Assembly: GCA_024639405.1 (NCBI GenBank)
Contig: JAHEIL010000018.1
Location: forward strand, 1-40,082
Direction: 5' to 3'
Source: Crocinitomicaceae bacterium
Lineage (GTDB): Bacteria > Bacteroidota > Bacteroidia > Flavobacteriales_D > Crocinitomicaceae
DNA: 40,082 bases
The translations under genes and the position numbers were made by a program. Below are positions 1-40,082 of the stretch, in pieces; position 1 is the first letter of the stretch; each line of letters begins with the position of its first letter. The notes below the pieces were generated by a model, which was given only the letters and a program-made list of their open reading frames with translations, had not been told where the DNA came from and ran no database searches.

Positions 1-260
1 CCTTTTTTTGAAATTCCTTTGTAAACAATATCATACAAGTGGCCATCTAATTCAAACTCGTGTTTTTTATGCCAAACTAAATCCTTGATTTCTTTCTGAT
101 TGAATTGGAATGCAATCAATTGTTTTTGAGGCACTCCCCGCTTGATTAAACTTTTCAGTTCCTTTTTTATCTTGAATTTTGAAAATTCAAAATAGCCAAC
201 AAACCCGATCAGTTGCCAGCTAATGATACAAAAAAGAATAAAAGATAAAATTCGTCTCAC
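1..260 (-). CDS. Partial small membrane-anchored protein (N-terminus only)
   Basis: An open frame enters from the left edge on the minus strand and its first 86 codons are visible. The best start is GTG at 258-260; no in-frame ATG lies just upstream. The N-terminus has a basic MRR followed by a hydrophobic segment (residues about 4-24, ILSFILFCIISWQLIGF), so a single membrane anchor or uncleaved signal. After it comes a charged soluble part with a readable GVPQKQLIAF...EIKDLVWHKKHEF stretch that looks like genuine protein. I do not recognise a named family. It is divergent from the esterase at 316. Missing: everything after residue 86. Confidence 0.6.
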   Translation of the reverse strand, partial: MRRILSFILFCIISWQLIGFVGYFEFSKFKIKKELKSLIKRGVPQKQLIAFQFNQKEIKDLVWHKKHEFELDGHLYDIVYKGISKK

Positions 261-280
261 AAAACAAATGTATATATTTG
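251..280 (+). promoter_or_regulatory. Possible Bacteroidota promoter for the esterase
   Basis: TATATTTG at 273-280 fits the -7 consensus TAnnTTTG. TTC at 251-253, 19 bases upstream, is a one-mismatch -33 TTG. The start codon at 316 would have a leader of about 30 bases. The imperfect -33 keeps confidence low. Confidence 0.35.
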
Positions 281-315
281 ATTTTGATTGAAGAAATTAT
301 AGCATAAAAAATACC

Positions 316-942
316 ATGAAGCACTTTTTAACAGCTCCAGCAAGCTACCGATATTATACACATGGATCTGAAAAAGCTCCCCATTTATTAATTGTTTTAC
401 ATGGTTATGGTCAACTGGCAGAATATTTCATTCGGAAATTTCAGTTTTTGGAGGACGATTTTTTCATCGTTGCACCAGAAGGCATGCATCGTTTTTACTT
501 GAAAGGTAGTAGCGGTCGTGTTGGTGCTTCTTGGATGACGAAAGAAGAACGCGAATTAGACATTCAAACAAATATGAATTGGCTCAATGCATTATTAGCA
601 AAATTGACATCCGATAATACCTATCAAAAAATTAGTTTATTAGGATTTTCTCAAGGTGGAGCAACAGCAGCTCGCTGGTTTCATGCTTCGAACCAATTCG
701 ATCATTTCATTAGTTGGGCAAGTGTTTTTCCTCCTGATTTAGAACAGGAATTAACTAAAACACCATATTCTACAAATACCAACTTTTTTGTCATTGGAAC
801 CAACGATGAATTTGTAACGCCAGATGAACAAGAAAAACTCTTAAATTCCTATAAATTAAAAGGCTTTCAAACCATCACATTTGAAGGAAATCACACCATT
901 GAAGAAACAGCATTAAAAAAAATACGCGATGCCATCAAATAA
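316..942 (+). CDS. Alpha/beta-hydrolase, phospholipase/carboxylesterase type
   Basis: A 208-residue cytosolic serine hydrolase of the carboxylesterase/phospholipase (YpfH/Abhydrolase_2-like) group. Visible landmarks are the oxyanion-loop HGYG near residue 29, the nucleophile elbow GFSQGG near residue 112, an acidic residue in GTNDEF near residue 162, and the catalytic His in GNHTIEE near residue 193. These stand in Ser-Asp-His order with normal spacing. There is no signal peptide. The length is typical of the family. The substrate cannot be read from the sequence; short-chain esters or lysophospholipids are family-level guesses. It is followed 68 bases later by the LolA-like gene, on the same strand. 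Confidence 0.85.
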   Translation: MKHFLTAPASYRYYTHGSEKAPHLLIVLHGYGQLAEYFIRKFQFLEDDFFIVAPEGMHRFYLKGSSGRVGASWMTKEERELDIQTNMNWLNALLAKLTSDNTYQKISLLGFSQGGATAARWFHASNQFDHFISWASVFPPDLEQELTKTPYSTNTNFFVIGTNDEFVTPDEQEKLLNSYKLKGFQTITFEGNHTIEETALKKIRDAIK

Positions 943-1010
943 ATGACTTTTATTAAGCGTTATTTGGCACAATTTCTGATATTTGCACTGAAATTTAATA
1001 CATTCAATAG

Positions 1011-1646
1011 ATGAAACTTTTAGTTGTACTTTTTACCTTCGTTGCATTCACTGGATTTGGTCAAGATGCTAAATCACAAGCTGTTTTAGACAAACTTTCT
1101 ACAAAAATGAAAGGAATGAAAACTTTTTACATCGAATTTTCAGCGACAATTAAAAACAGTTCATCAGGCACCAACGAAAATGAGACTGGCAAAGGTTGGG
1201 TGAAAAACAACAAGTTTTACGCGGCTTATGGCGATAACACCATCATTTCAAACGGAATAAAAACATGGTCAGTTGTTAGAGACGAAAAATCAGTTTACGA
1301 AAGTGATGCATCCGATAAAGACGAACAATCGTTGAATCCAAAAAAATTAATGACCATTTGGGAAACAGGTTTCAAAAACAAATACGACAAAGAAGATAAA
1401 ATCAATAATGAAGCCGTTCACATCATCAACTTATTTCCAAAAAACCCTTCAAAAGTTGATTACCACACCATTACTTTATATATCTCTAAAGTTTCCAACG
1501 AACTTAAAAAAGCAGTAATGCGTTCTAAAGATGGTTCTACAATGGTTTACTTATTGACAAAATTCCAAGAAAACCCAGCAATCGACGATTCAAAATTTGT
1601 CTTCGACTTGAAAAAATTCCCGGGTTATAGTGTGATTAAGGATTGA
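1011..1646 (+). CDS. LolA-like outer-membrane lipoprotein carrier
   Basis: A 211-residue secreted protein with an N-terminal signal peptide (MKLLVVLFTFVAFTGFGQ, cleavage near residue 18). The mature part has the LolA pattern: an early helix 'AVLDKLSTKMKGMKTFYIEF', then beta strands with GKGWVKNNKFY, a 'TWSVVRDEKSVYE' segment and a late DGSTMVYLLTKFQ strand. LolA carries lipoproteins across the periplasm; Bacteroidota often have several paralogues, so the exact cargo is uncertain. Its end is only 7 bases from the convergent helicase gene, with no clear terminator between. Confidence 0.85.
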   Translation: MKLLVVLFTFVAFTGFGQDAKSQAVLDKLSTKMKGMKTFYIEFSATIKNSSSGTNENETGKGWVKNNKFYAAYGDNTIISNGIKTWSVVRDEKSVYESDASDKDEQSLNPKKLMTIWETGFKNKYDKEDKINNEAVHIINLFPKNPSKVDYHTITLYISKVSNELKKAVMRSKDGSTMVYLLTKFQENPAIDDSKFVFDLKKFPGYSVIKD

Positions 1647-1653
1647 TCATTCC

Positions 1654-3003
1654 TTACTTCTTCTTTTTCTTCTTCTGACCTTTTGTTTTAGGGCGACCGT
1701 ATTTTTCTTGTTTCATCTTCTTCCAGTCTTTGCGCACATTAACTTTTTGATTCTTCAAAGACTTCTCGTGGAAGGCAGGTCCTACTTCGCGTTTCGTGAT
1801 TTTGATTTGCGGTTCAGGCATGGTCGTTTTAGGCTCCTCATCTGGAATCAACACATTAGAAATAGTGACATCCTCAGGGAACGACAAGTATTCAATCGTT
1901 AAGTCACCCAATTCTTCTTCAATCGCTTTTTGCTGTTTTTCCTCAAAAGGTGAAAAGAAACAAATCGCAGTTCCTTGTTGATCTGCCCTACCCGTTCTAC
2001 CTACACGGTGAATGAAATTCTCAAAATCTTCTGGTGCATCGAAATTGATCACATGGGTTACACCTGTTATGTCAACTCCACGCGAAATGACATCTGTTGC
2101 TACCAACAAATCAATTTCTCCTGATTGAAATTGACGTACGGTTTCAAAACGGTTATTTTGAGATTTATTAGAATGGATAATTCCTAAACGATCCTCGAAA
2201 TTTAATTCTAAGCGTTCATGTACAATCGTCGCAAACGCTTTACTACTGGTAAAAACCAAGACTTTTTTCATGTCTTCATTGTTCTCCAATAAGTGTTGCA
2301 ATAAATTTAATTTAGTATTGAAGTTAGCGACTTTATATCCTTCTAATTTGATGCTTTCTAAAGGTGTTCCAGCTGGAGCTGCCTCTACTTTCACCGGAGC
2401 GATAAAATAGTTTTCAATCAATGCTTCCACATCTTCGTTCATCGTTGCTGAGAAGAACAAACTTTGCTTACGTTCTGGTAAAATATCTAAGATATTTGTC
2501 AATTGTGTTCTAAATCCAAGGTCGAACATTTCATCCACCTCATCCACAATTAAACGTTTGATGTTTTTCAAGGCTAAATCGCCACGCAAAACTAAATCCA
2601 ACAAACGACCTGGTGTTGCTACCAATGCATCTAATCCAAGCGAAACTTCTTCTGCTTGCGTTCGGATGTTTGCACCACCATATACTCCCACAACTGTAAA
2701 AGTCATGTACTTGGTCAACTTTTCGATTTCCTCTACCACTTGCATCACCAATTCACGTGTTGGAACGATGATTAATATTTGTGGCAAACGATCTTTTGTA
2801 AAATTCCATTGGCGCAATGTAGGCAATAAAAACGCCAAAGTTTTTCCCGTTCCTGTTTGAGCAATACCCAACATATCTTTACCCGACATGACAACAGAAA
2901 AAGCTTTTTGCTGGATGGTTGTTGGTGTTTCAAATCCTAAATCATCCAAGGCGTTTAGCAATGGTTTGTTTAAGTTTAAATCACGAAATGTAGTATTTTC
3001 CAT
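1654..3003 (-). CDS. DEAD-box ATP-dependent RNA helicase (RhlE-like), DEVD variant
   Basis: A 449-residue RNA helicase with both RecA-like lobes. Motifs in order: Q motif region (residues about 5-32), Walker A AQTGTGKT (48-55), PTREL (81-85), TPGR (130-133), motif II reading DEVD (154-157), SAT (185-187), then ATDVISRGVDI (motif V) and HRVGRTGRA (motif VI) in the second lobe. The C-terminus is a short lysine-rich tail ending in six lysines, a common RNA-binding extension. Motif II has Val instead of Ala; the catalytic D-E pair and the last D are intact, so activity is expected. It lies 30 bases downstream of the E1 gene on the same strand. Likely role: RNA unwinding in ribosome assembly or mRNA decay. 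Confidence 0.93.
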   Translation of the reverse strand: MENTTFRDLNLNKPLLNALDDLGFETPTTIQQKAFSVVMSGKDMLGIAQTGTGKTLAFLLPTLRQWNFTKDRLPQILIIVPTRELVMQVVEEIEKLTKYMTFTVVGVYGGANIRTQAEEVSLGLDALVATPGRLLDLVLRGDLALKNIKRLIVDEVDEMFDLGFRTQLTNILDILPERKQSLFFSATMNEDVEALIENYFIAPVKVEAAPAGTPLESIKLEGYKVANFNTKLNLLQHLLENNEDMKKVLVFTSSKAFATIVHERLELNFEDRLGIIHSNKSQNNRFETVRQFQSGEIDLLVATDVISRGVDITGVTHVINFDAPEDFENFIHRVGRTGRADQQGTAICFFSPFEEKQQKAIEEELGDLTIEYLSFPEDVTISNVLIPDEEPKTTMPEPQIKITKREVGPAFHEKSLKNQKVNVRKDWKKMKQEKYGRPKTKGQKKKKKK

Positions 3004-3033
3004 TATAATTTTTTACGTGTGTGTCCACACTTT

Positions 3034-5034
3034 TTAATAAGCTAAAAGAGCACTAATCGCTTCTCTTAGTCTGTCTTTTGGTAAAAATTGATTTTCCAAT
3101 GATACTGCAAAAGGTACTGGTGTATCCAACGAAGCAACTCGTTTTACCGGAGCATCTAAATCTTGGAAGCAGTTTTCTGTAATCAATGCAACCAATTCCC
3201 CACCAATTCCTCCTGTCATACAATCTTCGTGCAATACCAAAACTTTACCAGTCTTTCTTGCAGCAGCATAGATTGCTTCTGTGTCCAACGGTAATAATGT
3301 TCTTAAATCTACAATTTCAGCTGTTACTTCTGGCATTTCAGCTAAAATTTCGGTCGCCCAATGTACGCCTAAACCGTATGTAATAATCGTTAAATCATTA
3401 CCCGTTTGTACCGTTCTAGCTTTTCCAATTTCAACCGTATAATAATCTGTAGGAATTTCTTCCTTTAAACTTCTATACAAATATTTGTGTTCAAAAACCA
3501 TCACTGGATTTGGATCTTCAATAGCAGCATTCAATAATCCTTTCGCATCATACGGAGTTGAAGCATAGACTATTTTCAAGCCTGGCGTATGAAAAAACCA
3601 AGCTTCGTTACTTTGCGAGTGAAAAGGTCCTGCTGCAGTTCCTGCACCCGTTGGCATACGCACAACGACGTCTGCATTTTGTCCCCATCTCCAGTGCATT
3701 TTTGCTAAGTTATTGACAATTTGATTAAATCCACAAGTTACAAAATCAGCAAATTGCATTTCTACAATCGCTTTCATTCCTGCAATAGACAATCCTAAAC
3801 CTGCTCCAACTATTGCTGATTCACAAATTGGCGTATTGCGAACACGTCCTTTTCCAAACTGCTCAACAAACCCTTCTGTTACTTTAAATGCACCACCATA
3901 TTCAGCAATGTCTTGTCCCATTATTACTAATTCTGGGTATTTTTCCATGGACTGACGCAAGGCATCTTGAATCGCATCGATAAAACGCTTTTCTTCTTTA
4001 AGACCGTTTGCACCTTGAACAGCTTGATCAAACGGTGCATATAGATCTGTCATTTCAGTTGCCAACGAAGCAACAATTGCTGGTTCAGCATTTGCTTCAT
4101 CAAATCCAACTTGAATTTCTGTTTTAAACACATTTTTAATTTCACTTTCCATCGATTCTGTCAGTACACCAATTTCTTTCAAGTACAATTCGAAATTTGC
4201 AACTGGATCGAATTTTTCCCAATGGTCTTGTAAACCTTCAGGGTAATATTTTGTTCCAGATGCTTCTTCGTGACCGCGCATTCTGAAAGTCATTAACTCC
4301 AATAAAAATGGTTTCGGTTCCACACGAATTTCTTCGTTGATTTTACGAACCGTACGAATGACTTCCAAAATGTTGTTTCCATCCACTTGAACAGCTTCCA
4401 TTCCGTAACCAATGCCTTTATCGATGAATTGTTTGCATCTAAATTGTTCTTCAGAAGGTGTTGATAATCCCCAACGATTATTTTCAACCGCAAAAATCAC
4501 GGGTAAATCCCACACACTTGCCACGTTCATTGATTCGTGAAAATCACCTTCAGAAGCACCACCATCACCTGTAAAAACGATGGTAGATTTTTGTTCATTT
4601 TTTAATTTTGCTGCTAATGCGATTCCATCTGCGATTCCTAATTGAGGACCCAAATGTGAAATCATTCCAACAATTTTATAGTCTTGCGTTCCAAAATGAA
4701 ACGAACGATCACGTCCTTTTGTAAAACCTGCTTCCTTCCCTTGAAATTGAGCAAACAAGCGTTTTAGTGGAATATCACGTGTTGTAAAAACACCTAAATT
4801 ACGGTGCATCGGCAAAATGTACTCATCTTGGTTCATTGCATAGGCACAACCAACAGAGATCCCTTCTTGTCCCCAGCCAGAAAACCATTTCGTAATTTTC
4901 CCTTGACGCAATAAAATCAACATTTTTTCTTCAATCATACGCGGTTTTAACAGCGTTTTATAGATTGTTATTAATTCTTGATCATCAAAACCATCACGGT
5001 TGAAAGTGGTATATAATTTATCTAATTTTTCCAT
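3034..5034 (-). CDS. Fused 2-oxoacid dehydrogenase E1 component, alpha and beta
   Basis: A 666-residue thiamine-diphosphate enzyme in which the E1 alpha part (residues about 20-320) and the E1 beta part (about 345-666) form one chain. The TPP motif begins at GDG (156-158) and closes at ENN (184-186). The beta half shows GQDIAEYGGAFKVTEG, PTGAGTAAGPFHSQS and the C-terminal transketolase part 'GKVLVLHEDCMTGGIG'. It decarboxylates a 2-oxoacid and passes the acyl group to the lipoamide of E2. Single-chain E1s of this type are common in Bacteroidota and usually annotated branched-chain or pyruvate type; the substrate cannot be decided here. No E2 or E3 gene is in the window. A good promoter lies just upstream. 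Confidence 0.92.
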   Translation of the reverse strand: MEKLDKLYTTFNRDGFDDQELITIYKTLLKPRMIEEKMLILLRQGKITKWFSGWGQEGISVGCAYAMNQDEYILPMHRNLGVFTTRDIPLKRLFAQFQGKEAGFTKGRDRSFHFGTQDYKIVGMISHLGPQLGIADGIALAAKLKNEQKSTIVFTGDGGASEGDFHESMNVASVWDLPVIFAVENNRWGLSTPSEEQFRCKQFIDKGIGYGMEAVQVDGNNILEVIRTVRKINEEIRVEPKPFLLELMTFRMRGHEEASGTKYYPEGLQDHWEKFDPVANFELYLKEIGVLTESMESEIKNVFKTEIQVGFDEANAEPAIVASLATEMTDLYAPFDQAVQGANGLKEEKRFIDAIQDALRQSMEKYPELVIMGQDIAEYGGAFKVTEGFVEQFGKGRVRNTPICESAIVGAGLGLSIAGMKAIVEMQFADFVTCGFNQIVNNLAKMHWRWGQNADVVVRMPTGAGTAAGPFHSQSNEAWFFHTPGLKIVYASTPYDAKGLLNAAIEDPNPVMVFEHKYLYRSLKEEIPTDYYTVEIGKARTVQTGNDLTIITYGLGVHWATEILAEMPEVTAEIVDLRTLLPLDTEAIYAAARKTGKVLVLHEDCMTGGIGGELVALITENCFQDLDAPVKRVASLDTPVPFAVSLENQFLPKDRLREAISALLAY

Positions 5035-5059
5035 ACGTTGAAATCGATCGAATAATTTA

Positions 5060-5088
5060 CAAAATTAATGCAAATTGTCGGAGAACAA
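5060..5088 (-). promoter_or_regulatory. Bacteroidota-type promoter for the E1 gene
   Basis: On the minus strand a TTG (5088-5086) is followed after 18 bases by TAATTTTG (5067-5060), matching TTG-N17-23-TAnnTTTG. The start codon lies 25 bases beyond the -7 element, giving a short leader. The helicase may share this transcript. Confidence 0.6.
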
Positions 5089-5115
5089 GCCTAGAAAGTG
5101 AAAAAGGTTGGAAAT

Positions 5116-5147
5116 AAAAAAGGCTGATTCGATTGAACCAGCCTTTT
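5116..5147 (-). terminator. Rho-independent terminator after gdhA
   Basis: AAAAGGCTG (5147-5139 on the minus strand) pairs with CAGCCTTTT (5126-5118). An A-C mismatch then leads into a 3-bp inner stem with loop AATC, and a run of T follows on the minus strand. It begins 17 bases past the gdhA stop and isolates gdhA from the E1 promoter. Confidence 0.85.
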
Positions 5148-5164
5148 AAGTATGTTAAATTTGA

Positions 5165-6520
5165 TTAAACCAAACCTTGGTCAATCATAGAATCAGCAAC
5201 TTTCACGAAACCAGCAATGTTTGCTCCTTTCACGTAGTCAATTGTTCCATCTTCTCTTTTTCCGTATTTCACACATGCTTCGTGAATAGAAACCATGATA
5301 CCGTGTAAACGTTGATCTACTTCTTCAGCTGACCATGATAAACGCAATGAATTTTGTGACATTTCTAATCCTGAAGTTGCAACACCACCAGCGTTAGACG
5401 CTTTTCCTGGAGAGAATAAAATTCTTGCAGCATCAAATGCAGCAATTGCTTCAGGAGTTGAAGGCATGTTAGCTCCTTCAGCAACACACATAACACCATT
5501 TGAAATCAAAACAGCAGCTTCTTCACCGTTTAATTCGTTTTGAGTAGCACAAGGTAACGCGATGTCAACTTTCACTTCCCAAGGACGTTTTCCAGCAACA
5601 AATTTAGCTGAAGGATATTTTGCAACGTATTCTTCGATGCGACCTCTTTTCACATTTTTCAATTCCATTACGAAAGCCAATTTCTCAGCATTGATTCCAT
5701 CAGCATCGTAAATATAACCTGAAGAATCAGATAACGTAACAACTTTTGCGCCTAATTGAGTAGCTTTTTCACATGCATATTGTGCAACATTTCCAGAACC
5801 AGAAACAGCAACAATTTTACCGTTGAAAGAATCATTTTTAGTTGCTAACATTTCTTTAGCGAAATATACTGTTCCGTAACCTGTTGCTTCTGGACGAATT
5901 AAAGATCCACCCCAGTTGCGCGCTTTACCAGTTAAAACACCTGTAAACTCGTTACGAATTCTTTTGTATTGACCAAACATGTAACCAATTTCACGTCCAC
6001 CAACACCGATATCACCAGCAGGTACATCAGTATCAGCACCAATGTGGCGACATAATTCAGTCATAAAAGATTGACAAAATTTCATCACTTCGTTGTCTGA
6101 TTTTCCTTTTGGATCGAAATCAGAACCACCTTTTCCACCACCCATTGGCAATGTAGTTAATGAATTTTTGAAAATTTGTTCAAAACCTAAAAATTTCAAA
6201 ATCGAAAGATTTACAGAAGGGTGGAAACGTAAACCACCTTTGTATGGTCCGATAGCAGAGTTAAACTCAACACGGTAACCTCTATTTACTTGAATTTCAC
6301 CTTTGTCATCCAACCAAGGAACTCTGAAAATAATTGTACGTTCTGGCTCAACAATACGATCTAAAATTTTAGACGCTTTGTATTTAGGAGTCTCTTCAAT
6401 AACAGGAATAACTGCTTCAGCTACTTCATGAACTGCTTGAATAAATTCTTTTTCATGACCATTTGTAGCTTTCACTTTTTCCATGAAAGCATCGATCTGT
6501 GCTTGGTATTTATTTGACAT
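5165..6520 (-). CDS. gdhA: NADP-type glutamate dehydrogenase
   Basis: A 451-residue hexameric-type glutamate dehydrogenase, close to the usual ~447 residues. It interconverts 2-oxoglutarate plus ammonium and glutamate, linking nitrogen assimilation to the TCA cycle. Visible: the substrate-binding strand [14 protein letters not shown], the catalytic lysine segment [30 protein letters not shown], and the Rossmann nucleotide-binding segment [13 protein letters not shown]. The C-terminal [14 protein letters not shown] block is also intact. Biosynthetic (NADP) rather than catabolic type is inferred from overall similarity to GdhA. It is a single-gene unit: own -7 element upstream, strong terminator downstream. 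Confidence 0.96.
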
Positions 6521-6546
6521 TGTAAATGTGTTTTAAATTAACGAAG

Positions 6547-6554
6547 CAAATGTA
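6547..6554 (-). promoter_or_regulatory. Promoter -7 element for gdhA
   Basis: TACATTTG on the minus strand (6554-6547) fits TAnnTTTG exactly and lies 26 bases before the gdhA start. No TTG is present at the expected -33 distance; the region there is T/A-rich, so an activator might be needed. The spacer 6521-6724 between gdhA and the next gene holds this and the divergent promoter below; I see nothing else in it. Confidence 0.5.
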
Positions 6555-6656
6555 AAAAAAATTAATTACTAAAATTGAAAAAATAACAATGGCGCCTTAA
6601 AATGTTGATTAATTAAAAAATTGTTATTAAAAAGTAAAGTTTGATTCAATAAATAT

Positions 6657-6687
6657 TTGTTTATGAAGGCAACTATTAATACATTTG
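6657..6687 (+). promoter_or_regulatory. Bacteroidota-type promoter for the 6725 operon
   Basis: TTG at 6657-6659, a 20-base spacer, and TACATTTG at 6680-6687 match the Bacteroidota primary sigma factor consensus at both elements. The start codon at 6725 is 37 bases beyond the -7 element. It should drive the small secreted gene and the SprB-repeat gene together. Confidence 0.7.
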
Positions 6688-6724
6688 GCCGTATTAAGAT
6701 TACCGAATAATAAAACTATAAAAA

Positions 6725-7123
6725 ATGAAAACTACTTTAATATTAAGTTTTTGTGTAATTGCTTTTGTTAGTTTAAACGCATACTCTCAAACATACGAAG
6801 AAATATACCAAATTGCAAACCAGGAGATTCGTGATAAGATAGATCAAAACAAGTATGCTGGTATTGATATTTTGAAAGGTATATATAGTCATCAAAACGT
6901 TGGTATATCTGGTTTAAACTCTTCCCAAAAAGATGCTTTCAAAGCATATCTTTCAAAGTACAATGAAATTCAAATAATCAAAATAAATGATGAGAATAAT
7001 TTGATGAATATTGTATCTTCACCAAAATTCACAAAAGAAATATTGAAAGAAGTTTTAGATCAATTCAATATTATAATAACAGGACATACAGTAAGTTATG
7101 AGTTATTTATTGAAAAAAATTAA
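6725..7123 (+). CDS. Small secreted protein of unknown function
   Basis: A 132-residue protein with a clear signal peptide (MKTTLILSFCVIAFVSLNAYSQ, cleavage near residue 22). The mature ~110 residues are mixed alpha/beta, charged, cysteine-free and without repeats; the C-terminus reads TGHTVSYELFIEKN. I do not recognise a family. It is preceded by a good promoter and followed after 10 bases by the start of the SprB-repeat surface protein, so the two are very probably co-transcribed. A periplasmic or surface partner of that protein is an inference from position only. Confidence 0.75.
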   Translation: MKTTLILSFCVIAFVSLNAYSQTYEEIYQIANQEIRDKIDQNKYAGIDILKGIYSHQNVGISGLNSSQKDAFKAYLSKYNEIQIIKINDENNLMNIVSSPKFTKEILKEVLDQFNIIITGHTVSYELFIEKN

Positions 7124-7133
7124 ATTAGAAAAC

Positions 7134-9632
7134 ATGCTTAAAAAAATATTTTCAATAGGTATTTTGTTATTTACATCAATACTCAATGCACAAGTAAATC
7201 CTGGGGCAAGTTGTGATCAAGCAGGTTGTTCTTTAGGAGGTTCATATACCAACCTTACAGGTTCAGCAAGTATGGGTTCTTACTCATGCTTAGGCTCTAC
7301 TCCCAATGCTAATTGGCTTGCATTAGGTATTGCTAATAATGGTGATGTGCATTTAACATTGACGCAAGTTTCTAATGCTGGAACTCCTATTGACGTTGAT
7401 TTTGCACTATATGGACCCTATACAAGTGTTTCTGCAGGTTGTCCTATTGGGCCAACAACTCCAACAGTTGATTGTTCCTATTCAGGATCAGCTACAGAGT
7501 ATGTAGATATTATTGGTGCAATTGCAGGACAAGTATATATATTATTGGTAACAAATTTTAATGGTGGTGCTGGAACTATAAGTTTGGCTCCAAACTCTTC
7601 ACTACCATCAACAGGTTCAATCAATTGTAATACAAATTTTACTGCAACAACTACTCAAATTGCAGCAACTTGCGGACAAGCAACAGGTTCAGCAACTGTA
7701 ACTGCTGTAGGTGGTTATCCTCCTTATACTTATACGTGGAATTTACCTGGAAACCCTACAACACAAACTGTAACAAATTTAGCTCCTGGAACATACACAG
7801 TTACAGTAACATCCTCTGCTAATCCAACTACAGGTCAGTCAGTAAACCCAACAATTGGAACGGTTACAGTACTAAACAAGGTTGCAACTTTTAGCGCCAC
7901 ATCTACACAAGCATCTTGTATTGGAGGAGCAAATGGTACTGCTACTGCTAATTTTGCGATGGCTGGCGGTAATGCTGGTATTACAGCAACTTATTTATGG
8001 AACAATGGTCAAACAACTAAAATTGCAACTGGTTTATTACCTGGAACATATACTTGTACTGTAACTTTATCAAATGGATGTGTAGGAACAGCTACTGTGA
8101 CTGTTGGTGCTAGTTCAGTTAGTTATTCTGGAACATCCACATTAGTTTCTTGTCCTGGAGGTTCAAATGGAACTGCAACTGTATCTATGAGTCCAGTAAT
8201 TGGAAACCTTTCTTACTTGTGGAATGATGCATTGCAACAAACAACTCAAACTGCTACTGGTTTACCAGCTGGAACTCATACTTGCACAATTACTTCAGAT
8301 ATAGGATGTGTAGGAACAAAAACAGTTACAGTAGGAACTATTCCCGGAATGATTGGTGTTTTTTCTGCGATAAATGATGTAACATGTAATTCAGCAAACA
8401 ATGGCTTAATGGCTGTTTCGGTCACTCAAGGTACTGCGCCATACACCTATGATTGGTTAAATTCAACTTCAGTAAATGATACTGCAAGTGATTTATATGT
8501 TGGTTACCAAGCTGTAACGATTACAGATGCAAATGGTTGTATTATTACTATCTCAGATACATTAGACGAGCCATTATCTTTAAAAATAACAGCTTTAACT
8601 CCACCAACTCAAATCTGTCCAGAAGCATCAATAACTTTATCAGTTAATGGAACTGGCGGGTCTTCTGCTTATATTTTTACTTGGACAGAAAATGGTTCTA
8701 TAATTGGAACAGGAAATACAATTACAGTGAATCCGTTGAATTCTAACACAAATTATTGTGTGAAGATGGAAGAAGTATGTGGTTCACCTTTCGATGATTC
8801 TTGTACGGTATTAACTTTCCCATTAGAAATTTTACCAGCTTTAAGTCCTGATGCTCCAGAAAGATGTATACCTGCAAAATTTGATTTCACAAACAACTCT
8901 TCAAATCCAACTGAAATTGCTTCTACCTATTTCGAATTTTCAGATGGATACAATGTGTTAGAAACTGGAATAGATTCAACATCAAATACATTTGAAATAC
9001 CAAATCAATATACAGTAATCATGACTGTATCTTCGATTTATGGTTGTATTTATACCGATACATTTGAAAACATCGTAAATGTTAGAGACGTTCCTAAAGC
9101 AGATTTTACATTCTCATCTAATCCAGCAACTTTCTTTGAAACAACCATTGCAATGCAAGATCGTTCTTCTTCAGATGTTGTAACATGGAACTGGTTGAGT
9201 CCATATTCATCTCCAACATATAGCCAACTACAAAACCCAGTTTTCAATTATCCAATTGGTGAAGTTGGTATTTATCCTACGACTTTGATTGTAACTTCAA
9301 ATTATGGTTGTGTGGATACTGTAACCTATAACATGAATGTGATACAAGACATTATTATGTATGCTCCAAACTCATTTACTCCTGATGGAGATGAACACAA
9401 CCAAAATTGGAAATTTGCTGTTCAAGGAATTGATGTTTATTCCTTCAATTTGATGTTATTTAACAAATGGGGTGAAATTATTTGGGAGACAAATGACGTA
9501 AATTCTTCATGGGATGGAACTTATAATGGAAAAATTGTACAGGCAGGATCTTATTTTTGGCGAGCGAGTGCAAAAGATATAATGAATGATGGTAAACATG
9601 AATTCTCAGGTTCAATTAACGTATTACGTTAA
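7134..9632 (+). CDS. SprB-repeat/PKD surface protein with T9SS type B (CHU_C) sorting domain
   Basis: An 832-residue secreted protein. The ATG at 7134 is chosen because it directly begins the signal peptide (MLKKIFSIGILLFTSILNAQ) and follows the previous stop by 10 bases; an in-frame ATG at 7098 overlaps the upstream gene and spoils the signal. Order of domains: an N-terminal beta-sandwich with DVDFALYGPY and VYILLVTNF, four SprB-type repeats, an Ig-like segment, two PKD-like segments, and the C-terminal gliding-motility-associated domain (MYAPNSFTPDGDEHNQNWKF ... LFNKWGEIIWE ... SWDGTYNGK). That domain directs export by the type IX system and surface attachment. Role: probably adhesin-like or gliding-related cell-surface protein. 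It is followed by a strong terminator. Confidence 0.9.
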   Translation: MLKKIFSIGILLFTSILNAQVNPGASCDQAGCSLGGSYTNLTGSASMGSYSCLGSTPNANWLALGIANNGDVHLTLTQVSNAGTPIDVDFALYGPYTSVSAGCPIGPTTPTVDCSYSGSATEYVDIIGAIAGQVYILLVTNFNGGAGTISLAPNSSLPSTGSINCNTNFTATTTQIAATCGQATGSATVTAVGGYPPYTYTWNLPGNPTTQTVTNLAPGTYTVTVTSSANPTTGQSVNPTIGTVTVLNKVATFSATSTQASCIGGANGTATANFAMAGGNAGITATYLWNNGQTTKIATGLLPGTYTCTVTLSNGCVGTATVTVGASSVSYSGTSTLVSCPGGSNGTATVSMSPVIGNLSYLWNDALQQTTQTATGLPAGTHTCTITSDIGCVGTKTVTVGTIPGMIGVFSAINDVTCNSANNGLMAVSVTQGTAPYTYDWLNSTSVNDTASDLYVGYQAVTITDANGCIITISDTLDEPLSLKITALTPPTQICPEASITLSVNGTGGSSAYIFTWTENGSIIGTGNTITVNPLNSNTNYCVKMEEVCGSPFDDSCTVLTFPLEILPALSPDAPERCIPAKFDFTNNSSNPTEIASTYFEFSDGYNVLETGIDSTSNTFEIPNQYTVIMTVSSIYGCIYTDTFENIVNVRDVPKADFTFSSNPATFFETTIAMQDRSSSDVVTWNWLSPYSSPTYSQLQNPVFNYPIGEVGIYPTTLIVTSNYGCVDTVTYNMNVIQDIIMYAPNSFTPDGDEHNQNWKFAVQGIDVYSFNLMLFNKWGEIIWETNDVNSSWDGTYNGKIVQAGSYFWRASAKDIMNDGKHEFSGSINVLR
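7634..8580 (+). repeat. Four degenerate SprB-type repeats inside the surface protein
   Basis: Four units of roughly 200-240 bases start near 7634, 7881, 8107 and 8345. Each encodes a cysteine near its beginning (ATCG, ASCIGG, VSCPGG, VTCNS), a central Y-x-W (YTW, YLW, YLW, YDW) and a closing G-T-Y/H-T-x-T strand. Units 2 and 3 are the most alike; unit 4 is most diverged. They match the known SprB repeat pattern. Confidence 0.75.
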
Positions 9633-9650
9633 TTTTTAATAAATTTTTCT

Positions 9651-9678
9651 AAAGGGAAGTTTTAGCTTCCCTTTTTTT
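9651..9678 (+). terminator. Rho-independent terminator after the SprB-repeat gene
   Basis: AAAGGGAAG (9651-9659) and CTTCCCTTT (9666-9674) form a perfect 9-bp stem with a 6-base loop, followed by more T. It starts 19 bases after the stop codon. Confidence 0.9.
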
Positions 9679-9708
9679 ATGAACTTTAATCACTTAAAAA
9701 AAATAATT

Positions 9709-10464
9709 ATGAAAACCCTTTTTGCCGTAACAATTGGAAGTGTCTTTTTCATTTCTTGCGATGTAGCGAACGAAGTTAGTTCTATTGCTACAAATCTTTC
9801 AACGACTATGAATACAAATACTTCAGAGACCCAGCCAAAATTATCTAATGCAGATGTAATAAGTGGATTAAAAGAAGCCTTATCTGTTGGAATTCAAAAT
9901 TCAGTAAAATTAAGTTCAGTCACTGACGGTTTTCTCAAAAACCCAATGATTCGTTTGCCTTTTCCAGAAGATGCCGCAAAAGTAAAACAAAAAGCATTGG
10001 ATTTAGGCATGAAAACACAAGTTGAGAATTTCGAAACAACGTTGAATCGTGCCGCTGAAACAGCTACAAAAGAAGCGTTACCAATTTTCACAAAAGCAAT
10101 AACTTCGATGAGTGTTAGTGATGGATTTTCAATATTAAATGGTGGAAATGGAGCCGCAACAGCTTTTCTTAAAAAACAAACTACAACTGAATTAACAACT
10201 GCTTTTGCGCCAAAAGTAAAAGAAGCGATAGCACAAGTTAAATTGACAGAAGTTTGGAATCCGATCATGACAAAATACAATACGGCAATGACCTTTACAG
10301 GTGGACAAAAAGTAAACCCAGATTTGAATGCTTATGTGACACAAAAAGCAATTGATGGGCTTTTCAAATTAGTTGAACAAGAAGAAAATAAAATCAGAAA
10401 AGATCCAGCTGCACGTGTGAATGATCTACTTCAAAAAGTTTTTGGAAGCATTAAATTGAATTAA
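9709..10464 (+). CDS. DUF4197 lipoprotein
   Basis: A 251-residue protein of the DUF4197 family, whose function is not known. The ATG at 9709 is preferred over an in-frame ATG at 9679, because the latter sits in the tail of the upstream terminator and 9709 begins the signal directly: MKTLFAVTIGSVFFISC is a lipoprotein signal with Cys17 as the lipidation site. Family signatures seen: 'VISGLKEALSVGIQNSVKLS', 'VTDGFLKNPMIRLPFPEDA', 'FETTLNRAAE', ILNGGNGAATAF and a C-terminal IRKDPAARVNDLLQKVFG. Periplasm-facing, anchored in inner or outer membrane. It ends one base before the nucleoside phosphorylase gene, so the pair is one transcript. Confidence 0.88.
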   Translation: MKTLFAVTIGSVFFISCDVANEVSSIATNLSTTMNTNTSETQPKLSNADVISGLKEALSVGIQNSVKLSSVTDGFLKNPMIRLPFPEDAAKVKQKALDLGMKTQVENFETTLNRAAETATKEALPIFTKAITSMSVSDGFSILNGGNGAATAFLKKQTTTELTTAFAPKVKEAIAQVKLTEVWNPIMTKYNTAMTFTGGQKVNPDLNAYVTQKAIDGLFKLVEQEENKIRKDPAARVNDLLQKVFGSIKLN

Positions 10465-10465
10465 T

Positions 10466-11329
10466 ATGTTCTACCCTGCTTCTGAATTAGTATTAAATGC
10501 TAATAATCAAGTTTATCATTTAGGGATTTCACCTGAAAATATAGCTGAAAAAATTATTTTAGTTGGAGATCAAGACCGTGTTCATTTGGTCTCCAACTTT
10601 TTTGACACCATTAGACACACATCCCAACACCGAGAATTTGTTGTGCATACTGGCACTTTCAATGGAAAAGAAATTACAGTTATTTCAACTGGAATCGGTA
10701 CAGATAATATTGATATTGTTATCAATGAAATAGATGCTTTATTCAACATTGATTTACTCTCAAGAGAAGAAAAAACGTACAAGAAAAAGGTCGAATTTAT
10801 TCGGATTGGAACCTGTGGGATTCTTCAACGCAACATACCGCTCCACGCATATATTCTTTCAGAACATGCAATTGGTTTAGACAATATTGCGCATTTTTAT
10901 CAAATTCCTTATTCTGAAAGCGAACAGCAAAATTCCGTTTTTCTGAACCAAAAACTTGGCTTGCCTGAAAACGTAATACCATATTTTATTGATGCGAATC
11001 CACAATTGATTGGCAAATTATCTTCAGAAAAAACAGTTTCTGGAATTACGATTACAAGTAGTGGGTTTTACGGGCCTCAAGGAAGAGAGTTAAGGGCAAA
11101 AAAAAGTGTTCAAAACATGAACGAACACATAGAAAACACAATTATCGCTGGCAAAAAGATTGTTAATTTTGAAATGGAAAGTTCTGCTATTTTCGCTCTT
11201 AGCAAAGCATTAGGTCATTCTGCTACAACCATCTGCTTAGGTGTTGCAAACCGACCAAATCAAGTGTTTTCAAAAGGTTTTGAATTAGAAATGAATGAGT
11301 TAATACATTATGTCTTAGAACGTATTTAA
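10466..11329 (+). CDS. Nucleoside phosphorylase (uridine phosphorylase-like, PNP/UDP family)
   Basis: A 287-residue cytosolic enzyme of the PNP_UDP_1 family, which splits nucleosides with phosphate to free base and ribose-1-phosphate. Landmarks: GDQDR near residue 34 (phosphate-binding GDxxR), ISTGIGTDNIDI (the STGxG phosphate loop), RIGTCG near residue 112, and VNFEMESSAIF near residue 236, where the ME pair contacts ribose. This resembles uridine phosphorylases, but base specificity is not readable. Its start is one base after the DUF4197 stop. It runs 15 bases into the convergent cutC 3' end. Confidence 0.85.
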   Translation: MFYPASELVLNANNQVYHLGISPENIAEKIILVGDQDRVHLVSNFFDTIRHTSQHREFVVHTGTFNGKEITVISTGIGTDNIDIVINEIDALFNIDLLSREEKTYKKKVEFIRIGTCGILQRNIPLHAYILSEHAIGLDNIAHFYQIPYSESEQQNSVFLNQKLGLPENVIPYFIDANPQLIGKLSSEKTVSGITITSSGFYGPQGRELRAKKSVQNMNEHIENTIIAGKKIVNFEMESSAIFALSKALGHSATTICLGVANRPNQVFSKGFELEMNELIHYVLERI

Positions 11330-12016
11330 GGTTGCTAAAATTCGATTCACTCTAGCTTCATCAACTTTTAAAATTGTTTCAGAAAACAACGACTCTTCGT
11401 CCAATTGCATTTTAATTGTACCCGAAAAATGCAGTGCATCAGGATTTATTTCTTTAACTAATCTAGCTGCATTGGCAGCGCTCACTCCCCCACCAATCAT
11501 TATTTGAATATTTTCTGCACTGTATTTTTTCATTTCTTTTAATACCGGTAATCCTAACTCAACGTTGCGCGCTAAACCTGAAGTCAAAACACGATTAACA
11601 TTGTTTTGAATCAAAATGTTGAGAGATTTTTTCCAATCATAGCTATCATCAAATGCACGGTGAAACGTGACTTCCATTCCAGCAGATTTCAGCATGACTT
11701 TCTTTAAAAAATCTTCGTCAATTGCACCTTTTTCTGTTAAAGCTCCAATAACAATTCCACTTGCCCCCATTGCTTTACAATTAATGATTTCTCGCAACAT
11801 GATTTCTTGTTCATCTTCCGAATAAAAGAAACCTCCTGGACGCGGACGAATTAAAACATGAGTTTCAATCCCATAAGCAATCGCGTATTCAATCATTCCA
11901 TATGAGGGTGTAATTCCTCCTTGTTCAAGATTTTGACACAATTCTATTCGATCAAAATTTAATCTTTTGGCTAAACGTATTGCAGCTAAAGAGGCTGCGC
12001 ACAATTCTAACTTCAT
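11315..12016 (-). CDS. cutC: CutC family protein
   Basis: A 233-residue TIM-barrel protein of the CutC family, historically called copper homeostasis protein; the actual biochemical role is unsettled. Visible: MKLELCAASLAAIRLA, RIELCQNLEQGGITPS, LIRPRPGGFFYSEDE, GASGIVIGAL, TFHRAFDD, RVLTSG and IMIGGGVS, in the usual order and length. Its ATG overlaps the hexosaminidase stop by one base (TAATG), which suggests translational coupling. Its end overlaps the convergent phosphorylase gene by 15 bases. It is the last gene of the icmF-GT87-GH20-cutC run. Confidence 0.93.
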   Translation of the reverse strand: MKLELCAASLAAIRLAKRLNFDRIELCQNLEQGGITPSYGMIEYAIAYGIETHVLIRPRPGGFFYSEDEQEIMLREIINCKAMGASGIVIGALTEKGAIDEDFLKKVMLKSAGMEVTFHRAFDDSYDWKKSLNILIQNNVNRVLTSGLARNVELGLPVLKEMKKYSAENIQIMIGGGVSAANAARLVKEINPDALHFSGTIKMQLDEESLFSETILKVDEARVNRILATLNTF

Positions 12017-14271
12017 TACTTAAAATAGATGTTTATTTCATCAATAAATGTCCAAGGTGTATTTCCTTCACCATTCGAACCTACAGGAATTTTGGTTCTG
12101 TTTTTGATTTGGAATTTAACGAATCTACCATTCATTTTTTGATTTAATTGAAATTTTACAGCTGATTTATCCAATCTTAGCCCTGTTGGTTTCGACCATT
12201 TTTTTCCATTTTTCGAAACAAATATTTCACAATTTTCAGGTGCGTAAATCCAAGAATTAGTATCGTCTAGAAAGTGAATGGAAGCACCTTCAATGGTAGA
12301 TTTTTGAGTTAAATCAACAATAAATTCAATAGTTGACGTGTCAAATCCTAGCCATTCATAGCCTTTCCAAGGTAATTTCCCATAAACACCATCCACTAAG
12401 GTCAAACTGCCATTTGAACTATATTGAGGACTCGGTTTGGTAATAAACGTAATTGGTAAACCCAAAGCTGGGTGTCGATAAATAACTTGTTTCGCAGGAT
12501 CTTTTAACAATGGTGATGTCAATACTACCGTGATTTTCTCAACGGTTGAACCTACTGTACGATCAAAATCCATTGAATCTAAATCACCAATTGTTTTTGA
12601 AATAAAGCTAGTATTGTCGCCAATTTTATAATTCAATTGAAAATCTTGTGTTTGATCTTCATCTTTAACATATAATTTCATTCCAGTCTTTGTTGGAACT
12701 AATTTAGAACTTGGATAAAACAATGCTCTTGAAAAATTGACATTTCTTTGTTTTAAATATCCCACATGAAAAGCTTGAAAAGCCTGTTTAAATTCTTCGA
12801 ATTTTGGTTTTTCTTGACACCACAATGCTTGAGAAAGAGCTATAGCGCGTGGATAAGCCATGTATTCTAATTTTTCCATCGTAGGAATGTACTCTGTCCA
12901 TAAATTGGCTTGTCCACCCAAAATATAGGCATGGTAACTTGCTGGTAATTTCTCAGGGATTGGGTTGAAATCATATACTTTTTCTATCGGTGTATATCCG
13001 CCAATCGCTATTGGCTCGGCCGGATTCGTACTTTGATAATGATCGAAATAGCAATGAGATCCTGGAGACATAACAACAAAATGTTGTTGTTTTGCTGCAT
13101 CAATTCCTCCTTCAAATCCTCGCCAAGACATAACTGCAGCATTATCAGATAATCCTCCTTCTAAAATTTCATCCCATCCAATTAATTTCCTACCTTTTTT
13201 CGTTAAATATTTATCCATTTGTTGGATAAAATAGCTTTGCAAATGGTGTTCGTCCGGAATTCCATTTTCACGCATAACAGCTTGACATTTTTTACATTTT
13301 GTCCAACGTGCTTTTGGTGCTTCGTCACCACCAACGTGAATGTATTGAGAAGGAAACAAAACCAAAACCTCATCTAAAATATCTTGTAAAAAATGGATAC
13401 TTTCTTCTTTGGAGCAAAAAATATCATCAAAAACACCCCATAAACCAGGCACGCCTTGTTCCTCAATCGTACACGAAAACTGAGGATAAGCAGCTAATGC
13501 AGCACGCGAATGTCCTGGCATTTCAATTTCAGGAACAATTGTAACATAGCGATCTTGAGCATATTTCACTACATCTTTGATTTGCTCTTGCGTGTAAAAT
13601 CCACCATATTTGTTTTTAGAATAGGTACGAGGAGAAGTTGTATAATGATTTTCAACAGTACTATCTCGCCAAGCACCTATTTCAGTTAATTTTGGGTACT
13701 TTTTAATCTCAATTCGCCAACCTTGGTCGTCCGTTAAATGCCAATGAAAGGTATTGAACTTGTAAAAAGCCATTAAATCAATGTATTTTTTGACTTGTTC
13801 AACCGTGAAAAAATGTCGACTCACATCTAAATGCAAACCACGCCATTGAAATTTAGGTGCATCTTGAACAAACGCCCGTTGAATTGAATAGTGTTCTTTT
13901 TCTCCATTTATCAATTGAAACAAAGAATTGAAAGCGTAAAAACAACTCGCTTCAGAAGTAAATCGAATTTTCACATTGTCACCAATATTTATCGAATAAA
14001 AATCAGTTGGAGCGTTGTTTAATTTTTGAAATTGAACAAGTGCGTTTTTACCTCCAAAAACACAATTAATACCATACATTTCTTTTAATTGCGTTTGCAT
14101 GTAATTTCGCAAAGGCTTAACCAAAAGAGTTGAATCGAAGGACAATTCATTTCCTAAATTGATTTCACCAACCATCGCTTTATAAACTCCAGGAGCTGGT
14201 AAAATGACACTTTGTGAAAGCCCAACTTTCGTCAACAAAAGCAATAAAGCTAATAAAAAAGGATGTTTCAT
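12016..14271 (-). CDS. Beta-N-acetylhexosaminidase, GH20
   Basis: A 751-residue exported glycoside hydrolase that removes terminal N-acetylglucosamine/galactosamine from chitin oligomers, peptidoglycan fragments or glycoproteins. Signal peptide 1-19. An N-terminal GH20b-like domain (about 25-140) precedes the catalytic barrel (about 141-500) with HWHLTDDQGWRIEIKKYP, EIEMPGHSRAALAAYP and the catalytic pair in HVGGDEAPK (Asp316, Glu317; Asp assists the acetamido group, Glu is the acid). GWDEILEGG and MSWRG follow. The C-terminal ~110 residues look like a discoidin (F5/8 C) carbohydrate-binding module. Its ATG overlaps the GT87 stop (ATGA) and its stop overlaps cutC. Confidence 0.94.
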   Translation of the reverse strand: MKHPFLLALLLLLTKVGLSQSVILPAPGVYKAMVGEINLGNELSFDSTLLVKPLRNYMQTQLKEMYGINCVFGGKNALVQFQKLNNAPTDFYSINIGDNVKIRFTSEASCFYAFNSLFQLINGEKEHYSIQRAFVQDAPKFQWRGLHLDVSRHFFTVEQVKKYIDLMAFYKFNTFHWHLTDDQGWRIEIKKYPKLTEIGAWRDSTVENHYTTSPRTYSKNKYGGFYTQEQIKDVVKYAQDRYVTIVPEIEMPGHSRAALAAYPQFSCTIEEQGVPGLWGVFDDIFCSKEESIHFLQDILDEVLVLFPSQYIHVGGDEAPKARWTKCKKCQAVMRENGIPDEHHLQSYFIQQMDKYLTKKGRKLIGWDEILEGGLSDNAAVMSWRGFEGGIDAAKQQHFVVMSPGSHCYFDHYQSTNPAEPIAIGGYTPIEKVYDFNPIPEKLPASYHAYILGGQANLWTEYIPTMEKLEYMAYPRAIALSQALWCQEKPKFEEFKQAFQAFHVGYLKQRNVNFSRALFYPSSKLVPTKTGMKLYVKDEDQTQDFQLNYKIGDNTSFISKTIGDLDSMDFDRTVGSTVEKITVVLTSPLLKDPAKQVIYRHPALGLPITFITKPSPQYSSNGSLTLVDGVYGKLPWKGYEWLGFDTSTIEFIVDLTQKSTIEGASIHFLDDTNSWIYAPENCEIFVSKNGKKWSKPTGLRLDKSAVKFQLNQKMNGRFVKFQIKNRTKIPVGSNGEGNTPWTFIDEINIYFK

Positions 14272-15470
14272 AATTTAGATGTTTCAGGCAAATTCTCCAG
14301 GTTTCTTACCTTAAAAGATAGGAAATAAAAAAAGAAAATTGCAGTTAAATTTACAATTCCTAACAAACCAATTTCAGCAATAGAATCAGATAGACTTGCA
14401 GACATAAGATCGTTTGATCGCAGTGTAAAAGGCATTAAAATAATCGAAAAGAATAGCCACAGCTTCCAATTTTTCAATTTCAATAAATAGTAAACTATTA
14501 AAATTAATAAAGGCATTGACAATAAAAAATGTTCGGTATCTGTTACGAAAAAATTGGGTGTAAACGCCATTAAAACGATGGAGAACTCAATGAAACTATA
14601 AGTTGAAAAAGTTTGTCTTTTCGAATAAAAATATCCCAATGTCAGAATAATCAACAGTACAAAAATTGATGGTAACCAGGTTGAATTAATCCCTAAATAA
14701 TAGTTGGCTAGATACGTTAAGGAATACTGACTTATAATGTAATTACCATGTTTGGAAACTGCTAAAAACCAAAAGCGCCAAATTTCTATAATCCCATTAA
14801 AAGAATTATTCAAAATTGGAAGTATAAAAAAGAAAGTACCCAACAAAGCTAATCCTCCAATAATCTTCCACTTTTTATAGAATAATAAAGGAATAAAAAC
14901 GATGACAACAATTGGCTTTAAGATTACCATTAATCCCCATGCAAAAATTGTCGTCCACTGTTTATTTCTTAAAACGCCATATAACCCAAGCGTAAAAAAG
15001 AAAAATAAGAATAAATTGATGTTGCCTATATGAAACTCTCTAACAAGTTGAATAACGGTGAAAAAGAACGCTGTATAGAGCATCCAATTGTATTTTTTAT
15101 CCTGATTTAATCGCTCTACAAATAAAATTTTTCGCAAATAATAAACCCCAAACACAAATGCGACTAACAATAGAATTGAATGAATAATTTGAGCTGTAAA
15201 AAAAGAAACTTTTGTTGTAAAATAGAAAAAATAAAGGGTAGATGGAGGGTATTTAAAAAAACCTGTCTCTTCACCATATGCCAATAGATATGGGTTTTTT
15301 CCTTCAAAATAATCTTTAGCAGCCAAATAATACACCTCGAAATCGTTGGTGTAAAATTTACCATTTAACTTTTCAACAAAGATTAAAAGTGTTACAAATA
15401 ATAGCATAAAAACCCCGAAGATCACTATTGACCTTTGGGGTTTTATTAACTTATTTTTTAAGAAACTCAT
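14268..15470 (-). CDS. Polytopic membrane protein, GT87/DUF2029-like glycosyltransferase
   Basis: A 400-residue inner-membrane protein with about ten hydrophobic helices. After the first helix comes DFEVYYLAAKDYFEGKNPY and then FKYPPSTLYFF, the pattern of GT87 (DUF2029) polyprenyl-phosphate-mannose-type transferases, with the Asp as the likely catalytic residue. Donor and acceptor are unknown. ATG at 15468-15470 is chosen; a TTG directly before it is less likely. A terminator-like hairpin covers codons about 9-21, and an in-frame ATG at 15405-15407 lies just past it. That shorter start would cut the first membrane helix roughly in half, so I keep the longer form. It is 6 bases after icmF and overlaps the GH20 start. 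Confidence 0.75.
   Translation of the reverse strand: MSFLKNKLIKPQRSIVIFGVFMLLFVTLLIFVEKLNGKFYTNDFEVYYLAAKDYFEGKNPYLLAYGEETGFFKYPPSTLYFFYFTTKVSFFTAQIIHSILLLVAFVFGVYYLRKILFVERLNQDKKYNWMLYTAFFFTVIQLVREFHIGNINLFLFFFFTLGLYGVLRNKQWTTIFAWGLMVILKPIVVIVFIPLLFYKKWKIIGGLALLGTFFFILPILNNSFNGIIEIWRFWFLAVSKHGNYIISQYSLTYLANYYLGINSTWLPSIFVLLIILTLGYFYSKRQTFSTYSFIEFSIVLMAFTPNFFVTDTEHFLLSMPLLILIVYYLLKLKNWKLWLFFSIILMPFTLRSNDLMSASLSDSIAEIGLLGIVNLTAIFFFYFLSFKVRNLENLPETSKL
15408..15444 (-). terminator. Terminator-like hairpin inside the 5' end of the GT87 gene
   Basis: On the minus strand AAAACCCC (15444-15437) pairs with GGGGTTTT (15416-15409), and the stem continues inward with one A-C mismatch and one G-T wobble to a 4-base loop (15425-15428): about 15 of 16 positions paired. 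A run of five T follows (15412-15408), then an ATG (15407-15405). It lies 33 bases beyond the icmF stop. It has the form of an intrinsic terminator for icmF but sits within the GT87 reading frame. Confidence 0.6.
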
Positions 15471-15476
15471 CAAAAA

Positions 15477-18400
15477 TTACATATTTCTTCGGTATTGACC
15501 ACCCACTTCAAACAAGGCTTCTGTAATTTGACCTAATGATGAATACTTACATGTTTCCATCAATTGTTCAAACATATTTTGATTGCTAATCGCTGCATTT
15601 TGAACTTTTTCAATGCCATTTTTAGCAATTTCAGCATTTCCTTTTTGCAAGTTTTCCAACATGGTAATTTGGTATGCTTTTTCTTCTTCTGTAGCTCGAA
15701 TTACTTCTTTCGGTAGTACAGTTGGAGAACCTTTCGAACTCAAGAATGTATTCACACCAATAATTGGGAATTCACCTGTGTGCTTCAACATTTCATAATA
15801 CAACGATTCTTCTTGAATTTTAGAACGTTGGTACATAGTTTCCATTGCACCTAAAACTCCACCACGTTCCGTAATGCGATCAAACTCCAACAAAACAGCT
15901 TCTTCTACTAAATCAGTTAATTCTTCAATAATAAAAGACCCTTGCAATGGATTTTCATTTTTAGCCAATCCCAATTCACGGTTAATGATTAATTGAATGG
16001 CCATTGCACGACGAACAGATTCTTCTGTTGGTGTAGTAATCGCTTCGTCATAAGCGTTGGTATGTAATGAATTACAATTGTCATAAATCGCATACAATGC
16101 TTGTAAAGTTGTACGTATATCGTTGAAATCAATTTCTTGGGCATGTAACGAACGTCCAGATGTTTGAATGTGGTATTTCAACATTTGCGCACGCGCATTT
16201 GCTCCGTATTTACGTGCAAGTGCTTTCGCCCAAATTCTTCTTGAAACACGACCAATTACAGCATATTCAGGATCAATTCCATTGGAGAAGAAGAAAGATA
16301 AATTTGGACCAAAATCATTGATACTCATACCACGACTCATGTAATATTCTACATACGTAAAGCCATTTGCTAATGTAAATGCCAATTGAGTAATTGGATT
16401 CGCACCTGCTTCTGCTATGTGATAACCTGAAATCGATACTGAATAGAAGTTGCGCACTCCATTCTGAATGAAATACTGTTGCACATCCCCCATTAAACGT
16501 AATGCAAATTCAGTTGAGAAAATACACGTATTCTGTGCTTGATCTTCTTTTAAAATATCTGCTTGTACTGTTCCACGAACTTGCGTTAACGTTTCAGCTT
16601 TGATGGTTGAATAAATTTCAGCAGGTAACACTTGGTCACCTGTAACTCCCAACAACATCAAGCCTAAGCCATTATTCCCTTCTGGTAATTCGCCTTGATA
16701 ACTTGGTCGAACGGTTCCTTTTTCTTTGTAAATCGCAGCGATTTTTGCTTCAACTTCCGCCTCCAAACCATTAGCAACAATGTATTTCTCACAATTTTGA
16801 TCAATGGCAGCATTCATGAAGAATCCCAACAACATCGGTGCTGGACCATTAATCGTCATTGAAACTGAAGTCATTGGATGCGATAAATCGAAACCAGAAT
16901 ACAATTTCTTAGCATCGTCTAAACAACAAATTGAAACACCTGAGTTTCCGATTTTACCATAAATATCAGGGCGAATGGCAGGATCATTTCCGTATAAAGT
17001 CACTGAATCAAACGCTGTTGACAAACGTTTTGCAGGCATTCCTAATGATACGTAATGAAAACGCTTGTTGGTTCTTTCAGGACCACCTTCACCTGCAAAC
17101 ATACGTGTTGGATCTTCGCCTTCTCGTTTGAATGGGAATAATCCAGCTGTGTAAGGAAATTCTCCAGGAACATTTTCCTGCAAAGACCATCGTAAAATAT
17201 CACCCCAACCGTTGTATTTTGGCATGGATATTTTTGGAATTTGTAAATGAGAAAGTGATTCTGTGTGTGTATCTAATTTTAATATTTTATCGCGTACTTT
17301 AAATTCAAACGTAGGATTTTTATACGTTGCTTTTTTGTCCGACCATTTCTGTAAAATGTCCCAATTTTTAGGGTCAAAATTCAATTTTTCGGTTTCAAAT
17401 GCTTCTGCTAATGCTTTAACCAAACGATCTTTATCCTCCATCGAAGATTGACGAATCGTTTCCATAGAAGAATGTAAACCTTGTAATTTATCTGCAACCA
17501 ACACTTGATCATTCACCCATTTATCATACGATCGGTTATTTTCAGAAATCTCAGATAAATATCGTGTTCTATCTGGAGGAATTACAAAAATTTTCTCCGA
17601 CATTTCTTTGGTGATTTCAAACGTTGACTTCAAATCTGCACCAGAAATTTCTACGACTTTGTCCATGATTACTTTGTACAACGAGTTCATTCCTGGATCG
17701 TTGAACTGAGAAGCAATTGTTCCATAAACAGGCATAGCATCCACATCTGCTTCCCATAAATTGTGGTTGCGTTGGTATTGTTTGCGCACATCTCTCAATG
17801 CATCTAAAGCACCACGTTTATCGAATTTATTCAATGCAATGACATCTGCAAAATCCAACATGTCAATTTTTTCCAATTGCGTTGCTGCGCCATATTCTGG
17901 AGTCATCACGTACAACGACATGTCAGAATGCTCTAAAATCTCGGTATCCGATTGACCAATTCCAGATGTTTCCAAAATAATCAAATCGTATTCAGCAGCT
18001 TTCAAAACCGTAATTGCTTCCGCCACATGTTTTGACAAGGCTAAATTTGATTGACGTGTAGCCAACGAACGCATGTAAACACGGTCACTCTTGATGGAGT
18101 TCATACGAATTCGGTCACCCAGTAAAGCGCCACCTGTTTTACGTTTAGATGGATCAACAGAAACAACAGCAATTTGTTTTGTCGGGAAATCAATTAAAAA
18201 ACGACGCACTAACTCATCGACCAGAGAAGATTTTCCAGCACCACCTGTACCAGTGATTCCTAAAACTGGAACATTGACATTTTTAGCCAAATCAGCAACT
18301 TGCGCTAAAACAGCTTTCGATTCTTCTGGATAATTCTCTGCAGCAGAAATAATATGGGCAATTGCAGGAACAAATTTCTCTTTTATTTTTAGGACATCTT

Positions 18401-18857
18401 GCTCCACATTTTGTCCAACAGGAAAATCTGATTTTTGAACCAAATCATTGATCATTCCTTGCAATCCCATGGCACGACCATCATCTGGATGATAAATACG
18501 TGTTATTCCATATGCTTGTAATTCTTCAATTTCTGAGGGTAAAATAGTTCCACCACCTCCACCAAAAATTTTGATGTGCGGCGCGCCTTTTTCTTTCAAT
18601 AAATCATACATGAATTTAAAATACTCTGTATGACCTCCTTGGTAAGAAGTCATTGCAATTGCTTGTGCATCCTCTTGAATGGCACAATTCACTACTTCTT
18701 CAACGGAACGATCGTGACCTAAGTGAATTACTTCACAACCCGTTGCTTGAATGATGCGTCGCATGATATTGATTGCTGCATCGTGACCATCGAATAACGA
18801 AGCTGCTGTGACAATTCTAATTTTATTGATTGGCTTGTAAGGCGCTACTATTTCCAT
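15477..18857 (-). CDS. icmF: Fused acyl-CoA mutase with G-protein chaperone (IcmF type)
   Basis: A 1126-residue coenzyme-B12 enzyme of IcmF architecture: B12-binding domain (about 10-140) with DGHDAA, His25 being the lower cobalt ligand; MeaB-like GTPase (about 195-420) with P-loop GTGGAGKS (203-210), [10 protein letters not shown] and NKFD (343-346); linker; then the mutase barrel (about 560-1126) with [19 protein letters not shown] and [14 protein letters not shown]. It moves the CoA-carboxyl group between carbon atoms, typically isobutyryl-CoA to n-butyryl-CoA; the GTPase guards cofactor loading. The exact substrate (isobutyryl-, pivalyl-, isovaleryl-CoA) cannot be fixed here. The domain order separates it from plain methylmalonyl-CoA mutase. 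First gene of a four-gene run. Spacer 18858-18954 shows no clear promoter. Confidence 0.93.
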
Positions 18858-18954
18858 AAACTTTTTTGTTCATTTATTTGCGGGGTAAAAATACAAAAAA
18901 TAGCCGTTAAAGAAAGCTTTTGGGAAGAAAGTTGGTGAGGAAAATTTACTGCAT

Positions 18955-21585
18955 TTAAAACCTCACAATCATCTTCAAATTGAAGCGACGTTGGGTTAAG
19001 TAGTTCGGGATCGAATAGTATTTTCCTTCCACATCTTGAATCCATTGTTTGGAAAGGATGTTGTTGATGCCCATTAAATTCAAGACTTCAAATGACAAAA
19101 TAGCATCGGTAAAGTTTTTAGAAAAGAAATTCTTCTTCGATTTTTTCTCATATAAGAAATCGTAGGAAAAACCAATGTCTACTCTAAAATAAGAACTCAT
19201 GCGCAAGGTGTCTTTGTAGCGACTTGCATCTGGTGGACCATACGGCAAAGGTGTTCCATATTGCAAGCCCATTTGAACAGAAAAACTTTCAAAGCCTGGC
19301 ATGCGGTCTTGCACCAAAGCACCAAAATTCAAGAATTGATCGGTTGGTCGAGGAATGTAACCTGGAAAAATAGTTGCGCTATCAACAACAGTTTGATCTT
19401 CTGAGTAACCGAAAATTATTTTTTCTCCTGCAGCATTGTAATATTCTTTGTAGGAATCATTCAAAATATCTTCTTTCGTAGACATAATTCCAACTTTGAA
19501 AAATGATTCGATTCCTTCTATAAATTGTCCGTGCACATTCAAATCTACTCCATACGCGTATGCAACTGCATTGTTATCTGCATAATAGCGCGTTCTAACA
19601 TTTTCGATTTCGTACGGATTCACATCCCACAGGTATTTGTAATAGGCTTCAGCGGTAAATTTAAACGGTACTTCTCTGTTCCACATGTTAAAAAACAAAT
19701 CAGAACCAGCAACAATATGAAACGATTTTTGCGCTTTTACATTTAAGTTTAATTGTCCGTCAAAAGTTCTAAATTCTCTGTAAAATGGTGGCTGGTAATA
19801 CAATCCTGTTGCCAAACGAAAAGCAACGTCTCTTCTTCGCACTTGCCCATTTCGCACCATATACAAACGTGGCATAAACGTTACAGAAATTCTTGGAGTG
19901 ACAAAAAGTTCTTGGTTCGCTGATGTATACCCAACACGCGACCCAATGTTTAATGCCCATTTCGAATTGGATTCGCGAATGGTATCAGAGAAATTTTTCA
20001 CAACGCGTTTCCCGTCAATTTTAAATTTTTTGGAAGCAAAAGCAACAAAATCACGTTTCGTTTTGGACCATGCAAAATTACCTTGTAAAAAACCAGTCAA
20101 ACGATTCGATTCTAACGCTAATTTTCCTTTAATTGTTTCCAATAATTCAACTTGGTTCGGAGAAGCTTGTGGCAATGAATATCCAGCAGAATCAATCATT
20201 TTCCATTCACTCAATTTATCATTAAAGACATCGTGTTGGTAATTAACACCCCAATTCAATGCGTGGTTGCGGTAATTGATTCGATCGCTGTCAATGTATT
20301 TGTTTTTAATCACAAATTGTCCATTGTGATAAACGTTCACAATTGTAGCAGTTAATTGGTTACGCGCATGGTTCAAAAAAGTTCCAATCCCTAAAACAGC
20401 AATTGAATCGCCATAATTTTCTTTGGAAGGATCAGTTTCTAATTGGTTGATATAATATTGACCTTGTATGTCAAACGCTTCTCTTTCATTGGTATTGAAC
20501 AAAGTTGTGTAAAGGTCTAATTTCGTGCGTTTGTTGACGCGCCATTTGAAGGCAGTTCCTCCCATCATGGTTTGAAAACGGGTCAATTCTTGTCCATCGA
20601 AATAAATTTTAAAGCGGTATGCCTCATTCGCTGTTCCGAAATCGGTTTCTTGTGTTTGAGGAGAAAATTGATAGGTGTTACTGGAGAAATGTCCAATTAC
20701 AGACCATGATAAATTTTCAGTTAATTCATAATTTGTCAAAAATTGCGCATCCCAAAAGACAGGATTGTAACCACCTTGTGCGGGCAAAGAATTTAAAAAA
20801 TAACCATTTGAACGGTACCTTGCTCCTACTAAATAATTGAACCGAGAAGATACTTTTTGTTCAGCATGCGCTTCAATTCCCAACATCGAAGCCATAGCGG
20901 AACCTCTAAAAACCGAAGGTGTTTTGTATTCTATGTCCAAAACAGAACTTAATTTATCGCCGTATTGTGCATCAAAACCTCCTGCAGAGAAGCGAATGGA
21001 TTTTACCAACGCAGAATTGATGAAACTCATTCCTTCTTGCTGCCCACTTCGGGTTAGAAAGGGTCGGTAAATCGAAAACCCATTGACATAAACTAAATTC
21101 TCATCGTAGCTTCCACCTCTCACATTGTAATTACTCGTTAATTCATTGTTGGAAGATGCAGCCGTTGTATACACCAACGATCGTTCTACACTTGCATTGG
21201 GTAATTTTTGCAAATCGTAATACGGCAATTTTGGAATTTCAAAAGGATCAGAAAGTGCAGCCTTAACATTTACTTCTTGTTGAATTATAAACGGGAATTT
21301 GATTGTTCCAACAGAAAAAGTGGTTTGATTGGGTATGTAAAATACTCTTACTTCAACGATGTCTCCGGATTGAAAACTCACGTTCAAACTATCATTCGCA
21401 CGAGCATTGAATTCAAATTCACCTTTTTCATTGCTAAAAATTGCTTGGTTTATTGAATTATCTGGTTGTATTTTTACTAAGTCAAGTGCTGTACCTTTTT
21501 TGTCAACACAACGACCTGAAACACGCACTTGTTGCGCAAGCAGCTGAAACGAAGACAATAAAAACAAAACAACTAGTAAACGCAT
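18955..21585 (-). CDS. TonB-dependent outer-membrane receptor with N-terminal carboxypeptidase-regulatory-like domain
   Basis: An 876-residue outer-membrane beta-barrel transporter powered by TonB. Signal peptide 1-18 (MRLLVVLFLLSSFQLLAQ). Residues about 20-100 form a CarbopepD_reg-like beta domain (VSGRCVDKKGTALDLVKI), residues about 115-225 the plug (YNVRGGSYDENLVYVNG, GGFDAQYGDKLSSVLDI), and the rest is a barrel rich in aromatic strands that ends in Phe (KMIVRF). The ligand is unknown: there is no SusD partner, siderophore gene or metal regulator beside it. The upstream gene is bshC, 82 bases away, same strand. That spacer contains a TAAGTTTG (-7-like) at 21632-21639 without a -33. Confidence 0.93.
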   Translation of the reverse strand: MRLLVVLFLLSSFQLLAQQVRVSGRCVDKKGTALDLVKIQPDNSINQAIFSNEKGEFEFNARANDSLNVSFQSGDIVEVRVFYIPNQTTFSVGTIKFPFIIQQEVNVKAALSDPFEIPKLPYYDLQKLPNASVERSLVYTTAASSNNELTSNYNVRGGSYDENLVYVNGFSIYRPFLTRSGQQEGMSFINSALVKSIRFSAGGFDAQYGDKLSSVLDIEYKTPSVFRGSAMASMLGIEAHAEQKVSSRFNYLVGARYRSNGYFLNSLPAQGGYNPVFWDAQFLTNYELTENLSWSVIGHFSSNTYQFSPQTQETDFGTANEAYRFKIYFDGQELTRFQTMMGGTAFKWRVNKRTKLDLYTTLFNTNEREAFDIQGQYYINQLETDPSKENYGDSIAVLGIGTFLNHARNQLTATIVNVYHNGQFVIKNKYIDSDRINYRNHALNWGVNYQHDVFNDKLSEWKMIDSAGYSLPQASPNQVELLETIKGKLALESNRLTGFLQGNFAWSKTKRDFVAFASKKFKIDGKRVVKNFSDTIRESNSKWALNIGSRVGYTSANQELFVTPRISVTFMPRLYMVRNGQVRRRDVAFRLATGLYYQPPFYREFRTFDGQLNLNVKAQKSFHIVAGSDLFFNMWNREVPFKFTAEAYYKYLWDVNPYEIENVRTRYYADNNAVAYAYGVDLNVHGQFIEGIESFFKVGIMSTKEDILNDSYKEYYNAAGEKIIFGYSEDQTVVDSATIFPGYIPRPTDQFLNFGALVQDRMPGFESFSVQMGLQYGTPLPYGPPDASRYKDTLRMSSYFRVDIGFSYDFLYEKKSKKNFFSKNFTDAILSFEVLNLMGINNILSKQWIQDVEGKYYSIPNYLTQRRFNLKMIVRF

Positions 21586-21667
21586 AAATAAAAATCTAGC
21601 CTACAAACGGCATTTTTAGTAAAATAGTGTACAAACTTACATTATATTTTAGGATTGAAAAAGTTGC

Positions 21668-23263
21668 TTATTTCTCAATTGCTCTTAGAACTACAAAATC
21701 TGGATCGAATGGATCGATTGCTTTGTAAAAACCATTTATAATTTCTGCTACTTTTCCGGTATTACACAATTGAAATAAATTCAAAGAACGTTCTTGCATT
21801 CCATTAGATGGAAACAATTTTTCATTGACTTGTTCAATTGTTTTTAAGGCTGTCTCATGGCGTTGCTTCACGGTTTTAACAACTTTCTCTTGAATTGATA
21901 CTATTTGTTTCTCCAATTTCACAAGTTCAGCTTGGGCATATTTTTCCAAGTTAAAATCTGCAGTTACTACTTTATCAACTATTGTTGTTTTGAGTACATT
22001 CAATTGTTCCTCAATACTTAAAAAATCAACCTCTTCCGAAGCAAATTCTTTCAAATATGCTTTTTTAACGGTGGCAACATCTTCAAATAATTGAGTCAAG
22101 TTCATCGATACTTTATCCATTTTTTTTGCTGTTATCGGATCGATATATAGCAAAGAAGAACGCACTTGAATCAATGGATACAGTTCATTAGCTGCATCAA
22201 AAACACCTTTCAATTGCAACCAATACGCCATTTCCCCCACTCCTCCAACATAACACAAATTCGGTAAAATAGTTTCTTGGTACAAAGGTCGAAGTATCAC
22301 ATTGGGTGAAAAACGTTCTGGAAAATCTGATAATTCAGCAAGTATTGTTTCCAATGAAAGCGTACCTTTTCCTTCCACAAAAAAGCCATCTTCAACGTGT
22401 AAAATACGCTCTCTGGATTGTTCTTGTAAATAAAATAAGTTGATTTCGCGTGCATTCACTTGCAATTTATACCCTTCTTTCTGCAGTAATGCATTGGTCT
22501 TTTGAACAGCGTGAAAAGAAAATTGATGTTCCAACTCTTTATGCATTGTCGCAACAAATTCAGATTTCAACGCGCTTTGATCGCCATCTACAATTACTAA
22601 TCCGTATTTCTGAAATAAAGCATTAACAAATGAAAAAGTTGCTTCTGCCAAATTTTCTCCAGTATAAGCATCCATCAAAACATTAATCTCATTTTCTGTA
22701 TGTGATGAAAACAATTCTTTAACAGTATTTTTAACCGCTTCAAAATCAGTTAATTCAAAACGTCCAACCGGACCTTTTTGAGTTGAATCCCAAGTGATTG
22801 TCTGATTGAATAATTGAATGGATTGAATTTCCTCAAAATCGTGGTCTTCCGAAGCCATCCAAAAAACGGGAACAAATTTATTTTCAGGGAATTCAAGGGC
22901 TAACTCTTCTGCTAAACGAATAACATGTAGAATTTTATAAATAAAATAAATTGGCCCTGTAAACAAAGACAATTGATGTCCAGTAGTGATTGTAAAGGTA
23001 GTTGACTCTTTCAGCGCTTCAATGTTCGCTTTCACCTTATCCGTTGTAGTGATTTTAGCATAATTATCAGATAAAGTAGCTGCCAATACCGCTCGTTTAT
23101 CATCACTGAAGTGTTGTTTTTTTGAAGCAATTTGTTGTTCAAAATTAGCTTTTGAAAACACGCGATTGATAAAGGGAAGTAATCGCTCTTGCTGACACGC
23201 TAAGTTCAATTGTTGATCTGTAAACAAGCCCGTATCTTGACGCTTAAAAGTGAATTTTTGCAT
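21668..23263 (-). CDS. bshC: Bacillithiol biosynthesis cysteine-adding enzyme BshC
   Basis: A 531-residue enzyme of the BshC family, which is assigned the final step of bacillithiol synthesis, adding cysteine to GlcN-malate. Signature segments: TGHQLSLFTGPIYFIYK (94-110), FVPVFWMASEDHDFEEI (about 133-149), a central catalytic-fold region with VILRPLYQETILPNLCYVGG, and a C-terminal coiled coil (about 420-490). ATG at 23261-23263 is chosen; the frame stays open to 23305, but the extra 14 residues are unlike family N-termini, which start close to the 'TFKRQDTGLF' segment. Cytosolic. BshA and BshB are not in the window. Confidence 0.92.
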   Translation of the reverse strand: MQKFTFKRQDTGLFTDQQLNLACQQERLLPFINRVFSKANFEQQIASKKQHFSDDKRAVLAATLSDNYAKITTTDKVKANIEALKESTTFTITTGHQLSLFTGPIYFIYKILHVIRLAEELALEFPENKFVPVFWMASEDHDFEEIQSIQLFNQTITWDSTQKGPVGRFELTDFEAVKNTVKELFSSHTENEINVLMDAYTGENLAEATFSFVNALFQKYGLVIVDGDQSALKSEFVATMHKELEHQFSFHAVQKTNALLQKEGYKLQVNAREINLFYLQEQSRERILHVEDGFFVEGKGTLSLETILAELSDFPERFSPNVILRPLYQETILPNLCYVGGVGEMAYWLQLKGVFDAANELYPLIQVRSSLLYIDPITAKKMDKVSMNLTQLFEDVATVKKAYLKEFASEEVDFLSIEEQLNVLKTTIVDKVVTADFNLEKYAQAELVKLEKQIVSIQEKVVKTVKQRHETALKTIEQVNEKLFPSNGMQERSLNLFQLCNTGKVAEIINGFYKAIDPFDPDFVVLRAIEK

Positions 23264-23374
23264 GGACAAATTTAAGGAAAAATGGTTGAAATAGTTTGAT
23301 TTCATTTCATTTAAAAGCTAAATTTTGAATTTTAAGAAAAATGTCAAATATTTGTATAACAAAAACTTAACAAG

Positions 23375-23947
23375 ATGATTGATTCTATTTTAAAATTCAA
23401 ATACATCCTTTTGATTGTTTCAAACTTATTATTAGTTAGTTGTAAGAAAACAATCAATTGCCCAGGTTTTCCTGAAGGATTAAAAAACTATCTTCCGGAG
23501 ACTTCACTTTTAAAGTTTACGAATACTTCCAATGATACACTCGAAATTGCTATTAACAGTAAATTCATTACTCTTCCGAGAACTGTATCTAACAACCCAC
23601 TTAGTGAAGGAGGAACAGGAGCAGATCCTGTTTGTATTGAGGAACTTACTTATAACAATGATAGTTATAATAATACACAAGAATTAGTGTTTTATTTCAA
23701 TATTTCATTAAGTAGTTATGGAGCAACTTTGCGTTTAAACCTTCAAGAACCATTAGTTTCAACCAGTACATTTGATGTTGAAACATCAAATACTCCATCT
23801 TCACTTGGTACAAGTAACATTTTTGGCGATACATTAAATTTGAATTGCACATTTGGCCGTTTCAGTTTTGCACAAATAATTTATGGCCAAGGTATTGTAA
23901 AATTATATGATGTTGCCAACAATTGTGAATGGACAAGGGTTTTTTAG
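23375..23947 (+). CDS. Putative lipoprotein of unknown function
   Basis: A 190-residue protein whose N-terminus (KYILLIVSNLLLVSC) is a lipoprotein signal with Cys23 as lipidation site. The mature part is Ser/Thr/Asn-rich, mainly beta-strand in character, with further cysteines (in NCPGF, PVCIEE, LNCTF, NNCEW) that could form disulfides in the periplasm. I do not recognise the family. It is divergent from bshC and 55 bases upstream of the cyclophilin. Confidence 0.65.
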   Translation: MIDSILKFKYILLIVSNLLLVSCKKTINCPGFPEGLKNYLPETSLLKFTNTSNDTLEIAINSKFITLPRTVSNNPLSEGGTGADPVCIEELTYNNDSYNNTQELVFYFNISLSSYGATLRLNLQEPLVSTSTFDVETSNTPSSLGTSNIFGDTLNLNCTFGRFSFAQIIYGQGIVKLYDVANNCEWTRVF

Positions 23948-23978
23948 TTATTTATAGAAAGTAACAAAATGAAAAAAC

Positions 23979-23986
23979 TATCTTTG
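23979..23986 (+). promoter_or_regulatory. Possible -7 element for the cyclophilin gene
   Basis: TATCTTTG fits TAnnTTTG and lies 16 bases before the start codon at 24003. No TTG is found at the usual distance upstream. Confidence 0.35.
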
Positions 23987-24002
23987 TGAAAAAATAAAAT
24001 AA

Positions 24003-24455
24003 ATGGAAGCAATTATTACAACAAACAAAGGAACAATGAAAGTTTCATTGTATACAGAAGACACACCTAAAACAGTTGCTAATTTTGTAAAATTAGCAAA
24101 AGATGGTTTTTACAATGGCTTGAAATTTCACCGTGTTTTGCCTGATTTCGTAATTCAAGGTGGATGTCCAAACTCACGTGATGGAGCAAATGGAATGCCA
24201 GGAACAGGTGGACCTGGATACAAAATCGATTGTGAAGTAACTGGTGGAAACCAATACCACGATCGTGGTGTTTTATCAATGGCACATGCAGGAAGAAATA
24301 CTGGAGGATCTCAATTTTTCGTTTGTCACTCACGCAACAACACTGCACATTTAGATGGCAACCACACGTGTTTTGGAAAAGTAATCGAAGGCTTAGATGT
24401 AATTGATGCGATTCGTCAAGATGATTCAATCGATTCAATCGAAATCATTGATTAA
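24003..24455 (+). CDS. Cyclophilin-type peptidyl-prolyl cis-trans isomerase
   Basis: A 150-residue single-domain cyclophilin that speeds cis-trans isomerisation of X-Pro bonds. Signature: FHRVLPDFVIQGGCPN (with the catalytic Arg in FHR, about residue 41), MAHAGRNTGGSQFFVCHS, LDGNHTCFGKVIEG. There is no signal peptide, so cytosolic, as for PpiB-type enzymes. Compact length is usual for the bacterial/archaeal short form. A strong terminator lies 17 bases past its stop. Confidence 0.95.
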   Translation: MEAIITTNKGTMKVSLYTEDTPKTVANFVKLAKDGFYNGLKFHRVLPDFVIQGGCPNSRDGANGMPGTGGPGYKIDCEVTGGNQYHDRGVLSMAHAGRNTGGSQFFVCHSRNNTAHLDGNHTCFGKVIEGLDVIDAIRQDDSIDSIEIID

Positions 24456-24472
24456 TTAGCTGATATCTTTTT

Positions 24473-24500
24473 AAAAGCCTGTTTTTACAGGCTTTTTTTT
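24473..24500 (+). terminator. Rho-independent terminator after the cyclophilin gene
   Basis: AAAAGCCTG (24473-24481) pairs with CAGGCTTTT (24488-24496), with a 6-base loop and a T run to 24500. The rest of the convergent spacer (24501-24587) is AT-rich and holds nothing I can name. Confidence 0.9.
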
Positions 24501-24587
24501 GTTTTTTAAATTCGGATATTAAGATTTTTGGATTGAAAGACATATAGACATATTTTATGACATTAAAATCTCATCAACCAAAACTAT

Positions 24588-25823
24588 CTAAATCAAGTCA
24601 AAAATCAATTCTGAACAATGCTCTTCACTGAAATAAGTATTGGCTATTTCGAGTAATTCTGACGCTGTTAAGTTATCGATGCCGTTGTATATTTCTTCTA
24701 TTGTGTCAATTTGATTGAATAATAATAAACTTTTTCCAAGACCCAGCATTAAACCTGCATTGCTATCTAATCCTAAAGCTAAATGTCCTTTTAATTGTTC
24801 TTTCGCTCTGTTTAATTGCAAAGAACCCATTTTCTTCGTGCGTAGTAATTTCAGTTCTTTGTAAATTAATGCGATCGATTTATCGATGTATTTTTGATCC
24901 GTTCCTAAATAAACACTCCAAAAACCTGTATCTGCATACGATGTATAATTCGCCTCCACATTATAAGAATAGCCATATTTCTCTCGAATGGAAAGTGTTA
25001 AACGTGAATTCAACGCTGGTCCACCTAAAATATTGGTCAATAAAGTCATGCCTCTGCGCGCTTCATCTTTGTAACTAGGTGCAATTCCACCAACGATTCC
25101 ATGAACTTGATATGTAGCTTCTTTCGATCTGATTTTAAAAGGCTTCAACGATTCAAAGGAATCAATAGCTTGGATTAAAACGCCAGTCTTACAGGTTTTA
25201 AAATCTTCTTCAAGCATTTTCAATAAACGGTTAGCAGAAATATCTCCAACAAATGAAATCACCATGTTTTCTGCCGTAAAAAAACGACCTAAATAATCTA
25301 CTAAATTTGCTTGTGTAAAATTCTGTACGCGTTCTTTTGTTCCAAGTATATTATTCCCTAATGCGTGACCTTTAAAAAGATGCGCTTCGAAATCATCAAA
25401 TATTTTATCACTTGTACTGTCCAAGTAAGAATTAATTTCGTCCAAAATAATTTCTTTTTCCTTATTGATTTCTTTCAAAGGAAAATTGGAGTTTAAAGTA
25501 ATGTCTGCTAACAATTCTGAGGCACGTCGAATATGTTCTTTTGTAAAAGATGCATACACACAAATTTCCTCTTTTGTTGTAAATGCGTTTAATTCACCAC
25601 CAACAGAATCTAAGCGTGATAGCACATGATATGTTTTGCGTTTTTTAGTTCCTTTGAAAATACAATGTTCTAAAAAATGGGCTAAACCTTCTTCTCCTTC
25701 TTTTTCAAAACGAGAACCTCCTAAAACCGTGATTCCTAAATGCGCAACTTGAGATGGTGCATGCAGATAAACAACACGTATTCCGTTGGATAAAGTGAAA
25801 ATTTTTGGTTGTATTTCGTACAT
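24588..25823 (-). CDS. M16 family zinc metallopeptidase
   Basis: A 411-residue peptidase of the pitrilysin/processing-peptidase group. The inverted zinc motif HFLEH is at residues 49-53 and the distal glutamate is in ILDEIN near residue 129, so the active half is complete. The C-terminal half is the second M16 domain (EATYQVHGIVGGIAPSY, GGPALNSRLTLSIREKYGYSY). No signal peptide is seen, so probably cytosolic, similar to the YmxG-like subfamily; the substrate is unknown. It starts 6 bases after the pdxH stop and ends the DUF4494-pdxH-M16 run. Confidence 0.92.
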   Translation of the reverse strand: MYEIQPKIFTLSNGIRVVYLHAPSQVAHLGITVLGGSRFEKEGEEGLAHFLEHCIFKGTKKRKTYHVLSRLDSVGGELNAFTTKEEICVYASFTKEHIRRASELLADITLNSNFPLKEINKEKEIILDEINSYLDSTSDKIFDDFEAHLFKGHALGNNILGTKERVQNFTQANLVDYLGRFFTAENMVISFVGDISANRLLKMLEEDFKTCKTGVLIQAIDSFESLKPFKIRSKEATYQVHGIVGGIAPSYKDEARRGMTLLTNILGGPALNSRLTLSIREKYGYSYNVEANYTSYADTGFWSVYLGTDQKYIDKSIALIYKELKLLRTKKMGSLQLNRAKEQLKGHLALGLDSNAGLMLGLGKSLLLFNQIDTIEEIYNGIDNLTASELLEIANTYFSEEHCSELIFDLI

Positions 25824-25829
25824 AAAGAA

Positions 25830-26474
25830 TTATGGATTCTTGCGGTAAATTTCCCATTGACCTTCCACTTGTTCGTAAACAATACGATCGTGTAAACGAG
25901 ATGGCCTTCCTTGCCAAAACTCAACCAATGTTGGCGTTAAAGCATAACCTCCCCAATGCGGAGGACGCGGAACACTATCAGGAAATTGTTGTGCCAATGC
26001 TTCAACGCGTGCTTCTAACATTGTTCGGTCCTCTAATTTCTCTGATTGATGAGAAGCCCACGCTCCAATTTGACTTGCTCGAGGTCGAGATGCAAAATAA
26101 GCATCGCTAACTGCACTTGGTACTTTGCTACAGGTTCCTTCAATTCGAACTTGACGTTGTAAATTAGGCCAAAAGAACAACATCGAAGCGGTATTGTTGT
26201 GCATTAAATCTGTTCCTTTGTGACTATTATAATTGGTGTAAAACACAAATTGATTGTCCAACACTTCTTTTAAATACAAAATGCGTGAACTTGCTTGTAA
26301 TGCTGTATTTACGGTAGATAAAACAAATGCGTTCGGCTCAACTTGTTTCGTTTCGATGGCTTCAGAAAACCACGTTGAAAACAATTCAAAGGGTTGAGAA
26401 CCAAAGTTACCTTCTAAGCTTCCATGATCAAAATCTTTGTGATCATTGCGCATTTGTTCTAAAAAATCTTCCAT
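25830..26474 (-). CDS. pdxH: Pyridoxamine/pyridoxine 5'-phosphate oxidase
   Basis: A 214-residue FMN enzyme that oxidises pyridoxamine- or pyridoxine-5'-phosphate to pyridoxal phosphate. Clear family blocks: SSRILYLKEVLDNQFVFYTN, SHKGTDL, ASMLFFW, RQVRIEG, SRPRASQIGAWAS and the C-terminal PRPPHWGGY...EFWQGRPSRLHDR that binds FMN and PLP. Full length. Its ATG overlaps the DUF4494 stop by one base (TAATG). Confidence 0.97.
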   Translation of the reverse strand: MEDFLEQMRNDHKDFDHGSLEGNFGSQPFELFSTWFSEAIETKQVEPNAFVLSTVNTALQASSRILYLKEVLDNQFVFYTNYNSHKGTDLMHNNTASMLFFWPNLQRQVRIEGTCSKVPSAVSDAYFASRPRASQIGAWASHQSEKLEDRTMLEARVEALAQQFPDSVPRPPHWGGYALTPTLVEFWQGRPSRLHDRIVYEQVEGQWEIYRKNP

Positions 26475-27079
26475 TATTCCTCAGTAAATGAATCTTCTAA
26501 TTCACTTTCATCTGCGTCTTCATCATCTAACCCTTCTTCGATATCTTCATCATCAAAATCAGATCCTGGTGCTGAAAAAACTTTCCCTTTTGGTGCTGGT
26601 TCTTCTTCGATAGCTGCAACCATTGGTTTGCGTTCAATTTCGCGATCCAAATCTTCAGTATATGGGAAAATTTCAACTATCGGAGAAACTGTAATCGAAG
26701 GAATTTGAAAATCAACCATTAAGGTTGCTAAACTTTCTTTGATTCGATCGTAAGCATCTTTCACTGAGTGTGCAGAAACTAAAAAGTTTTGAGCAATTTT
26801 CTTTGATTTTTCTTCGTCAGCCCCTTCACTTTCGTACGTAATTTTCACTTTGTACCAAACATCGGCATCGTCATAAGCAAAAATATCGTGAATTTCAGTT
26901 CTTGAAATACCAACTACATTAAATTCTCCACGGATTACTGTTCCAAGTTCTTCATAAATGCGTGCTTCCGCATCTGTAAAAGTCATTGCTGCCAATAAAT
27001 ACGGTTCAGAAACACGTTTCAATGTTCCGTTGTCTAATTGTTTTGTATATTTTACTTTAACGGTAAACCAATTGTTCAT
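26474..27079 (-). CDS. DUF4494 protein with acidic C-terminal tail
   Basis: A 201-residue protein of the Bacteroidota family DUF4494, function unknown. ATG at 27077-27079 is chosen because the family begins with NNWFTVKVKYTKQ; the frame is open further upstream but that part is not conserved-looking. Core features: 'AMTFTDAEARIYEELG', 'VVGISRTEIHDIFAYDDADVWYKVKI' and a repeated 'FLVSAHSVKDAYDRIKESLATLM' half. The last ~30 residues are almost entirely Asp/Glu, a disordered acidic tail. Predicted cytosolic. Translationally coupled to pdxH. Confidence 0.88.
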   Translation of the reverse strand: MNNWFTVKVKYTKQLDNGTLKRVSEPYLLAAMTFTDAEARIYEELGTVIRGEFNVVGISRTEIHDIFAYDDADVWYKVKITYESEGADEEKSKKIAQNFLVSAHSVKDAYDRIKESLATLMVDFQIPSITVSPIVEIFPYTEDLDREIERKPMVAAIEEEPAPKGKVFSAPGSDFDDEDIEEGLDDEDADESELEDSFTEE

Positions 27080-27110
27080 AGTTACTTTTTTTGAAATGTT
27101 GTATAAGGTA

Positions 27111-27118
27111 CAAAGATA
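27111..27118 (-). promoter_or_regulatory. Possible -7 element for DUF4494-pdxH-M16
   Basis: TATCTTTG on the minus strand (27118-27111), 31 bases before the chosen DUF4494 start, supports that start over the longer frame, which would begin upstream of the promoter. No TTG at the expected -33 position. Confidence 0.4.
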
Positions 27119-27195
27119 ATCAATGAAACGAGTTGAATTTAATGATTTCAAAAACTTTTTTCGTCTGCAGTTGTTTGAATGTAAAAGAACGATTA

Positions 27196-27885
27196 ATGAA
27201 AACAACTTTAATTATTGGAGCAACTTCAGCAGTTGGGAAAGCGTTAGCACAAATTGCAATTAACGAAGGAAATAACGTAATTACTATGTCGCGAACTTCG
27301 CCTGAAATCGCTGGTACAACTTCCTATATTTATGATTTAATGGATCCGCACTCTTTTCCAATAGTAGATGGAACAATTGATCAATTGATTTATTGCCCAG
27401 GAACGATTAATTTGAAACCATTTCGCTCGTTGAAACAAGAAGATTTTCAGCAAGATTTAAACATAAATGTTCTAGGAGCAATTCAAGTTATTCAGCATTT
27501 TTTACCGAATTTATTGGCTTCACCAGCAGCTTCTGTAGTTTTGTTCAGCACTGTTGCGGTACAAGTTGGTATGCCTTATCATGCATCCATTGCAGTAAGT
27601 AAAGGCGCTATCGAAGGATTAACACGAAGTTTAGCTGCTGAATACGCTTCCAAAATTCGTTTTAATTGCATTGCTCCTTCGTTGACAGATACACCTTTGG
27701 CAGGACGCTTATTGAGTTCACCAGAGAAAAAAGTTGCGAATGGTGAGCGTCACCCGATTAAACGCGTTGGAGAAGCAAGTGATTTAGCAGAAATGGCTGC
27801 GTTTTTAATGAGCGATAAATCCAGTTGGATAACTGGACAAATCATGCACGTTGATGGTGGAATGTCTAATTTAAAAATAAATTGA
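27196..27885 (+). CDS. SDR-family protein lacking the catalytic tyrosine
   Basis: A 229-residue classical-length short-chain dehydrogenase/reductase fold. ATG at 27196 begins the Rossmann strand directly (MKTTLIIGATSAVG); the 21 codons upstream are out of place. The NAD(P) loop GATSAVG and the late IAPSLTDTPL and HVDGGMS blocks are normal. At the active site the usual YxxxK reads IAVSK: lysine is present but Ile stands at the tyrosine position, and the nearest Tyr is eight residues before the lysine. It may therefore be a non-canonical or non-catalytic SDR. The DUF2805 gene follows at once, so they form a pair. Confidence 0.85.
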   Translation: MKTTLIIGATSAVGKALAQIAINEGNNVITMSRTSPEIAGTTSYIYDLMDPHSFPIVDGTIDQLIYCPGTINLKPFRSLKQEDFQQDLNINVLGAIQVIQHFLPNLLASPAASVVLFSTVAVQVGMPYHASIAVSKGAIEGLTRSLAAEYASKIRFNCIAPSLTDTPLAGRLLSSPEKKVANGERHPIKRVGEASDLAEMAAFLMSDKSSWITGQIMHVDGGMSNLKIN

Positions 27886-27887
27886 GC

Positions 27888-28169
27888 GTGAAAAATACAA
27901 GTTTCTCACCTGCTGATACAGACCGCATCATAGAAATGGCGTGGGAAGACCGCACACCGTTTGATGCTATTCAGGCGCAGTTTGGTTTAGCGGAAGCAGA
28001 CGTGAAGCAGTTAATGAAGCGTGAATTAAAGTTCAAAAGCTATGTTTTGTGGCGCGAACGTGTTGAAAATTGTCAGACAAAACACCTAAAAAAACGCTCT
28101 TCTGATATTGATCGTTTTAAGTGTAATTTACAGCGAACAATCAGTAACAATAAAATTTCGAAACGTTAA
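27888..28169 (+). CDS. DUF2805 / TIGR03643-like small protein
   Basis: A ~93-residue protein with the signature 'RIIEMAWEDRTPFDAIQAQF', then GLAEADVKQLMKRELK and SYVLWRERV, which I recognise as DUF2805/TIGR03643 (function unknown). The pattern of short helices with 'AIQAQFGLAEADVKQLM' resembles a helix-turn-helix, so nucleic-acid binding is possible. The C-terminal ~30 residues are basic and less conserved-looking. Start GTG at 27888 is chosen; TTG at 27882, overlapping the SDR stop, would add two residues. Its position just after the SDR implies co-expression. Confidence 0.8.
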   Translation: MKNTSFSPADTDRIIEMAWEDRTPFDAIQAQFGLAEADVKQLMKRELKFKSYVLWRERVENCQTKHLKKRSSDIDRFKCNLQRTISNNKISKR

Positions 28170-28215
28170 GAAGCACCTCATCTGGAAATCATTTTGAAAC
28201 AAATGGTTTAAAAAG

Positions 28216-28246
28216 TTGACGAATTCATGTTTCAAAATTACCTTTG
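28216..28246 (+). promoter_or_regulatory. Bacteroidota-type promoter for rluF
   Basis: TTG at 28216-28218, a 20-base spacer and TACCTTTG at 28239-28246 are a full match to the Bacteroidota consensus. The start codon lies 12 bases beyond, implying a very short leader. Confidence 0.75.
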
Positions 28247-28258
28247 TAAGAAAAACAG

Positions 28259-29011
28259 ATGTCAGAGCAACCCTCGATTCGAATCAATAAATACTTAAGT
28301 GAAATTGGATTTTGCTCGCGAAGAGCGGCCGATAAATTGATTGATGAAGGTCGTGTTACAATCAATGGTAAAGTACCAGAAATGGGAACAAAAGTGGTGC
28401 CTGGTGATGAAATCTGTGTTGATGGTAAAACCATTGAACAAGCTAAAGAAGCGCCAGTTTACATTGCATTTAACAAGCCAGTTGGCATTGTTTGCACAAC
28501 TGACACACGGGTTGAACGGAACAATATCATTGATTATATCAAGTTTCCAACCCGTATTTTTCCGATTGGGCGCTTAGACAAACCAAGTGAAGGCTTGATT
28601 TTTTTAACCAACGACGGCGACATTGTAAACAAAATATTACGGGCACGAAATAACCACGAAAAAGAATACATTGTTTCGGTTGACCGCCCAATAACAGCCC
28701 AATTCATTCACCAAATGGCCAATGGTATTCCAATATTAGATACGGTTACGCGCAACTGCGAAGTGGAACAATTGAGTCGATTTACGTTTAGAATTGTATT
28801 AACACAAGGACTGAACCGCCAAATTCGTCGCATGTGTGAATACCTTGAATATGAAGTTATCAAGTTGAAACGCATTCGTATTATGAATGTTCAGTTAGAT
28901 GTTCCATTAGGAAAATGGCGCCATTTAACACCTGATGAATTGAACCAACTCAATGAGTTAATTGCAAATTCTTCCAAAACAGTGGAAGACAGCAGCGAAG
29001 AAATGGATTGA
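28259..29011 (+). CDS. rluF: 23S rRNA pseudouridine synthase RluF
   Basis: A 250-residue pseudouridine synthase of the RsuA/RluB/E/F group. N-terminal S4 RNA-binding domain (residues about 7-60, '[20 protein letters not shown]'), then the catalytic domain with [12 protein letters not shown] and [10 protein letters not shown], Asp107 being the catalytic residue, and a final [17 protein letters not shown] block. The combination best fits RluF, which modifies U2604 (and in E. coli also tRNA-Tyr U35). The ~25-residue tail is Asn/Glu/Ser-rich and probably disordered. It has its own promoter. Confidence 0.93.
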
Positions 29012-29044
29012 TCAAATCTTTTAGGCACTTGAGAATGCTTTCCA

Positions 29045-29075
29045 TTGCTATCTTCATCGCGAGATTATAACTTTA
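29045..29075 (+). promoter_or_regulatory. Possible promoter for the 29085 gene
   Basis: TTG at 29045-29047, 20-base spacer, TAACTTTA at 29068-29075: the last base of the -7 element differs from TAnnTTTG. Very short leader to the start at 29085. Confidence 0.4.
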
Positions 29076-29084
29076 ATAGAAATT

Positions 29085-29405
29085 ATGGTAATCAGTATTA
29101 CAAAAATAACGTTGCACAATTATAGAAGATTTTTTGCATTTTTTAGATTTAACGGGCAAATCATTAATGAATTAAAAAATTCTCCTTGTAAAAACTATAA
29201 AATCACAGGAAGTTGGAATTTAAAAACATGGTACACCATGACCTTGTGGGAAGATGATGTCGCAATTGATGCATTTTATAGAAGTGGTATGCATTTAGAA
29301 GCCATGCAACAAGCGCACTTGTTTTCTTCAAAAATCTCAAGTAAAAGAATAAAGGGAAGTCAATTAATTTCGTGGAAAGAAGGAAAGAAAATTGTCAATA
29401 AATAA
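29085..29405 (+). CDS. Small conserved protein, possibly dimeric alpha/beta-barrel (monooxygenase-like)
   Basis: A 106-residue cytosolic protein. 'GSWNLKTWYTMTLWEDDVAI' followed by 'FYRSGMHLEAMQQ' resembles the strand-helix pattern of small dimeric alpha+beta-barrel proteins (ABM/DUF3291/CrtA-like), with a His in a GMHLEAM helix; similar unnamed proteins are common in Flavobacteriia. No catalytic assignment is possible. It is a real gene by coding character and spacing: 73 bases after rluF and convergent, by 2 bases, with the VOC gene. Confidence 0.65.
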   Translation: MVISITKITLHNYRRFFAFFRFNGQIINELKNSPCKNYKITGSWNLKTWYTMTLWEDDVAIDAFYRSGMHLEAMQQAHLFSSKISSKRIKGSQLISWKEGKKIVNK

Positions 29406-29407
29406 AC

Positions 29408-29833
29408 TTACAGTTTTTCATCAAATTCAATCATCCATTCAATACCGTATTTATCCCGTAACATTCCAAAATAAGTATTCCATGGACTTTCTGAAATTGG
29501 CATTTCGATTTGCCCATCTTTAGATAATCCGTTAAAAAAAACAGTCGCTTCCTCTTTACTTACTGTATTCAAAACAATTTTACTTCTATTTTCATTCTCA
29601 TTGGTTCTGCCCATAAATTCAGGCACATCATTCGCCATTAAAACACTGTTACCTATTGGTAAAGATATGTGCATTATTTTTTCAGCTTCATGTTCAGGAA
29701 TTGGCATCTCTTCACTTGCTAAATCTTTGAAACGAATTATTTTAGAGAAATTACCTCCAAAAATAGATTGATAAAAAGTAAATGCTTCTTCTGCATTTCC
29801 ATTGAAATTAATATGAGGGTTAATCTGTAGCAT
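29408..29833 (-). CDS. VOC family protein (PhnB-like)
   Basis: A 141-residue member of the vicinal-oxygen-chelate superfamily, PhnB/YqcI-like. Hallmarks: 'INPHINFNGNAEEAFTFYQS', IFGGNFSKI, IMHISLPIGNSVLMAND and the closing WNTYFGMLRDKYGIEWMI. Proteins of this group are often annotated glyoxalase/bleomycin-resistance-like or 3-demethylubiquinone methyltransferase-like; true function is mostly unknown. It lies 27 bases beyond the repeat-protein gene and may be read from its transcript. Convergent with the 29085 gene. Confidence 0.88.
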   Translation of the reverse strand: MLQINPHINFNGNAEEAFTFYQSIFGGNFSKIIRFKDLASEEMPIPEHEAEKIMHISLPIGNSVLMANDVPEFMGRTNENENRSKIVLNTVSKEEATVFFNGLSKDGQIEMPISESPWNTYFGMLRDKYGIEWMIEFDEKL

Positions 29834-29860
29834 ATTTGTAAATAAATGTTTGATTATTAT

Positions 29861-30949
29861 TTAAAAACTTTCGAATTTTCGTCCATTAGTAAATACAAAG
29901 AACGAATTATTAAAGAGTTTTACTAATACGGCATTGCTGTATATTTGGTATTCTGCATCTTGCTGCATCGTTAATTCATGTACCCGTTGATTCATTAAAG
30001 CGCTAACACCTCCAATTACATTTCTAAAGGCAAACACATTGTTTTTCAAGATATAATCTTTTGGCATAAAATTACTGACACGAATTTTGGCATCATTCTG
30101 ATAAGCATATACAAATGAATTCTCTCCCCAAATGGCTAAATCGTCTTTTACTTCCCAAAATGTAGCAGAAAAATTAGATAATTCATTTTTCATACCGTTT
30201 TTATAGTGCATCAAATTACCATTCAAATCTTCGTACACAACAAACCCTCTACCCGCTTTATATTTTTTCAAATAAAACTGCTCAACATCTGTAAAAACTC
30301 CATTTTCAAATACGGTAAATGTTCGCGTTGTGGGATCATTGTAACAAAGAATATCTGTTCCTGCTTCAAATTCGATGCCAGCTGTCCAAACGCCAATGTC
30401 GTAAATTTTACCACGCCAAAATACTTTGTAAAAATCGCCATTGTCTTTAAACGCAATGATGTTGTCGCCAATACAAACCGGCATGTATTGTTCTCCTGTA
30501 ACCGTATACAATGGATAAATTTCTCCATTCCAATATGCACTCACAGTATTGTAACGTGTATCTTCGTAGACTATTACACTGTCCTTCACAACATAATCCC
30601 CTGCAAAATAGGTTAAAGTTTGTAATTTTCCTGCGTCCCACATGTTCAACGTTGCACCAATGCTGTAAGCTAACAAATGATCAGATACTTCGTATTTCAC
30701 GTTCAAATTCGTAATATCTTTTCGTTCTTTTCCATCGTAAACTCGTAAATTTCCACGCGTATCTAAATAGGCAACCAATTCATCACCTGCTTTAAATTCT
30801 TTAATCAATTGAAATTCTAATTGCTTGAAATTTCCATTGTCAAATGTTTTAAAGTAATTGTTAAAATCAACAAAAGGCATCACTGTTTGTGCCACACTTT
30901 TGTTAGGCAAGAACCAAAAAACACAAGCAACTAAGAAAAGATGTTTCAT
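29861..30949 (-). CDS. Periplasmic/secreted protein built of ten ~35-residue repeats
   Basis: A 362-residue exported protein with signal peptide (cleavage near SVAQ, residue 20). I recognise no family. The whole mature chain is a tandem of ten units, each with an aromatic strand (as in LVAYLD, LLAYSI, VIVYED, IIAFKD, FVVYED), then a second strand and a N/D-G turn, often N-G-K/E. The turn glycines or their equivalents fall at residues 39, 73, 107, 142, 180, 217, 252, 286, 321 and 356, a period of 34-38. This suggests a beta-propeller or solenoid. There is no T9SS tail. It starts 2 bases after the CotH-protein stop, so the two are one unit. Confidence 0.75.
   Translation of the reverse strand: MKHLFLVACVFWFLPNKSVAQTVMPFVDFNNYFKTFDNGNFKQLEFQLIKEFKAGDELVAYLDTRGNLRVYDGKERKDITNLNVKYEVSDHLLAYSIGATLNMWDAGKLQTLTYFAGDYVVKDSVIVYEDTRYNTVSAYWNGEIYPLYTVTGEQYMPVCIGDNIIAFKDNGDFYKVFWRGKIYDIGVWTAGIEFEAGTDILCYNDPTTRTFTVFENGVFTDVEQFYLKKYKAGRGFVVYEDLNGNLMHYKNGMKNELSNFSATFWEVKDDLAIWGENSFVYAYQNDAKIRVSNFMPKDYILKNNVFAFRNVIGGVSALMNQRVHELTMQQDAEYQIYSNAVLVKLFNNSFFVFTNGRKFESF
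29867..30874 (-). repeat. Ten-unit ~35-residue beta repeat in the exported protein
   Basis: Pattern per unit: hydrophobic-x-aromatic-x-[D/N], 8-10 residues, hydrophobic-aromatic-x-N-G-[K/E]-x-x-x-L/I. Period about 35 residues (about 105 bases). Units 8 and 9 have lost the turn glycine (ND, NQ). DNA-level identity between units is low, so the repeat is old. Confidence 0.75.
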
Positions 30950-30951
30950 AC

Positions 30952-33900
30952 TTAATATTTTACAAAAGGCTTCTGATCCATCAATCCATCTTGTAAGATC
31001 CGCACAAAGTAATAACCATTAGCAAACGATGAAACATCGAATTTAGTACCTACTTTAGAATAATATGTGTCAATTTCATACGTTTGTACCAATTTTCCTT
31101 GTAAGTCGATAAATTGAATGGTTGTTATATTCGAAGAATTCGTAGCATTGTTAAAAACCACGGTTAATGAATTCGATGTTGGATTTGGATATAAGTAAAG
31201 ATTTTGTCCTTCAGGTAAAACTGGACAAGGTGAAAAATCAACTCCTGGAGACCCACCTTGACAGCCAGCAAACCAAGCTTCTGGTAAAGCTTGATTATTT
31301 AATGACTTATTATATTCCAATGTATAATCGTCATTCATTGGCGAAGATGGCCATGGATTCATTGAATTATACACTACACTTGCAACCAATTTACCGCTTG
31401 CGTCAAATAACCGCAATGCTTCATTGTTACTCAATCCAAAATTAAAGTTTCCAGAAATATTAGTAATGCCATAACGCGAATTAAATCGAATGCTATCGTT
31501 TGTAAACACCCAAATTTCAGAGGGCCCCAACGTGATCGCTGGAAGGTTAAATACATGGTTATCTTTTTGATCTTTAAAGGTAAAACCATTCAATGAAACC
31601 GGGAGCGAAGAAGTGTTTTTTACTTCAAACCAATCACCTGCATTGTTCAATGCAAAGACACTGTTGTAATTAATTTCATTAAACACTAATTTTTCATTAC
31701 ATGGCGAATAGGCTTTTCCTGGTGATCCACCGATGCAACCACAGAACCAAATCGATGCATCTGTTTGATTTGTTGCACTTTTACTGTTTTCTAACGTTCT
31801 TCCAAATCCATCTGCACACTTTGGAAATGGATAATCATCCGCATAATAATAGGTTAGCGCTAACTTTTCTTTACCATTGAATATGAAAATCGAATCTTCT
31901 TTGTTGTTCCATGTAAAGCCTGTTCCACCAACATAATTCATTACTGTAGGATACTGAAGTTTGAACAGTGATGTATCTTCACAAACGACTAAATAACCAT
32001 TTACAGGAATAATTGTTTGATTAGGAAATTGAAATTTATCGTAATGATTGTTGGATTTAACCGACCAATTGGTCAAATTCAATGGCGTTGAACCATAGTT
32101 ATGTAATTCAATCCAATTTCCGCCATTTATCGTTGGGTCTGGATTGTAATGAATTTCAGAAATGGCTAATTTCAAAGGCTCAGTTTCCCCCTCAAAAATA
32201 GCAACATAAGTACTATTTGAAGGAATATTTAATTCAATGCTGTTACTATCTAAATCTCCAGCAGGAATTATGTTATTATTTTGCCAATTGCTAAATGTAA
32301 AACCTGGATTTGCTACAGCTGTTATTTGAACAGGTACTCCATCAAAATAAACACCTGTCCAAGGTAATGTTTCAGGAACTATCGTTGAAATTTTGATGTA
32401 TCCAGCATTAGCTGGTTGCACATTTAACGTAACATTTACTTGTTTTACTAAATTAAATTCGCTCACAATTTGAGAACGAACAACATTGTTTCTAGGATAT
32501 AAATTATTAATCAGGGTCGTTCTGTAATTGGTATACGTCGCCATTCCACCTGTCACATCATTCGTCCATTTTTGAAAGTGACGAGGCATTTCTGGAATTA
32601 ATTGCTGATACATTGTATCCAAAATTGGCATGAAATACGAAGGCTTAAATACAGTATTCATCAAATCAGCATAACGATTGACAAAATTATTTTTAAATGT
32701 GGTGTTTTGAATCAAACCATCGTACAATTGCCAATAAGGATTTGGTTGATTGTTGTACCTGAAATAATCGAATATATTGGAATTGTAATCTGTCCAACCG
32801 CCCAAACCAAGTTCCATATCTTGCAAGAAAAAACGCCATTTATTATCTGTTGTTCGCGTTCGAGCAATTTTCATATTGTTATAGATCCAATCGACATTCG
32901 CAAACCAATTCTCTGCAGACAGGTAATCTGTAAAATTCTTTAAATCTAATTTTTGATCACATTTCTTGTAATAATCTGAATTTGTTGGATTGTATTGTGT
33001 TACAAAATCTTTCATGTTGTAAAAGCCTGTATCAGAACCTTCAACAGTTCTCAATACACCTGCCCCATAAAAATAACTCACTGATAACAAATCCAAGCTG
33101 TCTGGATTGTTGCCATAATTAGTTTCAAAATAACCTTCATTCGCTTTCTCGCGCAATTCATACACACCAAAATACTGCCCATTTACAAAAGCAATAACTG
33201 GCGTATAGGCTTGTGAATTCGCATTCGTTTGTCGCATGATTCGCATGAAGGTAGCATCTTTTTGCGGGTATGTATTCCAAAAATTACTTCCGTTACGTAA
33301 ATAAAAAGCATCAAATTTCTGGATATAACTTTTTTCTTCAATCAACGGATAGTGAATAGGATCGCCTGTCCCAAACAATTTATTTGCCGGTTCAATGGTT
33401 ACACTGTGTTGAGGATTTGAGCGACTTCCTCCAGCTCCACCATCTGGTTTAATGGATGCTTTCGTTTCAAATTGTTTGACTTTGTTTTTATCAAAGTATT
33501 CAATCACACATGCTTTTTTCCAATCTGTATTGTAATTATCAAAAATTCCATTCGCACCATATAAATTTGCAGGATCTGTTGAAATTGAAATAACAGGAAG
33601 CGTGAAATTTTCATTGAATAAATATGTTTCTGTGGCAATTTCACTAGGCAATAGATTAGCAATTATTGGAAAACAAATCACTTTGAGTACTTTACTACTA
33701 CTTATATTGATTGGCCCTGTTACTAAGGGTGAAGCAATTGTTGGAGTTGAGCCATTCAACGTATAACGCAATTGACCTCCTGAAGTGGAATTATTTTGTA
33801 TCGTTACAGAAGTAGCTGTGGTAATAAATCCACCATCTATTTTGATCGTTGGTGTTTGTTCAAAACCTGCAAATGAAGGTGAAGTATTGTTAGATGCATT

Positions 33901-34944
33901 GGGTGTTGCGGTTTGAAAAAGTTTCCAACTTGCAACACCATCATTTTGTTTCCCTACAGACATGTCAGGATTGAGATCAGAGACATACAATGTATCAATT
34001 AAAAGTCCAGCTGGATTGAATAAAAAAAGTTGTTCACCACTTGTTTTAATACTAAAATTAGTTTCAATATTAGTACCATTTGAACCTAAATTAAACGCAG
34101 GATGTGTTGTACCGTTGTAATAAACAGTTGAATTATCAAATCCAAGTGTCAAATAAGGAATTAAACTCAAATCTGAAGAAGTTGTTGAACTGTTATGCAC
34201 TTCAATTGCTAAAACATTTGTTCCCAACTGAATAACATTTTGCAAAGCTGTTTCATTTACCATAAAAGTAGAAAATCCTTGCCCTTGATAGACTTGTGCT
34301 TCATGATCTGTTGACAAATCATCCCAAGCAACTGGATTAGATGTTAATCCTGCGCGTGCAATTTCCACACCATTTAAATATGCAACAAAACCATCGTCAT
34401 AATCGATATCCAATACCAATTGTTTAATTGCAAGAACATCTGTTACATTGAAAGTTTTTCGAACATATACGGTAGTTGTTCCAGTTGCAATGGTTGTAGC
34501 ATCGTCCCCATCTCCATATCCAATTCCTAAATTACCTGAGTTCCAAGCAACATCATTAAAACCTAAGCCTTTCCATCCAGGATTATATGTAGCTACTGGT
34601 ATGTAATATTTCCAGGTTTGATTCGGTGAAACTACAGTTTCATAATGATTAATCGAAACAGCATTAGTTGTTCCCGTTGCAAAAACTGTTAAAAAACCAT
34701 TTGGAGCAATTGTTACAGAAGGAAACGTCCATTTATCTACTTTTGAAGAATCATCAGTCAATTGGTACCCTTGTAAATTAACACTCGTAGCAGATGCATT
34801 GTGCAATTCAATCCAATCAGGATTAGAACCATCAGGACGTATGAGAGAAGTTGAATTTGCATTACTCGCCTCATTTATAGTGATTTGAGCATTAAAAGTA
34901 GCGACAAATAAAACGATTACACTTGTTAACAAAAACTTAATCAT
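30952..34944 (-). CDS. Large T9SS protein with lamin-tail domains and CotH kinase domain
   Basis: A 1330-residue exported protein. Signal peptide 1-19. Domains in order: lamin-tail (LTD; about 20-115, SNPDWIELHN), a galactose-binding-like sandwich (about 115-270, LDIDYDDGFVAYLNGVEIAR), a chitobiase/hexosaminidase C-terminal domain (about 365-440, LRYTLNGSTPT), a CotH kinase domain (about 445-800, 'FGVYELREKANEGYF', FLQDMELGLGGW), an InlB-like beta segment, then two more LTDs (SEIHYNPDP..NWIELHNYG; NEINYNS..GDWFEVKN). It ends in a type A T9SS sorting domain (YPNPTSNSLTVVF, DLQGKLVQTYEI, FANGYYFVRI). CotH folds phosphorylate proteins in spore coats; here the substrate is unknown. Surface-exported or secreted. 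Confidence 0.9.
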   Translation of the reverse strand: MIKFLLTSVIVLFVATFNAQITINEASNANSTSLIRPDGSNPDWIELHNASATSVNLQGYQLTDDSSKVDKWTFPSVTIAPNGFLTVFATGTTNAVSINHYETVVSPNQTWKYYIPVATYNPGWKGLGFNDVAWNSGNLGIGYGDGDDATTIATGTTTVYVRKTFNVTDVLAIKQLVLDIDYDDGFVAYLNGVEIARAGLTSNPVAWDDLSTDHEAQVYQGQGFSTFMVNETALQNVIQLGTNVLAIEVHNSSTTSSDLSLIPYLTLGFDNSTVYYNGTTHPAFNLGSNGTNIETNFSIKTSGEQLFLFNPAGLLIDTLYVSDLNPDMSVGKQNDGVASWKLFQTATPNASNNTSPSFAGFEQTPTIKIDGGFITTATSVTIQNNSTSGGQLRYTLNGSTPTIASPLVTGPINISSSKVLKVICFPIIANLLPSEIATETYLFNENFTLPVISISTDPANLYGANGIFDNYNTDWKKACVIEYFDKNKVKQFETKASIKPDGGAGGSRSNPQHSVTIEPANKLFGTGDPIHYPLIEEKSYIQKFDAFYLRNGSNFWNTYPQKDATFMRIMRQTNANSQAYTPVIAFVNGQYFGVYELREKANEGYFETNYGNNPDSLDLLSVSYFYGAGVLRTVEGSDTGFYNMKDFVTQYNPTNSDYYKKCDQKLDLKNFTDYLSAENWFANVDWIYNNMKIARTRTTDNKWRFFLQDMELGLGGWTDYNSNIFDYFRYNNQPNPYWQLYDGLIQNTTFKNNFVNRYADLMNTVFKPSYFMPILDTMYQQLIPEMPRHFQKWTNDVTGGMATYTNYRTTLINNLYPRNNVVRSQIVSEFNLVKQVNVTLNVQPANAGYIKISTIVPETLPWTGVYFDGVPVQITAVANPGFTFSNWQNNNIIPAGDLDSNSIELNIPSNSTYVAIFEGETEPLKLAISEIHYNPDPTINGGNWIELHNYGSTPLNLTNWSVKSNNHYDKFQFPNQTIIPVNGYLVVCEDTSLFKLQYPTVMNYVGGTGFTWNNKEDSIFIFNGKEKLALTYYYADDYPFPKCADGFGRTLENSKSATNQTDASIWFCGCIGGSPGKAYSPCNEKLVFNEINYNSVFALNNAGDWFEVKNTSSLPVSLNGFTFKDQKDNHVFNLPAITLGPSEIWVFTNDSIRFNSRYGITNISGNFNFGLSNNEALRLFDASGKLVASVVYNSMNPWPSSPMNDDYTLEYNKSLNNQALPEAWFAGCQGGSPGVDFSPCPVLPEGQNLYLYPNPTSNSLTVVFNNATNSSNITTIQFIDLQGKLVQTYEIDTYYSKVGTKFDVSSFANGYYFVRILQDGLMDQKPFVKY

Positions 34945-34984
34945 ATCAATAATTTGATGACTAAAGTACTAAAAAACAATGTGA

Positions 34985-35875
34985 TTAAACCTTTATTTTC
35001 CAAGAAATTACTTGGCGATCATCGCTACACGACACAAACCAATCTGTTGAAAGTGACACTAAAGCATTAACGGAATGTTTATGTCCTTTTGATTTAAAAT
35101 CAAGTCGCTGTTGAATTGACAAATTATTGGCATCCCAACATTTTATAGTTTTATCTCGACTAGCAGAAAGCAAAAGTTCTCCAATAAATTGCAATTCATA
35201 AATCATGTAATTATGTGCAGGAATTGTGATTAAAAGTTGTTTGGATTGAATATTCCATTTTTTGAGCAGGGCATCTTTTCCACCGGAATACAAAATTGTT
35301 GCATCCGTTGGAGAGAAAACAACTGATCCTACCCCATCATTATGTGCATCTATTTTATGAAGTTCACTAAACGTAAGTGCATCAATTACACGAATGGTTC
35401 CATCTTGGCAAGCTAAAGCTAATTTTTCACCCGATGAATCGACAGCAATTCGACGAATTTTCCCACAATCTAATGGGAAATAACCCAACAAATCGAATGA
35501 AACTGCATCCCAAACGGACACATTTCCTACTGCATCGGCTGCATAAAATTGGTTTAATTTTTCGTTGTATTGAATGCAGAAAATAGCTTCTTTGTGTTGT
35601 TGGTAAAATTTGAGTTCTTTACGAGTTATCAAATCAAAAATATGAAGATCTCCAGATGCTAATCCTACAAGTAACTGTTGCTGTTGGTTAATTAATCGAA
35701 GTGAATAAACAGCAAATTCAAACTTAATAGCAAATTTATCTTGTTTACCACTAGCTATTTCCCATCGTGTAACGAAACAATCTGCACTTCCTGAATAAAT
35801 ATAGTTAGCATCGCTATCAAGCGTGTACACACTTGATGAATGACCTAAAAATGATTGTACTTTTTCAAATTTCAT
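34985..35875 (-). CDS. WD40 repeat protein
   Basis: A 296-residue cytosolic beta-propeller; no signal peptide. About seven WD40 units run from residue 8 (GHSSSVYTLDSD...GSADCFVTRW) through 'AHNDGVGSVVFSPTDATILY' and 'SASRDKTIKCWDA' to the closing 'CSDDRQVISWKI'. WD40 proteins act as protein-binding scaffolds; the partner is unknown. Its ATG overlaps the ComA stop by four bases (ATGA), and the CotH-protein gene begins 40 bases past its end. Unusual neighbour for a metabolic enzyme. Confidence 0.9.
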   Translation of the reverse strand: MKFEKVQSFLGHSSSVYTLDSDANYIYSGSADCFVTRWEIASGKQDKFAIKFEFAVYSLRLINQQQQLLVGLASGDLHIFDLITRKELKFYQQHKEAIFCIQYNEKLNQFYAADAVGNVSVWDAVSFDLLGYFPLDCGKIRRIAVDSSGEKLALACQDGTIRVIDALTFSELHKIDAHNDGVGSVVFSPTDATILYSGGKDALLKKWNIQSKQLLITIPAHNYMIYELQFIGELLLSASRDKTIKCWDANNLSIQQRLDFKSKGHKHSVNALVSLSTDWFVSCSDDRQVISWKIKV

Positions 35876-36696
35876 TCTGCTTCATCATCCGAAGAACTAT
35901 CATCAACGTTAACTTGCTTTAAACGTTCAGCATAATCTCCAGGCAAAAAATCGAAGAATGTATCACCGCGTAAACCTAAACGCAAACATTCCAATGGAAT
36001 CATTTCATTTGGACCTATGTTTCCAAGGTTTACTTCCGCTCCAAATAATTTAATAAACCAAACTTGTTGATTTTTTTGAGGCGCTTCCCATAAAATACTT
36101 TCTGGAGCTACTTTTGCGATAATTCGATTTATTAGCATGGTATGAGCAGAACCATTGGGTCTAAAAACACCAACATTACCAGCTTCACGTCCTTCAGCAA
36201 TCACTTTCCAGCTTCCTGCTTGCAACTCTTTGCTCATCATTTTAATCCACTTATTTGGAGAAATTAAAATTCCAGCATCTTTAGAACCAACTTCTGAAAG
36301 TACTGTGCGATCTTTTGCCATGCGTTGAATTAGCTCACATTTTTCATCGTGATTAATAATAATCGAACCATCTGAAATCTCAACTAAATCAAGCTTAAAT
36401 TTATCCAACACCCGTAAATAATCATCTACTTTATTTCTTGCATAGAAAGCTTCGAACAAGGTTCCTCCAAAATAAGGACGAATACCAGCTTCTTTGTATA
36501 AATCTATTTTTTTCTGAAGATCATTTGTGACATATGCAGTACCAAAACCAAATTTTACAATATCAGTTAAATGCGCGGAAGCCTGAATAAAATCAGCAGA
36601 TTCATTTAAGCTCAAGCCTTTATCCATCATCATAGTGATTCCTTTTTGACGAGGTTTGGCACTTCTTTCTGGTATAAATGGTAAATCAAAATTCAT
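35872..36696 (-). CDS. Phosphosulfolactate synthase family (ComA-like)
   Basis: A 274-residue TIM-barrel enzyme of the ComA family. The family reaction is addition of sulfite to phosphoenolpyruvate, giving 2-phospho-3-sulfolactate. Family blocks: GITMMMDKG, VKFGFGTAYV, GIRPYFGGTLFEAFYARNK, LVEISDGSIII, SEVGSKD, VIAEGREAGNVGVF, ILWEAPQKNQQVWFIKLFG, 'EVNLGNIGPNEMIPLECLRL', LRGDTF. ATG at 36694-36696 is chosen over GTG at 36715-36717: the family begins close to 'LPFIPERSAKPR'. In methanogens this is coenzyme M synthesis; here sulfonolipid or sulfolactate metabolism is more plausible (inference). The tail is Asp/Ser-rich. Eight bases after the TPR gene, overlapped by the WD40 gene. Confidence 0.9.
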   Translation of the reverse strand: MNFDLPFIPERSAKPRQKGITMMMDKGLSLNESADFIQASAHLTDIVKFGFGTAYVTNDLQKKIDLYKEAGIRPYFGGTLFEAFYARNKVDDYLRVLDKFKLDLVEISDGSIIINHDEKCELIQRMAKDRTVLSEVGSKDAGILISPNKWIKMMSKELQAGSWKVIAEGREAGNVGVFRPNGSAHTMLINRIIAKVAPESILWEAPQKNQQVWFIKLFGAEVNLGNIGPNEMIPLECLRLGLRGDTFFDFLPGDYAERLKQVNVDDSSSDDEAE

Positions 36697-36704
36697 AATA
36701 TTCT

Positions 36705-38102
36705 TTATTCTTCGCACAAAGTTACAAATTCTTGCACGTCTTTTAATGATGGATTAATTTCAAATATTTCTTTCGCTTTTTCTTTATTCATTCCTGCGAA
36801 AACAGCAAACGAAAAAAGTGCTTCTTCTTTTTTTCCTATCAACCAAAGTAAATTAATTTTTAACAAAGGGATTATCTTGTTTTCAGAATGCTGTTCAGTG
36901 AAATCTGACAAAAACTGGAAAGCTTCTATTAGAGAATGTTCCAACTTGAGTTGCACATAATTCGTTAAACATTCTTCGTCCAAATCATCTAATTCTAGTG
37001 AAAGTAAGTAATACTCATTCGCTAATTCAAGGTTGTTTATTTTTTCATAAGCTCCCGCTAGAACATGATAAATACCTGCGTTTTCAGGATCCAATTCTGC
37101 TGCTTTATGAATCATTGTTAAGGCTTCTATGGTGTTTCCTTCTAAATCTACAACAATACCCATTCCTAACCAAGCATCTGGCAATAACGGATCGAGGGAT
37201 AAACTTTTAGAGTAATATTTTTTGGCATTTTTCAAATCATTTAATTGCTCATATGCTTCACCCATGTAACATAAGGCCATTGCATCTTCGCCATCTAAAT
37301 CCATACAAGCTTGAAAACTCTCAATGGCTAACGTATATTTTTCTTGAGAAATATAAGCGCTACCTATATTGAAATATACAGGCCCAAATTCTTCATTGAT
37401 AATAATGCAGTACTCATATGCCCAAATCGCTTTGTCGTATTTTTCTAGTTTAGTGAATGCATTTCCTAAATTATACCAAGCTGTAAAAGAATATGGATTT
37501 TCATCAATGAAATTTGAATAACATTGAATGGCATTTTCATATTCACCTAATTGGTCGTAACAAAAAGCTATTTCATACAAAGCTCCTTCATTGTGAATGT
37601 TGTAAAGAATTGCTTCTTTCAAAACAAGAACCGCATTTTTATAATCATTTGCGTTTTCGTATTCCATTGCTAAATCCAAGAAAATTTCATCTCGATCTTC
37701 AGGTTCAGATAAAGCTAATGCATCTTTAAAATATTTTATCGCGTTTTTACTATCGCGTAATTGACTAAATATTGATGCTTTTGTCAATAAAAATTCACAC
37801 GATGGTTGTTCCCATTTTTCAATGGTCGATAAAATATGTAAAGCTTCTTTTAAGTTCCCCATAGCTGAAATAGCTTGGGCTTTTCGTAAGTGAAACAATG
37901 GATTGTAAGAAAATTGCTGAATTGCATGTTCAGCGCACAATTTTGCTTTTGAATATTGACTATTTATTAAATAGTGATCAATCAATGTTTCCAAGCGATC
38001 ACTGTCTAAGAATCCCAAAGAAGCACCATTTAAATGCGCTTCGAATCGCTCCAAATCTTCACTTAAATTGCCTTCATAATACTCTTCTTCGTCGTCAAAC
38101 AT
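36705..38102 (-). CDS. Tetratricopeptide (TPR) repeat protein
   Basis: A 465-residue cytosolic all-helical protein with roughly ten TPRs from about residue 60 to 400: examples are 'AVLVLKEAILYNIHNEGALY', 'AIQCYSNFIDENPYSFTAWY', 'AIWAYEYCIIINEEFGPVYF' and 'AKKYYSKSLSLDPLLPDAWL'. The N-terminus is very acidic (FDDEEEYYEGN). TPR proteins are binding scaffolds; no enzymatic domain is attached. It is the first gene of the TPR-ComA-WD40 unit. The spacer 38103-38191 upstream shows no complete promoter; TACCTTAC on the minus strand is only part of a -7 element. Confidence 0.92.
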   Translation of the reverse strand: MFDDEEEYYEGNLSEDLERFEAHLNGASLGFLDSDRLETLIDHYLINSQYSKAKLCAEHAIQQFSYNPLFHLRKAQAISAMGNLKEALHILSTIEKWEQPSCEFLLTKASIFSQLRDSKNAIKYFKDALALSEPEDRDEIFLDLAMEYENANDYKNAVLVLKEAILYNIHNEGALYEIAFCYDQLGEYENAIQCYSNFIDENPYSFTAWYNLGNAFTKLEKYDKAIWAYEYCIIINEEFGPVYFNIGSAYISQEKYTLAIESFQACMDLDGEDAMALCYMGEAYEQLNDLKNAKKYYSKSLSLDPLLPDAWLGMGIVVDLEGNTIEALTMIHKAAELDPENAGIYHVLAGAYEKINNLELANEYYLLSLELDDLDEECLTNYVQLKLEHSLIEAFQFLSDFTEQHSENKIIPLLKINLLWLIGKKEEALFSFAVFAGMNKEKAKEIFEINPSLKDVQEFVTLCEE

Positions 38103-38190
38103 AGCGCTTGTTTTAAAAAAAAAGTAAGGTACAAACTTTCTTCATCACTGCATAAAAAAGAGTGTTAATTTTATAAAAAAATATAAACAA

Positions 38191-38227
38191 TAAAAAAACC
38201 TGTACTCATTTTCAGAATACAGGTTTT
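38191..38227 (-). terminator. Rho-independent terminator after typA
   Basis: On the minus strand AAAACCTGTA (38227-38218) pairs with TACAGGTTTT (38204-38195) around a 13-base loop, followed by TTT. It lies 20 bases beyond the typA stop and separates typA from the TPR operon. Confidence 0.85.
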
Positions 38228-38247
38228 AAAAATTTATTAATTTTTAC

Positions 38248-40044
38248 TTATTTTCCAGAACGTTTTCTTTCAGATTCTTTCAATAATATTTTACGAATTC
38301 TTAAGTTTTCTGGTGTTACTTCAACGTACTCATCACCTTGAATGTACTCCAAACATTCTTCTAAGCTAAAGATTTTTGCTGGTGCTAAACGCACTTTCTC
38401 ATCTGCTCCTGAAGAACGCATGTTCGACATTTTTTTGGTTTTCGTAACGTTTACACATAAATCTCCAGCTCTTGAGTTCTCACCAATTACTTGACCTTCG
38501 TAAATATTCTCATTTGGATTGATGAAGAATTTACCACGATCTTGTAAGTTATTCAATGAGAAAGGAATTGAAACTCCTTGCTCCAATGAAATCATTGAAC
38601 CATTTTGACGTCCAGGAATATCCCCTTTGTAAGGTTGGTATTCTAAGTAACGGTGCGTCATAATAGCTTCACCAGCTGTTTGTGTCAACAAATAGTTACG
38701 TAAACCGATGATACCACGAGATGGAATTTGGAATTGAATCACCATACGCGTTCCTTTTGGTTCCATATTCGTCATTTCACCTTTACGTTTTGTTACAGCT
38801 TCTACAGCCGTACCTGAAAACTCTTCTGGTAAATCGATTGTCAACTCTTCAATTGGCTCACATTTTTTACCATCAATTTCTTTGATAATAACTTGTGGCT
38901 GACCAACTTGCAATTCATATCCTTCACGACGCATTGTTTCAATTAAAACAGATAAATGCAAGACACCACGACCAGAAACGATCCATTTGTCAGCTTTGTC
39001 TGTATCAGCAACACGCATTGCTAAGTTTTTCTCTAACTCTTTTGTTAAACGCTCTTGAATGTGACGAGAAGTAACTTTTTTACCTTCTTTACCAAAGAAT
39101 GGTGAATCATTGATCGAAAACAACATGTTCATTGTTGGTTCGTCCAATTGAATCGTATCTAATGGTTCAGGCGTTTCAAAATCACACACACAATCACCAA
39201 TTTCAAAACCTTCAATTCCCGTAATTGCACAAATATCTCCAGCCTGAACTGATGTTACTTTTTCACGTGCCAATCCTGAGAATACAAAGACTTCTTTAAT
39301 ACGGTGTTTTTCATGTGTTCCATCTCGTTTAACAATCACAACTTGTTGATTTTCTTTGATTTCTCCTCTTCTCAAACAACCAATCGCAATACGACCAACG
39401 TATGTAGAAAAATCCAATGATGTAATCAACATTTGTGTGTTTCCATCTTCAATTTTCTTTGGTGGGAAATAATTTAAGATCTCATCCAATAAAGGAGTAA
39501 TTGAATCTGTTTGGTTTCTCCAATCTGTTGACATCCAATTGTTTTTAGCTGATCCATAAATGGTAGCAAAATCTAATTGTTGTTCGTTGGCATCCAATTC
39601 AAACATTAAATCAAATACTTTTTCATGAACTTCGTCTGGTGTACAATTATCTTTGTCAACTTTGTTAATCACCAACAATGGTTTTAAACCCATCGAAAGT
39701 GCTTTACCAAGTACAAAACGCGTTTGTGGCATCGGACCTTCAAAAGCATCTACTAACAAACAAACACCATCAGCCATGTTCAATACACGCTCCACTTCAC
39801 CACCGAAATCGGCGTGACCAGGTGTGTCAATGATGTTGATTTTTGTTCCTTTGTAATAAACTGAAACGTTTTTAGAAACGATGGTAATTCCTCGTTCACG
39901 CTCCAAATCATTATTATCCATGATTAATTCTCCTGTTGGACGATCACGTTCATTTAGAACTGCTCCAGCTTCAATCATTTTATCTACCAAGGTAGTCTTA
40001 CCGTGGTCAACGTGTGCAATAATTGCAATATTTCTAATTTCCAT
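38248..40044 (-). CDS. typA: Ribosome-associated GTPase TypA/BipA
   Basis: A 598-residue translational GTPase. G1 AHVDHGKTT (residues 10-18), RERGITI (switch I), G3 [13 protein letters not shown]4 NKVD are all present, followed by the EF-G-like beta-barrel domain, two EF-G-like domains ([26 protein letters not shown]) and the TypA-specific C-terminal domain ([11 protein letters not shown] ... [16 protein letters not shown]). Length is normal. It binds the ribosome and is needed for 50S assembly and growth in the cold or under stress. A start at 40042-40044 is clear; the upstream region is cut by the window after 38 bases. Confidence 0.97.
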
Positions 40045-40082
40045 ACTTATTTGTAGAAATTCGTATTAGTACTATTTTTTAT

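Follow-up and report, generated by a model that had tools for sequence, protein, structure and literature searches.

In the window, i.e. the whole stretch of 40,082 nucleotides that was analysed, a terminator-shaped hairpin lies within the coding start of a GT87-family membrane glycosyltransferase gene, directly after an icmF-type gene. A compact hairpin with a T-rich tail occupies the same place in four genomes of the genus and in one gene remnant, and it exceeds what random synonymous recoding of the same codons yields. On balance, comparison of these sequences suggests that the hairpin is probably an operon-internal intrinsic terminator, which would end most icmF transcripts while a fraction reads through into the GT87, GH20 and cutC genes. 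It is a known kind of element, an ordinary signal in an unusual place. The features concerned are:

15477..18857, minus strand: icmF-type fused B12-binding / MeaB GTPase / methylmalonyl-CoA mutase-like protein, the upstream gene (PF02310, PF03308, PF01642)
15468..15473, minus strand: likely GT87 start region, TTG 15473 / ATG 15470 (comparison with the relatives G006 and G025)
15408..15444, minus strand: terminator-shaped hairpin with U-tract, which encodes KPQRSIVIFGVF of GT87 (fold, T-tail scan, recoding)
15405..15407, minus strand: in-frame ATG (residue 22) 3' of the U-tract, improbable as the start (AlphaFold2 helix 13–35; ATT in G025, TGT in G002)
14268..15473, minus strand: GT87-family membrane glycosyltransferase (PF09594, E 7.8e-14)
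12016..14271, minus strand: GH20 family protein (PF00728, E 9e-121)
11315..12016, minus strand: CutC family protein (PF03932, E 1.2e-56)

The gene order in this freshwater Crocinitomicaceae bacterium is thus icmF, GT87, GH20 and cutC, where icmF is the name that we assume, following an earlier note, for the gene at 15477..18857. Because GT87 and GH20 overlap by 4 nt and GH20 and cutC by 1 nt, the last three genes look like one operon. The cutC gene and a nucleoside phosphorylase gene on the plus strand converge with a 15-nt overlap (window 11315-11329), and a 156-aa ORF lies between these two genes in the relative G009. In G006 and G025, the identity of the last 500 residues of IcmF (window 15480-16979, minus strand) was printed as 100%, and the adjacent GT87 is 90% and 69% identical, respectively.

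Structure of the hairpin and start of the GT87 gene

An earlier note on this DNA had described a terminator-shaped hairpin with a stem of about 16 positions including an A-C mismatch and a wobble, a 4-base loop and five T, and our coordinates and fold confirm it exactly as placed. On the minus strand it reads AAAACCCC-A-AAGGTCA / ATAG / TGATCTT-C-GGGGTTTT(T) from 15444 to 15408. The 16 stem positions comprise 15 pairs, one of them the single G-U pair (15432/15421), and the A-C mismatch (15436/15417), and four of the five T in the T run pair with the AAAA of the 5' arm. The RNA fold has an energy of -19.5 kcal/mol compared with -7.0 (sd 2.4) in shuffled sequences (z -5.2; 0 of 200 shuffles as good), and the pair probabilities of the core are 0.76–1.0 in a 250-nt context. 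A stable hairpin is followed immediately 3' by a T run, as in an intrinsic terminator, and it is overlapped by an ORF whose translation would cover it, as in a ribosome-gated attenuator. The hairpin was listed by the T-tail scan made for this analysis, and its site was unlisted in a simple scan of the window for sigma-70 promoters and terminators, which performed at chance level.

The stem begins 33 positions past the end of the icmF ORF (15477), the core starts 36 nt 3' of the icmF stop, and the hairpin is spanned by codons 9/10 to 21 of GT87 (residues 10–21, counted from ATG 15470), in agreement with the placement given earlier, namely 33 bases past the icmF stop and within the first 21 codons of GT87. 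The in-frame ATG at 15407-15405 lies directly 3' of the T run, as would be expected if the hairpin were an ordinary spacer terminator and GT87 truly began at this ATG or at a GTG in the loop. Indeed, at another locus of this genome (L111) the mechanical start call has probably swallowed a terminator. Nevertheless, we regard this alternative as very improbable for the GT87 gene. In an AlphaFold2 model (26 alignment rows, mean pLDDT 87.7, residues 1–9 below 50) the first helix comprises residues 13–35 counted from ATG 15470, and a start at ATG 15407 would cost this helix 9 of its 23 residues. G025 has ATT at the position of this ATG and no ATG, GTG or TTG between the hairpin and the TND motif, G002 has TGT there and, ahead of the 3' arm, a single possible start, at +7, and the IFGxF residues just 5' of ATG 15407 align across the relatives.

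In G006, ATG 15470 of the window is replaced by AAG, and upstream there are just two possible starts, a TTG at +4 that by eye aligns with an ATG in G025 and a GTG in the hairpin loop. This loop GTG, a TTG in G025, is a formal alternative start in this clade and is absent as an option in G002. Because of the helix loss at the later ATG and the comparison of start codons in G025, G006 and G002, the overlap of the hairpin with the GT87 coding sequence is very likely real. This supports the earlier argument that the later ATG would shorten the first membrane helix and that the overlap is genuine, and it disfavours the other option raised there, i.e. the later ATG as true start with an ordinary terminator ahead of it.

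The hairpin in related genomes

A GT87 gene of this kind was found in 8 of the 26 genomes of the genus. In all 8, as well as in G026 from another genus, icmF lies directly upstream and the GT87 start is located 0–28 nt past the icmF stop. Four of the eight genes carry the compact T-tailed hairpin at their start, namely those of the window's genome (G000), G006, G025 and G002. The last of these, with a GT87 identity of 49%, has a different stem in the same place, and the 5' arm of G002 and G009 pairs one base out of register relative to G000. As to the remaining four, G022 showed no hairpin at the GT87 start in the T-tail scan and the recoding test, G010 has a weak one (-2.7), G020 one of -8.4 with a 41-nt core, and G019 reaches -14.7, though its core spans 45 nt and its tail is a poor TTTTC. 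In the GT87 tree the four hairpin genes stand opposite the other four of the genus on a weak branch (82/31), and this tree and the icmF tree with its open backbone fit one origin of the hairpin as well as two.

Of 23 GT87 loci (L048–L070), seven show near their start a hairpin with a T tail and an energy of -9 or lower. Three of these are of the compact kind (L048, L049 and L050) and four have longer cores of 35–45 nt (L058, -11.4; L060, -10.5; L063, -9.4; and L065, which is G019, -14.7). The names of the MAG records L051, L055, L067 and L070 (e.g. Chryseobacterium gleum, Chitinophaga pinensis and Actinomyces viscosus) clash with their Crocinitomicaceae-like place in the GT87 tree.

In total, 22 icmF junctions of the genus were scanned, with G001, G016, G017 and G018 left out, and 14 of them lack GT87. 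A hairpin next to the icmF stop is present in two of these 14, G009 (-14.5) and G003 (-9.6, at +6), and in the other 12 the 70 nt past icmF are free of T-tailed hairpins reaching -9 or lower, from which it follows that icmF does not need a 3' hairpin. Outside the genus, an ordinary T-tailed hairpin (-8.7 or lower) is located at +20 to +54 past icmF in 4 of 8 genomes without an adjacent GT87.

The most telling single observation is G009, in which a gene start has been left behind with its terminator-shaped part unchanged. The GT87 search of the 26 genus genomes gave no match in G009, and between icmF and GH20 (L087 562-716) about 26 GT87 start codons remain with an intact hairpin. The match of this remnant to the GT87 start of G002 (78%) extends over 27 codons and includes one that precedes the ATG. 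Comparison of G002 with G009 over the 90 bases past the icmF stop gives 12 differences, of which none falls in the 20 bases of the stem arms, 2 in the 7 of the loop and 10 in the remaining 63 (0/20 in the arms versus 12/70 in the others, P 0.039).

Recoding, conservation and look-alike hairpins

Chance is a serious rival, which we consider a real though minority possibility. According to this explanation the FG[IV]F residues of the first helix give GGG-TTTTT, the upstream proline and lysine codons happen to pair with it, and the hairpin has no function in transcription. G022 fits such an origin, as its identical GGG-ATTTTTTT arm has nothing to pair with. A recoding null speaks against it. In detail, 30 codons were randomly replaced by synonymous ones with local codon usage in 4000 trials per genome, and the recodings equal to or better than the observed hairpin numbered 1 in G006, 6 in G025 and 1 in the G009 remnant, as well as 2 in G000, a value that is biased because the window's hairpin was picked for having been noticed. 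G002 gave 3; its hairpin was not picked in this way, yet it is one among five GT87 lineages of the genus. For other genus members the corresponding numbers were 31 (G019), 137 (G020) and 1354 (G010). The hairpin of the window is in addition built from rare codons: CCC makes up 5.6% of the Pro codons, AGG 2.8% of those for Arg, GGG 7.6% of those for Gly and TTC 22% of those for Phe. These codons, the hairpin in G002 and the remnant in G009 likewise argue against chance. The G+C content of the sampled genome is 33.6%.

The check for compensatory changes in the stem, proposed in the earlier note, gave a mixed result. From G000 to G025 two pairs are altered but still paired and the A-C mismatch has turned into a pair; on the other hand one pair is broken, and when equally many changes were placed at random, 553 of 4000 trials left a hairpin of at least this strength, which is not significant alone. 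Between G000 and G006, none of the 37 hairpin bases but 13 of 113 neighbouring ones are changed (P 0.021). In this comparison 5% of all 37-nt stretches are unchanged, and identical runs of 57, 48 and 47 nt elsewhere exceed the hairpin's own run of 43 nt.

As a background, 33 stretches of this genome were sampled together with the window, 634,128 bases in all with 511 mechanically called ORFs, and hairpins that are compact with a T-rich tail were termed strict. At -13 kcal/mol or lower there were 16 intergenic strict hairpins, 2 within ORFs in sense and 2 in antisense. The GT87-start hairpin is one of the two sense cases, the other being probably due to a mis-predicted start, and its opposite strand accounts for one of the two antisense cases. 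Without the strictness rule the numbers at this threshold were 22, 10 and 4, respectively. One of these 10 in-ORF hairpins is stronger (-15.2 kcal/mol) and also lies within the window, at 10562-10597 on the plus strand in about codons 33–44 of the nucleoside phosphorylase gene. It has six T, is absent in G006 and is probably due to chance.

At -9 there were 59 intergenic, 11 sense in-ORF and 7 antisense strict hairpins. Without the strictness rule, sense and antisense numbers within ORFs were alike at this threshold (57 versus 66), which agrees with chance. Since 7 of the 11 strict in-ORF hairpins, including the GT87-start hairpin, fall within the first 25 codons, early look-alikes are to be expected in this AT-rich genome, and this too favours chance; one of the seven is a probable mis-called start and three others by eye lie in hydrophobic N-termini. 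In contrast, the remaining five of the seven early hairpins, whose starts seem genuine, are weaker (-9.7 to -12.3). Of 51 strict intergenic hairpins less than 200 nt from a stop, 45 start at +2 to +32, and the core at the GT87 start (+36) is slightly further away.

Five other early-ORF hairpins were traced into G006 and G025, where one is kept at -9 or lower in the two genomes and a second in G025 alone. Three further in-ORF hairpins of the window could each be traced to one of these two genomes, and none of them is kept. As control hairpins sometimes persist too, persistence is suggestive but not decisive. An early hairpin of -12.3 at about codon 25 of a 228-aa ORF (L134, minus strand, starting at 9679) is kept in G006 (-12.0), and in G025 it has -15.6 in a shifted register.

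Termination, read-through and translation

The terminator reading of the earlier note is supported by comparison, i.e. by the recoding null, the hairpin in the same place in G002 and its survival in G009, and the ordinary hairpins past icmF outside the genus also favour it, while the lack of a comparable hairpin in four of the eight GT87 genes of the genus and in 12 of the 14 junctions without GT87 counts against it. We infer termination, read-through and any effect of translation as follows. RNA polymerase leaving icmF would make the GC-core hairpin and the U-tract about 33–70 nt past the stop codon, and most of it would be released at the U-tract, giving the icmF 3' end. A minority would read through and supply the overlapping GT87, GH20 and cutC genes. 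Given release of most polymerase and read-through by a minority, the element would set a ratio of high icmF to low downstream expression. Optionally, a ribosome restarting at the GT87 start beside the icmF stop could raise read-through.

A promoter reading was tried and rejected: TANNTTTG, the flavobacterial -7 box according to PMC9723704, occurs 65 times in the window compared with 61.6 expected. On the minus strand, the stretch from the hairpin to 14851 is devoid of this box, a single copy of which is located upstream, in the end of icmF (15569-15576), and in G009 there is none on the coding strand between the remnant and GH20.

As in rho-independent (intrinsic) terminators, a compact GC-core hairpin is followed by a T run near the usual distance past a stop codon; unlike them, the GT87-start hairpin lies inside the coding sequence of the next gene and its bases also encode a membrane helix. 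A literature search on internal or intragenic terminators found no paper that matched at least two of the phrases required, and we claim absence from print no further than this. Translation-controlled attenuators offer a parallel in that a ribosome translating GT87 could, in principle, block the hairpin that this ORF overlaps, but no antiterminator partner was found for the GT87-start hairpin. Premature 3' ends inside ORFs have been mapped in E. coli (PMC7815308) and Borrelia burgdorferi (PMC10319736). They likewise lie within coding sequence and arise by termination or processing, but they were measured, whereas the terminator at the GT87 start is predicted and supported by comparison only.

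Nested within the partial-terminator explanation is a ribosome-gated attenuator, which we regard as doubtful: restart at GT87 would let a ribosome block the hairpin, so that downstream expression follows translation. The GT87 start is located 0–7 nt past the icmF stop in the four hairpin genomes, which fits such gating, and coupled ribosomes can antiterminate intrinsic terminators according to a review (PMC7858274). The same review cites Li et al. 2015 for intrinsic terminators placed within 100 nt of the beginning of an ORF terminating close to 100%, and less with distance from the start codon, which at codons 10–21 favours a mostly translation-insensitive terminator. Further points against gating are that the best upstream partner of the 5' arm reaches -9.0 kcal/mol versus -19.4 for its own arm, that the Rfam 15 covariance models gave no match at E up to 1 in 14000-19200, and that the hairpin persists in G009 with just an ORF remnant. 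Since no antiterminator partner was found, we rank ribosome gating below a plain partial terminator.

Beyond this plain partial terminator, the hairpin may be a dual-coded and ribosome-sensitive one, although we think this unlikely. Selection would then have kept the membrane-helix peptide and the terminator in the same codons, downstream expression would depend on restart at the icmF stop, and the coding start in G009 would have been kept as the terminator of the upstream gene after gene loss. If the terminator at the GT87 start is real, the first codons of one gene, rare ones among them, would form the stop signal of the gene before it, and G009 would be a gene-loss fossil that still holds this signal. 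Such a case would serve as a small natural test for the blocking of early-ORF terminators by ribosomes in Bacteroidota.
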